Assembly (NCBI GenBank): GCA_026982335.1 | Contig: JALSHH010000045.1 | Location: 62,001 to 126,000, forward strand | Length of the DNA stretch: 64,000 nt | Source of the DNA: Phycisphaerales bacterium | GTDB lineage: Bacteria; Planctomycetota; Phycisphaerae; Phycisphaerales; UBA1924 | Reading direction: 5' to 3' | Shown here: piece after piece, positions 1-64,000 of the stretch | Numbering within the stretch: position 1 is the stretch's first letter | Layout: every line of letters begins with the position of its first letter | Notes under the pieces: generated by a model | Database searches by the model: none | What the model saw: only the letters and a program-made list of their open reading frames with translations | Told to the model about the DNA's origin: nothing | Made by a program: the position numbers and the translations under genes

Positions 1-1
1 C

Positions 2-430
2 CCAAAACTGATCGAAGGCGCTTTGGTGATCCATCAGGATTTCATTCATCAGTATCACCCGCATATCCACCTCTCGATGCTGTTGCTTGAGGACTACTTT
101 GACCTTGATGTCGAAATCAAATGGGGCGGGAGCGTTTCCTACCGGCTCAAGCAACCGATCACATCCGCGGTGGTCGAATCTCGATTTGGGTTGGACTCCC
201 TGTGGTACAACAATGTCCCGCGCAATGTCATGCTTTTGCGGAAGCAAATCCGCGATATGCATTATGACCAGAACCGGTGGGTGCTGCTGCAGGTTTTGGG
301 GATGTATTATTGGGCGATGGGCGAACAGGATCAGGGTGAGGCGGTTTACCGAGAGGCTGTGGAGCTATGCCCGCAGTTTGACCCCCCCGATGAAATCCGA
401 CGATTGATCGGTGGAGAAGTTGTCCGATGA
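2..430 (+). CDS. C-terminal part of a methyltransferase-like protein (cut by window edge)
   Basis: The reading frame is open to the first base of the window, so only the last ~142 residues are present and the true start lies upstream. The visible part begins PKLIEGALVIHQDF and continues with HPHIHLSMLLLEDYF. This wording resembles the C-terminal half of SAM-dependent sugar or macrolide O-methyltransferases of the TylF kind, where a strand and HQD-type motif follow the cofactor fold; no SAM motif is visible because that part is missing. The stop overlaps the next ATG (ATGA), so it is translationally coupled to the methyltransferase downstream and probably belongs to the same surface-polysaccharide operon. 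The family assignment is tentative. Confidence 0.55.
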   Translation, partial: PKLIEGALVIHQDFIHQYHPHIHLSMLLLEDYFDLDVEIKWGGSVSYRLKQPITSAVVESRFGLDSLWYNNVPRNVMLLRKQIRDMHYDQNRWVLLQVLGMYYWAMGEQDQGEAVYREAVELCPQFDPPDEIRRLIGGEVVR

Positions 431-1989
431 ATCAAGAATGGCTCATTCAAAATGTGCTCAAACATCTCGACGCCGTTCCTGATACGCCTGCGGATGATCG
501 TGCATATCTCTCTCTCGATGAATCCCAACGGATCGTCGATGAGGCGGTTGATTATCTCGGCAAACAAGGCGACGAGACTGAATACATCTATATTCGTGGA
601 CATCGCAAGCGACTGGCGCATTCGCTCTCGATGATCCCAATCGCACGCCAATCGGGCGAATCATGCCTCGATGTGGGATCGTATGGATATATGGCACTGT
701 GGGCGAAGAAGTATCTGGGCTACTCCAATGTTACAGGAATCGAATGGCACCCTAATATTGATGACGAGATCATCCATCGCACACTCACGCTCAATGGTGA
801 ATCGTTCGAGCTCCGCTCGTACAACTTTGATATTTCCAAGCCAGAGTGGATGATTGAGGATTCGTTCGACACAGTGCTCTTCTTCGAGGTGCTTGAACAC
901 ATCAACGAAGACCCGATGGGCGTGATGGAGCGTATCCATGAGCGGCTCACGCCCGAGGGTACGCTGGTGATGTCGGTGCCCAATGCGATTTCATACAAGG
1001 CGTTTAAAGAGTTTTTGGTTGGGATGCCGCCTTGGACTTATTGGTTCTACGAGCCTGATCTGTCGCACGAGCCTCGGCATTGTTTTGAATACACGCCAAT
1101 CATTTTCAAAACGCTGATCCAGGCTTCGGGAATGCGAGAGAATGCATTCCGAACGATTTATGCCTACACCGATCCGGAACATGAGCAAGAAACCCTTGAG
1201 ATTTCCCGATCGCTTGGCATCAAAGACGAATCCTTCGGCGAGACCATGATTATCAACGCGACCAAGACCACAAAATCGATCAGTCTTCGACACCCCGATG
1301 TGCTTTATAGCCCCGATGGGTATTACAAGAATGTATATCCCCATTTGCGCGATCGGTTTGTCCGAGCCATAACGCATTTCAAAGAGTCGAATCCGCAGCA
1401 AAGAAGAGTAGATACCGACCACGATGATCAAATCAACCAACTGCTCTTCACCGGTGACACTCAGCTTCATAAATACGAAAAATTGCACTCACAAATACAG
1501 CAGCTCGAAGCAACCAACACTCAACTTACAAGCAAACTCCAACAGACACAGAACTGGGCCCATAATCTCGAGCGAGAAAAACACGATCTCGAATCCAAAG
1601 TCAATGAGTTGCTCTTTACTTGCGATTGTTGTCTTCGCAAGGAAGCAGAACAAAAGTCTGCTCTGCAACAGGCGATCGAGGCAAAATTGGCGGCAAGTGA
1701 TGCCGCGCACGCTGCCGAGCAGGAATCCCAGCATACACGCACATGGGCAGAAGATTTGGCGAAAGAGAATGCGGATTTGCGTGGGCAAGTAAACGAGCTC
1801 CTCTTTGCCTGCGATTGCTATCTCCAACAGGCCAATGATCCCCACAAGTGCGTGCAGGTGATCCGTGAACGCCGATTCCGCAGTGTGCTCCGGATTTCGA
1901 AGTCATTCGTCCGCAAAACACCTGTTCTTCGCACCGCGCTTCGGCCGGTATATCGTGAGACAAAGAAATTTATCAAAAAACGGATGTAG
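427..1989 (+). CDS. SAM-dependent methyltransferase with C-terminal repeat-bearing coiled coil
   Basis: 520 aa. Residues ~78-190 form a class I methyltransferase fold: glycine motif I CLDVGSYGYMA (~80-90), acidic end of strand 2 GIEWHP (~104-109), and the FDTVLFFEVLEHINEDP segment (~147-163) typical of Methyltransf_11/23 enzymes. From ~330 the protein becomes a heptad-like, Gln/Glu-rich coiled coil containing a repeated block: QINQLLFTGDTQL (335-347), KVNELLFTCDCCL (391-403) and QVNELLFACDCYL (454-466), the last two preceded by a similar W-x-x-(D/N)-L-x-x-E helix. A basic tail closes the protein. It starts at the ATG inside the ATGA overlap with the preceding gene. The export ABC genes follow 7 bp later, so methylation of an exported glycan is the likely role (inference); the coiled coil could act as a molecular ruler or anchor, as in chain-terminating methyltransferases. 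Confidence 0.8.
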   Translation: MNQEWLIQNVLKHLDAVPDTPADDRAYLSLDESQRIVDEAVDYLGKQGDETEYIYIRGHRKRLAHSLSMIPIARQSGESCLDVGSYGYMALWAKKYLGYSNVTGIEWHPNIDDEIIHRTLTLNGESFELRSYNFDISKPEWMIEDSFDTVLFFEVLEHINEDPMGVMERIHERLTPEGTLVMSVPNAISYKAFKEFLVGMPPWTYWFYEPDLSHEPRHCFEYTPIIFKTLIQASGMRENAFRTIYAYTDPEHEQETLEISRSLGIKDESFGETMIINATKTTKSISLRHPDVLYSPDGYYKNVYPHLRDRFVRAITHFKESNPQQRRVDTDHDDQINQLLFTGDTQLHKYEKLHSQIQQLEATNTQLTSKLQQTQNWAHNLEREKHDLESKVNELLFTCDCCLRKEAEQKSALQQAIEAKLAASDAAHAAEQESQHTRTWAEDLAKENADLRGQVNELLFACDCYLQQANDPHKCVQVIRERRFRSVLRISKSFVRKTPVLRTALRPVYRETKKFIKKRM

Positions 1990-1996
1990 CAACTGA

Positions 1997-2782
1997 ATGG
2001 AATCAAGTGCAACAAAGATCATGAAGTTCGGGCACCTCTTTCATGTAGTGGCCTACCGTGCAATCGCCGAGCTCCGGGCCGAAGCTTCTCGTACCTATGC
2101 CGGGTATTTGTGGTGGGTGATCCATCCGTTATTGATGTTCTGGGTTTACTACATTGCCTTCAACTTTGTGATGGGCAGCAGAACTGAGAACTTTGCGATT
2201 TTTCTCTTTGCCGGAATTGTACTCTGGCAATGGTTTTCCGTCTCGGTGCTCCGATGTTCGGGCTCATTGATTGCTGCCAAGCCTTTGATGCAGCAGGTGA
2301 ATCTTCATAAATCGGTTTTTCCGTTCTCAATCATCTTGGTCAATACGATCAAGTTTGGAGTGACCTTGGCAATCTTAATCGTCGTCCTTGGATTCGCAGG
2401 GTTCTTTCCGGGATGGGCATGGGTGACGCTGCCGATTTTGCTGATGATTCAGTTGTTGGTGATTCTGGCAGTTGGGTGTTTCGCTGCGATGATTTCGCCT
2501 TTTATTCCTGATTTTCAGCATGTACTGACCACGGTACTGCACTTGATGTTCTTTGTCTCGGGGATTATCTATGACCTTTCGCTCTTGCCCGAACGACTCG
2601 GCTCGGTGCTCGGGCTCAACCCGATGGCCATCATGATCGACGAAATCCGAAATGTGCTGATGTATAACCAGTTCCCAGAATGGAATCTGCTCATGATCCC
2701 GGTCGTTGAATCTGTATTCTTACTCGTTATTTCGATCAAACTTATTCATCGGTACGACAAGGTGTATCCCAAAATCGGATGA
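1997..2782 (+). CDS. ABC-2 type polysaccharide export permease (Wzm-like)
   Basis: 261 aa with six predicted membrane segments and the layout of the ABC-2 permease family that exports O-antigen, teichoic acid or capsule glycans. The amphipathic N-terminus ending in RTYAGYLWWVIHPLL is the typical coupling-helix/first-TM region, and the last part (LNPMAIMIDEIRNVLMYNQFPEW) matches the conserved periplasmic re-entrant region before the final TM. It lies 7 bp after the methyltransferase gene, and its TGA overlaps the ATG of the ATPase gene (ATGA), so both exporter subunits are coupled. It would form the inner-membrane channel that moves a lipid-linked glycan to the periplasm. Confidence 0.88.
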   Translation: MESSATKIMKFGHLFHVVAYRAIAELRAEASRTYAGYLWWVIHPLLMFWVYYIAFNFVMGSRTENFAIFLFAGIVLWQWFSVSVLRCSGSLIAAKPLMQQVNLHKSVFPFSIILVNTIKFGVTLAILIVVLGFAGFFPGWAWVTLPILLMIQLLVILAVGCFAAMISPFIPDFQHVLTTVLHLMFFVSGIIYDLSLLPERLGSVLGLNPMAIMIDEIRNVLMYNQFPEWNLLMIPVVESVFLLVISIKLIHRYDKVYPKIG

Positions 2783-3504
2783 GTGACCTGATGAACATGC
2801 CCCCAAACTGTATTGCAAGGCTCGAGCATCTCGGGCTCGGATATCGTCAGCAAGGTGTCTTGCCTTGGAAGCGTCATGTCTTCTGGGCAATTGAGGACAT
2901 CTCGTTTGATATCCAACGCGGCGACACCATCGGGATCATTGGACGAAACGGCGCAGGCAAGAGCAGCCTGCTACGAGTCATCGCCGGAATCATCAACCCA
3001 GACCGGGGATCTGTCGAGCGTATCCCGGGGACAAAAACAACCATGCTTTCGTTCGGCGCTGGGTTTGAGCCCAGACTCACCGGGAGGCAGAATATCATCC
3101 TCAATGGGCTTCAGCTCGGGATGGAGAAAAAGCATGTGGTCAGTCGGATGGATCAGATCATCGGACTGGCCGACATCGGCGAGTTTATTGATCAACCAGT
3201 ACGAACTTACTCCTCGGGTATGCGCGCTCGGCTTGGGTTCGCCATCGCCTACTTTGTTGATACCGATATCCTGCTTATCGACGAAGCCCTGGCAACGGGT
3301 GACGAGGCATTCCGTGAGAAGGCAAGTTCGCTCATCCGCCAGAAAATCTCCTCAGACCTCACCGTCGTGATTGTCTCGCATTCGATGCATCTGATTGCCA
3401 ATACTTGCACACGCGTGATCCAAATTGAAAACGGCGTATCGCTCGAAGAGCTTTCGCCCCAGGAGACTATTGATCGTTATCGCTCAACCGCACTAACCTG
3501 CTGA
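2779..3504 (+). CDS. ABC transporter ATPase for polysaccharide export (Wzt-like, short form)
   Basis: 241 aa. Walker A GRNGAGKSSLLR is near residues 54-65, the signature region is the degenerate YSSGMRARLGFA, and Walker B is ILLIDEALATGD; the ALATGDEAF wording is diagnostic of the Wzt/TagH/RfbE export subfamily. Classical Wzt proteins carry an extra C-terminal carbohydrate-binding domain; this protein stops after the nucleotide-binding domain, so it resembles KpsT/TagH-like or non-terminating exporters. It is coupled to the permease by ATGA. Its last 28 bp overlap the 3' end of the oppositely oriented glycosyltransferase gene. Confidence 0.9.
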   Translation: MSDLMNMPPNCIARLEHLGLGYRQQGVLPWKRHVFWAIEDISFDIQRGDTIGIIGRNGAGKSSLLRVIAGIINPDRGSVERIPGTKTTMLSFGAGFEPRLTGRQNIILNGLQLGMEKKHVVSRMDQIIGLADIGEFIDQPVRTYSSGMRARLGFAIAYFVDTDILLIDEALATGDEAFREKASSLIRQKISSDLTVVIVSHSMHLIANTCTRVIQIENGVSLEELSPQETIDRYRSTALTC

Positions 3505-4430
3505 CAAAGTTGCTCTCGCCGAGTTGCATACGCTTGGCAAGCGTCGCGTATGCCCCGATTGGCCGATTGGAAAATTTCAGCAAATCGATGGACACTGATC
3601 CGCCCTTGAATCACCTCCCACCCGGCAAGCACAATCAGCTTGGCCAATCGCCTCCGAATAACCAACCGCCCGAAAACGCGATGCACACCCGACACATGTT
3701 TGAGCATGAACATTGTATGACTGGCATATTCAACACGCCAATCACGATCCAATGGATCGGCAAGCCGATAGTGCCCCGGTGTGTGGGCATGATCGACAAT
3801 CGCGCCGGATTCGTGAAGTACTTGGCCGCCAGTGCCGTGGATGCTCAGTATCAGGTCTGACTCATCAAAGGCAAAAGCAAAGAATGGGTCGAACCCGCCG
3901 ATCTCCATTACCGCTGCTCGTCGGATCCCAAAATTGCACCCTTTCACATTTGCCAAATAATTTCGGGGCGCCTTGCCTCCATCCTTCCAGACCGGAATTT
4001 GTCTGCCCGATGCCGAAATAAGCCCATGTGAGAACTCAATCGTGGGCGGAGCGTTTCGAGAATCAAAGACTTTGCCCCCAATCGCCCATGCTTTTGGTTT
4101 CGCATGAAACGCATCAATATATGCCTGCACCCATCCTGGACGCGCCTGGGCATCATCATCAAGAAAGAGTACGATCTCTGCTTGGGCATGCTCCAATCCT
4201 GCGTTGCGCGCGATGGAAATATTGTGTTCGAAACACTCGACCACCTCGATGCTCAGCAGTGGAAACCGATCTTGCATATCCGGCAGCGTGGAATCTTCAC
4301 TGCCAATCACCACAATCACCCGCGAAGGCAAAGGACGCTGGATTTCAATACTCTGTAGACACCGCGCCAAATCCGCTCGGCGATCGCGCGTGCAGATGAT
4401 CACATCAATTGGTGATGTTGGGGTGTTCAT
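3477..4430 (-). CDS. Glycosyltransferase family 2
   Basis: 317 aa. A GT-A fold is shown by the start IDVIICTRDRRADLARCLQSI, the nucleotide/Mn-binding motif VLFLDDDAQARPGWV (~residues 90-104), the FGIRRAAVMEIGGFDPFF acceptor-side motif and the DESDLILSIHGTGG motif of inverting family 2 enzymes. It transfers a sugar from a nucleotide-sugar donor onto a growing glycan at the cytoplasmic face of the membrane. Its ATG overlaps the TGA of the upstream family 4 glycosyltransferase gene (ATGA at 4427-4430), so the two form a small operon convergent with the exporter genes. Sugar specificity cannot be read from the sequence. Confidence 0.88.
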   Translation of the reverse strand: MNTPTSPIDVIICTRDRRADLARCLQSIEIQRPLPSRVIVVIGSEDSTLPDMQDRFPLLSIEVVECFEHNISIARNAGLEHAQAEIVLFLDDDAQARPGWVQAYIDAFHAKPKAWAIGGKVFDSRNAPPTIEFSHGLISASGRQIPVWKDGGKAPRNYLANVKGCNFGIRRAAVMEIGGFDPFFAFAFDESDLILSIHGTGGQVLHESGAIVDHAHTPGHYRLADPLDRDWRVEYASHTMFMLKHVSGVHRVFGRLVIRRRLAKLIVLAGWEVIQGRISVHRFAEIFQSANRGIRDACQAYATRREQLCQQVSAVER

Positions 4431-5473
4431 GGATTCGTCGACTCAGGATCATTGGCTTGGTTGATGATACTCATCACTTGCATCGCCGCCCTACTCCAGC
4501 AAAAATCTGTTGCCCGGGCAAGCCCTTGCGCTCGTTTGAACTGCGCAATCGCAAAGTCATTTACGAGTTGATCCATCGCCTCCCCCCACTGATCGCCTTG
4601 GTCGGGCGCGACATACATCGGCGCATCTTGCCCGATCTCACGATGCACCGGAATATCCGATGCGATAACCGGGCACCCACACGCCATGGCTTCGATGATG
4701 GGTAAATCAAAGCTCTCGTACAAGCTCGGTGCGAGCAATCCGGTTGCCCCGCGCAGGATCGCTGCAACACGATCGGTATCGTTGATATGCCCGAGTGGAA
4801 TCACTTGCTGGGGCGGATACGCCACGCCGATGGCATCAAGTTGATACTGGTTCACCCCCAGAAGCACCGTCCGATGCGGTTGCACTGCATGCTGCATCGC
4901 TTCGAGCACAACCCGAAGATTTTTGGCAGGGGCGGCATTGCCGATAAAAACCCAATACGATTCTGAGGGGATTTGGTTATCCCCACGAGCACCTTGGACA
5001 TTGAACACATTGGATACTCCAGGAGAGATTACCTCAAGCTTGCCGATTGCCTGGGGATAGATGCGCCCAATTTCATCAGCAGCAGTCTGCGAAACCGTCA
5101 GGATAGAATCCGCCCGGGTGATGACTCTGGGAATTGCAAATCGGTACCAATTGACGAATGATCGCGGGTAATTCTCGGGGTGAAAAAAGAATCGTAAGCA
5201 ATGAATCGTCACGACCAAACGAACATCAGTGTGCAAAGCAAACGGTGCCATGTTGGCCGGGCAGAACAGCGTCTGATACGCGCGGGCGTGTTGGGGAAGG
5301 ATTCGTTGCTCCCAGAGGGTTAACTTCCAAGTTGGCCCGGGGTTGGGGCATGCCTGATCAAAGTCGAGTCCGGCATCAGCCAGCGCCTTGGTCAGCTCGC
5401 GTGCATAGCGTTGAACGCCGGTGATGCGATCGTGCGTCTTCCATTTCGAGTTGATCAGGGTGCGTGGATGCAT
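4427..5473 (-). CDS. Glycosyltransferase family 4 (GT-B)
   Basis: 348 aa GT-B enzyme. The C-terminal donor-binding domain carries SLYESFDLPIIEAMACGCPVI (~265-285), with the E-x7-E motif typical of retaining family 4 transferases, followed by DIPVHREIGQDAP. The N-terminal half has the acceptor-domain pattern, with the signature THDR-like segment GVQRYARELTKALADAG near residues 18-34. It is the first gene of the two-gene minus-strand glycosyltransferase operon and is probably used in building the same glycan exported by the plus-strand ABC pair. The alternative, an enzyme of a different cell-surface glycan, cannot be excluded. Confidence 0.87.
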   Translation of the reverse strand: MHPRTLINSKWKTHDRITGVQRYARELTKALADAGLDFDQACPNPGPTWKLTLWEQRILPQHARAYQTLFCPANMAPFALHTDVRLVVTIHCLRFFFHPENYPRSFVNWYRFAIPRVITRADSILTVSQTAADEIGRIYPQAIGKLEVISPGVSNVFNVQGARGDNQIPSESYWVFIGNAAPAKNLRVVLEAMQHAVQPHRTVLLGVNQYQLDAIGVAYPPQQVIPLGHINDTDRVAAILRGATGLLAPSLYESFDLPIIEAMACGCPVIASDIPVHREIGQDAPMYVAPDQGDQWGEAMDQLVNDFAIAQFKRAQGLARATDFCWSRAAMQVMSIINQANDPESTNP

Positions 5474-5537
5474 ATATTCGTGTGCAAGGATGATATCCGC
5501 AAAGAACTTGACTTGCCGATGGACACGAAATCATCTC

Positions 5538-5576
5538 AAAAAAAGCCCCTCGCAATGCAATACCATTGTGAGGGGC
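5538..5576 (-). terminator. Intrinsic terminator after the multihaem cytochrome gene
   Basis: Read on the minus strand, a 14-bp stem AGCCCCTCACAATG / CATTGCGAGGGGCT (one mismatch) with a 6-nt loop is followed directly by TTTTTT. It sits 52-90 bp beyond the cytochrome stop codon and ahead of the glycosyltransferase operon on the same strand, so it separates the two transcription units. Confidence 0.85.
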
Positions 5577-5627
5577 TGACAAAGTGGCTTAGCATGCGAC
5601 GGGCACTCGAGATATATCGTGTTTCTT

Positions 5628-8600
5628 CTACTGTTGCATCGCTTCGAGCATGAGCAGGATATCTTCCATATCCACACGCCCATCGGCATCGAGGTCGCCC
5701 ACGGTGCTGTTGGTGCCGAAGAATCGGAGCAGTTGCATCAAATCGAACAGATTCGCCGTGCCGTTTCCATCGAGATCGGGGTCTCCATGGCCGGGCTCTG
5801 GTCCACAGCAGCAATCCGCGATCGGAGTTGACAAGATTCGAACGACATCTGCTCGCGAGAAGTTTCTGATGAACGGATGCGAGTTCTCTTTGAGCTGCTC
5901 GCCTTCCTCATTGAGGAACCGATCGAGTTGTTGAACCTCGACGAAGACATCGTTGGCGCCTGGCGCCGAATGTGTTCCCATGAACACCGGCTTGGTCGGC
6001 TTGGTGACATCAACCACCTGAAGCCCGGAAACCGAATTGGCCAACAAGGCATAGTCATCCACACCTGGAGGCGCCATTTCGCTGGCCACATCGACCGATT
6101 CGATGCTGCCGCCGAGGTTGGTCATCGCAACGACCTGATAGATATTATCAGGCTCGGTGATATCAAAGATATAGAACCCGGATGTCCCCGCAGCGACATA
6201 GAGATAGTCGTGCTCGAATGAAGGGGTTGTTTCATTTCCGATCAACCAGGCAGTATAGGTGTCAAGGTCGACCGCACCAGGAAGGTCAATCGTTCGCACG
6301 ATGAGCGGGGCATTGATATCGGGGAGGAGATCAACAACATGCACACCCACATCAGGATCGGCGACATAGGCCCGGACTGAGAAGGCTTGCCCGTTCTGAT
6401 AATGGGAATAAACACGCACATCTTGGGCATTGATGCCCGAGAGTGTTGCCTCGATCACCGGATTATGCTGATCAGAAATATTCACAATGACCATCCCATC
6501 ATGGCCAGCAGAAACAAAAAGGTAAATACCCCAAACAAGCACGCGCTGGGCATTGGGGATATCAATCGTGGTGATGTACCGAGGTTCACGGAGCCCACTG
6601 TACGACAATGCAGGTGGCGTGCTGCTTAAGGTGCTCGGCCCTTCCAAGCTGTCATACACATGCACACCAACATCCTGGTCGATAATGTAGAAATACTTGG
6701 AGACACGGGCAACACCGATCGCGTTGATATCACTTACGAGGGTCACTGGAGCAGCCATCGGGCTGTTCTCAACATAGAACCCGATAAGCCCATCCGTTCC
6801 CGCTGCGACATAAAGCGCATCAGCGGTGCCTTCAACCACATCTGGACGACTCACCATCCCCTGCGGATCGGTCACATCGAGTGTTGCCACGAGCGATGGT
6901 GATTCTGGATCGGTACGCCGATCGTAGACTTGGATCCCTGTGGGCATCGAAAGGTAAGCAAAGTCACGGGCGAGCGAGTAGCTCCCCGTGCCCATACCCA
7001 ACGAAGCGGGTGAACGGTGGCATTCGGCACAAGTTCGCACATTGCCAGGTCCCTGTACTGTGTGAGGCTGAACAGGATTCATCGCAAGTCCAGAAACCCC
7101 CTTGGCAGTCTGAGGCATCTGGAAATCAAGGATCTTCGTCCCATCTGGAGCAGTCACGTCGGCGATCGGTTGACACGAAACAAGATAAGGCGCGATGCGC
7201 CCTTCGCTGTTTGGGCCAATAAAGAACGGCCTCAAAGCCACGAACACCTTGTTGTTGGTTTTTACGCGCCCGATCTCTTCGTTTCGCGTCACGAGGTTGA
7301 TTCCTGTGAAGCGCTCGTCACGTTCGAAATGGCATCCAAAGCAGTTTGGAGTCCATGCCGAGTGACATGCGTAGCACTCGAGCCCACCTACCGCTTTGAG
7401 GTGGTTATCGTTCATCGCGCACGCCGCTTGGGCGTTGTAGCTTGGCGATTCTGGATCGACGATATCTTTGACCAACGGGATGGTGTGCACCACGCCATCG
7501 ACTTTTCGTTCGAGCTTGGCCAAACCGCCTTCAAAGTAGGTGTTGCTCAGTGGCAGTCCGTCATGGTCGATCATGGTTGGAAGTTCGCCGGGCATCCCGT
7601 GGCACATCCGGCATTCGGTTTTGGTTGCTTGATCCATATGTCCATAGATGTTGCCATCGCCCATAATCCCGTTAGGAGTATGGCAGTCGATACAATCGAG
7701 CCCTCTGGTGAAATGGATATCTTGAGGGTTGACTGCATCAACCGTGTAATGATAGTTGCTGTTGAATTTCTCGTCGGTCGTACCGATGTAGTCCGGGCCG
7801 CTGGGTAGACGCGGGGGCATCTGTGATCGTCCGGTGAAGTTAAGCCCGATCCGTGCGCCGCGATGGTGGCAATGGATACACTGGGCGGTTTCGATCTGCT
7901 TGGTGATCACATGGACACGAGGATGACCAGTCTCGGTATGATCAATAGTCATGTCCGCACTACGCGAGAGTCCGTCGTTGTCATAGATCATATGACATGC
8001 TGCGCACCCGTCTGCTCGATAAGTTCCTGCCGCATTCTCGGCTCCACGATATCCTTTGCCACGCGACCACAAGTGACACCGGGCACATGCTTGGGCAGGC
8101 ACCGCAGCGAAGTGGGTTGCGTTGTTGAACGGGTCGCCCGAAGGATCATACTCAATCAGGTCTTCGAGGCTCTGCACCGCCCCCTTTTCGTAAGGCACAA
8201 CGCCATCATTATCTTCAACCGCAAATGTGCCATAGATTGGAGTTTTTGTTTTGACCACACCATTCTGATAAAGGCCACCTGCATAGTGTCCGGCTGCGGT
8301 GGCCATCATGCTCTTGAGAATATTTTCTGCTTTAAACGGGTGGCATGCGCCACAAGTGTTCTCAACGACACGCAGGTTTGATGGGTTGACAAACTGCTGG
8401 TAGGGCAGGTCATAGTCCAGAGGTGCCACGGTATTGTCCATGATCACTGGAAGCGTGGGCAGGACATGGGCGATTTCTTTGATTTCAGAATTCGGATCGC
8501 CGCCATGGCAGAACACACAGTCGAGATCGAAGCCCATGTTGATGGTTGCATTCTCGAGATCGCCATGGCAAACGAGGCATTTTGGATAGAGCTCGCCCCG

Positions 8601-8855
8601 CGAGCTGTCGCGCATCACCTGCTCAATGAATCGCCCATCAGCCGTTTCAACCGGTGGCAGATCCCCAACCTGTTTGTTGGTCAACTCGCTGTGTATTGAG
8701 TCATCTGGAATGTGTACATCGTTCCGGACATCCATCTTGCCCGGGTGATGGGCTTGCTCGACCTCTTGGGGCCCGGCAGCACCAAGCAAAAGCAATAAGA
8801 CACCTGCCGACACCATACAAACGGACATGACGAGGGTTGATCGCGAAACTTGCAT
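5628..8855 (-). CDS. Exported 11-haem cytochrome c with LVIVD-like propeller and dockerin-like C-terminus
   Basis: 1075 aa from the ATG at 8855, which has a strong GGAGGA ribosome-binding site; a longer frame upstream lacks one. A Sec signal peptide (SRSTLVMSVCMVSAGVLLLLLG) is followed by eleven CXXCH haem motifs: CLVCH, CVFCH, CGACH, CARCH, CAACH, CIHCH, CIDCH, CRMCH, CYACH, CFGCH and CAECH, all within about the first 630 residues. The middle-to-C-terminal part is built of repeated beta-strand units (ATLDVTDPQGM, VVDVTKPTKP, FDITEPDNIY) like LVIVD repeats, which form propellers. The last ~50 residues hold two dockerin/EF-hand-type loops, DLDGNGTANLFDLMQLL and DLDADGRVDMEDILLML. Known: multihaem cytochromes of this kind move electrons outside the cytoplasm. 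Inference: the dockerin tail tethers the protein to another surface or periplasmic component. Substrate unknown. Confidence 0.85.
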   Translation of the reverse strand: MQVSRSTLVMSVCMVSAGVLLLLLGAAGPQEVEQAHHPGKMDVRNDVHIPDDSIHSELTNKQVGDLPPVETADGRFIEQVMRDSSRGELYPKCLVCHGDLENATINMGFDLDCVFCHGGDPNSEIKEIAHVLPTLPVIMDNTVAPLDYDLPYQQFVNPSNLRVVENTCGACHPFKAENILKSMMATAAGHYAGGLYQNGVVKTKTPIYGTFAVEDNDGVVPYEKGAVQSLEDLIEYDPSGDPFNNATHFAAVPAQACARCHLWSRGKGYRGAENAAGTYRADGCAACHMIYDNDGLSRSADMTIDHTETGHPRVHVITKQIETAQCIHCHHRGARIGLNFTGRSQMPPRLPSGPDYIGTTDEKFNSNYHYTVDAVNPQDIHFTRGLDCIDCHTPNGIMGDGNIYGHMDQATKTECRMCHGMPGELPTMIDHDGLPLSNTYFEGGLAKLERKVDGVVHTIPLVKDIVDPESPSYNAQAACAMNDNHLKAVGGLECYACHSAWTPNCFGCHFERDERFTGINLVTRNEEIGRVKTNNKVFVALRPFFIGPNSEGRIAPYLVSCQPIADVTAPDGTKILDFQMPQTAKGVSGLAMNPVQPHTVQGPGNVRTCAECHRSPASLGMGTGSYSLARDFAYLSMPTGIQVYDRRTDPESPSLVATLDVTDPQGMVSRPDVVEGTADALYVAAGTDGLIGFYVENSPMAAPVTLVSDINAIGVARVSKYFYIIDQDVGVHVYDSLEGPSTLSSTPPALSYSGLREPRYITTIDIPNAQRVLVWGIYLFVSAGHDGMVIVNISDQHNPVIEATLSGINAQDVRVYSHYQNGQAFSVRAYVADPDVGVHVVDLLPDINAPLIVRTIDLPGAVDLDTYTAWLIGNETTPSFEHDYLYVAAGTSGFYIFDITEPDNIYQVVAMTNLGGSIESVDVASEMAPPGVDDYALLANSVSGLQVVDVTKPTKPVFMGTHSAPGANDVFVEVQQLDRFLNEEGEQLKENSHPFIRNFSRADVVRILSTPIADCCCGPEPGHGDPDLDGNGTANLFDLMQLLRFFGTNSTVGDLDADGRVDMEDILLMLEAMQQ

Positions 8856-9108
8856 GACTCCTCCAACCTTCAAACAAGACAGTGCTATCCTGTTTCTTTT
8901 GTCGTACACCGTATTGGAAAACTTTGCGAGAAACAAGGACAATTTGGCATAAAACGGACTTTTTTATCCGTGTTTATAAAGTGTTTGCATTCCCACAAAA
9001 TAATGAAGTACCCCTTTGAGAAAGGTGCCTCACCTCTCTCTCCGATTGCATACACTCTTGTCCGCAATGCCGGCAATTCCGGCTAAACCGTAATTCTAGA
9101 AGGAGTAG

Positions 9109-10518
<1,410 letters not shown>

Positions 10519-10640
10519 TCGGCGGATTGTCCATTCTCAGAGACACGACAGGTGCACGAAAAGTTCCCGCGTTTGCTGGAGCTTTTATTCGAGTGAATAC
10601 CTTCCCAGGCATCGAATCAACGAGCCTAAGGCGAAATGAA

Positions 10641-12620
10641 TCAGGCGACCTTGAAGCGTTGGACCATCGACTGAAGCTCTTCTGCGTTGGCTGAGAGATT
10701 CGTCGCGGCCGAGGCTGCTTCGCGAACACCATCAGACGAGCGTTGAATCAACCCACTGATCTGCTCGATATTCTCACTCAGCGAGCTGCACGCTGCAGCC
10801 TGTTCTTCCGTCGCCGCGGCAATACCAGAAATTTCCATGGTAACTGCCTCATTGGCCTGCACAATGGACTCGAGAGAATCCCCGGCCTTTTTCGCATAAG
10901 TAACCCCTTGCGTCATCTCCGCCTGACAGCTATTGATCGACTGCACAGCTGTCTGGGTTTCACTCTGGATTAGACTTACGGAATCAGAAACCTCGGCGGT
11001 TGCTTCAGTCGTACGCTCTGCAAGTTTACGAACTTCATCCGCAACAACTGCAAATCCTCGTCCATGCTCACCCGCCCTTGCCGCTTCAATGGCCGCATTG
11101 AGGGCCAAGAGGTTGGTTTGATCGGCAATGTCGTTGATGGTTTCAATAATCTGTCCGATTTGCTCACTCTTTTCCCCGAGTTCGCTCACATTTTGAGCCG
11201 ATGCATTCACAAGTGTTTCAACGCTTTGAATTCCAGAAATAGTGTGTCCTACGACTTCTCCACCGTCGTGGGCCTGCTGTCTTGAGTCACCCGCAAGTGT
11301 CTCGGCGTGAGCGCTTTTGCCCGCAACTTCATTGATCGAAGCGTTCATCTCTTCGATTGCAGCTGAGACTTGATTGAGATGACATGATTGTTCGGACATG
11401 CCCGAAGCAATCTCCTCAGCATTGGCGGAGACTTCTGTTGCTGCCGAAGCAACTTCGAGCGAGGACCTTGTGATATTGCCGATCAGGTCGGCAAGTGACT
11501 TGGTCATGGTGTTCACAGACTGGGCCATTGCACCGATCTCATCGTTATGTCCCTTGGGAAGTTCAACGGTCAGGTCGCCACGCGAAATCGTGCACAAAGC
11601 ACTGACCATGGCATGCAACGGCTTGAGGATCATTCGGCTCATAATAAACCATCCGAAAAAGATCGTCAGGGCAAGTACCAAAACACTGAGTGTACCAACA
11701 GTGTACATCGTTGAGTACGCTTGACTTCTTGCCTCATGAGCCCGAGCAAGGATAAACTCGGTCATGGTATCCTCGGCCTCTTTGAGTTTGTTGATTCGGT
11801 TTGTCGATGCTTGGATCCATTGAGCAGGATCAACGCCAAAGTTTCCCGTTTCGGCTTTTTCAAAAGCAATGCTTCGAAATTCTTCAACTCGGCGAAATGA
11901 CTGATCAGTCTTGGCTTTTTCATAGGCGGCCTTGGATTCATATGAACAATTGGAAAGAAACGCATCGAAATACACTTCTTGAGCATCAATAAGCGAATGT
12001 GCCTTGACTTCAATACCGGGAGCAAAAAAGTCTTTCGAGAATGTGCTGGCCAAAACGGCACGCTCAACACCTGCCTTTTCTTTGGCTTTGAGGAAATTTG
12101 TATATGCGGCAAGTTCATGTGAAAGCACCGCATCAGTACTTTCATGGGCGATTTCGCCGATTGCCTTGAGAAAACTCGCATTCATAGAAGTGTAATACGC
12201 TATCGCTTCGAAAGATTCGATGGTCTGTGAACTGATCCGCTGGCGGTAGGTTTCGATGTCATCGAACATGGCCTGCGCTTTACCAATACGGTCCGCAATC
12301 GCAGGAGAAATATGATTTGATGGAACTGAATCAAGTATCTTGCTCAAAGATGATGCCCATTGATCTGTTTGCAGCCGCTGATTCATGAGCTCTGAGCCGA
12401 ACTTCTCTCCTTTGCTTCCGAGAAAAGCTGCGGTAAAACCCCGTTCCTTCTGAGTTTCATGAAGCAACTGACTCATCCCAACCGCCACCTCTGAGAGCTC
12501 TTCGATTATCTCATTCTCCTCAACGGCACTTCGAGCGGTGAGCAAAGCTGTGGCGGCAAAAATAGCAAATGCCAGTGTTGGGATCATTAATACAGCGATG
12601 AGTTTGGTGCGGATTGACAT
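10641..12620 (-). CDS. Methyl-accepting chemotaxis protein with NIT sensor domain
   Basis: 659 aa. TM1 is at ~8-30. A periplasmic all-helical NIT (nitrate/nitrite-sensing-type) domain follows, recognised by [18 protein letters not shown] (~52-69). TM2 is at ~305-328 ([13 protein letters not shown]), then HAMP (~329-380) and the long coiled-coil signalling domain, whose hairpin tip [18 protein letters not shown] and [13 protein letters not shown] are canonical MCP sequence. The start is supported by AAGGAG six bases upstream. It should couple to CheW/CheA, none of which is in the window. It lies between the phenol-lyase and tryptophanase genes and is divergent from the latter, so amino-acid-related or nitrate-related taxis is possible; the NIT ligand cannot be read from sequence. 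Confidence 0.92.
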
Positions 12621-12775
12621 GAAAACTCCTTCGATACTTGTCTTCGCTGAAAAACTCGCAGATTGTGCTATTCATCGGAATCCAAGTTGGACCAGTTGAT
12701 CTCCGATTGGCATATTTTTGTGTTTTCAGAGATCGTTTGCTCAATTAATGCCTCAATTTTCAAATCTGACAAAAC

Positions 12776-12913
12776 ATGCCTGACAACTCCGTCTCACGAT
12801 TGCCTTCCCCAAGTAGTCCGTTGAAAATCCAAATAAAAACTCCCTCACAGAGCGTTTTTTGCCAAAACCTGCTCTGTTTTTTTAGGTGGGTGTCGGGATA
12901 TCCTGCCCTATAG
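12776..12913 (+). CDS. Possible 45-codon leader ORF in front of tryptophanase
   Basis: An ATG-initiated frame of 45 codons ends with TAG ten bases before the tryptophanase ATG. Its translation runs across the terminator hairpin and contains a single Trp (residue 38) and a Pro near the end (residue 43), within RWVSGYPAL. Known tnaC leader peptides also have one key Trp and a terminal Pro, but with about 12 residues between them, versus 5 here, and no ribosome-binding site precedes this ATG. It is listed as a candidate only and may be chance. Confidence 0.2.
   Translation: MPDNSVSRLPSPSSPLKIQIKTPSQSVFCQNLLCFFRWVSGYPAL
12848..12883 (+). terminator. Intrinsic terminator hairpin in the tryptophanase leader
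   Basis: The stem CAGAGC-GTTTT / AAAAC-(CT)-GCTCTG, with loop TTGCC and a CT bulge, is followed by seven T residues. It points toward the tryptophanase gene, whose ATG is 39 bp further on. No plus-strand gene precedes it for more than 2.3 kb, because the chemoreceptor is on the minus strand. It therefore lies in the 5' leader rather than ending an upstream gene, and a role as a transcription attenuator is plausible. Confidence 0.65.
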
Positions 12914-12922
12914 TACTTGACC

Positions 12923-14302
12923 ATGAAAACCATCATCGAACCCTTCCGTATCAAATCCGTCGAGCCAATCCAAATGACGACGCGCAAAGAGCGCGCAGCG
13001 TGCCTCAAAGCAGCCCACTACAATCTCTTCGCGATTCCCTCGCAAGATGTGATGATTGATCTGTTGACCGATTCGGGCACCGGAGCGATGAGCTCTGAGC
13101 AATGGGCCGGGGTAATGCGAGGCGATGAGTCCTACGCCGGGGCACCGAGCTGGTTTCGGTTTCGCGATGTGATGGTCGATCTCACTGGGATTGAACATAT
13201 TCTCCCCACACACCAAGGGCGAGCAAGCGAACGACTCTTGATCGAAGTCATGATCGGGCCAAGTGGGTCTGGTAAGGGAAAGATTGTTCCCAACAACGCC
13301 CATTTCGACACCACACGGGCCAACATCGAACACAGCGGGTGCGCCACGATTGATCTGCTGACGGCTGACGGGCAAAATCCCGCGACGGATTCACCATTCA
13401 AGGGCAACATGGATCTTGATGCACTTGAAAAACTGCTCACCGAACGAAGCAATGATGTGCCCTTTGTGATGGTGACGGTGACTTGCAACAGCATCGGTGG
13501 TCAGCCGGTGTCGCTTGAAAATCTGCGCGAGGTGCGTGCTTTGTGCAACCGGTTTGACAAGCCGTTCTTTTTGGATGCGTGCCGATTCGCCGAAAATGCC
13601 TGGTTTATCAAGCAGCGCGAGCCCGGACAGGGCGGTCGGGCGGTCAAAGATATCGCGCGGGAAATGTTTGATCTCTGTGATGGGGCGACGATCAGCTCGA
13701 AAAAAGATGGAATGGTCAATATTGGCGGAGTGCTCCTGTTCCGTGATCGCAAACTCTTTGACGCAGCGAGTAACCTCTTGATTCTCACCGAAGGGTACAT
13801 GACCTATGGCGGGTTGGCGGGACGCGACCTTGAAGCGATGGCAGTGGGATTCCGCGAGGTGCTTCGTGAGGATTATCTGCGATACCGGATTCGTTCGACG
13901 GAATATCTGGGCGAGAAGCTGCTCGAAGCGGGGATCGAGATCGTTCGCCCAGCGGGTGGCCATGCAATTTATATTGACGCTGCGGCTTTTTGTCCCCATA
14001 TTCCCAAGGAACAGTTCCCCGGGCAGGCGCTCGCTTGCGCACTCTATGAAGCGGGCGGGATTCGAAGTTGTGAGATCGGATCGGTGATGATGGGTGAGCA
14101 TGCACACATGGAACTGGTGCGATTGGCGATCCCTCGCCGGACCTACACACAGTCCCATATTGATTATGTGATTGAGATCATCCTTGAAGTCAAGGACCAA
14201 GCGGACTCGCTTGTGGGGTATCGAATTATCGAAGAACCGGCAGCGCTTCGCCACTTCACCGCCAAATTCAAGCCGATCGACTCCACAGTCCTGACCTCAT
14301 AA
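12923..14302 (+). CDS. tnaA: Tryptophanase
   Basis: 459 aa from the ATG at 12923; an in-frame TTG at 12917 adds two residues, and neither start has a clear ribosome-binding site. The PLP lysine pair is in TISSKKDGMVNIGG. Tryptophanase-type residues replace those of the nearby tyrosine phenol-lyase: AHFDTTR (Asp instead of Thr) and RSCEIGSVMMG (Glu-Ile-Gly instead of the phenol-binding MERG). Expected reaction: L-tryptophan + H2O to indole, pyruvate and ammonia; such enzymes also act on cysteine and serine. The two lyases are clear paralogues. Expression may be controlled by the terminator hairpin in its leader. Confidence 0.9.
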   Translation: MKTIIEPFRIKSVEPIQMTTRKERAACLKAAHYNLFAIPSQDVMIDLLTDSGTGAMSSEQWAGVMRGDESYAGAPSWFRFRDVMVDLTGIEHILPTHQGRASERLLIEVMIGPSGSGKGKIVPNNAHFDTTRANIEHSGCATIDLLTADGQNPATDSPFKGNMDLDALEKLLTERSNDVPFVMVTVTCNSIGGQPVSLENLREVRALCNRFDKPFFLDACRFAENAWFIKQREPGQGGRAVKDIAREMFDLCDGATISSKKDGMVNIGGVLLFRDRKLFDAASNLLILTEGYMTYGGLAGRDLEAMAVGFREVLREDYLRYRIRSTEYLGEKLLEAGIEIVRPAGGHAIYIDAAAFCPHIPKEQFPGQALACALYEAGGIRSCEIGSVMMGEHAHMELVRLAIPRRTYTQSHIDYVIEIILEVKDQADSLVGYRIIEEPAALRHFTAKFKPIDSTVLTS

Positions 14303-14515
14303 TCTCTCTTCTATCCCTGCTATGCTCGCTCTTTTTTGCTGTTTCTCGCCCTACCCCCCCTCATTCATGGGGTTACAAACGAATCATCGTGGTTTTTCCT
14401 TCCATCAATCTGCAATTTGTGGATAATGGAACTGTTCTCGATCGGGTGCCGTTTCGATGCGGAAATGACAGAACAATGCAAAACGGTACGCTGATCACAT
14501 CGAAAGGAATCGGTC

Positions 14516-14986
14516 ATGCACAGCGTATCTCAACTCCTCGCCAACAAGAAACATTGGAACGAAACTGACTTCGGTACACAATGCATCAAAAGCGTCCATG
14601 CGATTGGGCAGGCGGCGAGTGTGCTCGAAGCTGCCCGGCTCATGAATGAGCACCGCATCGGATCGCTGGTCGTTACCGATCCCTTCGGCGAGCTCGTTGG
14701 AATCATCAGCGAACGGGACATTCTTGTGCGCGTTGTCACCGCTCAGCGTGACCCGACGACCACACAGGTCAACGATGTAATGACGCGAAATGTAATCTCA
14801 TGCTGTCCCGACACTTCGCTCAATGATGTCCGTCGAATTATGACCTTGCAGCACATCCGCCATCTTCCGGTGGTCGATAATGGATCGCTCATTGGGATGA
14901 TCTCTATTGGCGATCTCAATGCGGCAATGAACGCCGAGCTGAGTATTGAAGTCAAAGCGATGCGGCAATACATCACCAACTGCTAA
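14516..14986 (+). CDS. Two-CBS-domain protein
   Basis: 156 aa consisting essentially of a Bateman module. CBS1 is at ~20-78, containing NEHRIGSLVVTDPFGELVGIISERDILVR, and CBS2 at ~84-145, containing LQHIRHLPVVDNGSLIGMISIGDL. Such stand-alone CBS pairs bind adenosine nucleotides or other ligands and act as small regulatory proteins; no effector domain is attached. The start is preceded by AAAGGA with correct spacing. No co-transcribed partner is evident: tryptophanase is 213 bp upstream on the same strand and the helicase is convergent. Confidence 0.9.
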   Translation: MHSVSQLLANKKHWNETDFGTQCIKSVHAIGQAASVLEAARLMNEHRIGSLVVTDPFGELVGIISERDILVRVVTAQRDPTTTQVNDVMTRNVISCCPDTSLNDVRRIMTLQHIRHLPVVDNGSLIGMISIGDLNAAMNAELSIEVKAMRQYITNC

Positions 14987-15022
14987 GACCCGGCTGCTAA
15001 GCCCCAGCTTCTAGGACCATGC
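14981..15022. repeat. Imperfect 14-bp tandem repeat (x3) spanning the CBS gene stop
   Basis: Three consecutive 14-mers TGCTAAGACCCGGC, TGCTAAGCCCCAGC and TTCTAGGACCATGC begin at the last codon of the CBS protein gene and run into the gap before the helicase stop. Similar 14-bp-period duplications occur at other gene ends in the window (see findings). Confidence 0.6.
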
Positions 15023-15037
15023 TATATGTGGTGCGAT

Positions 15038-16660
15038 CTATCGAGTTGCTGCTGTCGCGGTTATTCGTACGCCTGCGCCGGGTTTGTTGCGGGGGTAGCC
15101 ATTGCCTTTTTTGGGCTTGGATGTTCTGGCGGAGAAACTTGCCCCTGCCTTGGCAGGCTTGCTGCCTGAGACTTTGACCTTGCCCTTGGATTTAAGCTTA
15201 CTCTTCTTGGTGCGCACGCCAGTGTCCGTGTATCCCAAAACATCATTCCGATACTCTGATTGTGCGTCGGCTTTGGTCTCGGCGAAGTCGCGATCGGTTC
15301 GGCCGCCATCGTTTGGTTTGCGGTATTTGCCCCCAGAACGCGATTTGGTGCGTGGGCCTGATTGGGACTCATCGGAACGCGAACCGTACCCGTTGGCATG
15401 ACGGGTTGCGAATGATTTTCGCCCGTTGGTTCGAGGCTTGCGATTGCCTTGGTATCCGCCGCCTGATCGCGATTTGCGGACAGAGCGCGATGGTGGCGGC
15501 ACATCAAAAGTCAAGTCATCATGGTCGAGGGCAACCTCGATCTGGATATTGGATCGGCGTTCGACCTGGCGATAGAGCCCGACCTCATCGAATCCACAAA
15601 ATGAGATCGCCACGCCCTGAGCCCCTGCCCGGGCGGTGCGCCCGATGCGGTGGACATAAGTCTCTGGATCGAGGGGCATGTCATAGTTGATAATATGGGT
15701 AATATTGTCAACATCGATCCCACGCGATGCGATATCGGTAGCGATGAGAATTTTGGTTGATCCGGATTTGAATCGACGCATCGCACGGGTGCGGGCGTTT
15801 TGGGATTTGTCACCATGAATCGCCTCGGCGTCGATCTTGGCTCGGCGAAGAATCTTGACGAGTTTGTCACACCCATACTTGGTCTTTGAAAACACCAACG
15901 CTCTGCTGACTTCTGGATCAAGCAACATGCGCTCGAGGAGCACGGGTTTGTGCTCGCGATCGACCATATAGATTCGTTGGTCGATGGCCTCGACGGTGGT
16001 TGATTCCTTCGCGGTTTCGATGCTCACCGGGTTGGTGAGGATCGAATCGGAGAGCCTGCGAATTTCACGCGAGACGGTCGCCGAGAAGAACAGCGTCTGG
16101 CGATCTTCGCGGGTCATCGCGACGATCTTGCGGATGTCATTGATAAACCCCATGTCGAGCATGCGATCGGCCTCGTCAAGTACGAAAATTTCGATCTCGG
16201 AGAGATCAATGTGTCCTTGGTTGATCAGATCGAGCAGACGACCCGGCGTAGCGACAAGAACATCAATACCCTCGCGGAGCGATCGGACTTGCTTACTCTG
16301 TGAGACGCCGCCGAAAACAACGGTGTGGCGAAGTTTGAGATGCTTACCATAGTTCACAAAGCTGTCGAAGATTTGCATCGCCAATTCGCGTGTTGGACAC
16401 AGCACCAATGCGCGAGGTGAGCGGGCGCGATGCCCGCCTCGCTTCTTACCTGTAGAGCTGCTCGAGTCGCTCAAACGATGCAGGATCGGCAGGGCAAAGG
16501 CACAGGTTTTTCCAGTACCCGTCTGGGCACATCCGAAGACATCGCGCCCTTCAAGTGCAACAGGGATGGATTGGGACTGGATTAGGGATGGAATCGAGTA
16601 GCCTTTGTCGGCGACCGCGCGAACGATGGGCTCTGCGAGCCTCAGTTCTGTAAACTTCAT
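15038..16660 (-). CDS. DEAD-box ATP-dependent RNA helicase (RhlE-like)
   Basis: About 540 aa from the Met of MKFTELRLAEPI, which matches the usual start just before the Q motif; an in-frame ATG 48 bp upstream (16708) is possible but has no ribosome-binding site. Motifs in order: Q motif SIPSLIQSQSIP, motif I AQTGTGKT, Ia PTRELA, TPGRLLD, II DEAD, III SAT, ATDIASRGIDVDNI and VI HRIGRTARAG. The catalytic core is followed by a ~150-residue basic, Ser/Gly/Lys/Arg-rich tail typical of RhlE-group proteins, which bind structured RNA. Likely roles are ribosome assembly, RNA turnover or cold adaptation. It stands alone between a CBS protein gene and a flavoprotein gene. Confidence 0.92.
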   Translation of the reverse strand: MKFTELRLAEPIVRAVADKGYSIPSLIQSQSIPVALEGRDVFGCAQTGTGKTCAFALPILHRLSDSSSSTGKKRGGHRARSPRALVLCPTRELAMQIFDSFVNYGKHLKLRHTVVFGGVSQSKQVRSLREGIDVLVATPGRLLDLINQGHIDLSEIEIFVLDEADRMLDMGFINDIRKIVAMTREDRQTLFFSATVSREIRRLSDSILTNPVSIETAKESTTVEAIDQRIYMVDREHKPVLLERMLLDPEVSRALVFSKTKYGCDKLVKILRRAKIDAEAIHGDKSQNARTRAMRRFKSGSTKILIATDIASRGIDVDNITHIINYDMPLDPETYVHRIGRTARAGAQGVAISFCGFDEVGLYRQVERRSNIQIEVALDHDDLTFDVPPPSRSVRKSRSGGGYQGNRKPRTNGRKSFATRHANGYGSRSDESQSGPRTKSRSGGKYRKPNDGGRTDRDFAETKADAQSEYRNDVLGYTDTGVRTKKSKLKSKGKVKVSGSKPAKAGASFSARTSKPKKGNGYPRNKPGAGVRITATAATR

Positions 16661-16935
16661 GTGCTGTTCTTCTTGGCTTGTGGAAACCGGTTCCGGTAAA
16701 TCAGGCATCGGGGGCCTGCGAAAACCGGAACATCACTGGACGCATAACGCGTAATCGTGGAGACACCGGCATAAGTTGACTGCTTCGTGATCCCGATAGG
16801 CCACAGAGCGGTGCCAAGTGTAGCGGATTGAACACAGGATATCCAGCCTGCCCACAAAATCACCAACAACAAATATCATAAATTTACCGCAAACACGACC
16901 TTAGACCGCATGTCGCGCCGTCCATAATGAAGAAT

Positions 16936-18408
16936 TCACGAATCCGTACGGGTATTGGACAAGCCCCTCACGGGCTGATGATGGTCTTTGAGAAGATACT
17001 CAATAACCTCAGCAGCCGAATAGGAAGAGGCACCTAGCTTAAGAAACCGAGCAATTCGTGCGACATCATCGCCAGAAGTGACCAAAGGTTTTTCAAGCTC
17101 ACCATTGGCCTGGATTTGTCCGAGTCCAACATTGGCCATGAGTCCGTTGCAGACACACTTGCGCCCTTTGGTGTCGTCGAGGGTACCACCCTTTTTCAGG
17201 TAATCATCAACAGGTTCTGACGGACATCTCCATCCAATTTTACCATTGTCTTTTTTGTAGGCATGACGAAGATATCCAAGATCACAGATGCGCGTCCTTT
17301 GCTCGTAAACACCTTGGTCAGATTGGGTGCCCTCCATTTCAAGGACTTTGAACGGGAATCCCGTCGGCGAGGCAATCGGGTCGGTAAAAACCTTGGCCTG
17401 TCCGACCTTGCTCATCTCGATCGTTTTGCCAATGAGATCGTGGTCGAGTCCGGATTCTTCGCAGAAGGCAAAAGCAGTTCCTACCTGGACACCTGCAGCC
17501 CCGGCCTTGATTGCTTGAGCAATGCGTTCGGGTTCGGCATAAGAACCTGCCATCCAGAACGGTCGTCCAATTTTTCTGATTGCCTCAAGATCGGCTCCGT
17601 CGCGTTCACCATAGATTGGTTCCCCCTCGATGCTCAACTGCATTTTGCCGCGTGGTGGCGCATTGTGCCCACCCGCGGTGGGGCCTTCAATAATAAATCC
17701 GTCAACCCTGCCACTGGCCTTGCGGGCGAGCATGCTTGCGAGGGTCGCCGATGAGACGATAGCAATGAAATCAGGACGATCGAGCTCGGGTGCTTGGCCT
17801 CCAAAGAATGCGTTTGGATCAAAGTGGGTGAAGAATTCTTCACCTCGCTCTGCCCCTTGAACATCAAGACGAAGTTCGACGGGTTCCTTTCGAGCGAGAC
17901 GATCGAGGATTCCGGGAATGGCTTTAGGAATACCTGCGCCCATGAGGATGGCAGAGACACCGGCAAGCATTGCACCGTAGATTGAGGGAAGGTTTGGTGC
18001 TTGGATTTTTTCGAGGAAGTTGATCCCAACCAACCCGTTGTGGCCTTCTTTGGCGAGGAAAACCTCGACAAAATTTGAAGCCACCAGAAGCTCTTCAAGG
18101 TGGCCTGAGGGGTTGTGAGAAGGAACTGGTTTGCCCTTGAATGGGGCATTTGGGGGTTTACCACCTTCGATGAAGTATCGGCTGAGGATGCGTTGTGCGA
18201 CGCCCGGAATTGGAAATTTCTCCAAAGCCCTGCGTACATGCCCACCGGGATCTCCAATCTGAAGGCGCCGGGCAAGAATAACATCAAGCGCAGTACCTGA
18301 AACCACCCCAAGCTGCCCTGCCCGAGCGACCGCATTGGCCAAAGACCAGCTTGAAACCGCTGCTCCCATGCCCCCTTGAATGATGATTGGTAATGGATCG
18401 CATTTCAT
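16936..18408 (-). CDS. Nitronate monooxygenase / 2-nitropropane dioxygenase-family flavoprotein
   Basis: 490 aa TIM-barrel FMN enzyme. The N-terminal IIIQGGMGAAVSSWSLANAVARAGQLGVVSG is the diagnostic opening of the nitronate monooxygenase/FabK family. GPTAGGHNAPP, RPFWMAGSYAEPERIAQAIKAGAAGVQVGTAFAFCEESG and an FMN phosphate-binding glycine region follow. It is longer than single-domain family members (~350 aa), with an extra C-terminal part containing several Cys residues (RICDLGYLRHAY, CVCNGLMANVG). Reactions in the family range from nitronate oxidation to enoyl reduction; the substrate is not decidable here. A 12-bp perfect palindrome AGGATATATCCT (18411-18422) covers the ribosome-binding site. 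Confidence 0.85.
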   Translation of the reverse strand: MKCDPLPIIIQGGMGAAVSSWSLANAVARAGQLGVVSGTALDVILARRLQIGDPGGHVRRALEKFPIPGVAQRILSRYFIEGGKPPNAPFKGKPVPSHNPSGHLEELLVASNFVEVFLAKEGHNGLVGINFLEKIQAPNLPSIYGAMLAGVSAILMGAGIPKAIPGILDRLARKEPVELRLDVQGAERGEEFFTHFDPNAFFGGQAPELDRPDFIAIVSSATLASMLARKASGRVDGFIIEGPTAGGHNAPPRGKMQLSIEGEPIYGERDGADLEAIRKIGRPFWMAGSYAEPERIAQAIKAGAAGVQVGTAFAFCEESGLDHDLIGKTIEMSKVGQAKVFTDPIASPTGFPFKVLEMEGTQSDQGVYEQRTRICDLGYLRHAYKKDNGKIGWRCPSEPVDDYLKKGGTLDDTKGRKCVCNGLMANVGLGQIQANGELEKPLVTSGDDVARIARFLKLGASSYSAAEVIEYLLKDHHQPVRGLSNTRTDS

Positions 18409-18623
18409 GAAGGATATATCCTAGCACGCCGGCATGCCAAACGCATACTTTTTACCCATGGATCGGGTCCAACCAAGGCAGATATGCTGGATTTGCGCCC
18501 TCTCTATTGCGCAAAAGGTTCTCGACTGCCGGATTGGCATTTTTTGTACATGCACCAACGGAATAGAAAAAATGCACATCCTTAGCTGATATATGGACGC
18601 GATCATCGGGCATTGACAAGCAG

Positions 18624-20393
18624 TTATGGAGCGGAGCTCTCTCCTCCCCCCCCGGTGACGAACTCGCCATAGGTTTCCGGATCAAGTTGAATGGCTTGCA
18701 TGAGATGAAACTCAGCCTCATCAATTCGTCCCTGATTGGCCAAGAGGCGAGCAAGATTAAAATGTGGATGGGCGAACTCAGGATTTCGTTCGATCGCTGC
18801 TCGAAAACAGTACTCTGCGTTTTCAAGCCGATTTTGATTGAACCAGAGGTACCCCAAGGTATTCCATGTATCTGGATCGTTCTTATTGAGGCGTAGGGAT
18901 TCTTCAAACTGTGCAATCGCTTCTGTCTCCCGCCCGGCTAGGGCAAGCAATCCGCCGAGGTTGTAATGTGCGATGGCAAGTTCAGGGTATTCTTGAATAA
19001 TCGCCCGCAACCGCTCGATCGCCTGATCTGGATTTCCCTGATCGGCAATTGATTGGGCAGCCGCGACCCGCAACTCTCCAAGCTTTTGAATCAGTTTGGT
19101 CGGCGAATGGAACCCCCACTGATTGGCTGTCGAAAGGTGAGTGATTGCCGTATCGACGGTCGCAACTGCATCAAAATCTGCAGGATTGGCTTCAGGGTGT
19201 TCGAGCATCCTGACCGCTCGCCAGCCGGTAAACTCGTGATACCGAATCCATGCACTGTGCACGGTCAACCCGACAAGCACAACAGCGAACAACGCAAAAA
19301 ATCCTCCTGGGCGAGTAATCCTGTTTTCAATTTTGAGTTGAAAGTTGTTGAGCCGGACATACTCGGCGTAGGCAAGCCTTAGTCCCTTGAGTGTGATAAA
19401 TGCAACAATTGCTGCCAAGGCCATGCTGAGCATAAACGGAAAAATATCATAAAGCCCGCGCAAAGCAAAGAACACAAAAAGAAACACGACCGCCATCAGT
19501 CCTTCTTCAAATAGGGAGAAGTCATATCGAGGTTTTTTCACCCCATCAACACGCTTCCACGACTTGAAGAACGAAGGCTTGGTGAATCCGAACCCGATCA
19601 CCCCCTGCGGACAACTTGACACACAATCGAGATCCTTGAGGCACGACGGACTCACGACCTTACCGAAAACGGTGAGTTCCTCGTGGACCCGAATATCCGA
19701 CGAGCACTTGGCGGTGCAGATGCCACACTGTGTGCAATCGCCCAGCGCCACGATCTTCCCGGGCGCCACCCGATCGGCCAATGAGAAGAGGGCACCATAG
19801 GGACACACATATCGGCAGAAGGATCGCGACCCGAGCAGATACACGATTAGAAATCCAACAACGAAGAAAGTAAAGATAATTACACCCGGCCCCGGAAGAT
19901 TTCGCCAAAAATCATCGGTGATAAATGATGCCCACCCGGATTCATCAGTCGTGATATGCAAGACGGGCATCTCACGCCCGTCGATGAGTCGAGAAATCTG
20001 AGGCCAGACGAACATATAAAACATCGCACCCGGTGGAACGAGCAGCAGCGTCCGCAGCCGCACGGGCTTGGGACGAATCCCAATTTTTTCGAGCAGCCAT
20101 GAGCTCAGGTCTTCGAGGGCAAGGATGTGACATCCCCATGAACAGAAAAAGCGTCCAACGATCAAGACGGAAATCATCGCCAAGACCATGAAGATGAATC
20201 CGGCGGTGATGATGCCGAGCTCGAGGGTGTACATCACCTCGTTGAGTTCGAGCGGTGCGAGCGTTTTTCCCGCGATTTTCCAGTGGGCGATGTGCAACCC
20301 CATGAAGAGATACACGCCGACGAGTGATGCGGCGCGCCAATACCCGTACTGACGAGTCCGGGCATCACCTTCGACTTTGGCCTGTCGTGCCAT
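18624..20393 (-). CDS. NapH/NosR-type membrane polyferredoxin fused to a TPR domain
   Basis: 589 aa. The N-terminal ~280 residues contain several TM helices with NosR/NapH/CcoG-type cysteine motifs, GRFFCSWGCHILALED and SRSFCRYVCPYGALF. A CX2CX2CX3C 4Fe-4S motif (CTQCGICTAKC) follows, then an irregular second cluster, CLKDLDCVSSCP. Two or three more TM helices follow, and the last ~180 residues are tetratricopeptide repeats (AIAHYNLGGLLALAGRETEA, DPDTWNTLGYLWFNQNRLENA, FAHPHFNLARLLANQGRIDEA). Proteins with this membrane core relay electrons between quinol or a flavoprotein and periplasmic acceptors. The TPR part would be a docking surface (inference). It is a single-gene unit, although an electron supply to the N2O reductase system is conceivable. 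Confidence 0.85.
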   Translation of the reverse strand: MARQAKVEGDARTRQYGYWRAASLVGVYLFMGLHIAHWKIAGKTLAPLELNEVMYTLELGIITAGFIFMVLAMISVLIVGRFFCSWGCHILALEDLSSWLLEKIGIRPKPVRLRTLLLVPPGAMFYMFVWPQISRLIDGREMPVLHITTDESGWASFITDDFWRNLPGPGVIIFTFFVVGFLIVYLLGSRSFCRYVCPYGALFSLADRVAPGKIVALGDCTQCGICTAKCSSDIRVHEELTVFGKVVSPSCLKDLDCVSSCPQGVIGFGFTKPSFFKSWKRVDGVKKPRYDFSLFEEGLMAVVFLFVFFALRGLYDIFPFMLSMALAAIVAFITLKGLRLAYAEYVRLNNFQLKIENRITRPGGFFALFAVVLVGLTVHSAWIRYHEFTGWRAVRMLEHPEANPADFDAVATVDTAITHLSTANQWGFHSPTKLIQKLGELRVAAAQSIADQGNPDQAIERLRAIIQEYPELAIAHYNLGGLLALAGRETEAIAQFEESLRLNKNDPDTWNTLGYLWFNQNRLENAEYCFRAAIERNPEFAHPHFNLARLLANQGRIDEAEFHLMQAIQLDPETYGEFVTGGGGESSAP

Positions 20394-20577
20394 GGTTGTC
20401 TCTCAGATCGGGCTACATCTTTTGGATGATGGCAAAATCCACCACCCCAACGGCCAGCGCGAAACATACACGCCGACCATTGAACCTATCGCGCACAACT
20501 CAGCATATCCATTCAATCCAGATGTTTTCATCCGCTTTTGTGTTTTTCGGACGCAAATATTTCTATCTCGCCGAATT

Positions 20578-23500
20578 TCATGCCGCACTCGACTGCGACT
20601 GATCGCTGTCGATATAAGCAGTTGCCTCAGACTCGGAAAGCGGCTTGGCGAAAAAGTAACCCTGCCCCCAAGTGCATCCGATCGATTGGAGCGATCCAAT
20701 GACATCAACCGTCTCAACCCCTTCAGCGACAGTGCGAATACCCAAGTTATCTGCCAAAGCGGCAATCGAGGAAACCACCGCGAGCAATGAGCGGTCACCG
20801 TCAAGCACACGAATGAATGACTGGTCAATTTTGAGCACATCAATGGGATAAGAATGAAGCGTGCTCAATGATGAAACACCAGTTCCAAAGTCATCCATAA
20901 CAATAGGGATCCCATGCTCGCGGATTGTGCGAAGCAGCGGAATGACATTACTTCGAGCATCAACAATTACGCTCTCGGTAATTTCAAGCTGTATCTCTCC
21001 TGATTCCAAGTGATATTTTGCTTGGCACTCGAGCACATCATCAAGAAATTCTGGAGACAAGAGCTGGCGTTTAGAGACATTGACATTCATGCTGAGTTTT
21101 TGATCTTCCCTTCGGGTCTGATTCCACTTCGCAATCTGGTCGGCTGCGGTATGAAGAGTCCAAAGTCCAATAGGATTAATGAGCCCAGTGTCCTCGGCAA
21201 TAGAAATGAAAACATCAGGACTCATCATCCCTCGCTTGGGATGATCCCACCGAATAAGGGCCTCGAATCCTTTGAGTTTTCCAGTATCAAGCTCAACGAT
21301 TGGCTGATAGGCGAGTCTGAACTGCTCTTTCTCAAGTGCGACTCGAATATCAGCTTCAAGCACAAGTCGATCCATCGCCTGATCGTGCATTGCTTGATCA
21401 AAGATGACCACTTGCGCTTTTCCGTTTTCCTTTGCTTGGAACATCGCAGCATCTGCATCGCGGATCATGTCACCAGAGGATTTGTATCCGTGTCGGTTGG
21501 TAACCAGCCCGATGCTGGCAGTCGAGACAACCATGTGCCCCCTGAGATGGTGGGGTTTATCGAATGCTTTAAGCAATCTCGCAGCCATGACTTCCGCATC
21601 CTCCCACTCTTTGAGATTCGTCAAGAGTACAACAAATTCATCACCACCGAATCTTGCCGCGGTATCATCTTGCCGAAGCTCCTTGTCAAATATCCTTGCA
21701 ATATCGCAGAGGAGCTCGTCACCAACATCGTGCCCAAGACTGTCGTTAATAACTTTGAATCGATCAAAATCAAAGAAGAGTACAGCGTATTTTCCACCAG
21801 TATCTTCTGATTCACTCATTACTTTCTCCAGGCGATCAATGAACACGCCTCGGTTTGGCAATCCGGTGAGTTTGTCCGTTGAAGCAAGCTTCTTGAAATC
21901 TTGAACAGACTGCTCAAGTTGGTCGGCAATGGCCTGTTCAGCATCAAGGGCGAAAGAGAGTGAAATGTTCCCTTCTTCTAGGTGAACTTCGATCTCTTTA
22001 AGATCAGTGATGTCTGTCCGGATGGCAACATATTTCGTAATCTCCCCACAATTATTTTTGAATGGAACAATTGTTGCGGACACCCAGTAATAAGTGCCGT
22101 CCTTACTCTTGTTCTTGATTTCACCCGACCAAACTTCACCTTTCGAAATTGTTTTCCACAATTGGCTGTAGAATTGGCGTGTATGCTCGCCACTTCTGAG
22201 TATGCTGTGCGTTTGTCCGATAAGCTCTTCTCTCGTGTACCCACTAAGCTTACAAAACTCATCATTAACTTGAACAATTTTTCCACTGACATCTGTTGCA
22301 CTGACAATAGCATGCTCATCAAGTGCCTTTCTCAGATTCTCAAGCTCATTAATTGTTGTTCGAAGATTCAGTATCATTAGGTTGAACGACTTTGTGAGAT
22401 CGCCGATTTCATCATTTGAACGAACAAGACATGTGTGTGAAAGATCGCCTTGAGCAACGAGTCGAGCAACACGCGAGAGTTCGTCGATAGGCCGAACAAT
22501 CCATCGTGTGATATAGATCGCGACAAGCACTGCACTCCCACCCGTAATTGCAACAAGCCAAAACATCAGTTGGCGAAGCTTATCGGAAGACGCGTATGCT
22601 CTGTGCTCAGGTATCTCGGCAATCACCCCCCACTTTATTCCACCAATCTCGACACCTTGATGCACACCGAGAACTTGCTCCCCGATATGGTTTTTGTATG
22701 CACTAACCTGCTCTTCCATCATCACCGGTATTGCCGATTCATGGCCCGCTGGCGCATGTTCCTCAAGCCAGCGTCTTGTCTGCGAAGTATCAATGCGTAT
22801 GGAAAGGTAATCGGATCCACCTAAGGAAATTTCATGATCACTTGGCACACACTCTTGACATAATGGAAACGGTGTGCGAAGCCATGCTCCTTCTTCCTGT
22901 GCATCACCAGCAATGATGTAAACTTTAATGCCCTTTTCATGGTCATGTTCATATGCGGTTGCAAAATCAATTTGGTCAGGTGATATTCTTGTTGCCATCA
23001 ACCCAACTTGTTCACCAGCCTGGTTGTGAACACCTGTGACTAAAAAACCTGCCGGTGTTTTTGTAACCGGCTCATAATATTCCAGATCAGAGAATATCAC
23101 TCCATTGGTTACCGATGCCTTTCGAACAGCATTCGCAAATCTTGTCTGTACAAGTGGTCCTGAAAAAATATTTTTCCCGAGATTGTTATCCTGGGCTGCG
23201 GAGAATACAACATTCCCCGCGTTATCAAAAAGCAGGATGTCCGCATATCCACCAAGTTTCCGATGCCTCTGGAGATCATCAAAGAACTTATTCGCCACGC
23301 GTTCCCATTCATCGCTCTTGATGATGGCATGGACATCTCCACCAGAAACCTCAATGGCATTTTGCAGCTTTTCAAAAAACTCAACGGTTCCACGACTGGA
23401 TGCTTTTGATTTTAAATCGGTTATGCGATACTCAAACCAGTTTGTAATAAACAATGCCTCATCAATCGCAATCATCGAGAGTGACTGGTGAATGGAATTT

Positions 23501-23673
23501 TGAAGACTGGTCTTTGCGATTCGATAGCTGGCCATGCTTATAACAAGCAACGGGACCATCGCCACAAGGAGCAACCAAAGAATGAACTTGCGTTTTAGAC
23601 CATACTGGTTGGCATGCAAAACTGGCTGATCTGTATCTGTGGTGTTGATATTTTCGTGGCATCGGGATTCCAT
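20578..23673 (-). CDS. Cache-HAMP-PAS-GGDEF-EAL c-di-GMP signalling protein
   Basis: 1031 aa starting at the ATG with AGGAAGG upstream; an ATG 15 bp earlier is also open. Architecture: TM1 (~30-50), a large extracytoplasmic dCache-type sensor (~55-370), TM2, HAMP (~390-440), PAS (~445-560, with SGYTREELIGQTHSIL), a coiled linker, GGDEF (~600-755) and EAL (~775-1025). Both catalytic signatures look intact: RFGGDEFVV in the cyclase and GFEALIRWDHP plus DDFGTGVSSLSTLHSYPIDVLKID in the phosphodiesterase. It can therefore in principle make and break c-di-GMP, with the balance set by an external ligand. Single gene, ~185 bp upstream of the polyferredoxin gene on the same strand. Confidence 0.93.
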   Translation of the reverse strand: MESRCHENINTTDTDQPVLHANQYGLKRKFILWLLLVAMVPLLVISMASYRIAKTSLQNSIHQSLSMIAIDEALFITNWFEYRITDLKSKASSRGTVEFFEKLQNAIEVSGGDVHAIIKSDEWERVANKFFDDLQRHRKLGGYADILLFDNAGNVVFSAAQDNNLGKNIFSGPLVQTRFANAVRKASVTNGVIFSDLEYYEPVTKTPAGFLVTGVHNQAGEQVGLMATRISPDQIDFATAYEHDHEKGIKVYIIAGDAQEEGAWLRTPFPLCQECVPSDHEISLGGSDYLSIRIDTSQTRRWLEEHAPAGHESAIPVMMEEQVSAYKNHIGEQVLGVHQGVEIGGIKWGVIAEIPEHRAYASSDKLRQLMFWLVAITGGSAVLVAIYITRWIVRPIDELSRVARLVAQGDLSHTCLVRSNDEIGDLTKSFNLMILNLRTTINELENLRKALDEHAIVSATDVSGKIVQVNDEFCKLSGYTREELIGQTHSILRSGEHTRQFYSQLWKTISKGEVWSGEIKNKSKDGTYYWVSATIVPFKNNCGEITKYVAIRTDITDLKEIEVHLEEGNISLSFALDAEQAIADQLEQSVQDFKKLASTDKLTGLPNRGVFIDRLEKVMSESEDTGGKYAVLFFDFDRFKVINDSLGHDVGDELLCDIARIFDKELRQDDTAARFGGDEFVVLLTNLKEWEDAEVMAARLLKAFDKPHHLRGHMVVSTASIGLVTNRHGYKSSGDMIRDADAAMFQAKENGKAQVVIFDQAMHDQAMDRLVLEADIRVALEKEQFRLAYQPIVELDTGKLKGFEALIRWDHPKRGMMSPDVFISIAEDTGLINPIGLWTLHTAADQIAKWNQTRREDQKLSMNVNVSKRQLLSPEFLDDVLECQAKYHLESGEIQLEITESVIVDARSNVIPLLRTIREHGIPIVMDDFGTGVSSLSTLHSYPIDVLKIDQSFIRVLDGDRSLLAVVSSIAALADNLGIRTVAEGVETVDVIGSLQSIGCTWGQGYFFAKPLSESEATAYIDSDQSQSSAA

Positions 23674-24157
23674 CTGTGCCTTCCTCATCTCGCTTGCAGC
23701 TTTGATCTAGCCTGACCCAAAGCCCAAGCTCAAACCAATAATGACGAGATTGAACTAAGTCCATCCCACATTCGATCGAATCTGCCCCACCTCAGCTTCT
23801 TTGACTTTGCTATCGTCATTTCAGATCGACTTCACAACTTGCAATACGCTTTCGGATGAAATTCCATAGTGTACTTTGCCCGATAATTGCTGCACTTTGA
23901 AAATTGTGGTATCCAATGATACAATTGCATTAGAATGCATTAAAATTCTGAAAACGGATAGGGCGGACCGCTTTTGTTTCTGCAACCAGCTCAACAATCC
24001 ACTCTGGATCAAACACGCGCAGAGTACCCGCTGCCCGTGAACCCCCTGCATACATAGGCAACGCGGTAGGTTTAATTTTCTGTTACGCATTTGGGTTCAG
24101 GAACCACTTATGAGAAACCACTTATGTCTGGTCAGTTCGGCTCAGATTAGTTCGGGG
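23674..24157. other. 484-bp gene-poor stretch between the GGDEF-EAL and CcsA genes
   Basis: No convincing gene was found. The longest minus-strand frame (89 codons, 23821-24090) has no recognisable protein features or ribosome-binding site. The only structure seen is an 11-bp direct repeat AACCACTTATG at 24102-24112 and 24116-24126 (14-bp spacing), just beyond the CcsA stop codon. The promoter of the GGDEF-EAL gene must lie at its left end. Confidence 0.6.
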
Positions 24158-25861
24158 CTATATCGGGGGATTGGAAGAAGCAGGAACCCTTGCAAACTGA
24201 CTCCGCCAGAGCTTCATCGGCAACATCCCGATTCCCATCAGCACGAGCTGACTTATGACGAACACAACAATCCAAAAAACGGCAGACTGCATGAAACCAT
24301 AAGAATGCAACCCAACGCCAAGCATATTGGTTCCAAACCATGACCATGCCGTTACGATGTTGCAACTGATCGCCAAGACAATGAGTCCACGGTCCCGAAT
24401 CATCCCACCCCATCGAGCATGAAGAATCAAAAGGTTCATCAACACAAGCAAGGCAGCACCGTTCTCTTTCGCATCCCATCCCCAAAAGCGTCCCCATGAT
24501 TGATCTGCCCAGATGCCGCCAAGCACAGTACCTGCAAAGCTCATCAAGGTGGAGAAGCAAATTACGCCATAGACCATTTTGACCAGCGTCTTTCCCCGTT
24601 CATGATCGAGCACGGGTGTAAACACGCCTAAAAGCACATAAGCGATTCCAAGGAACCCCGCAAAGAAGGTGGCCGAATATCCAATGGTAATCACAATCAC
24701 ATGCGTTGCAAGCCAGAAATTTGTATCGAGGACGGCCTGCATCATCTCCATGGTATCACCCGAATTCCCAAGATTGTGGGCAATGATGAGTGTTCCAAAT
24801 CCAATGGCCGACGCCATAATTCCACCGAGCCCAAGTTTCATTTGGCGGTCAATAATGAGCCCAAGAATCACACCAAACCATCCGACAAAGACCGCAGAAG
24901 AATACAGATTTGTAATCGGTGGTCTTCCTTGGAGATAAACTCGGCTTGCAAGTCCAACCGTCTGTATGACGAAGGCCGCGAGAATCAAACTCGTCATAAT
25001 TCCAAGGAGTGTTTTTGAGATATCAGGCTTTGCCAGTTGACTCAGAAGGAGCCCGAAGCATCCAATGAGAAAAGCTCCAACATACAAAACCGAAGCAGTA
25101 TAAAATGGACGAACCTGATTATAGGTGACTTCGTAGCGTGCCTTGCGTGCGTCATAAGGAATTTGGGTGTCGATCAGATCGAAAAATACAGTCAACCCTT
25201 CATTGAATGCCTGTGGGTCATCTGCACGATACCGCTGAAGGATATGAAGCAGTGCCAGCGCATCAGGATCGCGTGGATCTTCGTCAAGCACCGTGACGAA
25301 TGATCGCCAATCGTCTCCAACACGCAAAGGGGGAACGAGATAAGGGTCCTGAAGTTGTTGGAGCGAGCTATAGAGCATCAGCTTTTGCCCAAGAACAAGA
25401 ACAGCCCGTTGGAATGGATCTCGAGCTTTGGCTTTTATTTCACTTGCCAGCATGGCCTGACGATTGATTTCATTTCCTGCTGGAAAAATTTCAGCAAATG
25501 AAAACCGGATTCTCTTCTCATCATCAAGCCCCGCCAAGGTAAGCACATCTGGATGATCGATTCGGAACACCCTGCGTTTGATGGACTCTTCAGGATTGGT
25601 AACAAGCTCGAGGTACCACTCGATTGCTGACATCTCGCCATCATCTGTTTTGATGCTCTGGCGTCCACTGAGATTCATTAGGCTGTTTCGTGCAACTGTA
25701 TCAATCGGCTTTGTCCGTCCACCAGCAGAAACAGGGATCCCTCGGAATGAATCCAGATCAAACTGGCTCTCGATCCGCTCTGGACGAATGAAGCCTTGCG
25801 ATGCGTACATCAAAGCTGCAACAAAAATAATCCAAGGTAACAGTTGTTGCATTTTTTTCAT
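24158..25861 (-). CDS. ccsA: Cytochrome c biogenesis protein CcsA/ResC-like (haem lyase subunit)
   Basis: 567 aa from the ATG at 25861, which overlaps the ResB stop (ATGA); a longer open frame upstream lies inside the resB-like gene and is not needed. After one N-terminal TM and a soluble region of ~200 residues come about eight TM helices containing the haem-handling tryptophan-rich WWD motif WGRFWGWDAKENGAALLVL and nearby conserved histidines (VIAHNLGNSGD-type segments). With ResB it forms the System II synthase that exports haem and ligates it to CXXCH motifs outside the membrane. The window's many c-type cytochromes need such a system. Confidence 0.9.
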   Translation of the reverse strand: MKKMQQLLPWIIFVAALMYASQGFIRPERIESQFDLDSFRGIPVSAGGRTKPIDTVARNSLMNLSGRQSIKTDDGEMSAIEWYLELVTNPEESIKRRVFRIDHPDVLTLAGLDDEKRIRFSFAEIFPAGNEINRQAMLASEIKAKARDPFQRAVLVLGQKLMLYSSLQQLQDPYLVPPLRVGDDWRSFVTVLDEDPRDPDALALLHILQRYRADDPQAFNEGLTVFFDLIDTQIPYDARKARYEVTYNQVRPFYTASVLYVGAFLIGCFGLLLSQLAKPDISKTLLGIMTSLILAAFVIQTVGLASRVYLQGRPPITNLYSSAVFVGWFGVILGLIIDRQMKLGLGGIMASAIGFGTLIIAHNLGNSGDTMEMMQAVLDTNFWLATHVIVITIGYSATFFAGFLGIAYVLLGVFTPVLDHERGKTLVKMVYGVICFSTLMSFAGTVLGGIWADQSWGRFWGWDAKENGAALLVLMNLLILHARWGGMIRDRGLIVLAISCNIVTAWSWFGTNMLGVGLHSYGFMQSAVFWIVVFVISQLVLMGIGMLPMKLWRSQFARVPASSNPPI

Positions 25862-27033
25862 CGTGATCGCCTCCGCAAGGCTGGCACAAGCCTCACTCCA
25901 AAGTGAATGAGCATGCCGACAGTGATGAGTGTAGACGAGATATAGGGAATCAACCATCCAGGATTCTTCACCACCTGCAATACGGTACCTGCGTCATCTC
26001 GTAAATAAGATGCTTGGTAGAAGGTTTCGCCTGCATAACGCAAGGGATGATTCATATAAATCAGTACTTCCCGGTCCACATTCCGGTTGGCATCAACCAA
26101 ACGAACGAGACTCGAAAAATTACGGGCCATCTGTGTTCCAGTGAAAAGGTCGTGCTTGAAGTCGATCAAATGAAGAGAATACGGCTTATAAGTTCGAGCA
26201 AAACGAAGTCCTATCCAGTAGGTGCGCCCATCAATCACCACCGCCTGGAGCTGATTGATATACACCGACAGTATATACGACCCGATCCGCCGATCGCCCT
26301 CATAGATTGTGATGTAGACTGATGGGGCATCAACTGTTGCACCATCAACGCCATTGGCACGAGGCAATGGGGTCGCGGCCAGTTCTCGGGCAGCACCGGT
26401 GTCAGCTTTTCCCTTACGCTCGCCCTGAGGCTGCGTAGGACCAAGAATTCGGGAATTGTGCATCCACTCATTTATTTCGATTGTAAATGGAAGAAGCTCA
26501 TGCGAAATTTTCTTCTCGCCGCTCGATAGGTATCGCTCGGGAATGACCACGACATAGTCTTCCTTGGGATCGGACTGCTCAACAATGGCAATCTCCGAAG
26601 CACGAATATTCTCTGTATAGTTGATTGTTTGCCCTTCAAGGATCGTCATATTGCCTTCTTTGGCCGCGAACCCGGTGACAAACTCACCAATCAACAGCAA
26701 GATCGCCCCAAAATGGGTCATGATGATGCCAATCCGCTTTTTGCTAAACTTAAATCGAACGGTATGGGCCGCAACAAGATTCACGAGCATGATTGTGCCA
26801 AGCGTGAGTCCACCGGGGAACCAAAGCCTCCCCGGAATCGTGGCAATGTCCTTGGGTATAAAGATCTGAAGCTCGATTGGAACAATCAAGGATCGGAAAT
26901 ACTGATCTACCACAGTCCAGATGCCGGCGTGAACCTGAGCAAGTGTACCAGCGAAAACCAAGAAAATTGAGAGCGCAAAAATCACAACCGTGAGTTTGAG
27001 CGATGCCAGCGGCATAAAAATTTTACGGATCAT
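25858..27033 (-). CDS. resB: Cytochrome c biogenesis protein ResB-like
   Basis: 391 aa. The N-terminal hydrophobic helix MPLASLKLTVVIFALSIFLVFAGTLAQ is the characteristic ResB/Ccs1 start (L-x-S-x-K-L-x-x-x-x-x). Two further TM helices follow (LGTIMLVNLVAAHTVRF and GIIMTHFGAILLLIGEFVTG), then a large extracytoplasmic domain and a final C-terminal TM (LIPYISSTLITVGMLIHFGV). The GETFYQASY segment before the last TM is typical of the family. It is coupled on both sides: 4-bp ATGA overlaps with the upstream lipoprotein gene and the downstream CcsA gene. The three genes therefore form one minus-strand operon. Confidence 0.9.
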   Translation of the reverse strand: MIRKIFMPLASLKLTVVIFALSIFLVFAGTLAQVHAGIWTVVDQYFRSLIVPIELQIFIPKDIATIPGRLWFPGGLTLGTIMLVNLVAAHTVRFKFSKKRIGIIMTHFGAILLLIGEFVTGFAAKEGNMTILEGQTINYTENIRASEIAIVEQSDPKEDYVVVIPERYLSSGEKKISHELLPFTIEINEWMHNSRILGPTQPQGERKGKADTGAARELAATPLPRANGVDGATVDAPSVYITIYEGDRRIGSYILSVYINQLQAVVIDGRTYWIGLRFARTYKPYSLHLIDFKHDLFTGTQMARNFSSLVRLVDANRNVDREVLIYMNHPLRYAGETFYQASYLRDDAGTVLQVVKNPGWLIPYISSTLITVGMLIHFGVRLVPALRRRSR

Positions 27034-28109
27034 GGATTCACTCTTCCTTCGATCGCAACGCCGTTGATAAAAGCCTCAAATCGCTCGAGCTCTTCTTCAA
27101 CTTGCGATTCCGATCCGGTGAGTTTGAAGTACAATGATTGCTCGCCCAAAGGCACAATCCCCGCAACGATTCGGCTTGTTCCATCAGATGAAACGAGGTC
27201 AACGAGCATTGCTCCCAAACCAAGGTCTTTTGATGGCTGCTCTTCGAGTGTACCAACTTGCGCCAATCCGACTTGCCCACGCCAACGGTTGATGTTGCTG
27301 AGCATCCCGCCACCTTCGCCGGTAAGCGAGGTCAGTGTAATGCGTGCTCCGCCTTGAGCAAAATAGGCGGCCATCAAAATCGGTGACATATCAGGATCAA
27401 CACTCCACTGAGCAGGAGGCTCCCAGTTTGAAGAAGATGCTTGAGTCCCCCCCGTCCCTGATGCGCCTGCATGGACCTGATCTGCTGGTGCTCCACCTTC
27501 TCGCCGGTGGATATGAAACGATGTGGAGAATGTAATCAGATCATCTTTGATTTTCTCAACCATATCAGATGCCCCGATCACCTTCACAAACCAAGTCTGT
27601 CCATCGCCGACATCAATCACTGTACCTAAAAGCCTCTGGTCAGTTCCTTGAATATCGACAACAATCACATCAACACCTTCGATGCGTTGAATGTGCTCCT
27701 CTACCCCTTGCTCATCGGTCGATTCCAATCCAACCTGTCCACGCCAGCGATTAACATTGGCAACGAGCCCTCCCACATCACCGGGGAAGGCGGTGACGGC
27801 TGCTTCAAGTTCGCTGCCGGTATGGAAAGTAGCAATCCGCATGTCTGCGGTTGTTTCAATCCTGTGCCAAGTGTCGGGAACCGTCCATGCGACATCACTC
27901 TCCTCCGAAGCATAACTTTCCTCCCCTTGTCCCGGCACTGGTGCTTTGGGCAATGTTGGAGCGGACCTGTTGACTTCTCGTGGAACTCGATACGCATGGA
28001 TTTCTTCTTTATGGCATCCGCCAACAAGGACAATCTGAACACACCCCATCCCCACAACCATTTGCCAAATTTTCAAAGAAGCAAACTTGCCAAAGTACCA
28101 ATTATTCAT
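27030..28109 (-). CDS. Predicted lipoprotein with two copies of a ~150-residue domain
   Basis: About 359 aa from the ATG at 28109 (GGAG upstream; a TTG lies one codon earlier). The signal peptide ends in a lipobox-like VLVGGC. The mature part has two related halves: one with WTVPDTWHRIETT... and VNRWRGQVGLE, the other with WEPPAQWSVDPDM... and INRWRGQVGLAQV, each followed by a segment ending in a predicted strand-helix (TWFVKVIGASDMVEKIKDDL versus SLYFKLTGSESQVEEELERF). This is an internal duplication. It is the first gene of the operon with ResB and CcsA, so a role in cytochrome c maturation or in guarding apocytochromes is possible (inference only). No known family was recognised with certainty. 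Confidence 0.75.
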   Translation of the reverse strand: MNNWYFGKFASLKIWQMVVGMGCVQIVLVGGCHKEEIHAYRVPREVNRSAPTLPKAPVPGQGEESYASEESDVAWTVPDTWHRIETTADMRIATFHTGSELEAAVTAFPGDVGGLVANVNRWRGQVGLESTDEQGVEEHIQRIEGVDVIVVDIQGTDQRLLGTVIDVGDGQTWFVKVIGASDMVEKIKDDLITFSTSFHIHRREGGAPADQVHAGASGTGGTQASSSNWEPPAQWSVDPDMSPILMAAYFAQGGARITLTSLTGEGGGMLSNINRWRGQVGLAQVGTLEEQPSKDLGLGAMLVDLVSSDGTSRIVAGIVPLGEQSLYFKLTGSESQVEEELERFEAFINGVAIEGRVNP

Positions 28110-28299
28110 CAATCATCTCCATTGGGGCACGCCAGATCAGGAAAAATCGTCCGGGTTCCCGATAATAGATGCCCTAGGTCGAATAGACCGCGAAAATTCA
28201 TCTTTTCACCTACCGGTTTTTAGATTGTTTATCGGATCGATCGCATCTTGCCAGTAGCCTTTCTCGCCAACGCACTGTTACTCTTCCACTCAATACCCC

Positions 28300-28710
28300 T
28301 CACAGCCCCGCAGACTCTTGAACTCGACCAATGTTCTTATTTTTGGGGTATCCCCACCATGGCCCCCTGCAACACAACCCCGCAACCTTGATGGCATCGG
28401 TGTAAAATTTTGTTTCGTGCACATTGGCGCCAGCAACGACCACACCCAAAGGGCTGCCGTCGGCTTCGACGATCACGCCGAGTTTGACCTCCCGTTGCAT
28501 GGCACGGTGGATGGATCGGTAGTCTCCGAAATGGTGCGGAATGGCGTGCCACTGGCAGTTGGTGCGGGCGTGATGGATCAAGCCATCGGGGACTTCGTGA
28601 TCGATCGCTTTCGGCCGGTGGCTGCTGGCAGGGTGAGTTCGTCAAGAACAAGTTGAAATTCTGCCCAGAGTTCATCAGGACACCGCCAGATAGTGGGCCT
28701 GCTGACAACT
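28300..28710 (-). pseudogene. Remnant of an IS5-type transposase gene
   Basis: Read on the minus strand, one frame gives SRPTIWRCPDELWAEFQLVL and RKRSIT before a stop. After a frame change it continues DGLIHHARTNCQWHAIPHHFG, DYRSIHR and then VKLGVIVEADGSPLGVVVAGANVHETKF. These are recognisable parts of IS5/IS4-group DDE transposases: the N-terminal W-x-x-(I/L)-x-P-L region, the CQWR-x-LP-x-x-F-x-x-W-x-x-(V/I)-x-x-x-(F/M) block and the D-G-x-P-L-x-x-x-x-(S/A)-G-A-N-x-H-(D/E) block. The middle with the first catalytic Asp region is deleted and the C-terminal third is missing. No terminal inverted repeats could be identified. It is dead, and lies just beyond the tRNA-Val terminator. Confidence 0.8.
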
Positions 28711-28738
28711 GACAGGGCACTGCCTGAATCTCTGCCAC

Positions 28739-28778
28739 AAAAAACGCTGCGACCCAATTACTGCCGCTTACCGCAGCG
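28739..28778 (-). terminator. Intrinsic terminator of tRNA-Val
   Basis: On the minus strand, CGCTGCG (28778-28772) pairs with CGCAGCG (28751-28745) and is followed by TTTTTT, starting 7 bp after the tRNA 3' end. The 3' arm and T tract, with a few flanking bases, match the terminator at 55051-55074; here the loop is 20 nt instead of 4. Confidence 0.7.
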
Positions 28779-28785
28779 GCTGCAA

Positions 28786-28859
28786 TGGGCGTAATTGGAC
28801 TCGAACCAACGACTTCTGCCATGTGACGGCAGCGCTCTAGCCAACTGAGCTATACGCCC
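28786..28859 (-). tRNA. tRNA-Val (anticodon CAC)
   Basis: A 74-nt cloverleaf folds cleanly on the minus strand: acceptor GGGCGTA/TACGCCC with discriminator A, D-arm GCTC-AGTTGGCTA-GAGC, anticodon stem CTGCC/GGCAG with loop GTCACAT (anticodon CAC, U33 present), five-base variable region, and T-arm GTTGG-TTCGAGT-CCAAT. CCA is not encoded. It reads the GUG codon. It lies 50 bp downstream of the PilP-like gene on the same strand and carries its own terminator. Confidence 0.95.
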
Positions 28860-28912
28860 CGAGGAGCAATACTAGCCCTTGGGAAAAGCGAGCTCAACCC
28901 AATTGGCACTGG

Positions 28913-29410
28913 CTACTGATTCTTTGTGAGCTCAACGACCAAATGTTTGCCCGATTTGTGCATAAGAATGATGGTCCGGTTCTCACCATTGATTCCAACA
29001 AGTTTCCAACCTTCTCCGAGCTCATCACCGATCCGGTGTGGCTTAGAATCAATGATTGCCATGGGATTTTGTGGATGCGGAAGAATCGAGGTGACATTCC
29101 CGTCAAAAAATACCTCATGAGCTTTTTGGGCCGGCTCTGAAAGCAAATCAAATAAATCGGCTTCTTCTTTGTACACATGCTCATCAACCCAAAAAGGCGA
29201 TTCGATTTTGTCGTAATCCATTGCACGATTCGCATGCTCATTGCCTTGAAGATGGAGATCGGGAAAAGTGACCATCTCAGATACCTGAGCAAAGTCTGTC
29301 TCTGCCTTGGTGACAGCGGATCCCTGCCCAACATATCTTGCTGTAAACATAATCGACCCAGGCATCGCTAATCCCATAAAGAGGTAAAAATATGCAATAT
29401 TAAATTTCAT
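28913..29410 (-). CDS. PilP-like pilus assembly protein
   Basis: About 165 aa from MKFNIAYFYLF (29410); an ATG six codons earlier (29428) is also open. An N-terminal hydrophobic segment acts as signal or anchor. The C-terminal part, GEGWKLVGINGENRTIILMHKSGKHLVVEL, has the small beta-domain pattern of PilP/GspC HR domains (G-W-x-(L/V)-x-(G/x)-I-x-x-x-x-(V/I)). In type IV pilus systems PilP binds PilN/PilO and the secretin. The assignment rests mainly on position as the last gene after PilM-PilN and PilO and on this pattern; sequence similarity is weak. Confidence 0.55.
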   Translation of the reverse strand: MKFNIAYFYLFMGLAMPGSIMFTARYVGQGSAVTKAETDFAQVSEMVTFPDLHLQGNEHANRAMDYDKIESPFWVDEHVYKEEADLFDLLSEPAQKAHEVFFDGNVTSILPHPQNPMAIIDSKPHRIGDELGEGWKLVGINGENRTIILMHKSGKHLVVELTKNQ

Positions 29411-30038
29411 CTTCGAGTCCTCCAGCATCCGTCATCCCGAGTTCTGGCTCCTTGAATGACTTAAAGAACAACTCAGGTGCCTCGAGAAGTTGGTAGATTG
29501 AAACTTGGATACTCATACGGGCAGAGTGATTCGACATCGGAATGATTCTAAAAGAATCTATCTGTGCAAGATGTTTACCGTTGTTCAACGCACCAATGAA
29601 ACCAACAAGATTGCCAAAGGATCCCGAGCATTCAAGCCGATATTCACTGATTCCAAGTTTGATCTCACTTTGGTCAACCTTCCTTATGCGTCTATCTGTC
29701 CCCATGCGTATGGGTTCAACACGAGAAACTATAAGCCCATGAGACTCTGCAGAGTTTTGCAAAATTTGATGGGCCTTTGAGGATTGGAGCATATCAAGGT
29801 GTGTGATCATCTCCTCACGGGTCCGCCGCATACGGTCAATGGAGCTCGAAAGCTCATCAGCATGCTGCTCAATTTCCTGCTCCCCATTTATAATTGATTT
29901 TGTTTGCAGGGCCAATGCACGCGCAAGTTCCTGTTCACGCTCGAGCTTGGCACCAACAAGTATATGCCAAGCAATTGCCCCAATCAGTGAGGCAATACCA
30001 AGCCGAAAAAGAAAGGATTTTTGGATATCCCGGTTCAT
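29400..30038 (-). CDS. PilO-like pilus assembly protein
   Basis: 212 aa from the ATG at 30038, whose ATGA overlaps the PilM-PilN stop (a start 12 bp earlier is also open). Short cytoplasmic tail, one TM (FRLGIASLIGAIAWHILVG), then a coiled-coil stretch (~30-95) and a ferredoxin-like alpha/beta domain (AESHGLIVSRVEP..., YRLECSGSFGNLVGFIGALNNGKHLAQIDSFRI). This matches PilO/GspM topology; the segment FGNLVGFIGALN is the typical amphipathic helix of that fold. PilO heterodimerises with PilN in the periplasm. Coupled to its neighbours on both sides. Confidence 0.72.
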   Translation of the reverse strand: MNRDIQKSFLFRLGIASLIGAIAWHILVGAKLEREQELARALALQTKSIINGEQEIEQHADELSSSIDRMRRTREEMITHLDMLQSSKAHQILQNSAESHGLIVSRVEPIRMGTDRRIRKVDQSEIKLGISEYRLECSGSFGNLVGFIGALNNGKHLAQIDSFRIIPMSNHSARMSIQVSIYQLLEAPELFFKSFKEPELGMTDAGGLEDEI

Positions 30039-31732
30039 GGTGTCCCCCACATATCTTCTTCGCCTTCTTTAAGATGTGCCAGTTGCTGGTATGAAAGCAA
30101 AGCCGTTTTGAGTTCAACATTGAGTCGGAACTGGCGAGCCCATTGATCTTCTCCGATGCTGACCCGTGATGTTCCGCCATGGGTAACGCGATCAGTACTT
30201 TCAAATTCTTCAAGCCTCCGAACAAACATATTCAAGTCTTGGCTTGATTGTTTATCCGATCCTGCTGCTGCCATCCCACTGATTTCTAAAATTGAAACTC
30301 CATTCTTGATATTTCCCCGGAGTTCATGTATCCGTATACTCTCTGGCTTGATGGTTGCCAACTCTCCCAAGAGATTGTTCCATTGGGTGATCCCTTCGAC
30401 ATTATCTGAAACCAAACCAGATATATCGCTGATTACCATCGCCAGCCCAATTGCCTCATTGCGCTGATCATGAAACTCATTGACAACATTGAGTCTTCGT
30501 TGATCATTATTTATAAGATAATCAATCTGCTCACATCGCACAGATGTTTTTGTAAACTCTCCTCCCAAAGCAATGAGAGCCATCAAAGCCCCAACCGTCA
30601 GCCCACGCGAAAGAAACTGCTGCATATTAGCGTCGTGAGCAATGTCAGGAAGGAGTCCGTCTGGATATGAGTTTGTCGTGATGATTGAATGCTCAAGTGT
30701 TCCTTTTCCAAATGCCAAAGTCGGAGAGAAACTCTCGGCAGCCGGGTCAAGCCTGATATGCATATCAATATGTTGGGCAATCACCTTGGAAATGTGGGGG
30801 ATACTCGAGCCAGGACCACAAACCATGAGTCGTTCAGGCATGGACTCACCATGGAGCCCAAACCGGAAGGTCTGCTTGATTTCAATGCAAAACCGCTGGA
30901 GCACCGGCGCCAGCATCGGCATGACCTCTGATTGCAACTCGACCCCATCAACCTTTGCACGACCCACCGGAACGCCATGCTCAAAGAGCATTTTGGTCGC
31001 CTGTGAGCCCACATCACCCGCCGGCGATTCCCCCTGATCTTGATTTTCTTGCAGCGATGCCTCCTCCATCCCATCTGAAAGCATTCGTAGATAGCACTCG
31101 GCAAGCCTTTGGTATCCAATGGCAATAGATCGAATCAACTTAACTTCCGAATCGATCGCATATGCCATGACCGATATGTTCGCTCCGAGATAAAAGATGG
31201 CAGTTCTGGGTTCGACATCTTGGGCCATCAATGCTGCGGTATTCATGGCTGCAACATTTTCTGGAATCAATGAACGAACCTGTATATTGCATCGATTGAG
31301 CCAACCGTAAAGTGTTCTGAGTTGCTCTTCTCGTTCGCTATAAACCAGCGTGGTGACAGACTTCCCTCTCTTCTTCCCATGAACAAACACACAAGTCTCC
31401 ACGGGGTCTCCAAACCCAACTGCATCTCGAATTTTGACGGCCCCTGCCTCCCTGGCTGCGACTGGATTGAGATCAAAACGATGCACCTGCGTGGTAGCGG
31501 TTGGCGAATGATAAATGAGCGTAGCTGGCAAAGAGTTTCTTGAAGAAAATCGAGACATCAGCTGCCGAAGAGGTTGATCGAGCCCGATCAGTCCTTCCTC
31601 CCAAAATGCAGCCCACTGATCAGGATTCAGTACGAGCTGCTCAGCCTGCACAATTTTTTTCCTGCGTATCTTTGCGATACTGAGCAGATGGGGTGATAGA
31701 TTGATGACGAGTTGGTTACTTGTGTTGCTCAT
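30035..31732 (-). CDS. PilM-PilN-like fusion protein
   Basis: 565 aa from MSNTSNQLVINLSPHLLSIAKIRRKKI (31732); the longer upstream frame looks non-coding. The N-terminal ~370 residues have the actin-like (ASKHA) pattern of PilM: an opening strand pair, AIFYLGANISVMAYAIDSEVKLIRSIAIGYQRL (phosphate-2-like region) and ERLMVCGPGSSIPHISKVIAQHIDM (adenosine-like motif). A TM helix (~LTVGALMALIALGGEF) is followed by a coiled coil and a ferredoxin-like domain with the PilN signature ITQWNNLLGELATIKPESIRIHEL...GVSILEISGMA. In other bacteria PilM and PilN are separate, with PilM binding the N-terminus of PilN; here they are one chain. This sits between the pseudopilins and PilO. Confidence 0.75.
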   Translation of the reverse strand: MSNTSNQLVINLSPHLLSIAKIRRKKIVQAEQLVLNPDQWAAFWEEGLIGLDQPLRQLMSRFSSRNSLPATLIYHSPTATTQVHRFDLNPVAAREAGAVKIRDAVGFGDPVETCVFVHGKKRGKSVTTLVYSEREEQLRTLYGWLNRCNIQVRSLIPENVAAMNTAALMAQDVEPRTAIFYLGANISVMAYAIDSEVKLIRSIAIGYQRLAECYLRMLSDGMEEASLQENQDQGESPAGDVGSQATKMLFEHGVPVGRAKVDGVELQSEVMPMLAPVLQRFCIEIKQTFRFGLHGESMPERLMVCGPGSSIPHISKVIAQHIDMHIRLDPAAESFSPTLAFGKGTLEHSIITTNSYPDGLLPDIAHDANMQQFLSRGLTVGALMALIALGGEFTKTSVRCEQIDYLINNDQRRLNVVNEFHDQRNEAIGLAMVISDISGLVSDNVEGITQWNNLLGELATIKPESIRIHELRGNIKNGVSILEISGMAAAGSDKQSSQDLNMFVRRLEEFESTDRVTHGGTSRVSIGEDQWARQFRLNVELKTALLSYQQLAHLKEGEEDMWGTP

Positions 31733-31836
31733 CTTTAGCTCTCTGCACTCGGCGATAGGAAGAAAATGTCTGAAGGAATATCGGCGAGAAATAGGGCAAA
31801 CTTCGCCGTCAGCCAATACTTCTCCCTGAAGTGCAG

Positions 31837-32199
31837 TTATTCGGTCGTAAACTCGATCCGCCGAGTTGCATCACCACTCATCCCCTCAACAATACCAACG
31901 CCTTGTGCATCAGGCACTTGAACAAACACGATCGTCTGGTCATTAATCTTGATACGGTCGCCACTACTGGGCATCACGGCCCGCCCGATAACAGCGTTCA
32001 TCATGATGACCGCCCCGCTCTCGGCAGCATAAAAAGCCCGGGTGGTTTCAACACGCAAAGTCGCCAAGCCAGACTCATCGCGCACCGGGCGAACAGCACC
32101 GGCAATGACCAGCGACAAGATTGCCATGACGATGACAATTGCCACCAACACCGTTCCTCGGCGTGCAAGTTGTTTCGGTTTTTTCTCTGGTTTATTCAT
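31837..32199 (-). CDS. Small PilX/GspK-like pseudopilin component
   Basis: 120 aa. A basic start (KKPKQLARRG) is followed by a hydrophobic helix TVLVAIVIVMAILSLVIAGAV and then TLRVETTRAFYAAESGAVIMMNAVIG, the (T/S)-x-x-A-x-x-A-A-E-S-G pattern typical of PilX_N and GspK N-termini. It is much shorter than GspK (~300 aa) and could be a reduced minor pseudopilin. It is located 4 bp after the GspJ-like gene in the same operon; a 104-bp gap separates it from PilM-PilN. Confidence 0.65.
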   Translation of the reverse strand: MNKPEKKPKQLARRGTVLVAIVIVMAILSLVIAGAVRPVRDESGLATLRVETTRAFYAAESGAVIMMNAVIGRAVMPSSGDRIKINDQTIVFVQVPDAQGVGIVEGMSGDATRRIEFTTE

Positions 32200-32203
32200 A
32201 AAA

Positions 32204-32707
32204 TCATTGCCCTATCCAAACACGCGGGTATGCAAGAACAGACATCTCTATATTCTCTGTTGTAATGGTAAATGCAAGCCGATGACTTTGTGTTGGAGTC
32301 AGGATCATATCAGCCACACCATCCTCACCAAAGTACTGAATTACAAATGAATCAACATCAAAACACAATGGGACAGGATTTCCTCCTGGAACCAACATCT
32401 CTAAAGTCGTCCCCGAAAGCTCAATCCCGGTGCCATCTGAGAAAACAACTTTACTTTGAGTAGCACTGGCGATACCAACTCCTGTGCCACCTTCCCCAAT
32501 GGGTGCCTCGCGGGCAATTCGAATGATGCGATCGAGCGCAAAGGCCACACGCTCGGTTGAGTTTCGTACGTCTCGGGCGCTGGCATAGGAATCAGAAGCG
32601 CCAGCAACCACAGGCATCAGCGTGACACTGATAACAGACGTAACCACAATTGCTGCGATCATCTCCAGAAGTGTAAAACCATGATATGCTATTCGCGAAC
32701 AACTCAT
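32204..32707 (-). CDS. Prepilin-type protein, GspJ-like
   Basis: 167 aa with a class III leader: short basic peptide, then G|FTLLEMIAAIVVTSVISVTLMPVV, with the Glu at +5. Cleavage by a prepilin peptidase after Gly is expected. The globular part (STERVAFALDRIIRIAREAP, later SFVIQYFGEDGVADMIL) fits minor pseudopilin J (the ...R-x-(A/x)-x-x-x-(L/M)-x-R-x-(I/L)-R segment). It starts one base after the stop of the preceding pseudopilin gene. Confidence 0.8.
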   Translation of the reverse strand: MSCSRIAYHGFTLLEMIAAIVVTSVISVTLMPVVAGASDSYASARDVRNSTERVAFALDRIIRIAREAPIGEGGTGVGIASATQSKVVFSDGTGIELSGTTLEMLVPGGNPVPLCFDVDSFVIQYFGEDGVADMILTPTQSHRLAFTITTENIEMSVLAYPRVWIGQ

Positions 32708-32708
32708 C

Positions 32709-33191
32709 CTAAAGCTCCGACACCATAATGGAAACCGGCATTACAAATGGCGAACTGTTGGCCGATACAAACTTGATATTGACAGCAATCATGCGGAAAA
32801 CATTCTCTCCCGTATTATCCGAAACCATCCCATCCGATGCAACAAGCGGGCCGATCTCTAGCGTGTAAGTGATCCCAACACGCGAGTAGGGAGCGGTTAG
32901 AGCGGCAAGACGCGCATAAAGTCCATTTGTCGGTGACTCAAGATAAACACTCGGATCATCGAGGGCGCTAAAACCAAGGGCCGGGTCTGCGCTTGCCATA
33001 TCTGCAATTACCGTTTCAAGCACAAGCGTGCTCAAGCATGCCGCCCGAGTCACATTGATCGCATTAACCCGACCAGCGGATGCCGAATCCATCAGATTAA
33101 GCGTGGGCGGCACAGCAATCGCCAATACGACCACTGCAATGACGACTTCAATCAAAGTAAATCCATGAACAATTCCAAAACGCCTAGTCAT
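32709..33191 (-). CDS. Prepilin-type protein, GspI-like
   Basis: 160 aa with the prepilin leader RRFGIVHG|FTLIEVVIAVVVLAIAVPPTL. The ATG at 33191 shares one base with the preceding stop (TGATG); a GTG directly before it would give a 4-bp overlap instead. The residues after the helix (LMDSASAGRVNAINVTRAACLSTLVLETVIADM) resemble GspI, whose globular part is small. Expected to sit at the tip of the pseudopilus with J and K. Confidence 0.8.
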   Translation of the reverse strand: MTRRFGIVHGFTLIEVVIAVVVLAIAVPPTLNLMDSASAGRVNAINVTRAACLSTLVLETVIADMASADPALGFSALDDPSVYLESPTNGLYARLAALTAPYSRVGITYTLEIGPLVASDGMVSDNTGENVFRMIAVNIKFVSANSSPFVMPVSIMVSEL

Positions 33192-33739
33192 CACTGCACC
33201 TCCACTGTACCTGAATAGGGATGCACCATAACTTGCTCACCGGATGAAAGTGAAATTACAACGACTCGTGTATTTACAACAAAGTTGTCGCTCACCGAAT
33301 CATAAGTCATTGGATTGGATTCAAAATCAAACCAAACTGTTCCAGAACCACTTATCCCATCGCCATTGATCATCTCCTGGATGCTTACACCTGGATAAAG
33401 TATTTGAAGATGAATTTGCTTTGGCAGATTCGTAAGCGGGTCAATCACCGCCTCAGGGTCCCCCCGGTCATTCATCCGGACAATTGCCAAAGAGGATTCT
33501 GCAAGGTCGATCTCGATTCCATAAGGAGTTCCAGAGGCAATTGCACGCCCACGCGCAATATGAATATAGCGAGTCATATCATCACGCGCTGCCCCCTGCC
33601 GCATTGAACGGATATTGTCCATTGCAGGAATAACCGAAACCGAGATTATTCCCATAATCACGACGGCCACCATCAATTCGAGGAGGGTGAATCCACTGCG
33701 CAATGCGTACTGAACATGTTGGATACTCGGAGAGTTCAT
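33191..33739 (-). CDS. Prepilin-type protein, GspH-like
   Basis: 182 aa from the ATG at 33739, one base after the upstream pilin stop; the longer frame overlaps that gene and is not used. Leader ALRSG|FTLLELMVAVVIMGIISVSVIPAMDNI, then MTRYIHIARGRAIASGTPYGIEID. The R-x-x-A-I-x-x-x-x-x-(Y/V)-x-(I/V) stretch after the helix is the GspH/FimT signature. Extracytoplasmic minor pseudopilin of the same machine. Confidence 0.85.
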   Translation of the reverse strand: MNSPSIQHVQYALRSGFTLLELMVAVVIMGIISVSVIPAMDNIRSMRQGAARDDMTRYIHIARGRAIASGTPYGIEIDLAESSLAIVRMNDRGDPEAVIDPLTNLPKQIHLQILYPGVSIQEMINGDGISGSGTVWFDFESNPMTYDSVSDNFVVNTRVVVISLSSGEQVMVHPYSGTVEVQ

Positions 33740-33740
33740 A

Positions 33741-34208
33741 CTACAACTCATTCGCGGTGAGTGTTGCCCCATTTCCATCGGAAGCAGTTGTTGGCGATTC
33801 AGAATTTGCATAGAAAATTGCACTTGGAGGCGTTGCCTCATTATCAACAAAATAATTCCACCCATAGTCACTGACATTTGCTACAGATCGGTTTGTTGCT
33901 TGCATTTGAGTAACACTTTGTACCCCGCCGACCTGAGTGAAAGAGTTGACAGGAATATTGGTTTTCAACACACTCCCATCTGTGAGCTGGGCCAGTGTTG
34001 GATACGGAGGATTCCCCTGAATTACAGCGTTGGTCCGAAATGACGCAATAGCCGATCGAACCCCTGCTGTCGTACTTTGCACCGCAGCGGTACGAGCATC
34101 ATCATTCGCCGATGCGAATCTCGGTATGGCAACCGCAGCCAATACCCCGAGAATTACAACCACGATGAGGATTTCAACAAGTGTAAACGCACTAATTTTT
34201 TTCCACAT
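33741..34208 (-). CDS. Major prepilin-type protein, GspG/PilA-like
   Basis: 155 aa. Leader MWKKISA|FTLVEILIVVVILGVLAAVAIPRFASANDDA: the +1 Phe and +5 Glu are conserved, but the residue before the cut is Ala instead of the usual Gly. The segment AAVAIPRFA followed by DARTAAVQSTTAGVRSAI is the major-pseudopilin pattern. The C-terminal domain ends with a DGNGAT stretch that may be a Ca-site-like loop. As the first pilin gene after the GspF gene, it probably encodes the shaft subunit. Confidence 0.85.
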   Translation of the reverse strand: MWKKISAFTLVEILIVVVILGVLAAVAIPRFASANDDARTAAVQSTTAGVRSAIASFRTNAVIQGNPPYPTLAQLTDGSVLKTNIPVNSFTQVGGVQSVTQMQATNRSVANVSDYGWNYFVDNEATPPSAIFYANSESPTTASDGNGATLTANEL

Positions 34209-34216
34209 AGCCCTAC

Positions 34217-35419
34217 CTACTTGTTAATGCTAATCATTTGCCACATGGGCAAGAATACGGAAAGTGCGACAAGCAACACAATGCCTGCCATCGCAATGGT
34301 AATCATGGGTTCAATGAAAGTGTTGAGATTCTTCGCAAGATGATCTGACTGGCGATCGTAGTGACGAGCAATAATTGATCCCGCACGGGAAAGCTCGCTT
34401 GAATCTTTTCCAGACCCAAAGAGCCGCCGTGCAAAGCTTGGAAGATAACCAGACCGATTCATCACATCACTGAGCGACTCGCCGCTTCGCATTCGATCAC
34501 ACATCCGAACACATTCATCTTGGAAAACGGGACGCCCAGTAGCCCCTCCAGCAATTTCCATTGCCTCGATCACATCAATGCCTGATTCAAGTCCGATACT
34601 CATCACTCTACTAAACCGTGCAGTTGTCACTGAAGTAAACATTGCCCCGATGTATGGAATCTTGTGAATGAAAGCCTCCAATCGAAACCGACCTTTGGGG
34701 CTCTTCCATGCTTTTCCCAGCCCCCAAATCAACCCCAGTCCTGCACTTCCGTATGCCCACCAATATGCAGTTATCGACCCGCCCATTGCGCGAATTACCC
34801 GGGTAGTCAGTGGCAATTCGACTCCGTTGGACTCAAAGATACCCGCAAATTTTGGCACTACAAAAATTACGATCACCCCCAACGCCATCATAACGAAACC
34901 AATCACAATCGTGGGATAAGTCAAGGCTCGCCTGATTTGTTGGTTTGTCTCAATATTCCGTTCGAGCATATCCGCCAAATGTGCAGACACTGGACCAAGT
35001 TGCCCTGTTTTTTCCGCTGACCGAAGTGTCTGAATATACACATCGCCAAAAATATCTTCGTATTTTGAGAATGCGGAAGTAATTTTTTCTCCAGACTCAA
35101 TCATTGTCGCAATGTCCGTCACCATATCCCGTAAAATAGGATTCTTCTCATGTTCGGCAACCGACATAAGCCCGCGGCCAATTGGAATGCTGGCTTCGAT
35201 TAAAACACTCATTTCGCGAGTCAATGTTGCGATTTCCAGTTTCGTAACACGCTTAGCCTTAAACTCAAAAAGAGAACCGGACGCCTCTTTTAGTGAAAGC
35301 GGGACAAGCCCCTGCTGTGAAAGACACCCAAATGCTTCCTGCTCAGAAGCAGCGTCAATCGTTCCCCTGCAGCGCGATCCGTCCGGATTAATTGCTCGGT
35401 ATTTATATGTCATACTCAT
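34217..35419 (-). CDS. GspF/PilC-type inner-membrane platform protein
   Basis: 400 aa from the ATG at 35419 (GAGG upstream; alternative starts at 35413 and GTG 35428). The N-terminal YKYRAINPDGSRCRGTIDAASEQEAFGCLSQQGLVPLSL is the family start domain. Two T2SSF domains follow, each ending in TM helices (YPTIVIGFVMMALGVIVIFVVPKF and FIEPMITIAMAGIVLLVALSVFLPMW). It anchors the assembly ATPase to the pseudopilus base. Located between the ATPase gene and the major pilin gene. Confidence 0.93.
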   Translation of the reverse strand: MSMTYKYRAINPDGSRCRGTIDAASEQEAFGCLSQQGLVPLSLKEASGSLFEFKAKRVTKLEIATLTREMSVLIEASIPIGRGLMSVAEHEKNPILRDMVTDIATMIESGEKITSAFSKYEDIFGDVYIQTLRSAEKTGQLGPVSAHLADMLERNIETNQQIRRALTYPTIVIGFVMMALGVIVIFVVPKFAGIFESNGVELPLTTRVIRAMGGSITAYWWAYGSAGLGLIWGLGKAWKSPKGRFRLEAFIHKIPYIGAMFTSVTTARFSRVMSIGLESGIDVIEAMEIAGGATGRPVFQDECVRMCDRMRSGESLSDVMNRSGYLPSFARRLFGSGKDSSELSRAGSIIARHYDRQSDHLAKNLNTFIEPMITIAMAGIVLLVALSVFLPMWQMISINK

Positions 35420-35436
35420 TCTAAGCACCTCAAAGA

Positions 35437-37134
35437 TTACGCACTGATCTTGTATCCATCATCACCAGTTTTCAATGAAAGCTTTTCATCGATAGTAGCA
35501 TGAAGTTTGCATACTTCAGACAAGGTAGTCAGGCCCATGCGAGCCTTTTCTATTCCATCTTGAAGCATCAATCGCATCCCTTCATCCCGAGCAACTTCAT
35601 AAATCTCTGCAGCACTTGCTTCCTGACTAATCAACTCGCGAATTCCTTTCGATGCACTGAGTAACTCGTACACGCCAATTCGCCCCTTATACCCTGTATT
35701 CATGCATTTTGGACACCCTTTTCCTGCAATGAAAGAATCGTCGGCAGAAGATGCAATCCCAAGTATGACCATCTTCTCATGTTCACTTCCATCTTCAAAG
35801 CAACAGTTGCCACAGACTCGACGGACCAACCTTTGAGCAATCACACCAAGTAGCGCATTGTTAATCGCAAATGATGGAACCCCGAACTCTCGCAGGCGAG
35901 GAATTGCACCAATCGCATCATTGGTATGCAGTGTTGAAAGCACCAAGTGCCCCGTCAGGGCCGACTGAACGGCAATCTTGGCCGTCTCCTCATCGCGAAT
36001 CTCACCAACAAGAATCACATCTGGGTCTTGCCTAAGCAGTGATCGTAATGCGCTGGCAAAGGTCATTCCAATCTCTGGGCTGACCTGTACCTGCCGAATC
36101 AAAGGAAGGCGAATCTCAACAGGATCCTCGATTGTCATGATGTTGCGGTCTGCGGTATTAATCTCGTTAAGTGCGGTATACAGCGTTGTGGTTTTTCCTG
36201 ACCCGGTTGGTCCAGTAACAAAAATGATCCCATATGGTTTGCGAATCATCTGCGTAAATGCCTCACGCACCTCCGCCGGCATACCTAGATCTTTAATCTG
36301 ACCAATCGAGCTTGCTGTACTGAGTAGCCTCATCACTGCATTCTCACCATGGATCGTGGGAATAATGCTCAGACGGATATCAATGGGAATCCCGTTGTGC
36401 TTAAATCGGAACTTGCCATCTTGCGGGCGGCGAGTCTGTGTCACATCAAGATTTGCCATCACTTTGAGTCGCTGAACGAGCCCTTGGTGCATTGTAATAT
36501 CCGGTCCACGGTGCGTTTGAAGCACGCCATCAACTCGGTATCGAAGCAGTAAGTTTTTCTCATCGGGGTTGATGTGAATGTCGCTGGCTTTAATCTCCAC
36601 ACCCGAGAATAGAATTTGATTGACCGCTGCAACCACCGGCTCAGTGTTTGATTCGATATCAATCTCTTCGAGGTCATCATCGTACTCTTCATCTCCCGAA
36701 TCGAGCGTATACGAGCGTGCAATAAGTAGCCGAAGTTTCTGTGTATCGCATACCACAGGATCAATTTGCTTTTTAAATACCTGGCGAAGTTCGTCGATTG
36801 CCTGAAGATCCAGCGGGTCCTCCATCCCCACTGTCGCAATGTCATCAATGATAAAAAGTGGAAATGCACCAAGTCGCTCCGAAACTGACTTGGGCATATG
36901 CCGCGATTGTCGAATATCTATATCAAATTTTGTAATATCTACAAATGGATACTCACATATTGAGGCCTTGACAAGACCAACATCATGCGGCGTGACAAAG
37001 CCTGAACGGATGATGGCCTCATCAAAGTCCATCTCCTTTTCCTGCATGGATTCACGCAAACTCGTCACCTGGGCCTCGGTCAGCTTATCGGCCTCGACGA
37101 GCGCTTGAAGAACGAACTCAGAACCATCAAGCAT
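35437..37134 (-). CDS. GspE/PilB-type assembly ATPase
   Basis: About 565 aa from the ATG at 37134, overlapping the end of the PilZ gene by 8 bp. MshEN/T2SSE N-terminal domain (~1-150), then the hexameric ATPase: Walker A GPTGSGKTTTLY, Asp box IMTIEDPVEI, Walker B DPDVILVGEIRDEETA and His box LVLSTLHTNDA. A tetracysteine zinc motif (CGNC...CPKC) sits in the C-terminal part, typical of extension ATPases of T2SS and type IV pili. Powers pseudopilus or pilus assembly from the cytoplasm. Confidence 0.93.
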   Translation of the reverse strand: MLDGSEFVLQALVEADKLTEAQVTSLRESMQEKEMDFDEAIIRSGFVTPHDVGLVKASICEYPFVDITKFDIDIRQSRHMPKSVSERLGAFPLFIIDDIATVGMEDPLDLQAIDELRQVFKKQIDPVVCDTQKLRLLIARSYTLDSGDEEYDDDLEEIDIESNTEPVVAAVNQILFSGVEIKASDIHINPDEKNLLLRYRVDGVLQTHRGPDITMHQGLVQRLKVMANLDVTQTRRPQDGKFRFKHNGIPIDIRLSIIPTIHGENAVMRLLSTASSIGQIKDLGMPAEVREAFTQMIRKPYGIIFVTGPTGSGKTTTLYTALNEINTADRNIMTIEDPVEIRLPLIRQVQVSPEIGMTFASALRSLLRQDPDVILVGEIRDEETAKIAVQSALTGHLVLSTLHTNDAIGAIPRLREFGVPSFAINNALLGVIAQRLVRRVCGNCCFEDGSEHEKMVILGIASSADDSFIAGKGCPKCMNTGYKGRIGVYELLSASKGIRELISQEASAAEIYEVARDEGMRLMLQDGIEKARMGLTTLSEVCKLHATIDEKLSLKTGDDGYKISA

Positions 37135-37561
37135 CGCTGACCTCCTCATCTTGATTACCCTTGCCCATTCCAAGCAATCGCTCAAGCAATATATCTATGT
37201 CGGACTGTGTTTTATCATCAAGATCAGCAAAAGCGCATCCCACAAGGTATGCCGGTCGGCGATCGGTCATCTGCACACGCTTGACAGTCATCTCACAGGA
37301 AATCATGGCACCCCCACCAGGGTTAAGCAGGTCGGATATCTCAACCTCAAGATCCAATGACCTTGGAAAAAACATATCGGTTACAAACCCCACCCCACCT
37401 TGGGCAAAGTCAATCACATCAATACATATCCACTGATCCGCATCTGCAACCCCCTTGCTGAACTGCACAATATCTCGATGTTTTGCTGCGACACGAACCC
37501 GTGCTGGGAGCGAAATCTCAAATCGTTCGGTGCGTCTAACTATGAGTCCCGTATGCGGCAT
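37127..37561 (-). CDS. PilZ-domain-like protein
   Basis: 144 aa from the ATG at 37561 with GGAG seven bases upstream; the longer frame above it looks non-coding. RRTERFEISLPARVRV at the start resembles the PilZ c-di-GMP-binding R-x-x-x-R motif, and DVIDFAQGGVGFVTDMFF the D-x-S-x-x-G position (here D-x-A-x-x-G). It is the first gene of the secretion/pilus operon. Together with the GGDEF-EAL protein elsewhere in the window, it suggests c-di-GMP control of the machine (inference). Confidence 0.75.
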   Translation of the reverse strand: MPHTGLIVRRTERFEISLPARVRVAAKHRDIVQFSKGVADADQWICIDVIDFAQGGVGFVTDMFFPRSLDLEVEISDLLNPGGGAMISCEMTVKRVQMTDRRPAYLVGCAFADLDDKTQSDIDILLERLLGMGKGNQDEEVSDA

Positions 37562-37938
37562 CTCAAATCTCCGATTGTGCCGACCATTTCGGTCATGTGG
37601 ATATACACCCTGTCGATCGACGCTTTGAGCCTCCCGATCAAATACAATCCATGAAAAAATCCGATGCCCTCCCCAGCACCACCCTCGATGGTTCTTAGTT
37701 TGTTCGGAATGCCTCCGTTTCACTGATTTCGCCCTTGCCTCCCCCATTTGAACCCCTTATACTTCCCTCACCCAAGAGATCGGCCTTGGGGATATCCCTT
37801 GTATGGGACTCTTGTTTTTGAAATAACCGCAGGCGATCCCGCAAAGAAAGATCGTCCGCTTGGGATTCGTCACCAAAGCGCCCTCGAACAGCACCCGATC
37901 GTGCTGCCGGTGCCGCTGACAAGGAACGGATAAGTATC
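37562..37938. promoter_or_regulatory. 377-bp divergent intergenic region between the PilZ and rpsB genes
   Basis: No gene is supported here. It must contain the promoters of two divergent operons, pilZ-gspE... and rpsB-tsf, but no clear -35/-10 pair or ribosomal-protein leader structure could be recognised by eye. Confidence 0.4.
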
Positions 37939-38790
37939 ATGGCCAACACACTCGTACAAGATCTCATCGAAGCGGGCATCCACTTCGGGCAACGATCAAG
38001 CAACTGGAACCCGAAGATGACGCCGTATATCTACGGCAAGCGCAACGGAATCCACATCATCGACATCAAGGAAACCATCAAAGGACTCCTGCTCGCCCGC
38101 AAGTTCATCACCAAGACCGTTGCCAGCGGCAAGGACATCTGCTTCGTGGGTACCAAACGCCAGGCAAAGGGAGTGATTGAACAACGCGTCGGTGATGTCG
38201 AGATGCACTATGTCACTGAACGCTGGCTCGGTGGTACGCTGACCAACTTCTCCACCATTCGGAGCCGACTCAAACGACTCGAAGAGCTCGAAGCCATTGA
38301 GGCCGAGGATAACTTTGAAAGCTACTCCAAAAAGATGGAATCGCAACTCCGTCGTGAGATGCGCAAAATCAAGCGAAACCTCGACGGCATCCGCCGAATG
38401 AACAAAATGCCCGGCGCAGTCGTCGCGATTGATGTCAACCGTGAAACCACCGCACTGCGCGAAGCACGCAAGCTCGGCATCCCAACCATCTGCCTCATCG
38501 ACACCGACGGCGACCCCGACATGGTCGATATCGCCATCCCCGGCAATGACGACTCAATGCGCTCGATTGATGTCATCATTCGTGAGCTTTGTAAAGCAAT
38601 CTCCGACGGCAAACAATCTCGCGTCGAAACGACGAAAGGGCGTGATGAGAAGGCGACTGCTGAAGCAGATGCGCCGCGTCGTTCGAGCCGGGCCCAGTTC
38701 CGTGCTCATGACAACGATTCAACCACGCCAACACCCGATGTTGATACAGGAACTCCGGCTCCGGCAACCCCAGCGCCCGCCGAGTCCTGA
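37939..38790 (+). CDS. rpsB: 30S ribosomal protein S2
   Basis: 283 aa. Clear S2 hallmarks: LIEAGIHFGQRSSNWNPKMTPYIYG, the ERWLGGTLTNFSTIRSRL block, LEELEAIEAEDNFESYSKK and IDVNRETTALREARKLGIPTICLIDTDGDPD. It has a C-terminal extension of ~50 residues rich in Pro, Thr and Ala (DVDTGTPAPATPAPAES) beyond the E. coli-type end. AAGGA precedes the ATG. It is followed by the EF-Ts gene, the near-universal rpsB-tsf order. Confidence 0.97.
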   Translation: MANTLVQDLIEAGIHFGQRSSNWNPKMTPYIYGKRNGIHIIDIKETIKGLLLARKFITKTVASGKDICFVGTKRQAKGVIEQRVGDVEMHYVTERWLGGTLTNFSTIRSRLKRLEELEAIEAEDNFESYSKKMESQLRREMRKIKRNLDGIRRMNKMPGAVVAIDVNRETTALREARKLGIPTICLIDTDGDPDMVDIAIPGNDDSMRSIDVIIRELCKAISDGKQSRVETTKGRDEKATAEADAPRRSSRAQFRAHDNDSTTPTPDVDTGTPAPATPAPAES

Positions 38791-38909
38791 TCGAAGATCA
38801 ACAAACAGCGTCTCTCAAGCACCCGCTTGAAGAGCAACAAGATCAAATGACCACTTGAGATTCATCGAGTCTCAACGACTGATGCCCAGCGGGGCAAAGG
38901 ACAACTCGA

Positions 38910-39731
38910 ATGTCAACAATCAGTGCCAAAGATGTAATGAGCCTTCGCAACAAGACAAGCTTGGCGATGATGGAGTGCAAAAAAGCACTCATCGAGGCCG
39001 ACGGCGACATCGAAAAGGCGGAAATCCTCCTTCGCAAGAAACTTAAAGGCAAAATGGAAGCCAAGTCCGACCGCGTCGCGGGCGAAGGACGCGTCGAGAT
39101 CACGGTCTCTGACGACGGTTCGGCAGCTGCACTCGTCAAGGTCAAAGCCGAGACTGATTTCACTGCCAAGAACAGCAACTTCATCGACGCGGTCAAAAAA
39201 ATCGCTCAACTCGCCCTTGAAGCTGACCCGGGCATGGTTGCTCCCACCGATGCCATGAATGAAGCCATCGATGAGCTCCGCATCACCACAGGTGAGAATA
39301 TATCGATCGATAAAATTGAGAAACTTGTTGGCGAACCCGGAAAGACAACCTATGGCACCTATGTCCACCACGATGGAAAAACAGGTTCGCTCGTCCAGGT
39401 CGAAGGCACAATTGACGACGATGTGCTCAAGCAGCTCGCCATGCATGTTACCGCAGCAATGCCGCGCCCGCTTGGACTCACTTCCGAAGATATTCCAGCC
39501 GAAATGGTCGAGAAAGAACGCAAGTTTCGGCTTGAGCAAGCGGTCGAATCGGGCAAGCCCGAGCAGATCGCCGAGAAAATGGTCGAAGGCGGCATGAAGA
39601 AATTCTTCTCCGAAGTCGCACTCCTCGAGCAACCATTCGTCATGGAGCCTTCCAAGAAAGTCCGTGACCTGATTGGCGATGCTGAGATCTCCGTCTTCCG
39701 GCGATGGTCTGTCGGCGAATCCGATGGTTAA
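38910..39731 (+). CDS. tsf: Translation elongation factor Ts
   Basis: 273 aa. N-terminal UBA-like helix bundle AKDVMSLRNKTSLAMMECKKALIEADGDIEKA and core dimerisation domains (GRVEITVSDDGSAAALVKVKAETDFTAKN, with the conserved TDF). It exchanges GDP on EF-Tu. AAGGA stands nine bases before the ATG. Co-transcribed with rpsB (119-bp gap) and ended by a strong terminator at 39786. Confidence 0.97.
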   Translation: MSTISAKDVMSLRNKTSLAMMECKKALIEADGDIEKAEILLRKKLKGKMEAKSDRVAGEGRVEITVSDDGSAAALVKVKAETDFTAKNSNFIDAVKKIAQLALEADPGMVAPTDAMNEAIDELRITTGENISIDKIEKLVGEPGKTTYGTYVHHDGKTGSLVQVEGTIDDDVLKQLAMHVTAAMPRPLGLTSEDIPAEMVEKERKFRLEQAVESGKPEQIAEKMVEGGMKKFFSEVALLEQPFVMEPSKKVRDLIGDAEISVFRRWSVGESDG

Positions 39732-39732
39732 A

Positions 39733-39760
39733 CCTATTGGGCTCACCCTATTGGGCTCAC
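39733..39760. repeat. Perfect 14-bp tandem duplication after tsf
   Basis: CCTATTGGGCTCAC occurs twice in direct succession, starting one base after the tsf stop codon and before its terminator. Confidence 0.9.
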
Positions 39761-39785
39761 CGAAGTCGTGATCTGTTTTCTTTCG

Positions 39786-39813
39786 CAGACCCGCACACGC
39801 GGGTCTGTTTTTT
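39786..39813 (+). terminator. Intrinsic terminator after rpsB-tsf
   Basis: A 9-bp GC-rich stem CAGACCCGC/GCGGGTCTG with an ACAC loop is followed by six T residues, 55 bp after the tsf stop. Confidence 0.93.
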
Positions 39814-39858
39814 CTATACACTTATCACGAGCACCCCAGTCCCGAAAGGACCACCCAC

Positions 39859-40452
39859 ATGGGCGTTACACCCGCACCCGGCGAGAAATATACCATCCGA
39901 CGCAAGGTTTTCAAAGTGTTTGGAGCCGCTTTCCATGTCTACGACGAGCATGGGTCGATAATCGGGTACTGCAAACAGAAGGCCTTCAAACTTAAAGAAG
40001 ATATCAAGCTCTACACCGGTGAGGATATGAGCGAGTTACTCCTCTCGCTCCAAGCCAAGAGTGTGATTGATTTCAGCTCTACTTATACCATCACCCTCCC
40101 CGACAGAACCTCTCTGGGCTCAATGCGACGCAAAGGAATGAGATCCTCCTTTGTTCGCGATGAATGGATTATGTTCTCCGAATCAGGTGAAGAACTTGGT
40201 ATCATCCGCGAAACGGGCTCAGTCGCACCACTTATCCGGAGATATGCGGACTTCGCAGCCTTCCTCTTCCCCCAAAGATATGAAGTCATCCGAAGCACCG
40301 ACTCCAAAGTCATCGGGCATTTTCGTCAGCACTTCAACCCATTCATCTACAGGCTCGGCATCGCCATCATCGAAGAGGACGATGGTATCGACGAACTCTA
40401 CATCTTGGGTTCAGCATGCCTCATCTCAGCAATCGAAGGTCGACAGGATTGA
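39859..40452 (+). CDS. LURP-one-related / scramblase-like beta-barrel protein
   Basis: 197 aa, no signal peptide. The strand pattern YTIRRKVFKVFGAAFHVYDEHGSIIGYCKQKAFKLKEDIKLYT matches the N-terminal half of LURP-one-related/Tubby-C-like proteins (F-x-I-x-(D/x)-x-x-G-x-x-(L/V)...-K-x-(F/L)-K-(L/F)). Later parts, YEVIRSTDSKVIGHFRQ and IEEDDGIDELYILGSACLISAIEGR, fit the second half. These proteins form a 12-strand barrel around a central helix; bacterial members have no established reaction. AAAGGA precedes the ATG. It lies between the tsf terminator and the superoxide dismutase gene. Confidence 0.75.
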   Translation: MGVTPAPGEKYTIRRKVFKVFGAAFHVYDEHGSIIGYCKQKAFKLKEDIKLYTGEDMSELLLSLQAKSVIDFSSTYTITLPDRTSLGSMRRKGMRSSFVRDEWIMFSESGEELGIIRETGSVAPLIRRYADFAAFLFPQRYEVIRSTDSKVIGHFRQHFNPFIYRLGIAIIEEDDGIDELYILGSACLISAIEGRQD

Positions 40453-40470
40453 CTCCCTCTTCCTTCTCCC

Positions 40471-40498
40471 AAGAAACATCGGAAAAGAAACATCGGAA
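40471..40498. repeat. Perfect 14-bp tandem duplication before the superoxide dismutase gene
   Basis: AAGAAACATCGGAA is repeated twice without a spacer. The second copy, plus the following AAAGGA, forms the ribosome-binding region of the dismutase gene. Confidence 0.85.
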
Positions 40499-40511
40499 AA
40501 GGATTCACACC

Positions 40512-41261
40512 ATGAACACACCAATTTCACGACGCCACGCCCTTTCTGGAATGGCCGCACTCGGCGCAACTTCAGTATTGGCATCAACAGGCACCCATGC
40601 GAACACAAACACCCTGCTCACCAATACCGATCTGGGATGGGACCCGGAATCAAAGCAATTTACCCTTCCACCACTCCCCTATCCATACGATGCCCTCGAG
40701 TCAGTCATCGACGAACAAACCATGCGCATTCACCATCGCAAACACCACAATGGCTATATCAAAGGCGCCAACAACGCGTTGAGACAACTCGAAGCCATCC
40801 GGTGGGACCAAGGCGATCCATCATTCATCCAACACTGGCAACGCCAACTCAGCTTCCACATGGGCGGGCATGTCAACCACACTCTTTTTTGGTCAGGTAT
40901 GAAGCCCGAAGCCACCGGTGGTGGCGGACAACCAACGGGCAACCTCAACCAGATCATCAAACGAGACTTTGGATCCTTCGGCAAATTCGTCAAGCAGTTT
41001 AAACTCGCAGCCACCAAGGTCGAAGGCTCGGGTTGGGGATGGCTCGTCTATGAACCTGTCTCACGCCAACTCATGATTACCCAAGTCCAGAATCAGCAGG
41101 ACATGATGATCGCCGGAGCCGTCCCTTTGCTCGGGGTTGATGTCTGGGAGCATGCCTATTACCTCAAATATCAGAATCGACGAGCGGATTATGTCGAAGC
41201 CTTCATGCGCATCATCGACTGGGAAGAAATCGCTCGCAGATTTGAAGCTGCCCGCAAATAA
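40512..41261 (+). CDS. Exported Fe/Mn superoxide dismutase
   Basis: 249 aa from the ATG at 40512 (AAAGGA upstream); a longer frame is open but unneeded. Twin-arginine-type signal SRRHALSGMAALGATSVLAS, then the SOD fold: LPPLPYPYDALESVIDEQTMRIHHRKHHNGYI (metal His), NHTLFWSGM (metal His) and LLGVDVWEHAYYLKYQNRRADYV (metal Asp and His). Fe versus Mn use cannot be told from sequence. Export of a Fe/Mn enzyme with its metal would fit the Tat route. It would remove superoxide in the periplasm, near the respiratory cytochromes. Confidence 0.93.
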   Translation: MNTPISRRHALSGMAALGATSVLASTGTHANTNTLLTNTDLGWDPESKQFTLPPLPYPYDALESVIDEQTMRIHHRKHHNGYIKGANNALRQLEAIRWDQGDPSFIQHWQRQLSFHMGGHVNHTLFWSGMKPEATGGGGQPTGNLNQIIKRDFGSFGKFVKQFKLAATKVEGSGWGWLVYEPVSRQLMITQVQNQQDMMIAGAVPLLGVDVWEHAYYLKYQNRRADYVEAFMRIIDWEEIARRFEAARK

Positions 41262-41285
41262 TCGACGCACCATCACACCCACACC

Positions 41286-41309
41286 AAAGCCCGACAGACT
41301 CGGGCTTTT
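41286..41309. terminator. Bidirectional terminator between superoxide dismutase and OppC genes
   Basis: Perfect inverted repeat AAAGCCCGA/TCGGGCTTT with a five-base loop between convergent genes, with T residues on the plus-strand side (CTTTTC); the minus-strand side has only a short TTT. Confidence 0.8.
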
Positions 41310-41337
41310 CTATTTTCATATTCGACAACACGCACGC

Positions 41338-42939
41338 TCATCCAACATGCTTGGGATCAAACGCATCCTGCAACGCATCGGTCAAGATATTGAACGCCAG
41401 CACCAGCACAAACATAAAGAAGGTCGCTGCCCCGATCTGCCAAAAGAACCCGGAGACGACTTCAGGTTTGGACTGCGAAATCATCGTCCCCCAACTCACA
41501 CCTTCTTTGAGCCCAAGCCCGAGGAAGGTCAGCACCACCTCACCCTTGATCGCCCCGATAAAGAGCAGCGACGAGTTGATGAACATCAGGTGCGAGGTAT
41601 TGGGAATAATGTGCTTGAGTAAAATCCTCGCCTTGCTCGCCCCCAATGCCTGGGCAGCCTGCACATAATCGAGTGACTTGAGCTTGAGCGCCTCGCCTCG
41701 GGTCACCCGACATGGACCAATCCAAAAAGTCAGGCTAAACGCGACATACAACGGAATAAGTGTCTTTTCAAGTGGAGATCCTGTAAACATAAACGAAAGG
41801 ACCACCAACAACACCAAATACGGGATCGATGAAAAAGTCGAATAGAGCCAGATCACCAGATGATCAATCATCCCACCAAAGTACCCGGCCGCTGCCCCAA
41901 CGATCGATCCAAAGAGCACCGCACAGAACGAAACAATCAGCCCCACCTGAATTGCAATTTTCGCTGAATACAGCGCCCGGAGCATGATGGATCGCCCTTG
42001 CTGATCGGTGCCGAGCATGATCCGAAACTTGTAGATAATGCCATTGATCCCGGCAGGCATCGGATACAACTCGGCCAAAATCGGCTCAATGTCGGCAAGC
42101 TTCGCGTTAACCGCCGCATCGATCCCATCGCCTGCGGTGTCAATTGCCCCCTGAATTTCGTTGATCAAATCTTGGTCGAAGACCGGATCCAAAGGCTCAT
42201 ACTCAAACAACGCATCCATCGCCTCAACAAGCGGCTCTGTGTTGATCGCGGCAAGTGGATCGTTCTCCGTTGGTGCGATCTGGGCGTAGTCATCGAGGTG
42301 ATTGATAATATCTTCAAGAATGTACCCGGTATCCTCACACAAATCCTCGAAAGCCACATCATCTCGATTTTCTGCGTTATCGACCTGCTGCCTCAGTTTG
42401 ATGAGTTTCTCGAGGGCGATGTCGATTTTGACAATCTTGGGGCGAAGTTTACGCAGTGTATCTTGGGCATCGAAGACGGCCATGCCGCGGTTGTATATCT
42501 CACGAAGTTCTTCGACCGGACGGTTCGCCACTTGAAGCTCGGCGAGGCTGGTCGATTTGATAATCTCTTCCATCGAGCGGGCATGCTCATTGCTGTCATG
42601 CTTCTGCCCGATCTCCTTGAAGATGCCCTCGACCTGCCCGAAGTAAAACTTCACCTGCTCGGTCCGTTTGGATGGTTCTGCAGTGAGCCCAAATCCAAGC
42701 TGATTACTCGCACCGACCCGTTCGAGAGTCCGACTCGGTAAGAGCGCTCCCATCACCGGACGCTCTGTGAGATCAAACGAACCAGTCTTATCACCAACCC
42801 ATGCAATAATCTGCATGCTCACAATCCAAATGAAAAGCATGAGATAAAGCGAGATGATGCTCATGGCAATCATTGCCCCACGATTGCTCAGCAGCTTACG
42901 CATCGAGGGCGACTCTTTGAAGCGTTTCGAAAGCATCAC
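41338..42939 (-). CDS. Oligopeptide-type ABC permease (OppC-like) with ~250-residue extracytoplasmic insertion
   Basis: 533 aa, far longer than the usual ~300 for OppC/DppC. TM1 is at ~24-48 (MIAMSIISLYLMLFIWIVSMQII). The family motif normally just after TM1 (LGTDxxGRD) appears only at ~312 as LGTDQQGRSIMLRALYSAK. The intervening ~250 residues are acidic and mostly helical, with no TM. After that the permease core is normal: AAAGYFGGMIDHLVIW, and the EAA loop VQAAQALGASKARILLKHIIPN. The ATG overlaps the OppB stop (ATGA). The insertion faces outward (periplasm), next to where the binding protein docks. Confidence 0.88.
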   Translation of the reverse strand: MMLSKRFKESPSMRKLLSNRGAMIAMSIISLYLMLFIWIVSMQIIAWVGDKTGSFDLTERPVMGALLPSRTLERVGASNQLGFGLTAEPSKRTEQVKFYFGQVEGIFKEIGQKHDSNEHARSMEEIIKSTSLAELQVANRPVEELREIYNRGMAVFDAQDTLRKLRPKIVKIDIALEKLIKLRQQVDNAENRDDVAFEDLCEDTGYILEDIINHLDDYAQIAPTENDPLAAINTEPLVEAMDALFEYEPLDPVFDQDLINEIQGAIDTAGDGIDAAVNAKLADIEPILAELYPMPAGINGIIYKFRIMLGTDQQGRSIMLRALYSAKIAIQVGLIVSFCAVLFGSIVGAAAGYFGGMIDHLVIWLYSTFSSIPYLVLLVVLSFMFTGSPLEKTLIPLYVAFSLTFWIGPCRVTRGEALKLKSLDYVQAAQALGASKARILLKHIIPNTSHLMFINSSLLFIGAIKGEVVLTFLGLGLKEGVSWGTMISQSKPEVVSGFFWQIGAATFFMFVLVLAFNILTDALQDAFDPKHVG

Positions 42940-43913
42940 GACAACCTCACTCTCGGATCGGCCAGTGCGTAGAGCACATCGGTGAGGATATTCGATGCTA
43001 TGAACAACGCAGAAAACAAAGCAGTAAAAGTCTGAATCACCGGAAAATCCTTGGCATTAATTGCATTAATCAGCGTACGCCCCATGCCTGGAATCCCAAA
43101 GTACACCTCGATCAGGATTGAACCGGTGATGATAAACGGCAACGAGATCATAATCCGAGTGATTATCGGGATCATCGCATTCTTGAGCATATGTACAAAC
43201 ATCACACGTCGAACACTCGCCCCTTTCGCCCGTGCGGTACGGATGTAATCTCGCTGTGACTCTTCAACCATCACTGCTCGATAAAATCGAGTGTCGTAGC
43301 CCAGTGCTACAATCACATTAATCATTACCGGCAACATACAATACGCAATCCAATTGCTTGGATTGAAAAAGAACCAAGGTGTCGCGCCTGCAGAAGCATC
43401 GACCGATATTTGGAACGGCCAGCCATCCACCTTCTGGGAAGGCAAAAACGCTCCCCAATATTGACCGATGATAATGTAGACCAGCACCGAAATGCTCATT
43501 CCAATCACAGCGATAAACATCAGCGTCTTGTCAATCGCCCGCCCACGATTGAACGCAGAAATCAACCCGACACAAATCGCGATCGATGCAGTAATCGTCA
43601 AAGTTGGAATCGTGACCGCCATACTTGGGGGAATTGCATTGAGAATCATCTCGCCAACAGGAAAGCCCTGATCCCAAGAACGCTCCTCAAAATCAAGTCG
43701 AATCAATTTCCAGATAAACCGCCCATACTGTTCCAAAAATGGTTGATCGAGTCCATATTCTTCAGTCAAAAGGTCTATTTGTTGTTGGGATGCATTTTTA
43801 CCAAGTTGCGCCGAAACCGGATCATTAACCCGTAGTGCAAGCATCACCACAAAAATGATGCTCAGAAAAACGGGAATATTGTACAGCGTTCGACGAACGA
43901 TATAAGTCCACAC
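42936..43913 (-). CDS. Oligopeptide-type ABC permease (OppB-like)
   Basis: 325 aa with six TM helices. N-terminal YIVRRTLYNIPVFLSIIFVVMLALR and the LTEEYGLDQPFLEQYGRFIWKLIRLDF segment are standard OppB/DppB. The EAA loop DYIRTARAKGASVRRVMFVHMLKNAMIPIIT and the terminal VIQTFTALFSALFIASNILTDVLYALADPRVR complete the fold. It is the second gene of the binding protein-OppB-OppC operon. No ATPase gene lies in the window. Confidence 0.92.
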   Translation of the reverse strand: MWTYIVRRTLYNIPVFLSIIFVVMLALRVNDPVSAQLGKNASQQQIDLLTEEYGLDQPFLEQYGRFIWKLIRLDFEERSWDQGFPVGEMILNAIPPSMAVTIPTLTITASIAICVGLISAFNRGRAIDKTLMFIAVIGMSISVLVYIIIGQYWGAFLPSQKVDGWPFQISVDASAGATPWFFFNPSNWIAYCMLPVMINVIVALGYDTRFYRAVMVEESQRDYIRTARAKGASVRRVMFVHMLKNAMIPIITRIMISLPFIITGSILIEVYFGIPGMGRTLINAINAKDFPVIQTFTALFSALFIASNILTDVLYALADPRVRLS

Positions 43914-43942
43914 AGGTGATGCTCCAAGATCGATTCAAAGGG

Positions 43943-43963
43943 AGAAGGAAGAAGGAAGAAGGC
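43943..43963. repeat. Short 7-bp tandem repeat between the binding-protein and OppB genes
   Basis: AGAAGGA, AGAAGGA, AGAAGGC in a row (plus strand) in the 72-bp gap between two minus-strand genes. Confidence 0.6.
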
Positions 43964-43985
43964 ATAATTGGTCAAGTAACGCCTG

Positions 43986-45785
43986 TCATTCCCTCGCCTC
44001 TTCATCGACATCCAGATATTTGAACCACCCATAATAGCGTTCAGTTGGCCTGCAGTTGAGCAACCAAGAGTTGATCAAATAGAATCGTTCGCGGGCCATC
44101 CCGCCAACATAGACACAATCCTCGAGCACCATATCACGCATTTGTTCATAGATCGCCGTGCGTTCATCACTGGGCCCCATTGTCAAAATTCTCTCGTACA
44201 AAGCATCATATTCTGGTCGCTTATAATTAAAGTGATTCGACCCAGGAGACTCATTTGGCCCATAGAACAGCGCCAGGTTGTTCTCGGCATCAGGGTAATC
44301 ACTCCCCCATGCAAACCCAAACATCGGTGCCTTCTTCTTGTTGACATTCTCGATCATCGTTGAAAAATCAAAATACACCGGCTCAAACTTGATATTGACC
44401 TCGGCAAGCTGACGCTTGACCATCTCGCCAACCGCGTTGTTGAGTGTGCTCTGCGAAGTGACAAACCGAATCGGCGGAAGACCCTCGCCGTTGGGATATC
44501 CGGCCGCGGCAAGAAGCTCCTTGGCCTTTGAAAGATTGGGACCACGAGCTGCGGCTTGAGCCCGATGATTTTCTGGATGCCCATCGAGCCCCGGAGGAAT
44601 CGGTCCGTCGTAAACAATCCGTCTCCCATTATAGAAAGTCTTATTAATCTCCTCGAGATCAATTGCATACGAAATCGCTCGGCGAAGAGCGATCTTCTCA
44701 GGCGTGTATCCACCGAGGAGTTCATCCTCCATATTGAACCCACGGAAAGTGAAATCCAAAAGCATATTTGAATGTGGACGAATCCCCTTGCGAAGCCAGT
44801 CTTCCTTTAACTCTCGTGATGCCAAGTCAAAAGCTTCCGTGAAATACTCCTCAGGTACCTGGGTATATCCAAGCTTGCCCTTGGAAAACTCAAGCCACAT
44901 TGGCTGCGGTTCGGCAAACATTGTGAACTCGACTCGATCAACAAACGGTACCTGCTTACCCGCAGCACGGTGCAAACGATTACGCCTGTCGGCCTTGCTC
45001 CATTCGCTTCGCTGGGGATAAAACACTGGATGGTAATTGGGGTTCCGATTGGCCGTCAAAGATTGCTTCGGTACCCAAGTATCAAGAATGAAAGGCCCTG
45101 TTCCGACTGGATTCCGAGGGAAGTCATCGCCGTAAAACTCCACTGCCTCACGGGGAACGATTGAAGTTTGGAACATTGAAAGAATATAAAGAAAACGGTA
45201 TACCGGCTTTTCAAGAATAATCTCGAACTCGAGATCACTGATTTTGCGAAAACCAGGAACCGGCGCATCATAGTCGAACTTCTCAGCAGCATTCTGTGCA
45301 ATTTGGTACTCGTTGAATCCTAAAATTGTCCCATCAAGGAGCCACCAGTTTTCAAGATTATATTGGTCATCCGCCAAGCGTTTGATGGAGTAAAACACAT
45401 CGTCTGAATTGACCATGCGCCCCTTGCCATCGGGGAAGCATTCGTTGTCATGAAAGTAGACATCAGGTTTGAGTTTGAAATGCCAAGTGGTACCACCATC
45501 GGGTGAGGTCGGCATCTCCGAAAGCAACAAAGGCTCCATTTCCATCGGATTCGTATATTTACTGGTCAAGAGCGTCTCATAGAATTGCGCACAGGCCATA
45601 TTGTCATAGGTCGTCGAACCCTCCACCGGGTCGAGGCTCTTGGGACCATCCGTCAAAATGGGGAGCTGAATAACCTTGAGCTCATCCTTGACAACCACAC
45701 CCGCTGCCTGCAAAGGCACAACCAAGACGCCCATAATGGCAACTACAATGGTGAGACAGGGACGAATACGGGTCCAAATTGACAT
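43986..45785 (-). CDS. Peptide/solute-binding protein of ABC importer (SBP family 5)
   Basis: 599 aa. Signal peptide RIRPCLTIVVAIMGVLVVPLQAAG, then the family 5 layout: LPILTDGPKSLDPVEGSTTYDNMACAQFYETLL near the start, WHFKLKPDVYFHD, RNPVGTGPFILDTWVPKQSLTANRNPNYH and, late, ALRRAISYAIDLEEI. No lipobox is evident, so it is a soluble periplasmic (or released) receptor for a peptide-like substrate. GAGGAG lies six bases before the ATG. First gene of the importer operon, divergent from the AONS-like gene. Confidence 0.92.
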   Translation of the reverse strand: MSIWTRIRPCLTIVVAIMGVLVVPLQAAGVVVKDELKVIQLPILTDGPKSLDPVEGSTTYDNMACAQFYETLLTSKYTNPMEMEPLLLSEMPTSPDGGTTWHFKLKPDVYFHDNECFPDGKGRMVNSDDVFYSIKRLADDQYNLENWWLLDGTILGFNEYQIAQNAAEKFDYDAPVPGFRKISDLEFEIILEKPVYRFLYILSMFQTSIVPREAVEFYGDDFPRNPVGTGPFILDTWVPKQSLTANRNPNYHPVFYPQRSEWSKADRRNRLHRAAGKQVPFVDRVEFTMFAEPQPMWLEFSKGKLGYTQVPEEYFTEAFDLASRELKEDWLRKGIRPHSNMLLDFTFRGFNMEDELLGGYTPEKIALRRAISYAIDLEEINKTFYNGRRIVYDGPIPPGLDGHPENHRAQAAARGPNLSKAKELLAAAGYPNGEGLPPIRFVTSQSTLNNAVGEMVKRQLAEVNIKFEPVYFDFSTMIENVNKKKAPMFGFAWGSDYPDAENNLALFYGPNESPGSNHFNYKRPEYDALYERILTMGPSDERTAIYEQMRDMVLEDCVYVGGMARERFYLINSWLLNCRPTERYYGWFKYLDVDEEARE

Positions 45786-45964
45786 GATGTTCTCCTCAAT
45801 AACTCAGTAATACCCCAGCAAGCCTCATTCAGGATGAGCTTCAGGCCCGGGAGTCTAGGAACAGACCCTGCCATGCTCAATGCAAATCGACATATGATCG
45901 ACATCGCAGGTTTCCTGACCCAATACAGCGCCTTGCCACCCTCACCTGACGATAATCAGAACAG

Positions 45965-47089
45965 ATGCCCAATATTCCTTCTGATTTCTGTACTGCCACC
46001 ACCATCCGCCGAGGATCAACCGACTACCTCTCCTTCGGCGGGTGCAACTACCTCGGGCTCGCCCACCATCCCCAAATCCTCGAAGCCGTCCGCAAGTCTG
46101 TATCCCTCTACGGTTTATCGAGCTCCGCCTCGCGAGAAACCACAGGCAACGCCCGCCCACACGCCGAGCTCGAAGCCCAACTCACCGCATTCTGCGATCA
46201 CCAAGCCGGTTTGCTGGTTCCCGACGGCTACACCGCCAACCTCGCCGCGATGCAGGGGCTCGAAGCACTGGGCATCACCCACGCATTGATCGACACCCGC
46301 GCCCACGCGAGCCTCAAGGATGCTGCGACACTCGCCGGGATGGATTTCCATCTTTACGACCACCTCGATGCAGACCACGCCCGATCCATCCTTCATGCAC
46401 TCCCCGCCCCCGCAGCCATCCTCACCGATTCCGTCTTCACCACCGATGGCGACCTTGCCCCCGTCCACGCGCTCAACAATGCACTCCGCGATGGCGATTG
46501 GCTCGTCCTCGATGACTGCCACGGGTTCGCAGTCCTGGGCAATCACGGCAAAGGCACCCCCGACGAACTCAATCTCCAGTCCGACCAACTTATCGTCACC
46601 ACCACCCTCGCCAAAGGGCTCGGGTGCGCCGGCGGGATCGTCATGGGCGCATCAACACCCGTTGAATCCGCCCGCAATCACTCCATCGCCTACCGGTGCA
46701 CCACCCCCGCTGCCCCGCCGCTCGTCGCGGCCGGGCTCGAAGCATTGCGATTGCTCCAGGCCGACGACCAACTCCACCCTCGCCTGCGCTCCAACATCAC
46801 CCATGTCCGCGAAATCCTGCGCTCCTTCGATCTCCCCGCCCACGATCTCCACACCTCGATCTTCGCCTTCACGATCGGCGATGAATCCAACATGAAACGC
46901 ATCGAAAACCGATTGCTCGCATCGAAGATCATCCTGCCTCTGATGGAATACCCCAACGGGCCCGCCCCGCTCTACTTCCGCTTGGCGGTCAATGCGGCCC
47001 ACACCCTGGACCAACTCGAACACCTCCGCACCGGGCTCGAAGCCACGATTGGTGAAAAAATCGATACCAAAGCCGAGGCCAGCACATGA
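45965..47089 (+). CDS. AONS/KBL-type PLP-dependent acyltransferase
   Basis: 374 aa alpha-oxoamine synthase-family protein: YLSFGGCNYLGLAHHPQILEAV, SSSASRETTGNARPHAELEAQLTAF, the DDCHGFAVLGNHGKG segment (usually DDAHGxGVLG) and the PLP lysine in TTTLAKGLGCAGG. Relatives condense an amino acid with an acyl-CoA (8-amino-7-oxononanoate synthase, 2-amino-3-ketobutyrate ligase). Whether this is biotin synthesis is uncertain; no other bio genes are seen. No ribosome-binding site is obvious. The stop is coupled (ATGA) to the phosphatase gene. Confidence 0.8.
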   Translation: MPNIPSDFCTATTIRRGSTDYLSFGGCNYLGLAHHPQILEAVRKSVSLYGLSSSASRETTGNARPHAELEAQLTAFCDHQAGLLVPDGYTANLAAMQGLEALGITHALIDTRAHASLKDAATLAGMDFHLYDHLDADHARSILHALPAPAAILTDSVFTTDGDLAPVHALNNALRDGDWLVLDDCHGFAVLGNHGKGTPDELNLQSDQLIVTTTLAKGLGCAGGIVMGASTPVESARNHSIAYRCTTPAAPPLVAAGLEALRLLQADDQLHPRLRSNITHVREILRSFDLPAHDLHTSIFAFTIGDESNMKRIENRLLASKIILPLMEYPNGPAPLYFRLAVNAAHTLDQLEHLRTGLEATIGEKIDTKAEAST

Positions 47090-47946
47090 GCACCGATCTC
47101 CAAGCCCGGCTCGACTTCGCGGTTGGCGCAGCACAGGCATCATCCAAGATCACCCTCGAATATTTCGGCCAGTCCAACCTCGATCAATCCACCAAGCACG
47201 ACGGCACACCCGTCACCATCGCCGACCGCGCCTGCGAAACCGATCTCCGCGAACGCATCATCAAGGCCTACCCCCAAGATTCAATCCTCGGCGAAGAGTT
47301 CGAGCGCAAGGTCGGCACCTCGGAGTACGAATGGGTCATCGACCCGATCGACGGCACCATCTCCTTCGTCCAAGGTGTCCCCCTCTTTGGCACCATGCTC
47401 GCCTGCATGTATAAAGGACACCCGATCCTCGGCGTGATCGTCATGCCTTGTCTCGACGAAACCGTCTACGCCGCCGACGGGCTTGGGTGCTGGCACACCA
47501 CCAAAGCCAATGCCCCGACCCGGGCGCAGGTCTCGAACATCGACAAACTCGATGAATCCATCATCAACACCACCTCGATGAGCTACTTCCTCACGCCCCA
47601 GCACCGCCGACTCTACGAACAACTCGATGCCCAATCCAAGCACACCCGCGGGTGGAGCGATTGCTATGGCTGGGTATTGCTGGCGACCGGACGCGTCGAT
47701 GCGATGATCGAACCCGTGCTGAGCCTGTGGGATTTCGCCGCGGCCATCCCGATTATTACCGAATCAGGGGGGGCGTGGTCCGATCTTTCGGGTCATCAAT
47801 CACTCGACGCAGGCGAGATGGTCGCGACCAACGAGCATCTGCACACGCCGATCATGAACCTGATCAGGGCACTTGATCCCGCTCCGAAAGAGGATTCTGG
47901 ACGCTCCAAGCGATTTGAATCACCAGAATCCGACTTTCCGGCGTGA
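47086..47946 (+). CDS. Inositol monophosphatase-family phosphatase (histidinol-phosphatase-like)
   Basis: 286 aa. Metal-binding motifs are in order: GEEFE (~63-67), WVIDPIDGTISFVQGVPLFGTMLA (~84-107) and LWDFAAAIPIITESGG (~208-223). The FVQGVP wording is closer to HisN-type histidinol-phosphatases than to SuhB, but substrate choice cannot be settled. Mg-dependent hydrolysis of a small phosphate monoester in the cytoplasm. Coupled by ATGA to the AONS-like gene. Confidence 0.85.
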   Translation: MSTDLQARLDFAVGAAQASSKITLEYFGQSNLDQSTKHDGTPVTIADRACETDLRERIIKAYPQDSILGEEFERKVGTSEYEWVIDPIDGTISFVQGVPLFGTMLACMYKGHPILGVIVMPCLDETVYAADGLGCWHTTKANAPTRAQVSNIDKLDESIINTTSMSYFLTPQHRRLYEQLDAQSKHTRGWSDCYGWVLLATGRVDAMIEPVLSLWDFAAAIPIITESGGAWSDLSGHQSLDAGEMVATNEHLHTPIMNLIRALDPAPKEDSGRSKRFESPESDFPA

Positions 47947-48107
47947 TAAACCGACGAATCGAGGGTGCATATTCACAAATAATTCTGTTTCTTTGCACTG
48001 TTCAGTGCTAGACTTAGATGCCTCGCCATCCGGCGTTGCAGTCGACGAAGAAGATGCCCGACTCTCTCTCGATATTGACACGACTCACGGGCATTTGGAA
48101 GACAGCA

Positions 48108-48485
48108 ATGCTGAACCTGTATGTAGGGAACCTCCCGTACTCGATGAACGACCAAGAACTCAACGACCTCTTCTCCCAGATTGGTGATGTCCAGTCTGCA
48201 AGGGTGATGAGCGATCGCGAAACCGGGCGTTCGCGCGGATTTGGGTTCGTCGAAATGGCCGACGATGACGCCGGACACGAGGCAATCGAAAAACTTAATG
48301 GACAAGACTGCGATGGACGCGCACTTGTGGTCAACGAAGCACGCCCGCGTGAAGAGCGCCCACGCAGAAGCGGCGGATTTGGTGGCGGCGGCGGCCGTGG
48401 TGGTTATGGCGGCGGCGGTGGCGGTCGTAGCAGCGGCGGCCACGGCGGTGGTGGTAATGGCGGCGGCCGCAGCGGTGGCTGGTAA
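48108..48485 (+). CDS. Glycine-rich RRM RNA-binding protein
   Basis: 125 aa from the ATG at 48108 (GGAAGA upstream); a longer open frame is probably not used. A single RRM with RNP2 LYVGNL and RNP1 RGFGFVEM, followed by an Arg-rich linker and a C-terminal Gly-rich tail (GGGGRGGYGGGGG repeats). Such proteins in cyanobacteria and planctomycetes act as RNA chaperones, often cold-induced. Monocistronic, with a terminator 41 bp after the stop. Confidence 0.93.
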   Translation: MLNLYVGNLPYSMNDQELNDLFSQIGDVQSARVMSDRETGRSRGFGFVEMADDDAGHEAIEKLNGQDCDGRALVVNEARPREERPRRSGGFGGGGGRGGYGGGGGGRSSGGHGGGGNGGGRSGGW

Positions 48486-48525
48486 ACCACCCAGTTTATA
48501 TTCGTGAAGTAAATCATCACAAAAC

Positions 48526-48554
48526 AAACCCCGTTGCATACGCGACGGGGTTTT
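48526..48554. terminator. Bidirectional terminator between RRM and nosL genes
   Basis: AAACCCCGT/ACGGGGTTT inverted repeat with a 10-nt loop (further GC pairing inside) and T-rich flanks on both strands, between two convergent genes. Confidence 0.85.
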
Positions 48555-48603
48555 CATATCCTCAAACCTAAATCATCAAGCAACGATTACACACTGACCC
48601 TGT

Positions 48604-49071
48604 TCAGAAATCCCGGGCAATCCAAAGTGTATCAAAATCCATCACCGCCCCTTCAATCGGCTCAGCAAATGCCTCAGCCTGATCACGAGTCCCAAACGCT
48701 GCAACATGCGAAGCCATCGGCGTACGCAACTGATCTGATTTCACAAACCACGCACTTGCCATTGGTAACCATTCATGCGTCGCATGGTCGTGACACCAAC
48801 GATTCACAATAGTCAGCTCATCGTGCTTGGCTTCAAAAATCATCTGACAGTTGAAGTCGTCGAAGAGCAACGGTTCGTTTCCACGATCGCCGACAATCAC
48901 CGTCGAGGTTGCGAATCGTTCATCGGAAATAATCATTCCGCACTCGATGCAGACTGAATCTCCATATCGAATACTCGGTGGCCCATCTTGAGTATTCCCA
49001 CGACACCCCAGCAACGCAAGGCCCATGAGCAAACAAGTAAATCCAAATCCAATCCCGCGTAGAATACTCAT
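48604..49071 (-). CDS. nosL: NosL-like copper lipoprotein
   Basis: About 155 aa from the ATG at 49071, which overlaps the NosY stop (ATGA). Signal peptide with lipobox GLALLGC, then SVCIECGMIISDERFAT: the C-x-x-C-G-M motif is the NosL hallmark. ECGM...CHDHATHEW and ...SDQLRTPMASHVAAFG complete the fold. NosL delivers copper during CuZ assembly of N2O reductase. Last gene of the nos operon. Confidence 0.9.
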   Translation of the reverse strand: MSILRGIGFGFTCLLMGLALLGCRGNTQDGPPSIRYGDSVCIECGMIISDERFATSTVIVGDRGNEPLLFDDFNCQMIFEAKHDELTIVNRWCHDHATHEWLPMASAWFVKSDQLRTPMASHVAAFGTRDQAEAFAEPIEGAVMDFDTLWIARDF

Positions 49072-49961
49072 ACCGACCCTCGCTTGGAAAAAAGAATCAG
49101 CGCTATCACTAAAGGCACAATCGTCCACACCCCAATCACCAATGCCAGAATCCAAGGCAACGCGCCCCCAAAGGTTTGTGAAGCATACATCCCCACCGGT
49201 CCAAGCACATCGAGCGATGCGTTCATGTTGACAATGACCGCCATCTTGAAGGCTTGCAGCGGGTTCATCACCCCGATCACAAATACTTCCTGCACACGAA
49301 GTTTGAAGAGAATCGTCCCGGCCATCAGCCCAAGGTCACTCAGAAAAACAAGGATCAACCAAACAAAAAGCCCGAGTCCCGTCGCCACGCCGCTACGTCG
49401 AGAGATGACCGAAAGGAGAATCCCCACCGAGAGCATCGCCAGGGCCAAGCCGCAGGTAAAAACAACGAGCATCACAAAGGCGCTGATCCCCACGCCCCCG
49501 ACGCGCCAAGCAAGAACACCGGCGCTAAGCCCGAATCCAACACACATCGAGCAACACAACGCGATTGCCAGCCCAATGTATTTGCCAAGCAAAAGCTCGG
49601 TGCGCGAGATCGGCTGGGCCAACAGATAGAGCAGCGTCCCGCGTTCGCGCTCGCCCGCGATTGAACCCGCACCAGCAATCAACGCCATCAAAGGCACCAC
49701 CAACATGATAAGGTTCAAAAGACCCGCGGTCGTTCTTCCGAATCCGGCAAACCCGTGCGAGCCCGACCCGGCGAGCGACATAAACGATACCGCAACGGCC
49801 AGTACCGTAAACGCCACTGTATACAAAAGAAACCATCGGCTCGAAATCGCATCGCGAAACTCTCGCCGGGCAAAGGCAATCACACTCGATGCGCGAGAGA
49901 GATGCGAACCCGATTTGATTATTGGAGATGAATCGCTTGCTTTGATCGGAAGGCTACTCAT
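49068..49961 (-). CDS. nosY: NosY-like ABC permease
   Basis: 297 aa with six TM helices in the ABC-2 style: FARREFRDAISSRWFLLYTVAFTVLAV, then GAGSIAGERERGTLLYLLAQPISRTELLLGKYIG, the ERERGTL-x-x-L-x-x-P-x-S-R motif of NosY/CcmB-type transporters. With NosF and NosD it supplies a sulfur-containing species or handles copper-site maturation of N2O reductase. ATGA-coupled to both nosF and nosL. Confidence 0.92.
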   Translation of the reverse strand: MSSLPIKASDSSPIIKSGSHLSRASSVIAFARREFRDAISSRWFLLYTVAFTVLAVAVSFMSLAGSGSHGFAGFGRTTAGLLNLIMLVVPLMALIAGAGSIAGERERGTLLYLLAQPISRTELLLGKYIGLAIALCCSMCVGFGLSAGVLAWRVGGVGISAFVMLVVFTCGLALAMLSVGILLSVISRRSGVATGLGLFVWLILVFLSDLGLMAGTILFKLRVQEVFVIGVMNPLQAFKMAVIVNMNASLDVLGPVGMYASQTFGGALPWILALVIGVWTIVPLVIALILFSKRGSV

Positions 49962-50833
49962 TCTTGGTCTCCCTGGACTTCATCGAGAATCTCGAAATCG
50001 CGGACTTCAATCTCTGCTCTGGCCAACACAGACACCGGTTCGGCCTTGCGATTGCGAGGCACCGACACACACAGCCCGTTGCCATTAAGATTCACCGCAT
50101 GGCCTGCCTCACGCAAAGCGATTGCTGCCGACTCTTCCGTGCCCATGCTCAGATACAAACGCATCGTCTGAATCCGCGATTCGGTCGGCCAGAGCTCCGT
50201 CGGGGTAATATCTCTGATGAGCTTGCCCTTCTCCATCACCAACACGCGCTCGCCCAATGCGAGCACCTCATCAGGACGGTGCGACGCAAAAAGCAGTGTC
50301 TTGCCTTCATCACGAAGCTGGCAGAGTGTGTCGATCACCTCTCCTCGCCCGGAGGCATCAAGATTTGAAGTAGGCTCATCAAGCACAATGATTGGTGGAT
50401 CCGCAATGAGCGCGATCGCCAATGCCAGCCGCTGCTTCATACCCCCCGAAAGATCGCGTACCCGTTTCTTCTCATGCCCCTGCAATCCAACTTTGGCCAA
50501 AGCAATCGCAGCCTCTTTACGATTGACCATTCGCAGATTGGCAAAGAACATGATCGACGATCCAAGTCTGGCATCATCATGGAAGGCGAGCTCCTGAGGG
50601 ACATACCCAACAAATGATCGTGCACGCTTGCCATGTTTGCGCACATCGACCCCGTGAATCGAGACCGTGCCCGTGACCGGAAAGATGCCCAGCAAGCTTC
50701 GGATGAGCGTGGTTTTGCCCGCGCCGTTGCTTCCCCAGAGTGCAATCGACTCTGACTCGGCAAGTTCAAAAGAAAGATCCTCAACCGCAACAACATTTCC
50801 AAAGCGTTTTGTAACATGCGATGCCTTGATCAT
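49958..50833 (-). CDS. nosF: NosF-like ABC ATPase
   Basis: 291 aa. Walker A GSNGAGKTTLIR (~35-46), signature LSGGMKQRLALA, Walker B PPIIVLDEPTSNLD and the H-loop ASHRPDE are all intact. Partner of NosY. Its ATG overlaps the nosD stop by 4 bp. Confidence 0.93.
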   Translation of the reverse strand: MIKASHVTKRFGNVVAVEDLSFELAESESIALWGSNGAGKTTLIRSLLGIFPVTGTVSIHGVDVRKHGKRARSFVGYVPQELAFHDDARLGSSIMFFANLRMVNRKEAAIALAKVGLQGHEKKRVRDLSGGMKQRLALAIALIADPPIIVLDEPTSNLDASGRGEVIDTLCQLRDEGKTLLFASHRPDEVLALGERVLVMEKGKLIRDITPTELWPTESRIQTMRLYLSMGTEESAAIALREAGHAVNLNGNGLCVSVPRNRKAEPVSVLARAEIEVRDFEILDEVQGDQE

Positions 50834-52242
50834 AAAAATGCCTTTTGTGAAAGGTCAGAGTCTGAAACCATTGGCAGGCGTGACTGACGGCCAACAACCC
50901 AACCGCCAAACACCGAAATCACTAATAACCCAGCAGAAAAACCAACCATAGGAAACCGCCCCCCCCCCTGAGTACCCACAAAAAGATCAAGCTCCGGTGG
51001 ACGCGTCAGCGGAAATGCGTCGACAAAAATTGGCTCCGGACTCAAATCCGGAAATGCCCGCGCAGTCAGTTCAACCGCTTGTTGAGCGGGACTATGAAGA
51101 AAAATCCGAAGATTAGGCTCTCGCGCAAGCAAACTTCGGAACAAACTCCGAGGCGCGTGAGGGAATTCGCCAATACCATCCCCGTCCCGGTCAAATCCAG
51201 AATAGCTCGACCAAAAATTTCCCACACCGTCTGCAGAGAACTCGTTGAGCAACAGTTGTCCACGACCATGAACCGTCACTTGCTCTTCGTTCTCTACAAA
51301 GGCATTGCGTGAAACAATGTTGTCGTGTGTAATCGGTGTCGCTAACATGCCGATTTCATTAAAAGCAATCTTGTTCTCCACAATAAGACCATACGAGTCG
51401 ACCGATGAAGGTGAATTGTCCACATAAATCCCGACACGATTGGCGAGTAGAGCGTTGTGCTCAATCGTAATTGCATCACAATCCTTAAGTCCAATTCCGT
51501 ACCCACTCGTCCCACGGTTATTGACTATTGAATTTTTGATGAGGTGAATCTCATTGGAATACATCAAATAAACGCCAACCGAGTTGGCAACGAGCTCGTT
51601 GTCCTCAAGCGTTGTGCCATGGGAGTACATAAAGTGCAATCCATACCGGCTGTTCGTTACATGATTCCGTGCGATACTTAGGTTCTCGGAATACCAAAAA
51701 ACCATATCTCGAACGGCATCAACTTTGTTATCTACAATGATACAGTCATCACTCCACCAGAGCCGAACCCCATCACCTCGTCGCCCCAAACCCAACTCCT
51801 TGCCTTGAATTACATTGTAACGGATTATGGATCCAGGCGCAGGGCGCAAATCAATCCCAAAATATACATCTTCAATGCGATTGTGCTCAATAATGACAGG
51901 GCCGGCAAAAGCACGAATTCCGGCAGGCTCTTGATCTACCGTTGAACCCGAGCCCCGGATCGTCAGACCGCGAAGGGTGATGTCCCCGACACCCAACTCG
52001 ACGACTGTCCCTTTGCCAAGCCCATCAATCGTTACGCCCCCTTGCCCATCCAGTACAATCGATTTTTCAATACGCAAATTGCCGCCATAAACACCTGGCG
52101 GCACAATGATCGTTGAACCTGACTCGGCCGATTCGATCAAACGAACGATTTCATCGATAGACTTGGATGACTCCTGCGCCTGGGCATCCCAAAGTATACC
52201 AAAAGAAACACATAAGGCCGCAATGACTTGGGTGATATTCAC
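50830..52242 (-). CDS. nosD: NosD-like periplasmic beta-helix protein
   Basis: 470 aa from a GTG at 52242 that overlaps the preceding stop (GTGA); an ATG 93 bp upstream lies inside the neighbouring gene. Signal peptide (VIAALCVSFGILWDAQAQ), then right-handed beta-helix repeats of the CASH/NosD type: GIDLRPAPGSIIRYNVIQGKELG, GDGVRLWWSDDCIIVDNKVDAVRD and GLHFMYSHGTTLEDNELVANSVGVYLMYS. A C-terminal hydrophobic helix is present (~445-465). It works with NosFY in CuZ-site assembly outside the membrane. Confidence 0.92.
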   Translation of the reverse strand: MNITQVIAALCVSFGILWDAQAQESSKSIDEIVRLIESAESGSTIIVPPGVYGGNLRIEKSIVLDGQGGVTIDGLGKGTVVELGVGDITLRGLTIRGSGSTVDQEPAGIRAFAGPVIIEHNRIEDVYFGIDLRPAPGSIIRYNVIQGKELGLGRRGDGVRLWWSDDCIIVDNKVDAVRDMVFWYSENLSIARNHVTNSRYGLHFMYSHGTTLEDNELVANSVGVYLMYSNEIHLIKNSIVNNRGTSGYGIGLKDCDAITIEHNALLANRVGIYVDNSPSSVDSYGLIVENKIAFNEIGMLATPITHDNIVSRNAFVENEEQVTVHGRGQLLLNEFSADGVGNFWSSYSGFDRDGDGIGEFPHAPRSLFRSLLAREPNLRIFLHSPAQQAVELTARAFPDLSPEPIFVDAFPLTRPPELDLFVGTQGGGRFPMVGFSAGLLVISVFGGWVVGRQSRLPMVSDSDLSQKAFL

Positions 52243-52916
52243 GGCTGCTCTTCTGCTTTCTTCGCTGCATTCTGAGCCTTGACTAAAGGCGCATATGCCC
52301 GCCAGTGGAAAAACAATGCCACGAGTATCACACATGATGAAATCGTTGCCAAAATCAATCCAAGACCAGGCATCGCAACAGTCTTGAATTGCCCAACCAT
52401 ACCAGTACCCAAGACCGGAGGAACAAACGGCTCGATTGAATTTGACAATGGTGCATCAGGATCAAGATTCTGGCCGAAATAACTCATCCAAAGGTGCAAG
52501 TCGATCAAGAAAACTGCAGGAAATAACAAAACCGGAAGAACCAGTAAGACCGTCCATCGACTATGAATCCAACTCGCAAGCTCGAGAAGAACCACAAATC
52601 CAATAAGAAGATAAACACCAATGGATCGTTCAATTTGAGCAGCCTCTTCAAGAGGGCGCATTCCAATATAGTGATTCAAACTATCAATCTCTGCAACATC
52701 GCCTGCAAGATGCGTAACATATGCGATCAAATGCAAATTTTCAGGATATTGCGGAGCCACAAGTTCCATATGCCAAAATGGCACAAACAATGAAACCAAT
52801 AAGAGCACACGAGCAATCAACAGCAAAAAGCCAGGCGCCCCGTAAGTTAAACTGTTCTTCTCAAGCTCCGACTGATCAACACGCGGGCCAATCACTTTTT
52901 CGAGAAATGAGGACAT
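52239..52916 (-). CDS. Membrane protein of the nos cluster (NosB-like)
   Basis: 225 aa from the ATG at 52916 with AGGAG upstream. Four or five TM helices: FLLLIARVLLLVSLFVPFW, IGVYLLIGFVVLLELASWI, VLLVLPVLLFPAVFLIDLHLWMSYF and LGLILATISSCVILVALFF. HYIGMRPLEEAAQIERS lies between TM1 and TM2. Placed between nosZ and nosD, as NosB is in the clade II cluster of Wolinella. The NosB name rests on that position and size; its function is unknown even in characterised clusters. Confidence 0.7.
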   Translation of the reverse strand: MSSFLEKVIGPRVDQSELEKNSLTYGAPGFLLLIARVLLLVSLFVPFWHMELVAPQYPENLHLIAYVTHLAGDVAEIDSLNHYIGMRPLEEAAQIERSIGVYLLIGFVVLLELASWIHSRWTVLLVLPVLLFPAVFLIDLHLWMSYFGQNLDPDAPLSNSIEPFVPPVLGTGMVGQFKTVAMPGLGLILATISSCVILVALFFHWRAYAPLVKAQNAAKKAEEQP

Positions 52917-53008
52917 AGAGCGTATCTCCTGAATAGATGTATCCTGCTTGAGTGTTGAGTTCTTAAAAACGCCACACGCACTTTCATACGCATGGCACAA
53001 AAAGAGTA

Positions 53009-55000
53009 TTAATCGCGGGGCTCAACCATAAGATAACCCATCATCTCTAAGTGAAGTGCCGAGCAGAATTCGGTACAATAGAATGGGAAGGTTCCTGCCC
53101 TGTCTGCAACAAACTCAACAGTAGCGGTTTCGCCAGGCTCAAGGCTCAGTGTGATATTATACACCGGAATCGAGAATCCATGAGTCGCATCAATTGCACG
53201 CTCGGTGTTGGTGATCCGCCATTTGACCGTATCACCTTGTTTCACCGTCACATGCTCAGGAGTAAAGTGACTCCGCATCGCGGTCATAAAGACTTCGACT
53301 TCACGCTCACCCTTGCGCTCTACACGCTCCATCTTGGGGCGCGGGGCCCAAGGATCAACCGATTGTGTGTGCGGATCCCAACCAATTTCTGGATAAACCC
53401 ACCACGGGTTCAGCTTGTCCGCCTTGATGATCTGAGCATAGTGAGGCTCACCAATACCCAAAGGCATATCGTAAATTACAGGCATATGGGTGCCTTGCTG
53501 GGAAATGTCCAAAAGCTGGAAGTTCTGAGGAAGCAATGGCCCCACACCAATAAAACGATCGACCGCCCACTTGTTGTATGCAACAAGATATTTGCCATCG
53601 GGATCAATCGTATCGCCTTCGGCTACGCCAAGGTGACCAATATTATAGTGGACAGGGGTTTTGGTAACAAGTGTCCAGTCAGGTTCTGGGTTGAGACTCC
53701 CATACGATCCACCCAAGGTCCAACGGGCAACTGCGGAATCAAGGAAAAGTGAAGTGTACGCATAACCATCGGGACCGAATTGCGTATGCAGTGGGCCAAG
53801 TCCTACCTCAACTTGTGCTTCAACAACCGTGTCAAAATCAAGCACAGGAACTCCAAACTCATCCGTGCCCGAGAAAGTCTTGTCGGCAATCGCCTTCTTG
53901 ATCTTCGCAAAGGAATAAATAGTTGTATGTGGATCAAGTTTGCCAGAGACCACGATAAAATCACCCTTAGGAGCAACATCAACCCCGTGCGGGCTTCGTG
54001 GCTCTGGAGTCAGGTGGAGAAGCCCTTCATCGATCGCTGTCTGAAGAGGAATCACCTCCATCCCCTTAATTGTTACGGTCTTACCCGCCTGGAAAACCTT
54101 CTCGGCCTTTTTCCAATTGATGATGTGCAAATAATCCGTCGCATTCATGCTCACGCCGGCCTCAAATGGCGGATTCTTCTGACCTTCAACACCGATGCCT
54201 CCAGTGGCAAGTTCAGTATTGATCGAGTTCAGGAAGAAATATCCATCACTCTCAAGCTTGCCGCAATCGGCAATGTCCTGCCAGTATGGTGGGAGTTCGA
54301 TTGAGAATGATCGATCAACATCAATTCGTCCTTTTTTGCGATCAAACTTCCACATAGTAACCGCACCACGGAAATCTTCTTTGTAATCGCTCATCGGTGC
54401 ATAATCCGCACCCCAAGGCACATTGTACTGGGCCGTCTCAAATACATAATCGGTATTGGGCGTCACGAAAGCCCCCCCGTGATCATTAATAAACAACGGA
54501 TTCTTGACAATTTGCTTTGTCTCAAAATCACGAAGATCAATCACGGCCATACGCGCATTTGACTTATCGTTGACAAAAAGCCATTCCCCGTCATAGTCCC
54601 CATTGGTTTCCGACAATGCTGGGTGATGGGTATCGCCCCAACGATTCTCTTTTCCCTGAACATTACCTGCATCGAGAATTTCATTGCCCGCACCGTATCC
54701 ATACCCCTGCCAAGGCTCGGGGGTAAATACCGCAATGGTTTTGAGCAGCCGCATTGAGGGAACCCCGATAACAAAAACTTGCCCCGAGTGCCCGCCCGAA
54801 GACATGATGACATATTCGTCTTTCATGCCAGTCGGAGTGTATGTCATTGCTGCAGCAATGAGATCCTGAGTGCTCAAACCTCGTTCTTTTGCAACCTTCT
54901 GAACATCGCTGATGGACTGCGCCATAACCGATGACGCAGTTCCAATTGCAACGACCCCCGCTACGAGCATAAGCTTGGAACCAAATCGCGTGAGTGCCAT
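53009..55000 (-). CDS. nosZ: Nitrous oxide reductase (Sec-exported type)
   Basis: 663 aa from the ATG at 55000, with AAGGAAG upstream. The signal peptide LMLVAGVVAIGTASSVMAQ lacks a twin arginine, the mark of clade II enzymes. A seven-bladed propeller holds the CuZ histidines (GDTHHPAL, FINDHGGAFV, SPHGVDVAP, GPLHTQFG, IGHLGVAEGD, GEPHYAQII). The C-terminal cupredoxin has the CuA ligands in ATHGFSI and FPFYCTEFCSALHLEMMGYL. Reduces N2O to N2 in the periplasm. First gene of nosZ-(B)-D-F-Y-L, with a terminator between it and the cytochrome gene upstream. Confidence 0.97.
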   Translation of the reverse strand: MALTRFGSKLMLVAGVVAIGTASSVMAQSISDVQKVAKERGLSTQDLIAAAMTYTPTGMKDEYVIMSSGGHSGQVFVIGVPSMRLLKTIAVFTPEPWQGYGYGAGNEILDAGNVQGKENRWGDTHHPALSETNGDYDGEWLFVNDKSNARMAVIDLRDFETKQIVKNPLFINDHGGAFVTPNTDYVFETAQYNVPWGADYAPMSDYKEDFRGAVTMWKFDRKKGRIDVDRSFSIELPPYWQDIADCGKLESDGYFFLNSINTELATGGIGVEGQKNPPFEAGVSMNATDYLHIINWKKAEKVFQAGKTVTIKGMEVIPLQTAIDEGLLHLTPEPRSPHGVDVAPKGDFIVVSGKLDPHTTIYSFAKIKKAIADKTFSGTDEFGVPVLDFDTVVEAQVEVGLGPLHTQFGPDGYAYTSLFLDSAVARWTLGGSYGSLNPEPDWTLVTKTPVHYNIGHLGVAEGDTIDPDGKYLVAYNKWAVDRFIGVGPLLPQNFQLLDISQQGTHMPVIYDMPLGIGEPHYAQIIKADKLNPWWVYPEIGWDPHTQSVDPWAPRPKMERVERKGEREVEVFMTAMRSHFTPEHVTVKQGDTVKWRITNTERAIDATHGFSIPVYNITLSLEPGETATVEFVADRAGTFPFYCTEFCSALHLEMMGYLMVEPRD

Positions 55001-55050
55001 TTTTCTTCCTTTCCTGCTGTTGTTATCTGTAAATCCTAAATTAGTCTTCA

Positions 55051-55074
55051 AAAAACGCTGCGAACCCGCAGCGC
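55051..55074 (-). terminator. Intrinsic terminator between the dihaem cytochrome and nosZ
   Basis: On the minus strand, CGCTGCG-GGTT-CGCAGCG is followed by TTTTTT, 11 bp after the cytochrome stop. It implies that nosZ has its own promoter or receives only read-through transcription. Confidence 0.88.
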
Positions 55075-55084
55075 CATACAGTGC

Positions 55085-55906
55085 TCAATCTGCCGTATCG
55101 ATTGAACGGATATAAGTAATGATGTCTCGAAGTTCATCATCGGTAATCGCTGGATTCCCTCCTTTAGGGGGCATATCGACCCCGGTCGTATTGGCTGCGT
55201 CCCAGACAGGACGCCCCATCTTGATCATCGTCAGCAACTCTTTATCCGACGCATTCTTCACAAACTGGCTCGTTGTAAACGGCTTGCCCAACCCTTCCAT
55301 GCCTTCCCCATTGGGCCCATGGCAAGTTGAGCAGGCAGAAACAAAAAGATCACGCCCAACAATCTCCACCTCCCCCTCCTCGGGTTCAGCATTACCAGTG
55401 ACAATCCATGCCTCCATCGAAGTGCGCGGAGCTGACGGATCCTGAAGCGTGCGGATATAGGCGATCACATCATGAATCTGTTCATCGCTGATCCCTTGGG
55501 CACCACGAGCAGGCATCGGCATCCCAGTGGTATTGGCAGGATCATCGGGCATACGACCATTGGCAATGTTGTTGAACAACTCAGCATCGTCACTGTCGAG
55601 CACATAGCTTGTGTTCACCAAGGGTTTGCCCAGCCCGACAATCCCTTTGCCATCGGGGCCATGGCAAACCTTGCAGGTATTCATATACACCGTCTCACCA
55701 GGAGATATCGGCTCAACAATCGCATCATGGGCCACCACCGAGGCTGCCTCTGTTTTCTCTGAGACAGGAGGACCAACGATGATCACTGCCATGATGATGA
55801 GCGGAAGCGTAATCATAAAGAGCACATTCACGCTGATCGCTTTCCACCGTTCCGGGTCTGTTCCGGGCTGGTCCCCTGATGCATCATGTCCTGGCTGATT
55901 TGTCAT
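55085..55906 (-). CDS. Membrane-anchored dihaem cytochrome c
   Basis: 273 aa. One N-terminal TM (VNVLFMITLPLIIMAVIIVG), then two mono-haem cytochrome c domains in tandem: CKVCHGPDGKGI with GMPMPARGAQGISDEQIHDVIAYIRTL, and CSTCHGPNGEGM with VDMPPKGGNPAITDDELRDIITYIRSI (axial Met in each). The similar domains point to an internal duplication. GGAG precedes the ATG. Located just before nosZ, it is the likely electron donor (the place NosC1/C2 have in other clusters). Confidence 0.9.
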   Translation of the reverse strand: MTNQPGHDASGDQPGTDPERWKAISVNVLFMITLPLIIMAVIIVGPPVSEKTEAASVVAHDAIVEPISPGETVYMNTCKVCHGPDGKGIVGLGKPLVNTSYVLDSDDAELFNNIANGRMPDDPANTTGMPMPARGAQGISDEQIHDVIAYIRTLQDPSAPRTSMEAWIVTGNAEPEEGEVEIVGRDLFVSACSTCHGPNGEGMEGLGKPFTTSQFVKNASDKELLTMIKMGRPVWDAANTTGVDMPPKGGNPAITDDELRDIITYIRSIDTAD

Positions 55907-56099
55907 GAGTCATCTCCACACACAAAAAAGGATATCAAGATACTGTTTTCCGGTTGTTCAGTGTAATTTCCTGCCACAATGGAAATCAACCTGCTTTGAT
56001 GAAAATTTTTAATCTATTCAGACCCGAATCCACCCGCAATTGAGAATCAACCGCTCCAAGACCCCTCAAATACCCTTTGGGGGAGAGAATCATGCACCA

Positions 56100-56113
56100 A
56101 ATCATCATGATGA
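56100..56113. promoter_or_regulatory. 14-bp perfect palindrome in front of the decarboxylase gene
   Basis: ATCATCATGATGAT is a perfect dyad, and ATCAA-N6-TTGAT (55985-56000) is a second one in the same 277-bp divergent region between the cytochrome and decarboxylase genes. Neither matches the FNR consensus (TTGAT-N4-ATCAA). They may be operators or chance. Confidence 0.25.
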
Positions 56114-56183
56114 TCTGCTTAAGTTTTTTCGATTCTAAACCATCGGCCCCCGAATACATGCCGTCTGTACCGAGCAGCACCCC

Positions 56184-57689
56184 ATGATGATCCGGCAAGA
56201 AATCGCGCCATGCCAATCTCCTGAACCTATTGTGTACGCGATGCAACCCAAGTCCGACTCGATCACACGCCGGCTTACCAGCCCTACCGACCCCATCACC
56301 CACGCCGGTGAAATTGCCCTCCGATATACCTTGGGCGAAACCCAAACTCCAGTCGCGGCCTACCAACTCCCGAACGAGCTTGAGTCTCAACTCGACCTAA
56401 CAATCTGCAAAGAAGGCGAGTCCACTGACCAAGTTATGCGGGCATTGGAAGAGCTTGCCAACGCAACGCCTCGGAGCACAAGTACCCGATTCTGCAATCA
56501 ACTTTTTAGTGGATCCGATCCAATCGCGACCGCGGCCGACATGCTTGTGCCCGTCATCAACACCTCGCTCTACACATTTAAAGCGGCAGGACCGATGGCC
56601 ATGATCGAGCGGATCATCATCGCCAAAATGGCAGGCTTGTTGGGATTCAATGGATCTCCCAACAAACCCGAAGGCATTTTTACCCCAGGGGGATCCATCT
56701 CCAACCTTGTCGCCATGCTCATCGCACGAAATGAAACCTGCCCCACCCTCCGCAACGAAGGCTCACAGGGCAAGCGAATCATCTGCTATGCCTCAGCCGA
56801 CGCCCACTATTCCATCATCAAAAACGCAGGCATCTTGGGGATGGGACGCCAGAATGTTCGGCAAATCCCAACCGACAACACTGGTGCGATGAATCTCAGT
56901 ATCCTCCATCAAACAGTACACGACGATCTGGATGCTGGGCATCTTCCAAGCATGATCATCGCCACTGCGGGCACCACCGTCCGCGGGGCCTTTGATTCGA
57001 TCGATCAAATCATCCCAATCGCGCGGGAGTTCGGGGTTTGGGTGCATGTCGATGCGTGTTTCGGCGGAGCAGCTTCCCTGAGCCCAACACATCGCCACTT
57101 GCTCAATGGCGTCGAGCTTGCCGACTCCGTCGCATGGAACCCCCACAAGGTCATGGGCGTGCCACTTTCGGCTGCAACACTCATCACCCGAAAATCTGGC
57201 TACCTCTCCAAGAACTTTGATGAAACCGCGGACTATCTTTTTCAAGGCGATGACGATGCCCTAAATCCAGGCACCCGCTCGATCCAATGCGGCCGACGCA
57301 ATGATGCCCTTAAGGTCTGGGCCGCCTGGAAACACCACGGCGATATCGGATATCGAGATCGCATCGACCATCTGATGAGCATCGCCCAATACGCGGCGTC
57401 GGGCATCAAAGCCCACGACGCACTGATACTCTCTTGCAAACCAACCTATGTCAATGTGTGTTTCGAGGTTGTCGGCAAGTCGAGCCGGGCAATCTGCGAT
57501 CTGCTGCGTGAACGCAACGAGTTGCTCGTGGGGCATGCCGAGGTTGACGGGCGACGCGTGATCCGCATCCCGTTCGTCAATGGCGCGATCACCACCGACG
57601 ATGCTGATGAGATGCTCGAACTTATCCTCAACGCGGCCCAGACACTCCCCGCAGGTGACAACGCAATCACATCGGCACCGAACTGCTAA
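56184..57689 (+). CDS. PLP-dependent group II decarboxylase
   Basis: 501 aa (a shorter start at 56241 is possible; no ribosome-binding site supports either). Family blocks: GIFTPGGSISNLVAMLIARN, SADAHYSIIKNAGILGMGRQNVRQIP, ATAGTTVRGAFDSI, WVHVDACFGGAA and the PLP lysine in SVAWNPHKVMGVPL. It belongs with glutamate, aspartate 1- and cysteine-sulfinate decarboxylases; the substrate is not deducible. The last 23 bp overlap the 3' end of the NorB-like gene on the other strand. Confidence 0.88.
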   Translation: MMIRQEIAPCQSPEPIVYAMQPKSDSITRRLTSPTDPITHAGEIALRYTLGETQTPVAAYQLPNELESQLDLTICKEGESTDQVMRALEELANATPRSTSTRFCNQLFSGSDPIATAADMLVPVINTSLYTFKAAGPMAMIERIIIAKMAGLLGFNGSPNKPEGIFTPGGSISNLVAMLIARNETCPTLRNEGSQGKRIICYASADAHYSIIKNAGILGMGRQNVRQIPTDNTGAMNLSILHQTVHDDLDAGHLPSMIIATAGTTVRGAFDSIDQIIPIAREFGVWVHVDACFGGAASLSPTHRHLLNGVELADSVAWNPHKVMGVPLSAATLITRKSGYLSKNFDETADYLFQGDDDALNPGTRSIQCGRRNDALKVWAAWKHHGDIGYRDRIDHLMSIAQYAASGIKAHDALILSCKPTYVNVCFEVVGKSSRAICDLLRERNELLVGHAEVDGRRVIRIPFVNGAITTDDADEMLELILNAAQTLPAGDNAITSAPNC

Positions 57690-59109
57690 AAGTGTCTTCC
57701 CGCTCATCGACCCACTGATGACGCGCAAAGAGCAGACCCAGCCAAACATAGAGCAACCGGCCTAAGAAAAATCCTGCAACAACTCCGCACCCGGCAAGAA
57801 TATAGTGATTTGAAGATTCAAGCCACTCGGGCCTGGCAATCCCGTTGTATCGCCGAACCGCAGTCATCACTCCGAAAATCGTCAGCCATCCAATCAACGC
57901 CACCACACCAACATTGAACCCGATGATCCATCGACGGAATCGCCTTGATTTGAGCACCGTCGCACGCTCACCTCGGCGCTCATACATTTCGATAATCATC
58001 CATGAAATCGCGGCAAAGAGTGCCATCGCGTCGATCCCGATCTCCGCACCCATCCCGTGCGCCATCACCACCGTCGTTCCATGAATCAACGCATTGAGTG
58101 GCGGGATGGACATCAGAATCGAAGTCGCCAAGATATATCCCGTCCACCATTTGGTCCAAGCAAGAAAAAGTCTGACCGAACAAACTGGCACAAGACATTT
58201 GCTCTTGACCATTGCTGCAATATCCCAGACCACCCGGGCCAAAATGATGATCTCTGTCATCGAAATCACAAAACTAATCCACTTGACAAGATGATGCTGA
58301 GGAAGGTGGTAAGTATGGTGTCCAAAGTTCGTAAACGAGTTGAGCAACCCCACCCCAAAGAGCGCATAGGCCAAGCGTGAATGCGCATATAACTCACACT
58401 TGGTAATTTTGACGCCAATATACACCAAGCTCCCATAGACCAGCAAATTGAAACTTCCCACAAGAGTGCCGGTCGCCTTCCATTGCAGCCGTATGTCCGT
58501 CAACGGATCGGCGAAGACACTCGAAAGCAGCCAGGCGTGCTGTTCAACAAAAGTATAGAGAAAGAACAACACCCCTACCGCCCACATCGAAACATGCACC
58601 GGGCGATGGAGCAATCCCTTGCCAAGAATCGCAAAGAAGTTCCAAGTAAACAACAGCCAGCCAAGCAGCACCGGAATCGAAAAAATGGGGTGAAATCCCA
58701 TATATTCACGCCCAGAGAAGACGCCAAAGAGCAGTGAACTCAAAATTCCAATTCCCGCAATCGCCCAGAGAATCACCTGAATACGCAGACGCCAGCGTTC
58801 AGCATTGCCCATCGGACCAGCAACATCCTCAAAGTACCGGTGCACCACCGCAACTCCACCGAGGAAGATGAATGCAGCTGCAAATGTCGTATGAATCGGT
58901 CGCAACGAGGCAAACTGAATCCCTAGGTTTTGCATCACCAACGCAACCGTCGGAATGTAGTACAAAACACCCAACAACCCTGCACTGAGCGTAATGCAAA
59001 GTGCCACGATCGAACCACGCATAAAAGTAAGCGTCGCATACCGCCGGGAAGAATCCACTAATCGAAAATCTTCTGCGGCAGCAGCTTGGGTATCATCGTG
59101 CAAATTCAT
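57667..59109 (-). CDS. NorB-like haem-copper oxidase subunit I with altered active-site residues
   Basis: 480 aa, 12 or more TM helices. Landmarks aligned by eye to NorB/CcoN: low-spin haem His73 in LRPIHTTFAAAFIFLGGV; helix VI QWKATGTLVGSFNLLVYG; His264-His265 in NFGHHTYHLPQ (FeB ligands); His351 in HGTTVVMAHGMGAEIG (high-spin haem). But helix VI has Thr213 and Val217 where NorB has the FeB His and the catalytic Glu, and Met353 replaces the second low-spin haem His. Glu189 and His191 (FVEQHAW) are unusual extra polar residues. The NorC-like gene directly upstream overlaps it by ATGA. NO reductase is the nearest description, but a different reaction or an electron-transfer role is possible. 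Confidence 0.75.
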   Translation of the reverse strand: MNLHDDTQAAAAEDFRLVDSSRRYATLTFMRGSIVALCITLSAGLLGVLYYIPTVALVMQNLGIQFASLRPIHTTFAAAFIFLGGVAVVHRYFEDVAGPMGNAERWRLRIQVILWAIAGIGILSSLLFGVFSGREYMGFHPIFSIPVLLGWLLFTWNFFAILGKGLLHRPVHVSMWAVGVLFFLYTFVEQHAWLLSSVFADPLTDIRLQWKATGTLVGSFNLLVYGSLVYIGVKITKCELYAHSRLAYALFGVGLLNSFTNFGHHTYHLPQHHLVKWISFVISMTEIIILARVVWDIAAMVKSKCLVPVCSVRLFLAWTKWWTGYILATSILMSIPPLNALIHGTTVVMAHGMGAEIGIDAMALFAAISWMIIEMYERRGERATVLKSRRFRRWIIGFNVGVVALIGWLTIFGVMTAVRRYNGIARPEWLESSNHYILAGCGVVAGFFLGRLLYVWLGLLFARHQWVDEREDTFSSSVPM

Positions 59110-59840
59110 TCATACTCCCACCACGGCAAAGACCGCCAAAATGGAATCGGGTCCTCATTTACCTGCTCGAGCACACGATCGCGATGCTCAGCGAGGAAGG
59201 TGATGAATGCTTGGACACTTGCTCGTTGGTCGGGCGAGAGTTGAGAAGGAGGCATGAGAGGAGCACGCCCAAACTCAAGCACATAAGCAATCTCCCCGGC
59301 ACTGAGTATCTCGCCTGAGATCGAAAGATCAGGCCCACCAACGGCCGACACCGCATAAAGTGTATGACAGGCCTGGCATGTATTGGTTTGGAAAATCTCA
59401 AATCCCTGTGCAACGCCCACATCACCCGACTCTGCAATCACCGACTCGAGGGCCTTGATTTTCGCACTGGTTCGGCCTTGGCCAATGTTTGGATTCCGCG
59501 CCTGCCCAATCCCCGTCTGATCCATCGCTTCTAAGAACGACCAGAGTGCTTCGACCTCCCCGGAGTCCATCTCGAACGCAGGCATCTGCCCCTGCCCAAG
59601 GGCCAATCTCGCATCGAGCAAGTCCCGATCGAGTCTTGCTGCAGCGTTGGTCAGATCGGGCCCTAGAAAACCACCAAATCCATGAAGTTGATGACAAGCC
59701 TGGCAATTATTCTGCATCCAAAGCTGCCGACCCGCGACCGCCTGCTCATCAAGCAGCACACTGGATTTTCGATCGGTATAGACAAGCCCCGTTTGAAACA
59801 CAAAGCACATCACCAACAAGACCATTACGAGCCCCTTCAT
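59106..59840 (-). CDS. NorC-like membrane-anchored dihaem cytochrome c
   Basis: About 244 aa if it starts at MKGLVMVLLVMCFVFQTGLVY (59840); an ATG at 59915 is also open, and neither has a clear ribosome-binding site. One TM, then domain 1 AGRQLWMQNNCQACHQLHGFGGFLGPDLTNA, strongly NorC-like (NCxxCH-x-x-x-G-x-G-x-x-x-P-(E/D)-L). Domain 2, GFEIFQTNTCQACHTLYAVSAVGGPDLS, adds a second haem that ordinary NorC lacks. The C-terminus ends PFWRSLPWWEYE. It would feed electrons to the NorB-like subunit, to which it is coupled by ATGA. Confidence 0.82.
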   Translation of the reverse strand: MKGLVMVLLVMCFVFQTGLVYTDRKSSVLLDEQAVAGRQLWMQNNCQACHQLHGFGGFLGPDLTNAAARLDRDLLDARLALGQGQMPAFEMDSGEVEALWSFLEAMDQTGIGQARNPNIGQGRTSAKIKALESVIAESGDVGVAQGFEIFQTNTCQACHTLYAVSAVGGPDLSISGEILSAGEIAYVLEFGRAPLMPPSQLSPDQRASVQAFITFLAEHRDRVLEQVNEDPIPFWRSLPWWEYE

Positions 59841-59963
59841 CAGCGGACTACACCGCCCTGGCCAAAGCTTGGTGTTGCAATGCAGAATGGTCTTCACAAA
59901 ACCCATGAATGGCAAGTGTAGCGAGCTCAGAGCAAAATGCAGAGCCTCTCAACAATCATCCCT

Positions 59964-60998
59964 CTACTCAACTTCCCAAGATTCGTTCCCCGTCACCAGT
60001 GCTTGTAAATCAGGATGCCGGCCTTTTTTCTGCGCCTCATCGAGCTGCTGATAGAGTAACTGGTCGTAGGTAGGCTTCGAGGAATCTGCATAAAGAATAC
60101 CCATCGGTTCAGGAAACTCCGGATGTGCCATCTGGGCGTACATATTGGCAAGGAACCGGTCGGTCTCATCATGGACAATGAGATCGGATTCGGTGATCCC
60201 GTTCTCGCCGATAGTCACCACCTTGGGACTCCCACAGTTAAAGATAATCCCCTTGTTCCGATCATTCCCAAAGACCAAAGGCTGGCCGTGCTCGAGTTTG
60301 ACCGTGGTCTCGTACATCGTCTCCCTCTGCGATGCGTAAAACCATGCTTTATGATTGAAGATATTGCAATCCTGATACACCTCAACAAATGAGGTCCCTC
60401 GATGGGACATCGCCCGTTTGAGAATTGTATCCATCCCTTTCATATCGACATCAAGGCTTCGCGCAATAAAGGTACACCCCGTTGCCACCGCAATTGCTAT
60501 TGGATGAATCGGATAATCAATTGAACCTGCGGGAGATGTGGGCGAAACCTTACCGGCTTCACTTGTCGGTGAGTATTGCCCCTTGGTCAGTCCATAGATT
60601 CTGTTGTTGAGCAACAGAATCGTAAGATCCACATTCCTGCGCATCGTGTGGATTGTGTGATTGCCCCCAATCGAAAATAGGTCGCCATCCCCCGCCACAA
60701 CGCAAACTTCAAGTTCGGGATTGGCGCATTTGACTCCTGTTGCAACCGCCAATCCGCGTCCATGGATCGAGTGCACGCCATAGGTTGCCATGTAGTAGGG
60801 AAACCGTGATGAACACCCGATCCCGGAGACGAAGACAAAGTCCTCTTTCTTTCTGCCCATGCTCGGCAGCGCTTTGCGTACCGCAGAGAGCACCGCGTAG
60901 TCGCCGCACCCCGGGCACCATCGGACATCTTGGTCGGAGGTAAAATCCTTGGCCGAGTAAATGGGGAGATCGGTACTCTTTGTATCTGTCGCGCTCAT
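59964..60998 (-). CDS. korB: 2-oxoacid:ferredoxin oxidoreductase, beta (TPP) subunit
   Basis: 344 aa. RWCPGCGDYAVLSAVRKAL at the start and the TPP-binding block VVAGDGDLFSIGGNHTIHTMRRNVDLTILLLNNRIYGLTKGQYSPTS (GDGD...NN) are those of KorB/VorB-type subunits. It works with the alpha-gamma chain to oxidise a 2-oxoacid (probably 2-oxoglutarate) with CoA, reducing ferredoxin. ATG overlaps the korA stop (ATGA). The NorC-like gene follows about 120 bp downstream. Confidence 0.92.
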   Translation of the reverse strand: MSATDTKSTDLPIYSAKDFTSDQDVRWCPGCGDYAVLSAVRKALPSMGRKKEDFVFVSGIGCSSRFPYYMATYGVHSIHGRGLAVATGVKCANPELEVCVVAGDGDLFSIGGNHTIHTMRRNVDLTILLLNNRIYGLTKGQYSPTSEAGKVSPTSPAGSIDYPIHPIAIAVATGCTFIARSLDVDMKGMDTILKRAMSHRGTSFVEVYQDCNIFNHKAWFYASQRETMYETTVKLEHGQPLVFGNDRNKGIIFNCGSPKVVTIGENGITESDLIVHDETDRFLANMYAQMAHPEFPEPMGILYADSSKPTYDQLLYQQLDEAQKKGRHPDLQALVTGNESWEVE

Positions 60999-62890
60999 TG
61001 TTTCAGCACCTCCGTGATGCGTTCGACCAGCGTATCAACCCGGAAGGGCTGACCTTTGACGATGTTGATCCCGATTGTTTCAATCAAGAACTTCGATCGG
61101 ATCAACATGCTCAGCTGTCCGAGGTTGATCTCTGGGATGACGATCTTCTTGAATGATCGCAAAATTTCCTCGGTATTCGATGGGAAGGGATTGAGGTATT
61201 GCAGGTGAGCCGAGCTGACCGTATGTCCATTGGCCCGAACTTGGTGGACCGCAGTGGTAATTGAGCCATAAGTCCCGCCCCAACCAAGCACGAGCACATC
61301 GCCCGATGAGGGACCATCGACTTGAAGCAACGGGATCGACTGGGCTGCTCGCTCGACTTTCTCTGCTCGCAAACGCACCATCATGTCGTGATTGTCTCCA
61401 TCGTACGACACATTGCCCGTCTCGGCATCCTTCTCCAAACTCCCTACCCGATGCTCGAGTCCGGGTGTGCCTGGGATCGCCCATGGACGGGCGAGGGTTT
61501 CTCGATCGCGGGCATAGGGTAGGAACCCGTTTTCGCCGAAGTCTTCTTCTCTTGGATGCGTGATCTCGATATCAGGGATATCGGCAACATCGGGCACCTT
61601 CCAAGGCTCGGCACCATTGGCGATGTACCCATCAGAAAGGTAGATCACCGGGGTCATGAACTCAACCGCAAGCCGAACCGCCTCGATGGCCATGTTGAAA
61701 CAGTCCGATGGGCTCCGAGGCGCCACGATGATCAACGGGCTCTCGCAATGACGCCCGTACATCGCTTGGAGAAGATCCGCCTGCTCGGTCTTGGTCGGAA
61801 GCCCCGTCGCCGGACCAGCCCTCTGGACATCGACAATAACCAGCGGGAGTTCGAGCATCAATGCCAGCCCCATGGCTTCGCCCTTGAGCGCCATCCCTGG
61901 TCCGGAAGTCCCCGTCACGGCCAAGTCGCCAGCAAAGCTTGCCCCAAGAGCAGTACAAATCGCCGCGATCTCATCCTCTGCCTGAATCGTCTTAATTCCA
62001 AAGCGTTTGAGGTGTGCCAAGCCGTGCATCACACTCGATGCCGGAGTGATTGGGTAGCTCGCGTAAACGATCGATTTATCCGCCTTTTGGGCAGCGGTCA
62101 CCAATCCCAAAACAGTTGCCTCATTGCCACTGATCTGACGATAGGTCCCCTTTTCTTGCTTGGCAGGAGGCACCCGATAGCGCGATGGGAAGACTTCTGC
62201 GGTTTCGCCGAAGTAGTATCCAGCTTCAAGCGCACGAATGTTGATCTTGGCAACTTCGGGCAACCCCTTTTTATGGGCAAACTTCTCGGTCAGATAGGCC
62301 TTGGTCTGTTCGATGGGACGCTCGTAGAGCCAGTAGACAATTCCGAGTGCGAACATGTTTCGGCACCGGTTGATGTCCTTGGCACCCATGCCCGAATCGG
62401 CGAGCGATTCTTTGGTCAGCCGAGACATTGGCACGCGGACCAAGTGATACTTGTTGATGATTTCTTCATCATCGAGCGGGTTGTATCCGTCAATATACCC
62501 ACATTTGGCAAGGTTTCCTTTGGTGAACTCGTCTTCGTTGACGATCACGATCCCACCGGGCTCAACATCACCAATGTTGACCTTGAACCCCGCCGGGTTC
62601 ATCGCGACCATGGCGTTAACACGATCGCCGGGGGTGTAAATATGCGACGAAGAAAAATGAACCTGAAACCCTGAAACACCAAAGGTTGTGCCCTTCGGGG
62701 CTCGGATCTCGGCGGGGAAGTCTGGGAAGGTTGCAAAGTCGTTCCCGAAGAGTGCGGAGGTATCGGCGAACTGCCCGCCAGTGAGTTGCATCCCGTCGCC
62801 AGAGTCGCCACAAAATCGGATGACGACGGAATCAAGTGTCGTTTCGGGTGTCTGGGTATCGGGTGTCTGGGTAGATTGATCGGTCGACAT
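60995..62890 (-). CDS. korA: 2-oxoacid:ferredoxin oxidoreductase, fused gamma-alpha subunit
   Basis: 631 aa. The gamma-like domain comes first (VVIRFCGDSGDGMQLTGGQFADTSALFGNDFATFPDFPAEIRAPKGTTFGVSGFQ, ~23-80). The alpha domain follows (YASYPITPASSVMHGLAHLKRFGIKTIQAEDEIAAI, GLPTKTEQADLLQAMYGRHCESPLIIVAPRSPSDCF). A TPD-TQTPE repeat sits in the extreme N-terminus. This alpha/beta pair (gamma fused) is typical of 2-oxoglutarate-type enzymes without a separate delta ferredoxin subunit. Start of the korA-korB-norC-norB-like gene string. Confidence 0.92.
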   Translation of the reverse strand: MSTDQSTQTPDTQTPETTLDSVVIRFCGDSGDGMQLTGGQFADTSALFGNDFATFPDFPAEIRAPKGTTFGVSGFQVHFSSSHIYTPGDRVNAMVAMNPAGFKVNIGDVEPGGIVIVNEDEFTKGNLAKCGYIDGYNPLDDEEIINKYHLVRVPMSRLTKESLADSGMGAKDINRCRNMFALGIVYWLYERPIEQTKAYLTEKFAHKKGLPEVAKINIRALEAGYYFGETAEVFPSRYRVPPAKQEKGTYRQISGNEATVLGLVTAAQKADKSIVYASYPITPASSVMHGLAHLKRFGIKTIQAEDEIAAICTALGASFAGDLAVTGTSGPGMALKGEAMGLALMLELPLVIVDVQRAGPATGLPTKTEQADLLQAMYGRHCESPLIIVAPRSPSDCFNMAIEAVRLAVEFMTPVIYLSDGYIANGAEPWKVPDVADIPDIEITHPREEDFGENGFLPYARDRETLARPWAIPGTPGLEHRVGSLEKDAETGNVSYDGDNHDMMVRLRAEKVERAAQSIPLLQVDGPSSGDVLVLGWGGTYGSITTAVHQVRANGHTVSSAHLQYLNPFPSNTEEILRSFKKIVIPEINLGQLSMLIRSKFLIETIGINIVKGQPFRVDTLVERITEVLKQ

Positions 62891-63129
62891 TGTGTCTCAC
62901 TCTCCCGTTGAGTTGTGACCAGCGGGCAGCTCAGACCGAGCCGGGCTGAATGGGTATTTTAGGCGTACAGGTGACAGATTTGTGTGATCTTGCACGAACC
63001 AATATTTTTGAAATCATCGATCATCAGACCAAACTCTTGAGTAGATGATTCAGGCGCCCCTCACCCAAGTGAGATTCCACTTGCTATTATGCACATCAAG
63101 CTCCCAAACTCCAACACCGAAAGAAATCT

Positions 63130-64000
63130 ATGCGGATTGGAATACCAAAAGAAATTCACTCTGGCGAACGCCGGGTCGCGGGCACCCCCAAGACGATCAA
63201 AAAACTCATCGAAATGGGGTTTGAAGTATTCGTCGAAACCGGTGCTGGCGTGGCGGCCGAGCACTACGACGAGATGTACGCCCAGGCCGGTGCCACGCTC
63301 ACCGATGACACCAAAGCACTCTGGAGCGAATCAGACATCATCCTCAAAGTCCATTCACCTCAAGTCCACCCCGATCTTGGCGTGCATGAGGCGGACTTAA
63401 TCAAAGAGGGTGGGTGCCTGATCGGGTTCATTTGGCCTGCTCAAAACCAGGACATCCTTGATAAACTCAATGCCCGCAAGGCCTCGGTGCTCGCGATGGA
63501 CTGTGTGCCTCGCATTACCCGCGCCCAGAAGGTCGACGCACTCAGCGCCATGGCCAATGCAGCCGGATACCGAGCAGTGATCGAAGCGGTCAATGTCTAT
63601 CCACGGTTCCTGACCGGGCAAAGCACCGCAGCCGGCGCGATTAAACCCGCCAAAGTCTTAGTGATCGGTGCAGGTGTAGCGGGCCTGGCATCCATTGGGG
63701 TAGCCAAATCCCTCGGTGCGATTGTCCGGGCCTTCGATACCCGCCTTGAAGTCGGCGATCAGGTCCGCTCGATGGGGGCCGAATTCTTAGAACTTGACTT
63801 CAAAGAAGATGGGTCAGGCGAGGGCGGATACGCCAAGGTCATGTCGAAAGAGTTTATCGATGCCGAGATGAAGCTCTTTGCCCAGCAGGCGATGGAAGTA
63901 GACATCATCATCACCACCGCATTGATCCCGGGCAAACCCGCTCCGCTGCTTATTACCGCAGGGATGGTCGAATCCATGCGCGAAGGCGGCGTGATTGTTG
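63130..64000 (+). CDS. pntA: NAD(P) transhydrogenase alpha subunit (cut by window end)
   Basis: The ATG at 63130 opens a frame that runs off the window (290 codons visible). MRIGIPKEIHSGERRVAGTPKTIKKLIEMGFEVFVETGAG is the alanine-dehydrogenase/PntA N-terminal domain, and VLVIGAGVAGLASIGVAKSLGAIVRAFDTRLEVGDQVRSMGAEFLELD the NAD-binding Rossmann motif; the R-x-x-V-x-x-Q-(V/I)-x-S-x-G-A-x-F pattern marks the transhydrogenase. Couples hydride transfer between NADH and NADP to the proton gradient. Divergent from korA (239-bp gap); pntB would be expected outside the window. Confidence 0.88.
   Translation, partial: MRIGIPKEIHSGERRVAGTPKTIKKLIEMGFEVFVETGAGVAAEHYDEMYAQAGATLTDDTKALWSESDIILKVHSPQVHPDLGVHEADLIKEGGCLIGFIWPAQNQDILDKLNARKASVLAMDCVPRITRAQKVDALSAMANAAGYRAVIEAVNVYPRFLTGQSTAAGAIKPAKVLVIGAGVAGLASIGVAKSLGAIVRAFDTRLEVGDQVRSMGAEFLELDFKEDGSGEGGYAKVMSKEFIDAEMKLFAQQAMEVDIIITTALIPGKPAPLLITAGMVESMREGGVIV

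Follow-up and report, generated by a model that had tools for sequence, protein, structure and literature searches.

The closest described relatives of the protein family reported here are the NO reductases of the cNOR and qNOR types and the cbb3 oxidases. Members of the haem-copper superfamily are recognised by a COX1 match along most of the protein, by three His ligands of CuB or FeB and by an HxH motif in helix X. In cNOR, a His and a Glu of helix VI accompany the His-His pair of helix VII, a cytochrome subunit is encoded next to the catalytic subunit, and the operon includes NorQ and NorD, the chaperones that load FeB. The two helix-VI residues are required in cNOR, and a further Glu in helix VIII is second-sphere. 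The cbb3 oxidases are marked by a helix-VI His that binds CuB, by membership of the CcoN clade, by a cross-linked Tyr in the active site and by CcoO and CcoP as further subunits. Five rarer families, eNOR, sNOR, gNOR, nNOR and bNOR, are listed in Table A4 of PMC8756737 as non-canonical haem-copper reductases with an altered active-site residue, and according to the same source the second subunit of sNOR, gNOR and eNOR is a cupredoxin, not a haem c protein.

The window, which is the whole 64,000-nucleotide stretch of DNA analysed, contains a NorB-like gene and a NorC-like gene that overlap by four bases (norC-like stop, norB-like start) and lie in the following arrangement:

57667..59109, reverse strand: NorB-like catalytic subunit, 480 aa, COX1 superfamily
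59106..59906, reverse strand: NorC-like membrane-anchored cytochrome c with two CXXCH motifs (open reading frame 59106-59915 opens at TTG 59915; probable ATG at 59906)
59691..59705, reverse strand: first CXXCH haem-c motif of the NorC-like subunit
59364..59378, reverse strand: second CXXCH haem-c motif of the NorC-like subunit
59964..62890, reverse strand: korA-korB, 2-oxoacid:ferredoxin oxidoreductase, 57 bases upstream of the probable norC-like start

The NorB-like protein matches PF00115 (COX1) over residues 27-424 with 61.7 bits against a curated cut-off of 34.8 (E 7.6e-17), and 15 of 17 tested family members match this model at E<=0.001. None of the NCBIfam models matched the window's protein at E<=0.01, and members of the family give weak ccoN-type matches. 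The product of the upstream frame is a c-type cytochrome carrying two CXXCH motifs, in agreement with the first-pass annotation, which had described a NorC-like partner with a second haem. By comparison with a near relative (locus L018, nosZ 95% identical), its translation probably starts at the ATG at 59906. A NorC-NorB fusion, suggested by long open frames, was rejected; the NorC-like gene lies in another frame, so the extensions of the long frames are probably frame shadows.

Conservation was analysed in a core set of 34 genes from Planctomycetota and Gemmatimonadota, collected by a whole-protein search without motif patterns. The 33 unsplit genes have a median pairwise identity of 41%, with the lowest near 28%. 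Eleven residues are invariant in all 34 genes: H73, E189, G214, N221, H264, H265, H268, E286, H343, H351 and M353. The key residues are equally invariant in a larger alignment of 97 rows (89 distinct), and conservation of this extent at such a median identity is beyond chance. The codons of the main sites are located as follows:

58891..58893, reverse strand: His73, low-spin haem ligand in helix II (34/34; role by homology)
58543..58545, reverse strand: Glu189, invariant, near the end of helix V (34/34)
58468..58473, reverse strand: Thr213-Gly214, place of the FeB/CuB His in helix VI (no His in 34 genes; placed by spacing)
58315..58320, reverse strand: His264-His265, kept metal ligands of helix VII (34/34)
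58306..58308, reverse strand: His268, invariant, three residues after HH and absent from six cNOR rows (34/34)
58252..58254, reverse strand: Glu286, at the place of the cNOR helix-VIII Glu, 21 residues after the second His of HH (34/34)
58057..58059, reverse strand: His351, proximal ligand of haem b3 (34/34; role by homology)
58051..58053, reverse strand: Met353, replacing the second low-spin haem His, HxH to HxM (34/34)

The residues named by the first-pass annotation (H73, E189, H191, T213, V217, H264-H265, H351 and M353) stand exactly so in the translation of the frame 57667-59109, and the translation bears out the reported absence of the helix-VI His and Glu and the presence of Met353 in place of the second low-spin haem His. 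Both the helix-VI His and the second helix-X His are missing from all 34 genes, and the place of Met353 is occupied by His in every reference row except the misaligned A_L150. Counted back from HH, the helix-VI His of cNOR lies at -51, the place of T213 here; CcoN and two C-like groups have theirs at -50, the place of G214. The place of the Glu is therefore V217 or G218. This refines the earlier statement that Thr occupies the His place in both NorB and CcoN alignments, as the CcoN spacing points to G214. Across the 34 genes, position 213 is T, C, N, Y, S or A, 214 is always G, 217 is V, I or T, and 218 is G or A. Lone His residues at 212 in L004 and at 216 in L013 fall at neither ligand place. 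The family shares with cNOR and CcoN a D at -9 and a W at -4 of the lost His. A gapped alternative, produced by hhalign against cNOR and by one MAFFT run, opens an eight-residue gap in helix VI, so that D205 and Q209, both invariant, fall where the His and Glu would be; we reject it because of the shared D and W and the HH spacing, and retain it as a caveat to the helix-VI assignment. A metal site built on Glu189 and His191, which had also been proposed, found no support. Although E189 is invariant, H191 is N or Q in two of the 34 genes, and was rejected as an FeB ligand on that variation; none of the alignments made puts H191 at the FeB-His place. The invariant candidates for metal ligands are H264, H265, H268, E286 and E189.

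The phylogeny suggested at first pass was run against cNOR, qNOR and CcoN. The family forms one clade (support 100/99) beside cNOR+qNOR. Grouping it with cNOR alone (AU test p 0.016; it lies outside the cNOR clade), with qNOR alone (p 0.015) or with CcoN alone (p 8e-6) was rejected in each case. The tree program warned that long branches meet at the point where the family joins. The residues missing throughout the family, together with its separate deep clade, uphold the earlier view that the family is divergent within the haem-copper enzymes and not a canonical NO reductase.

A GTDB-wide scan found at least 556 stretches encoding the family. Its genes occur in Planctomycetota, Gemmatimonadota and some other genomes; of the genomes sampled from these two phyla, about one tenth have one. 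The NorC-like gene adjoins in 77 of 80 loci; in the remaining three, the NorB-like gene lies within ~300 bases of a contig end. Two CXXCH motifs were found in 87 of 95 NorC-like proteins, the other eight being short (54-210 aa). No further general genomic partner was found. At the window locus, the reported proximity to 2-oxoacid oxidoreductase and nos genes is real: the nos operon begins ~1.8 kb from the NorB-like gene with a cytochrome gene (55085-55906), nosZ is 2.6 kb away, and a decarboxylase gene on the opposite strand lies between. This arrangement is local only. korA-korB, which adjoins in 2/80 loci, is outside the conserved unit, and a general tie to nos was ruled out, since the nos set adjoins in 1/80 (L018). 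Isolated nosF-type ABC matches occur in five further loci, and the divergent genome G005 has a NosZ-like gene below cut-off ~6 kb away. NorQ/NorD were found in the flanks of 0/80 loci, 68 of which have at least 3 kb downstream; the control searches matched L101 (the query's own locus), the other two alphaproteobacterial cNOR loci (L102, L103) and two of three Planctomycetota cNOR loci. FNR-type boxes were noted upstream of 2/73 loci, compared with 29/3365 control stretches.

Gemmatimonadota genomes with the NorB-like gene have nosZ less often (1/17 vs 54/133, p 0.006) and also nirK at E<=1e-40 (1/17 vs 45/133, p 0.023), in tests that ignore descent; nirK over the curated cut-off shows no difference (1/17 vs 17/133, p 0.69). 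In Planctomycetota, nosZ does not differ (2/17 vs 9/182, p 0.24) when the sub-cut-off gene of G005 is counted, and stands at 1/17 vs 9/182 when it is left out. Besides nosZ, the window's genome (91.9% complete) contains just two COX1 genes other than the NorB-like one: the first scores above the ccoN cut-off, and the second is taken to be an A-type oxidase. A canonical NorB was thus not found there.

The family probably works differently from NO reductase, its usual namesake, because key metal-binding residues have been lost in a strictly conserved way, and the complex does not look like a routine denitrification step. Our leading reading, tentative and a little short of an even chance, is that the two-gene unit is a putative cytochrome-c-fed membrane reductase of the haem-copper superfamily with rebuilt sites, branching beside cNOR and qNOR. 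Electrons from a donor in the periplasm would pass the c haems and then a His/Met haem b, whose potential is expected to exceed that of a bis-His haem, before reaching haem b3. If there is a second metal, H264, H265 and E286 would hold it in a 2-His-1-carboxylate site to which H268 or E189 may also contribute; the ligand role of E286 is conjecture. The distal pocket may be open and lined by G214, G/A218 and N221, and a small molecule would be reduced there, with descent making NO the first candidate. It is possible, although doubtful, that this is a new haem-copper family whose low-spin haem b has His/Met ligation, whose b3 site has such a partner metal, if any, and whose reaction is other than O2 to water or NO to N2O.

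A non-catalytic four-haem complex for electron transfer or sensing is unlikely. Here there would be no second metal, a helix-VII His would turn haem b3 bis-His, and electrons would be passed on or stored, or redox state or gas sensed. Loss of the FeB His and Glu, the unseen NorQ/NorD and a genomic partnership confined to the NorC-like gene all agree with it, but E286 and both His of HH are kept in 34/34, more than such a carrier should need, and both haems, placed by homology, would be close to the same side of the membrane, which leaves no evident route for electrons across it. We also consider improbable a working NO reductase with a substitute ligand set, serving NO detoxification rather than respiration. 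The cNOR+qNOR neighbourhood in the tree, the NorC-like partner, the kept helix-VIII Glu and the nosZ-bearing window genome in which no canonical NorB was found speak for it. Against it stand the absence of the cNOR-required residues and, mostly, of the cNOR Glu after GRx, the flanks without NorQ/NorD, and the nirK counts, with 0/17 vs 6/182 over 200 bits in Planctomycetota and the lower frequency at E<=1e-40 in Gemmatimonadota. Local degeneration, sequencing error or a pseudogene of a normal NorB, for which nothing speaks beyond the missing residues, is refuted by conservation: the same substitutions occur in 34/34 genes across two phyla, in open frames and a conserved gene pair.

The family is apparently a widespread, uncharacterised relative of NO reductases. 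We know of no earlier haem-copper family with a His/Met low-spin haem; if the leading reading is right, this would be the first known, and would offer a natural experiment on which ligands of the binuclear site are indispensable. Many genomes would then contain a gene liable to be annotated as NorB or CcoN although the residues needed for those functions are absent, and surveys that equate NorB counts with NO-reducing capacity could be wrong for Planctomycetota and Gemmatimonadota. The literature searched gave no account of the family; the study defining the five rarer NOR families lay outside that search. A reference set built on the main NOR-diversity study is described as containing another 865 haem-copper proteins, and these may include the present family, with or without a name.

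Compared with known systems, the family resembles cNOR in its NorC/NorB gene pair, the GR of the GREY motif, HH, the helix-VIII Glu, HGT and the proximal His, in an hhalign value of 98.5%, and in having cNOR+qNOR as its sister group. Unlike cNOR, it keeps only the His-His of helix VII and lacks the helix-VI His and Glu, has HxM for HxH and the extra H268, and has a mostly two-haem partner and no NorQ/NorD seen in its flanks. The Glu three residues after GRx, invariant in six cNOR rows, corresponds to position 138, which is G in 31/35 rows of the family. The cbb3 CcoN proteins, its best PDB profile matches, share a D...QW motif before the helix-VI ligand and an LRPxHT motif, whereas the family lacks the helix-VI CuB His, has HxM and does not group with CcoN. 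qNOR and NO dismutase-like proteins belong to the common sister group, and NOD-like rows also alter FeB-site residues (HN for HH, Q for E); however, in the qNOR/NOD-like rows it is HH that changes while the helix-VI His and HxH stay, the reverse of the family's pattern. With eNOR, sNOR, gNOR, nNOR and bNOR, likenesses and differences are drawn from the published descriptions noted above rather than from sequence: the altered active-site residue is common ground with all five, and the haem c partner sets the family apart from the cupredoxin-bearing sNOR, gNOR and eNOR.

The 480-aa NorB-like protein is encoded on the reverse strand, and the gene of a c-type cytochrome, its NorC-like partner, lies upstream in the same orientation, the two overlapping by 4 bases. 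The first-pass annotation had described an oxidase subunit without the FeB histidine, the catalytic glutamate and one low-spin haem histidine, and all residues that it named are in place in the translated protein. The gene pair and its surroundings are as follows:

48018-48485: RNA-recognition-motif protein with a glycine-rich tail, adjoining the end of the nos operon
52239-55906: Sec-type NosZ gene, preceded by a two-haem cytochrome c gene and followed by a 253-aa protein without a Pfam match at E<=0.01, then nosD, F, Y and L
56184-57689: gene of a pyridoxal-dependent decarboxylase, running towards the norB-like gene and sharing 23 bases with it at the 3' ends
57667-59109, reverse strand: NorB-like gene
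59106-59906, reverse strand: NorC-like gene

A decarboxylase homologue is also found directly downstream, on the opposite strand, in the near relative L018 and in three other family loci (L026, L028, L029).

The NorB-like protein matched Pfam COX1 (E 7.6e-17), no NCBIfam model at E<=0.01 and, in a single-sequence search, no PDB chain at E<=1. Among 62 family members, 38 matched the fused cbb3 I/II model of NCBIfam and nine the ccoN model at E<=0.01. Profile searches of PDB and hhalign disagree on the nearer neighbour of the family. A 17-row family profile found cbb3 CcoN chains (best 4.3e-10) ahead of cNOR NorB (4.3e-4) and a 62-row profile found cbb3 chains only (best 4e-5), whereas hhalign placed cNOR (98.5%, E 2.6e-15) nearer than CcoN (96.4%, E 1.1e-9).

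This placement was addressed with a tree of 55 rows, a set that does not include eNOR, sNOR, gNOR, nNOR and bNOR. One misaligned A-type row (A_L150) and two qNOR rows without the helix-II part were excluded. The NorB-like family forms a single clade (support 100/99) on a long stem of 2.29 changes per column and branches beside cNOR+qNOR (100/99), at a point where, as the tree program warned, long branches meet. Grouping of the family with cNOR, qNOR or CcoN was rejected (p-AU 0.016, 0.015 and 8e-6, respectively), which bears out the earlier proposal of a divergent family as far as these three references are concerned. The rows used from two further COX1 groups (L131, L132 and L172-L175; FYVHNAV...HHMIHGP and WIHNAVGLW...HHFFYSP types) also form their own clades; with 180-231 bits, L172-L175 stay below the ccoN cut-off of 583.

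Two variants were observed among the qNOR-type rows. HN for HH together with Q for the helix-VIII Glu occurs in 9 of 24 rows labelled qNOR in the superfamily alignment, all Planctomycetota qNOR-like loci (L109, L110, L112, L113, L115, L116, L122, L123, L128). This is the pattern of NO dismutase, and NOD-like genes may thus be common in Planctomycetota. MQGL replaces HGT or similar ahead of the helix-X haem ligands in 13 of 25 qNOR-type rows (L114, L117-L121, L124-L127, L129, L130, L133).

Some residues at issue form part of the scan patterns, and conservation was therefore counted on 34 pattern-free genes (the window's, 16 from Planctomycetota and 17 from Gemmatimonadota, with one gene divided between two contigs). 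Despite a median pairwise identity of 41% (minimum 28%) among the 33 unsplit genes, H73, R134, E135, E189, D205, Q209, W210, G214, N221, H264, H265, H268, E286, H343, H351 and M353 are unvarying. Position 191 is H in 32 of 34, and position 213 is taken by T, C, N, Y, S or A. A larger set of 97 rows (89 distinct) is consistent with these counts, with H73 present in 96 rows and one gap.

In the superfamily alignment, the helix-VI His and the helix-X HxH are found in cNOR, qNOR, CcoN, two C-like groups and two A-type oxidases, and the NorB-like family lacks both. Counted back from the helix-VII pair, the helix-VI His stands at -51 in cNOR, equivalent to T213 of the window's protein, and at -50, equivalent to G214, in CcoN and both C-like groups. 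An Asp nine and a Trp four residues before this His are invariant in both the cNOR set (D177, W182, H186) and the CcoN set (D252, W257, H261). Since these correspond to D205 and W210, G214 is favoured as the place of the lost His, and that of the Glu is then G218. One MAFFT run and hhalign against cNOR preferred an 8-residue helix-VI gap that would equate D205 and Q209 with the His and Glu; it was set aside on the shared Asp and Trp and on spacing, and we think that it reflects GSFNLL being matched to GVWELV.

Family members occur in 17 of 199 Planctomycetota genomes, the window's own included; in the phylum to which L039 (a Gemmatimonadetes record) belongs, 17 of 150 genomes have one. Scanning GTDB with a single genome for each species yielded at least 592 pattern matches, of which at least 556 encode a relative, counted as encoding stretches and not necessarily separate genes. 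Record titles assign 37 of the 80 retained loci to Planctomycetota, 33 to Gemmatimonadota, three to Pseudomonadota and two to Acidobacteriota, leave five unplaced, and label all 80 as MAGs. According to PMC10732223, norB is frequent among Planctomycetota MAGs from the Oslofjord; eight of the 80 loci come from its OFTM series (OFTM341 is named there). For Gemmatimonadota, PMC9426454 reports NorBC in no fewer than 9% of 326 genomes, beside 17 of 150 for the present family. PMC8756737 gives one active-site residue per listed NOR family, without bearing on the helix-VI His, and PMC10359470 and PMC12569097 employ the HMMs and the reference set of the NOR-diversity study.

A NorC-like gene is adjacent in 77 of the 80 loci, the other three (L051, L054, L082) being at contig ends, and in 95 of 96 by a laxer count. 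Of these 95 genes, 87 have two CXXCH motifs, five have one and three have none; the latter eight are 54-210 aa long. No further general neighbour was found with gene calls that are crude in GC-rich loci. Some Gemmatimonadota loci have common sugar-related neighbours, which may reflect shared descent: near the gene pair lie an SSF solute symporter (16 loci, of which one is from a Planctomycetota record), a kinase resembling galactokinase (12 loci: L033, L038, L039, L043, L044, L045, L048, L058, L061, L070, L082, L088) and a GH109-type protein (10 loci). NorQ and NorD queries had no match in the 80 loci; as controls they matched both remaining alphaproteobacterial cNOR loci and, among three such loci of Planctomycetota, all but L198, whose norB is near a contig end. 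A divergent member in L176 (G005:C18:1-20000; 31% identity to the window's protein in the 17-member alignment) lies ~6 kb from a NosZ-like gene below the cut-off (487 vs 625 bits).

The host genome (91.9% complete) carries nosZ and two other COX1 genes, one above the ccoN cut-off and one taken as an A-type oxidase; no canonical NorB was found among its COX1 genes. Genomes with and without a family member were compared by counts that ignore shared descent. In Planctomycetota, no link was seen with nosZ (2/17 vs 9/182, p 0.24), nirK over 200 bits (0/17 vs 6/182) or cNOR (0/17 vs 3/182), and qNOR/NOD-like genes were somewhat commoner with the family (5/17 vs 23/182, p 0.07). In Gemmatimonadota, nosZ (1/17 vs 54/133, p 0.006) and nirK at E<=1e-40 (1/17 vs 45/133, p 0.023) were rarer with the family, with no difference for nirK above the curated cut-off (1/17 vs 17/133, p 0.69). 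Within that limit, these tests speak against a routine denitrification role.

The family retains the frame for haem b3 and the low-spin haem with one ligand changed, the His-His pair and the helix-VIII Glu, has lost two FeB ligands, and has a mostly two-haem electron feeder subunit. The low-spin haem would have His/Met ligation, H264, H265 and E286 may bind a metal, if any is bound, and an open distal pocket could serve the reduction of a small molecule. NO, by descent, is a first guess for the substrate; O2 and peroxide are other candidates.

Six cNOR rows share nine invariant histidines and the family has six (73, 264, 265, 268, 343, 351). Two of the cNOR ligands are gone, H186 of helix VI and H328, the second of helix X; H281 and H308 also lack an invariant equivalent, and H268 is an addition. 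The family retains GR from the cNOR GRx motif, whereas three residues further on, where the six cNOR rows all have Glu, 31 of 35 NorB-like rows have G and 2 have E. The first domain of the NorC-like protein aligns with NorC of three cNOR operons; its second haem domain is extra.
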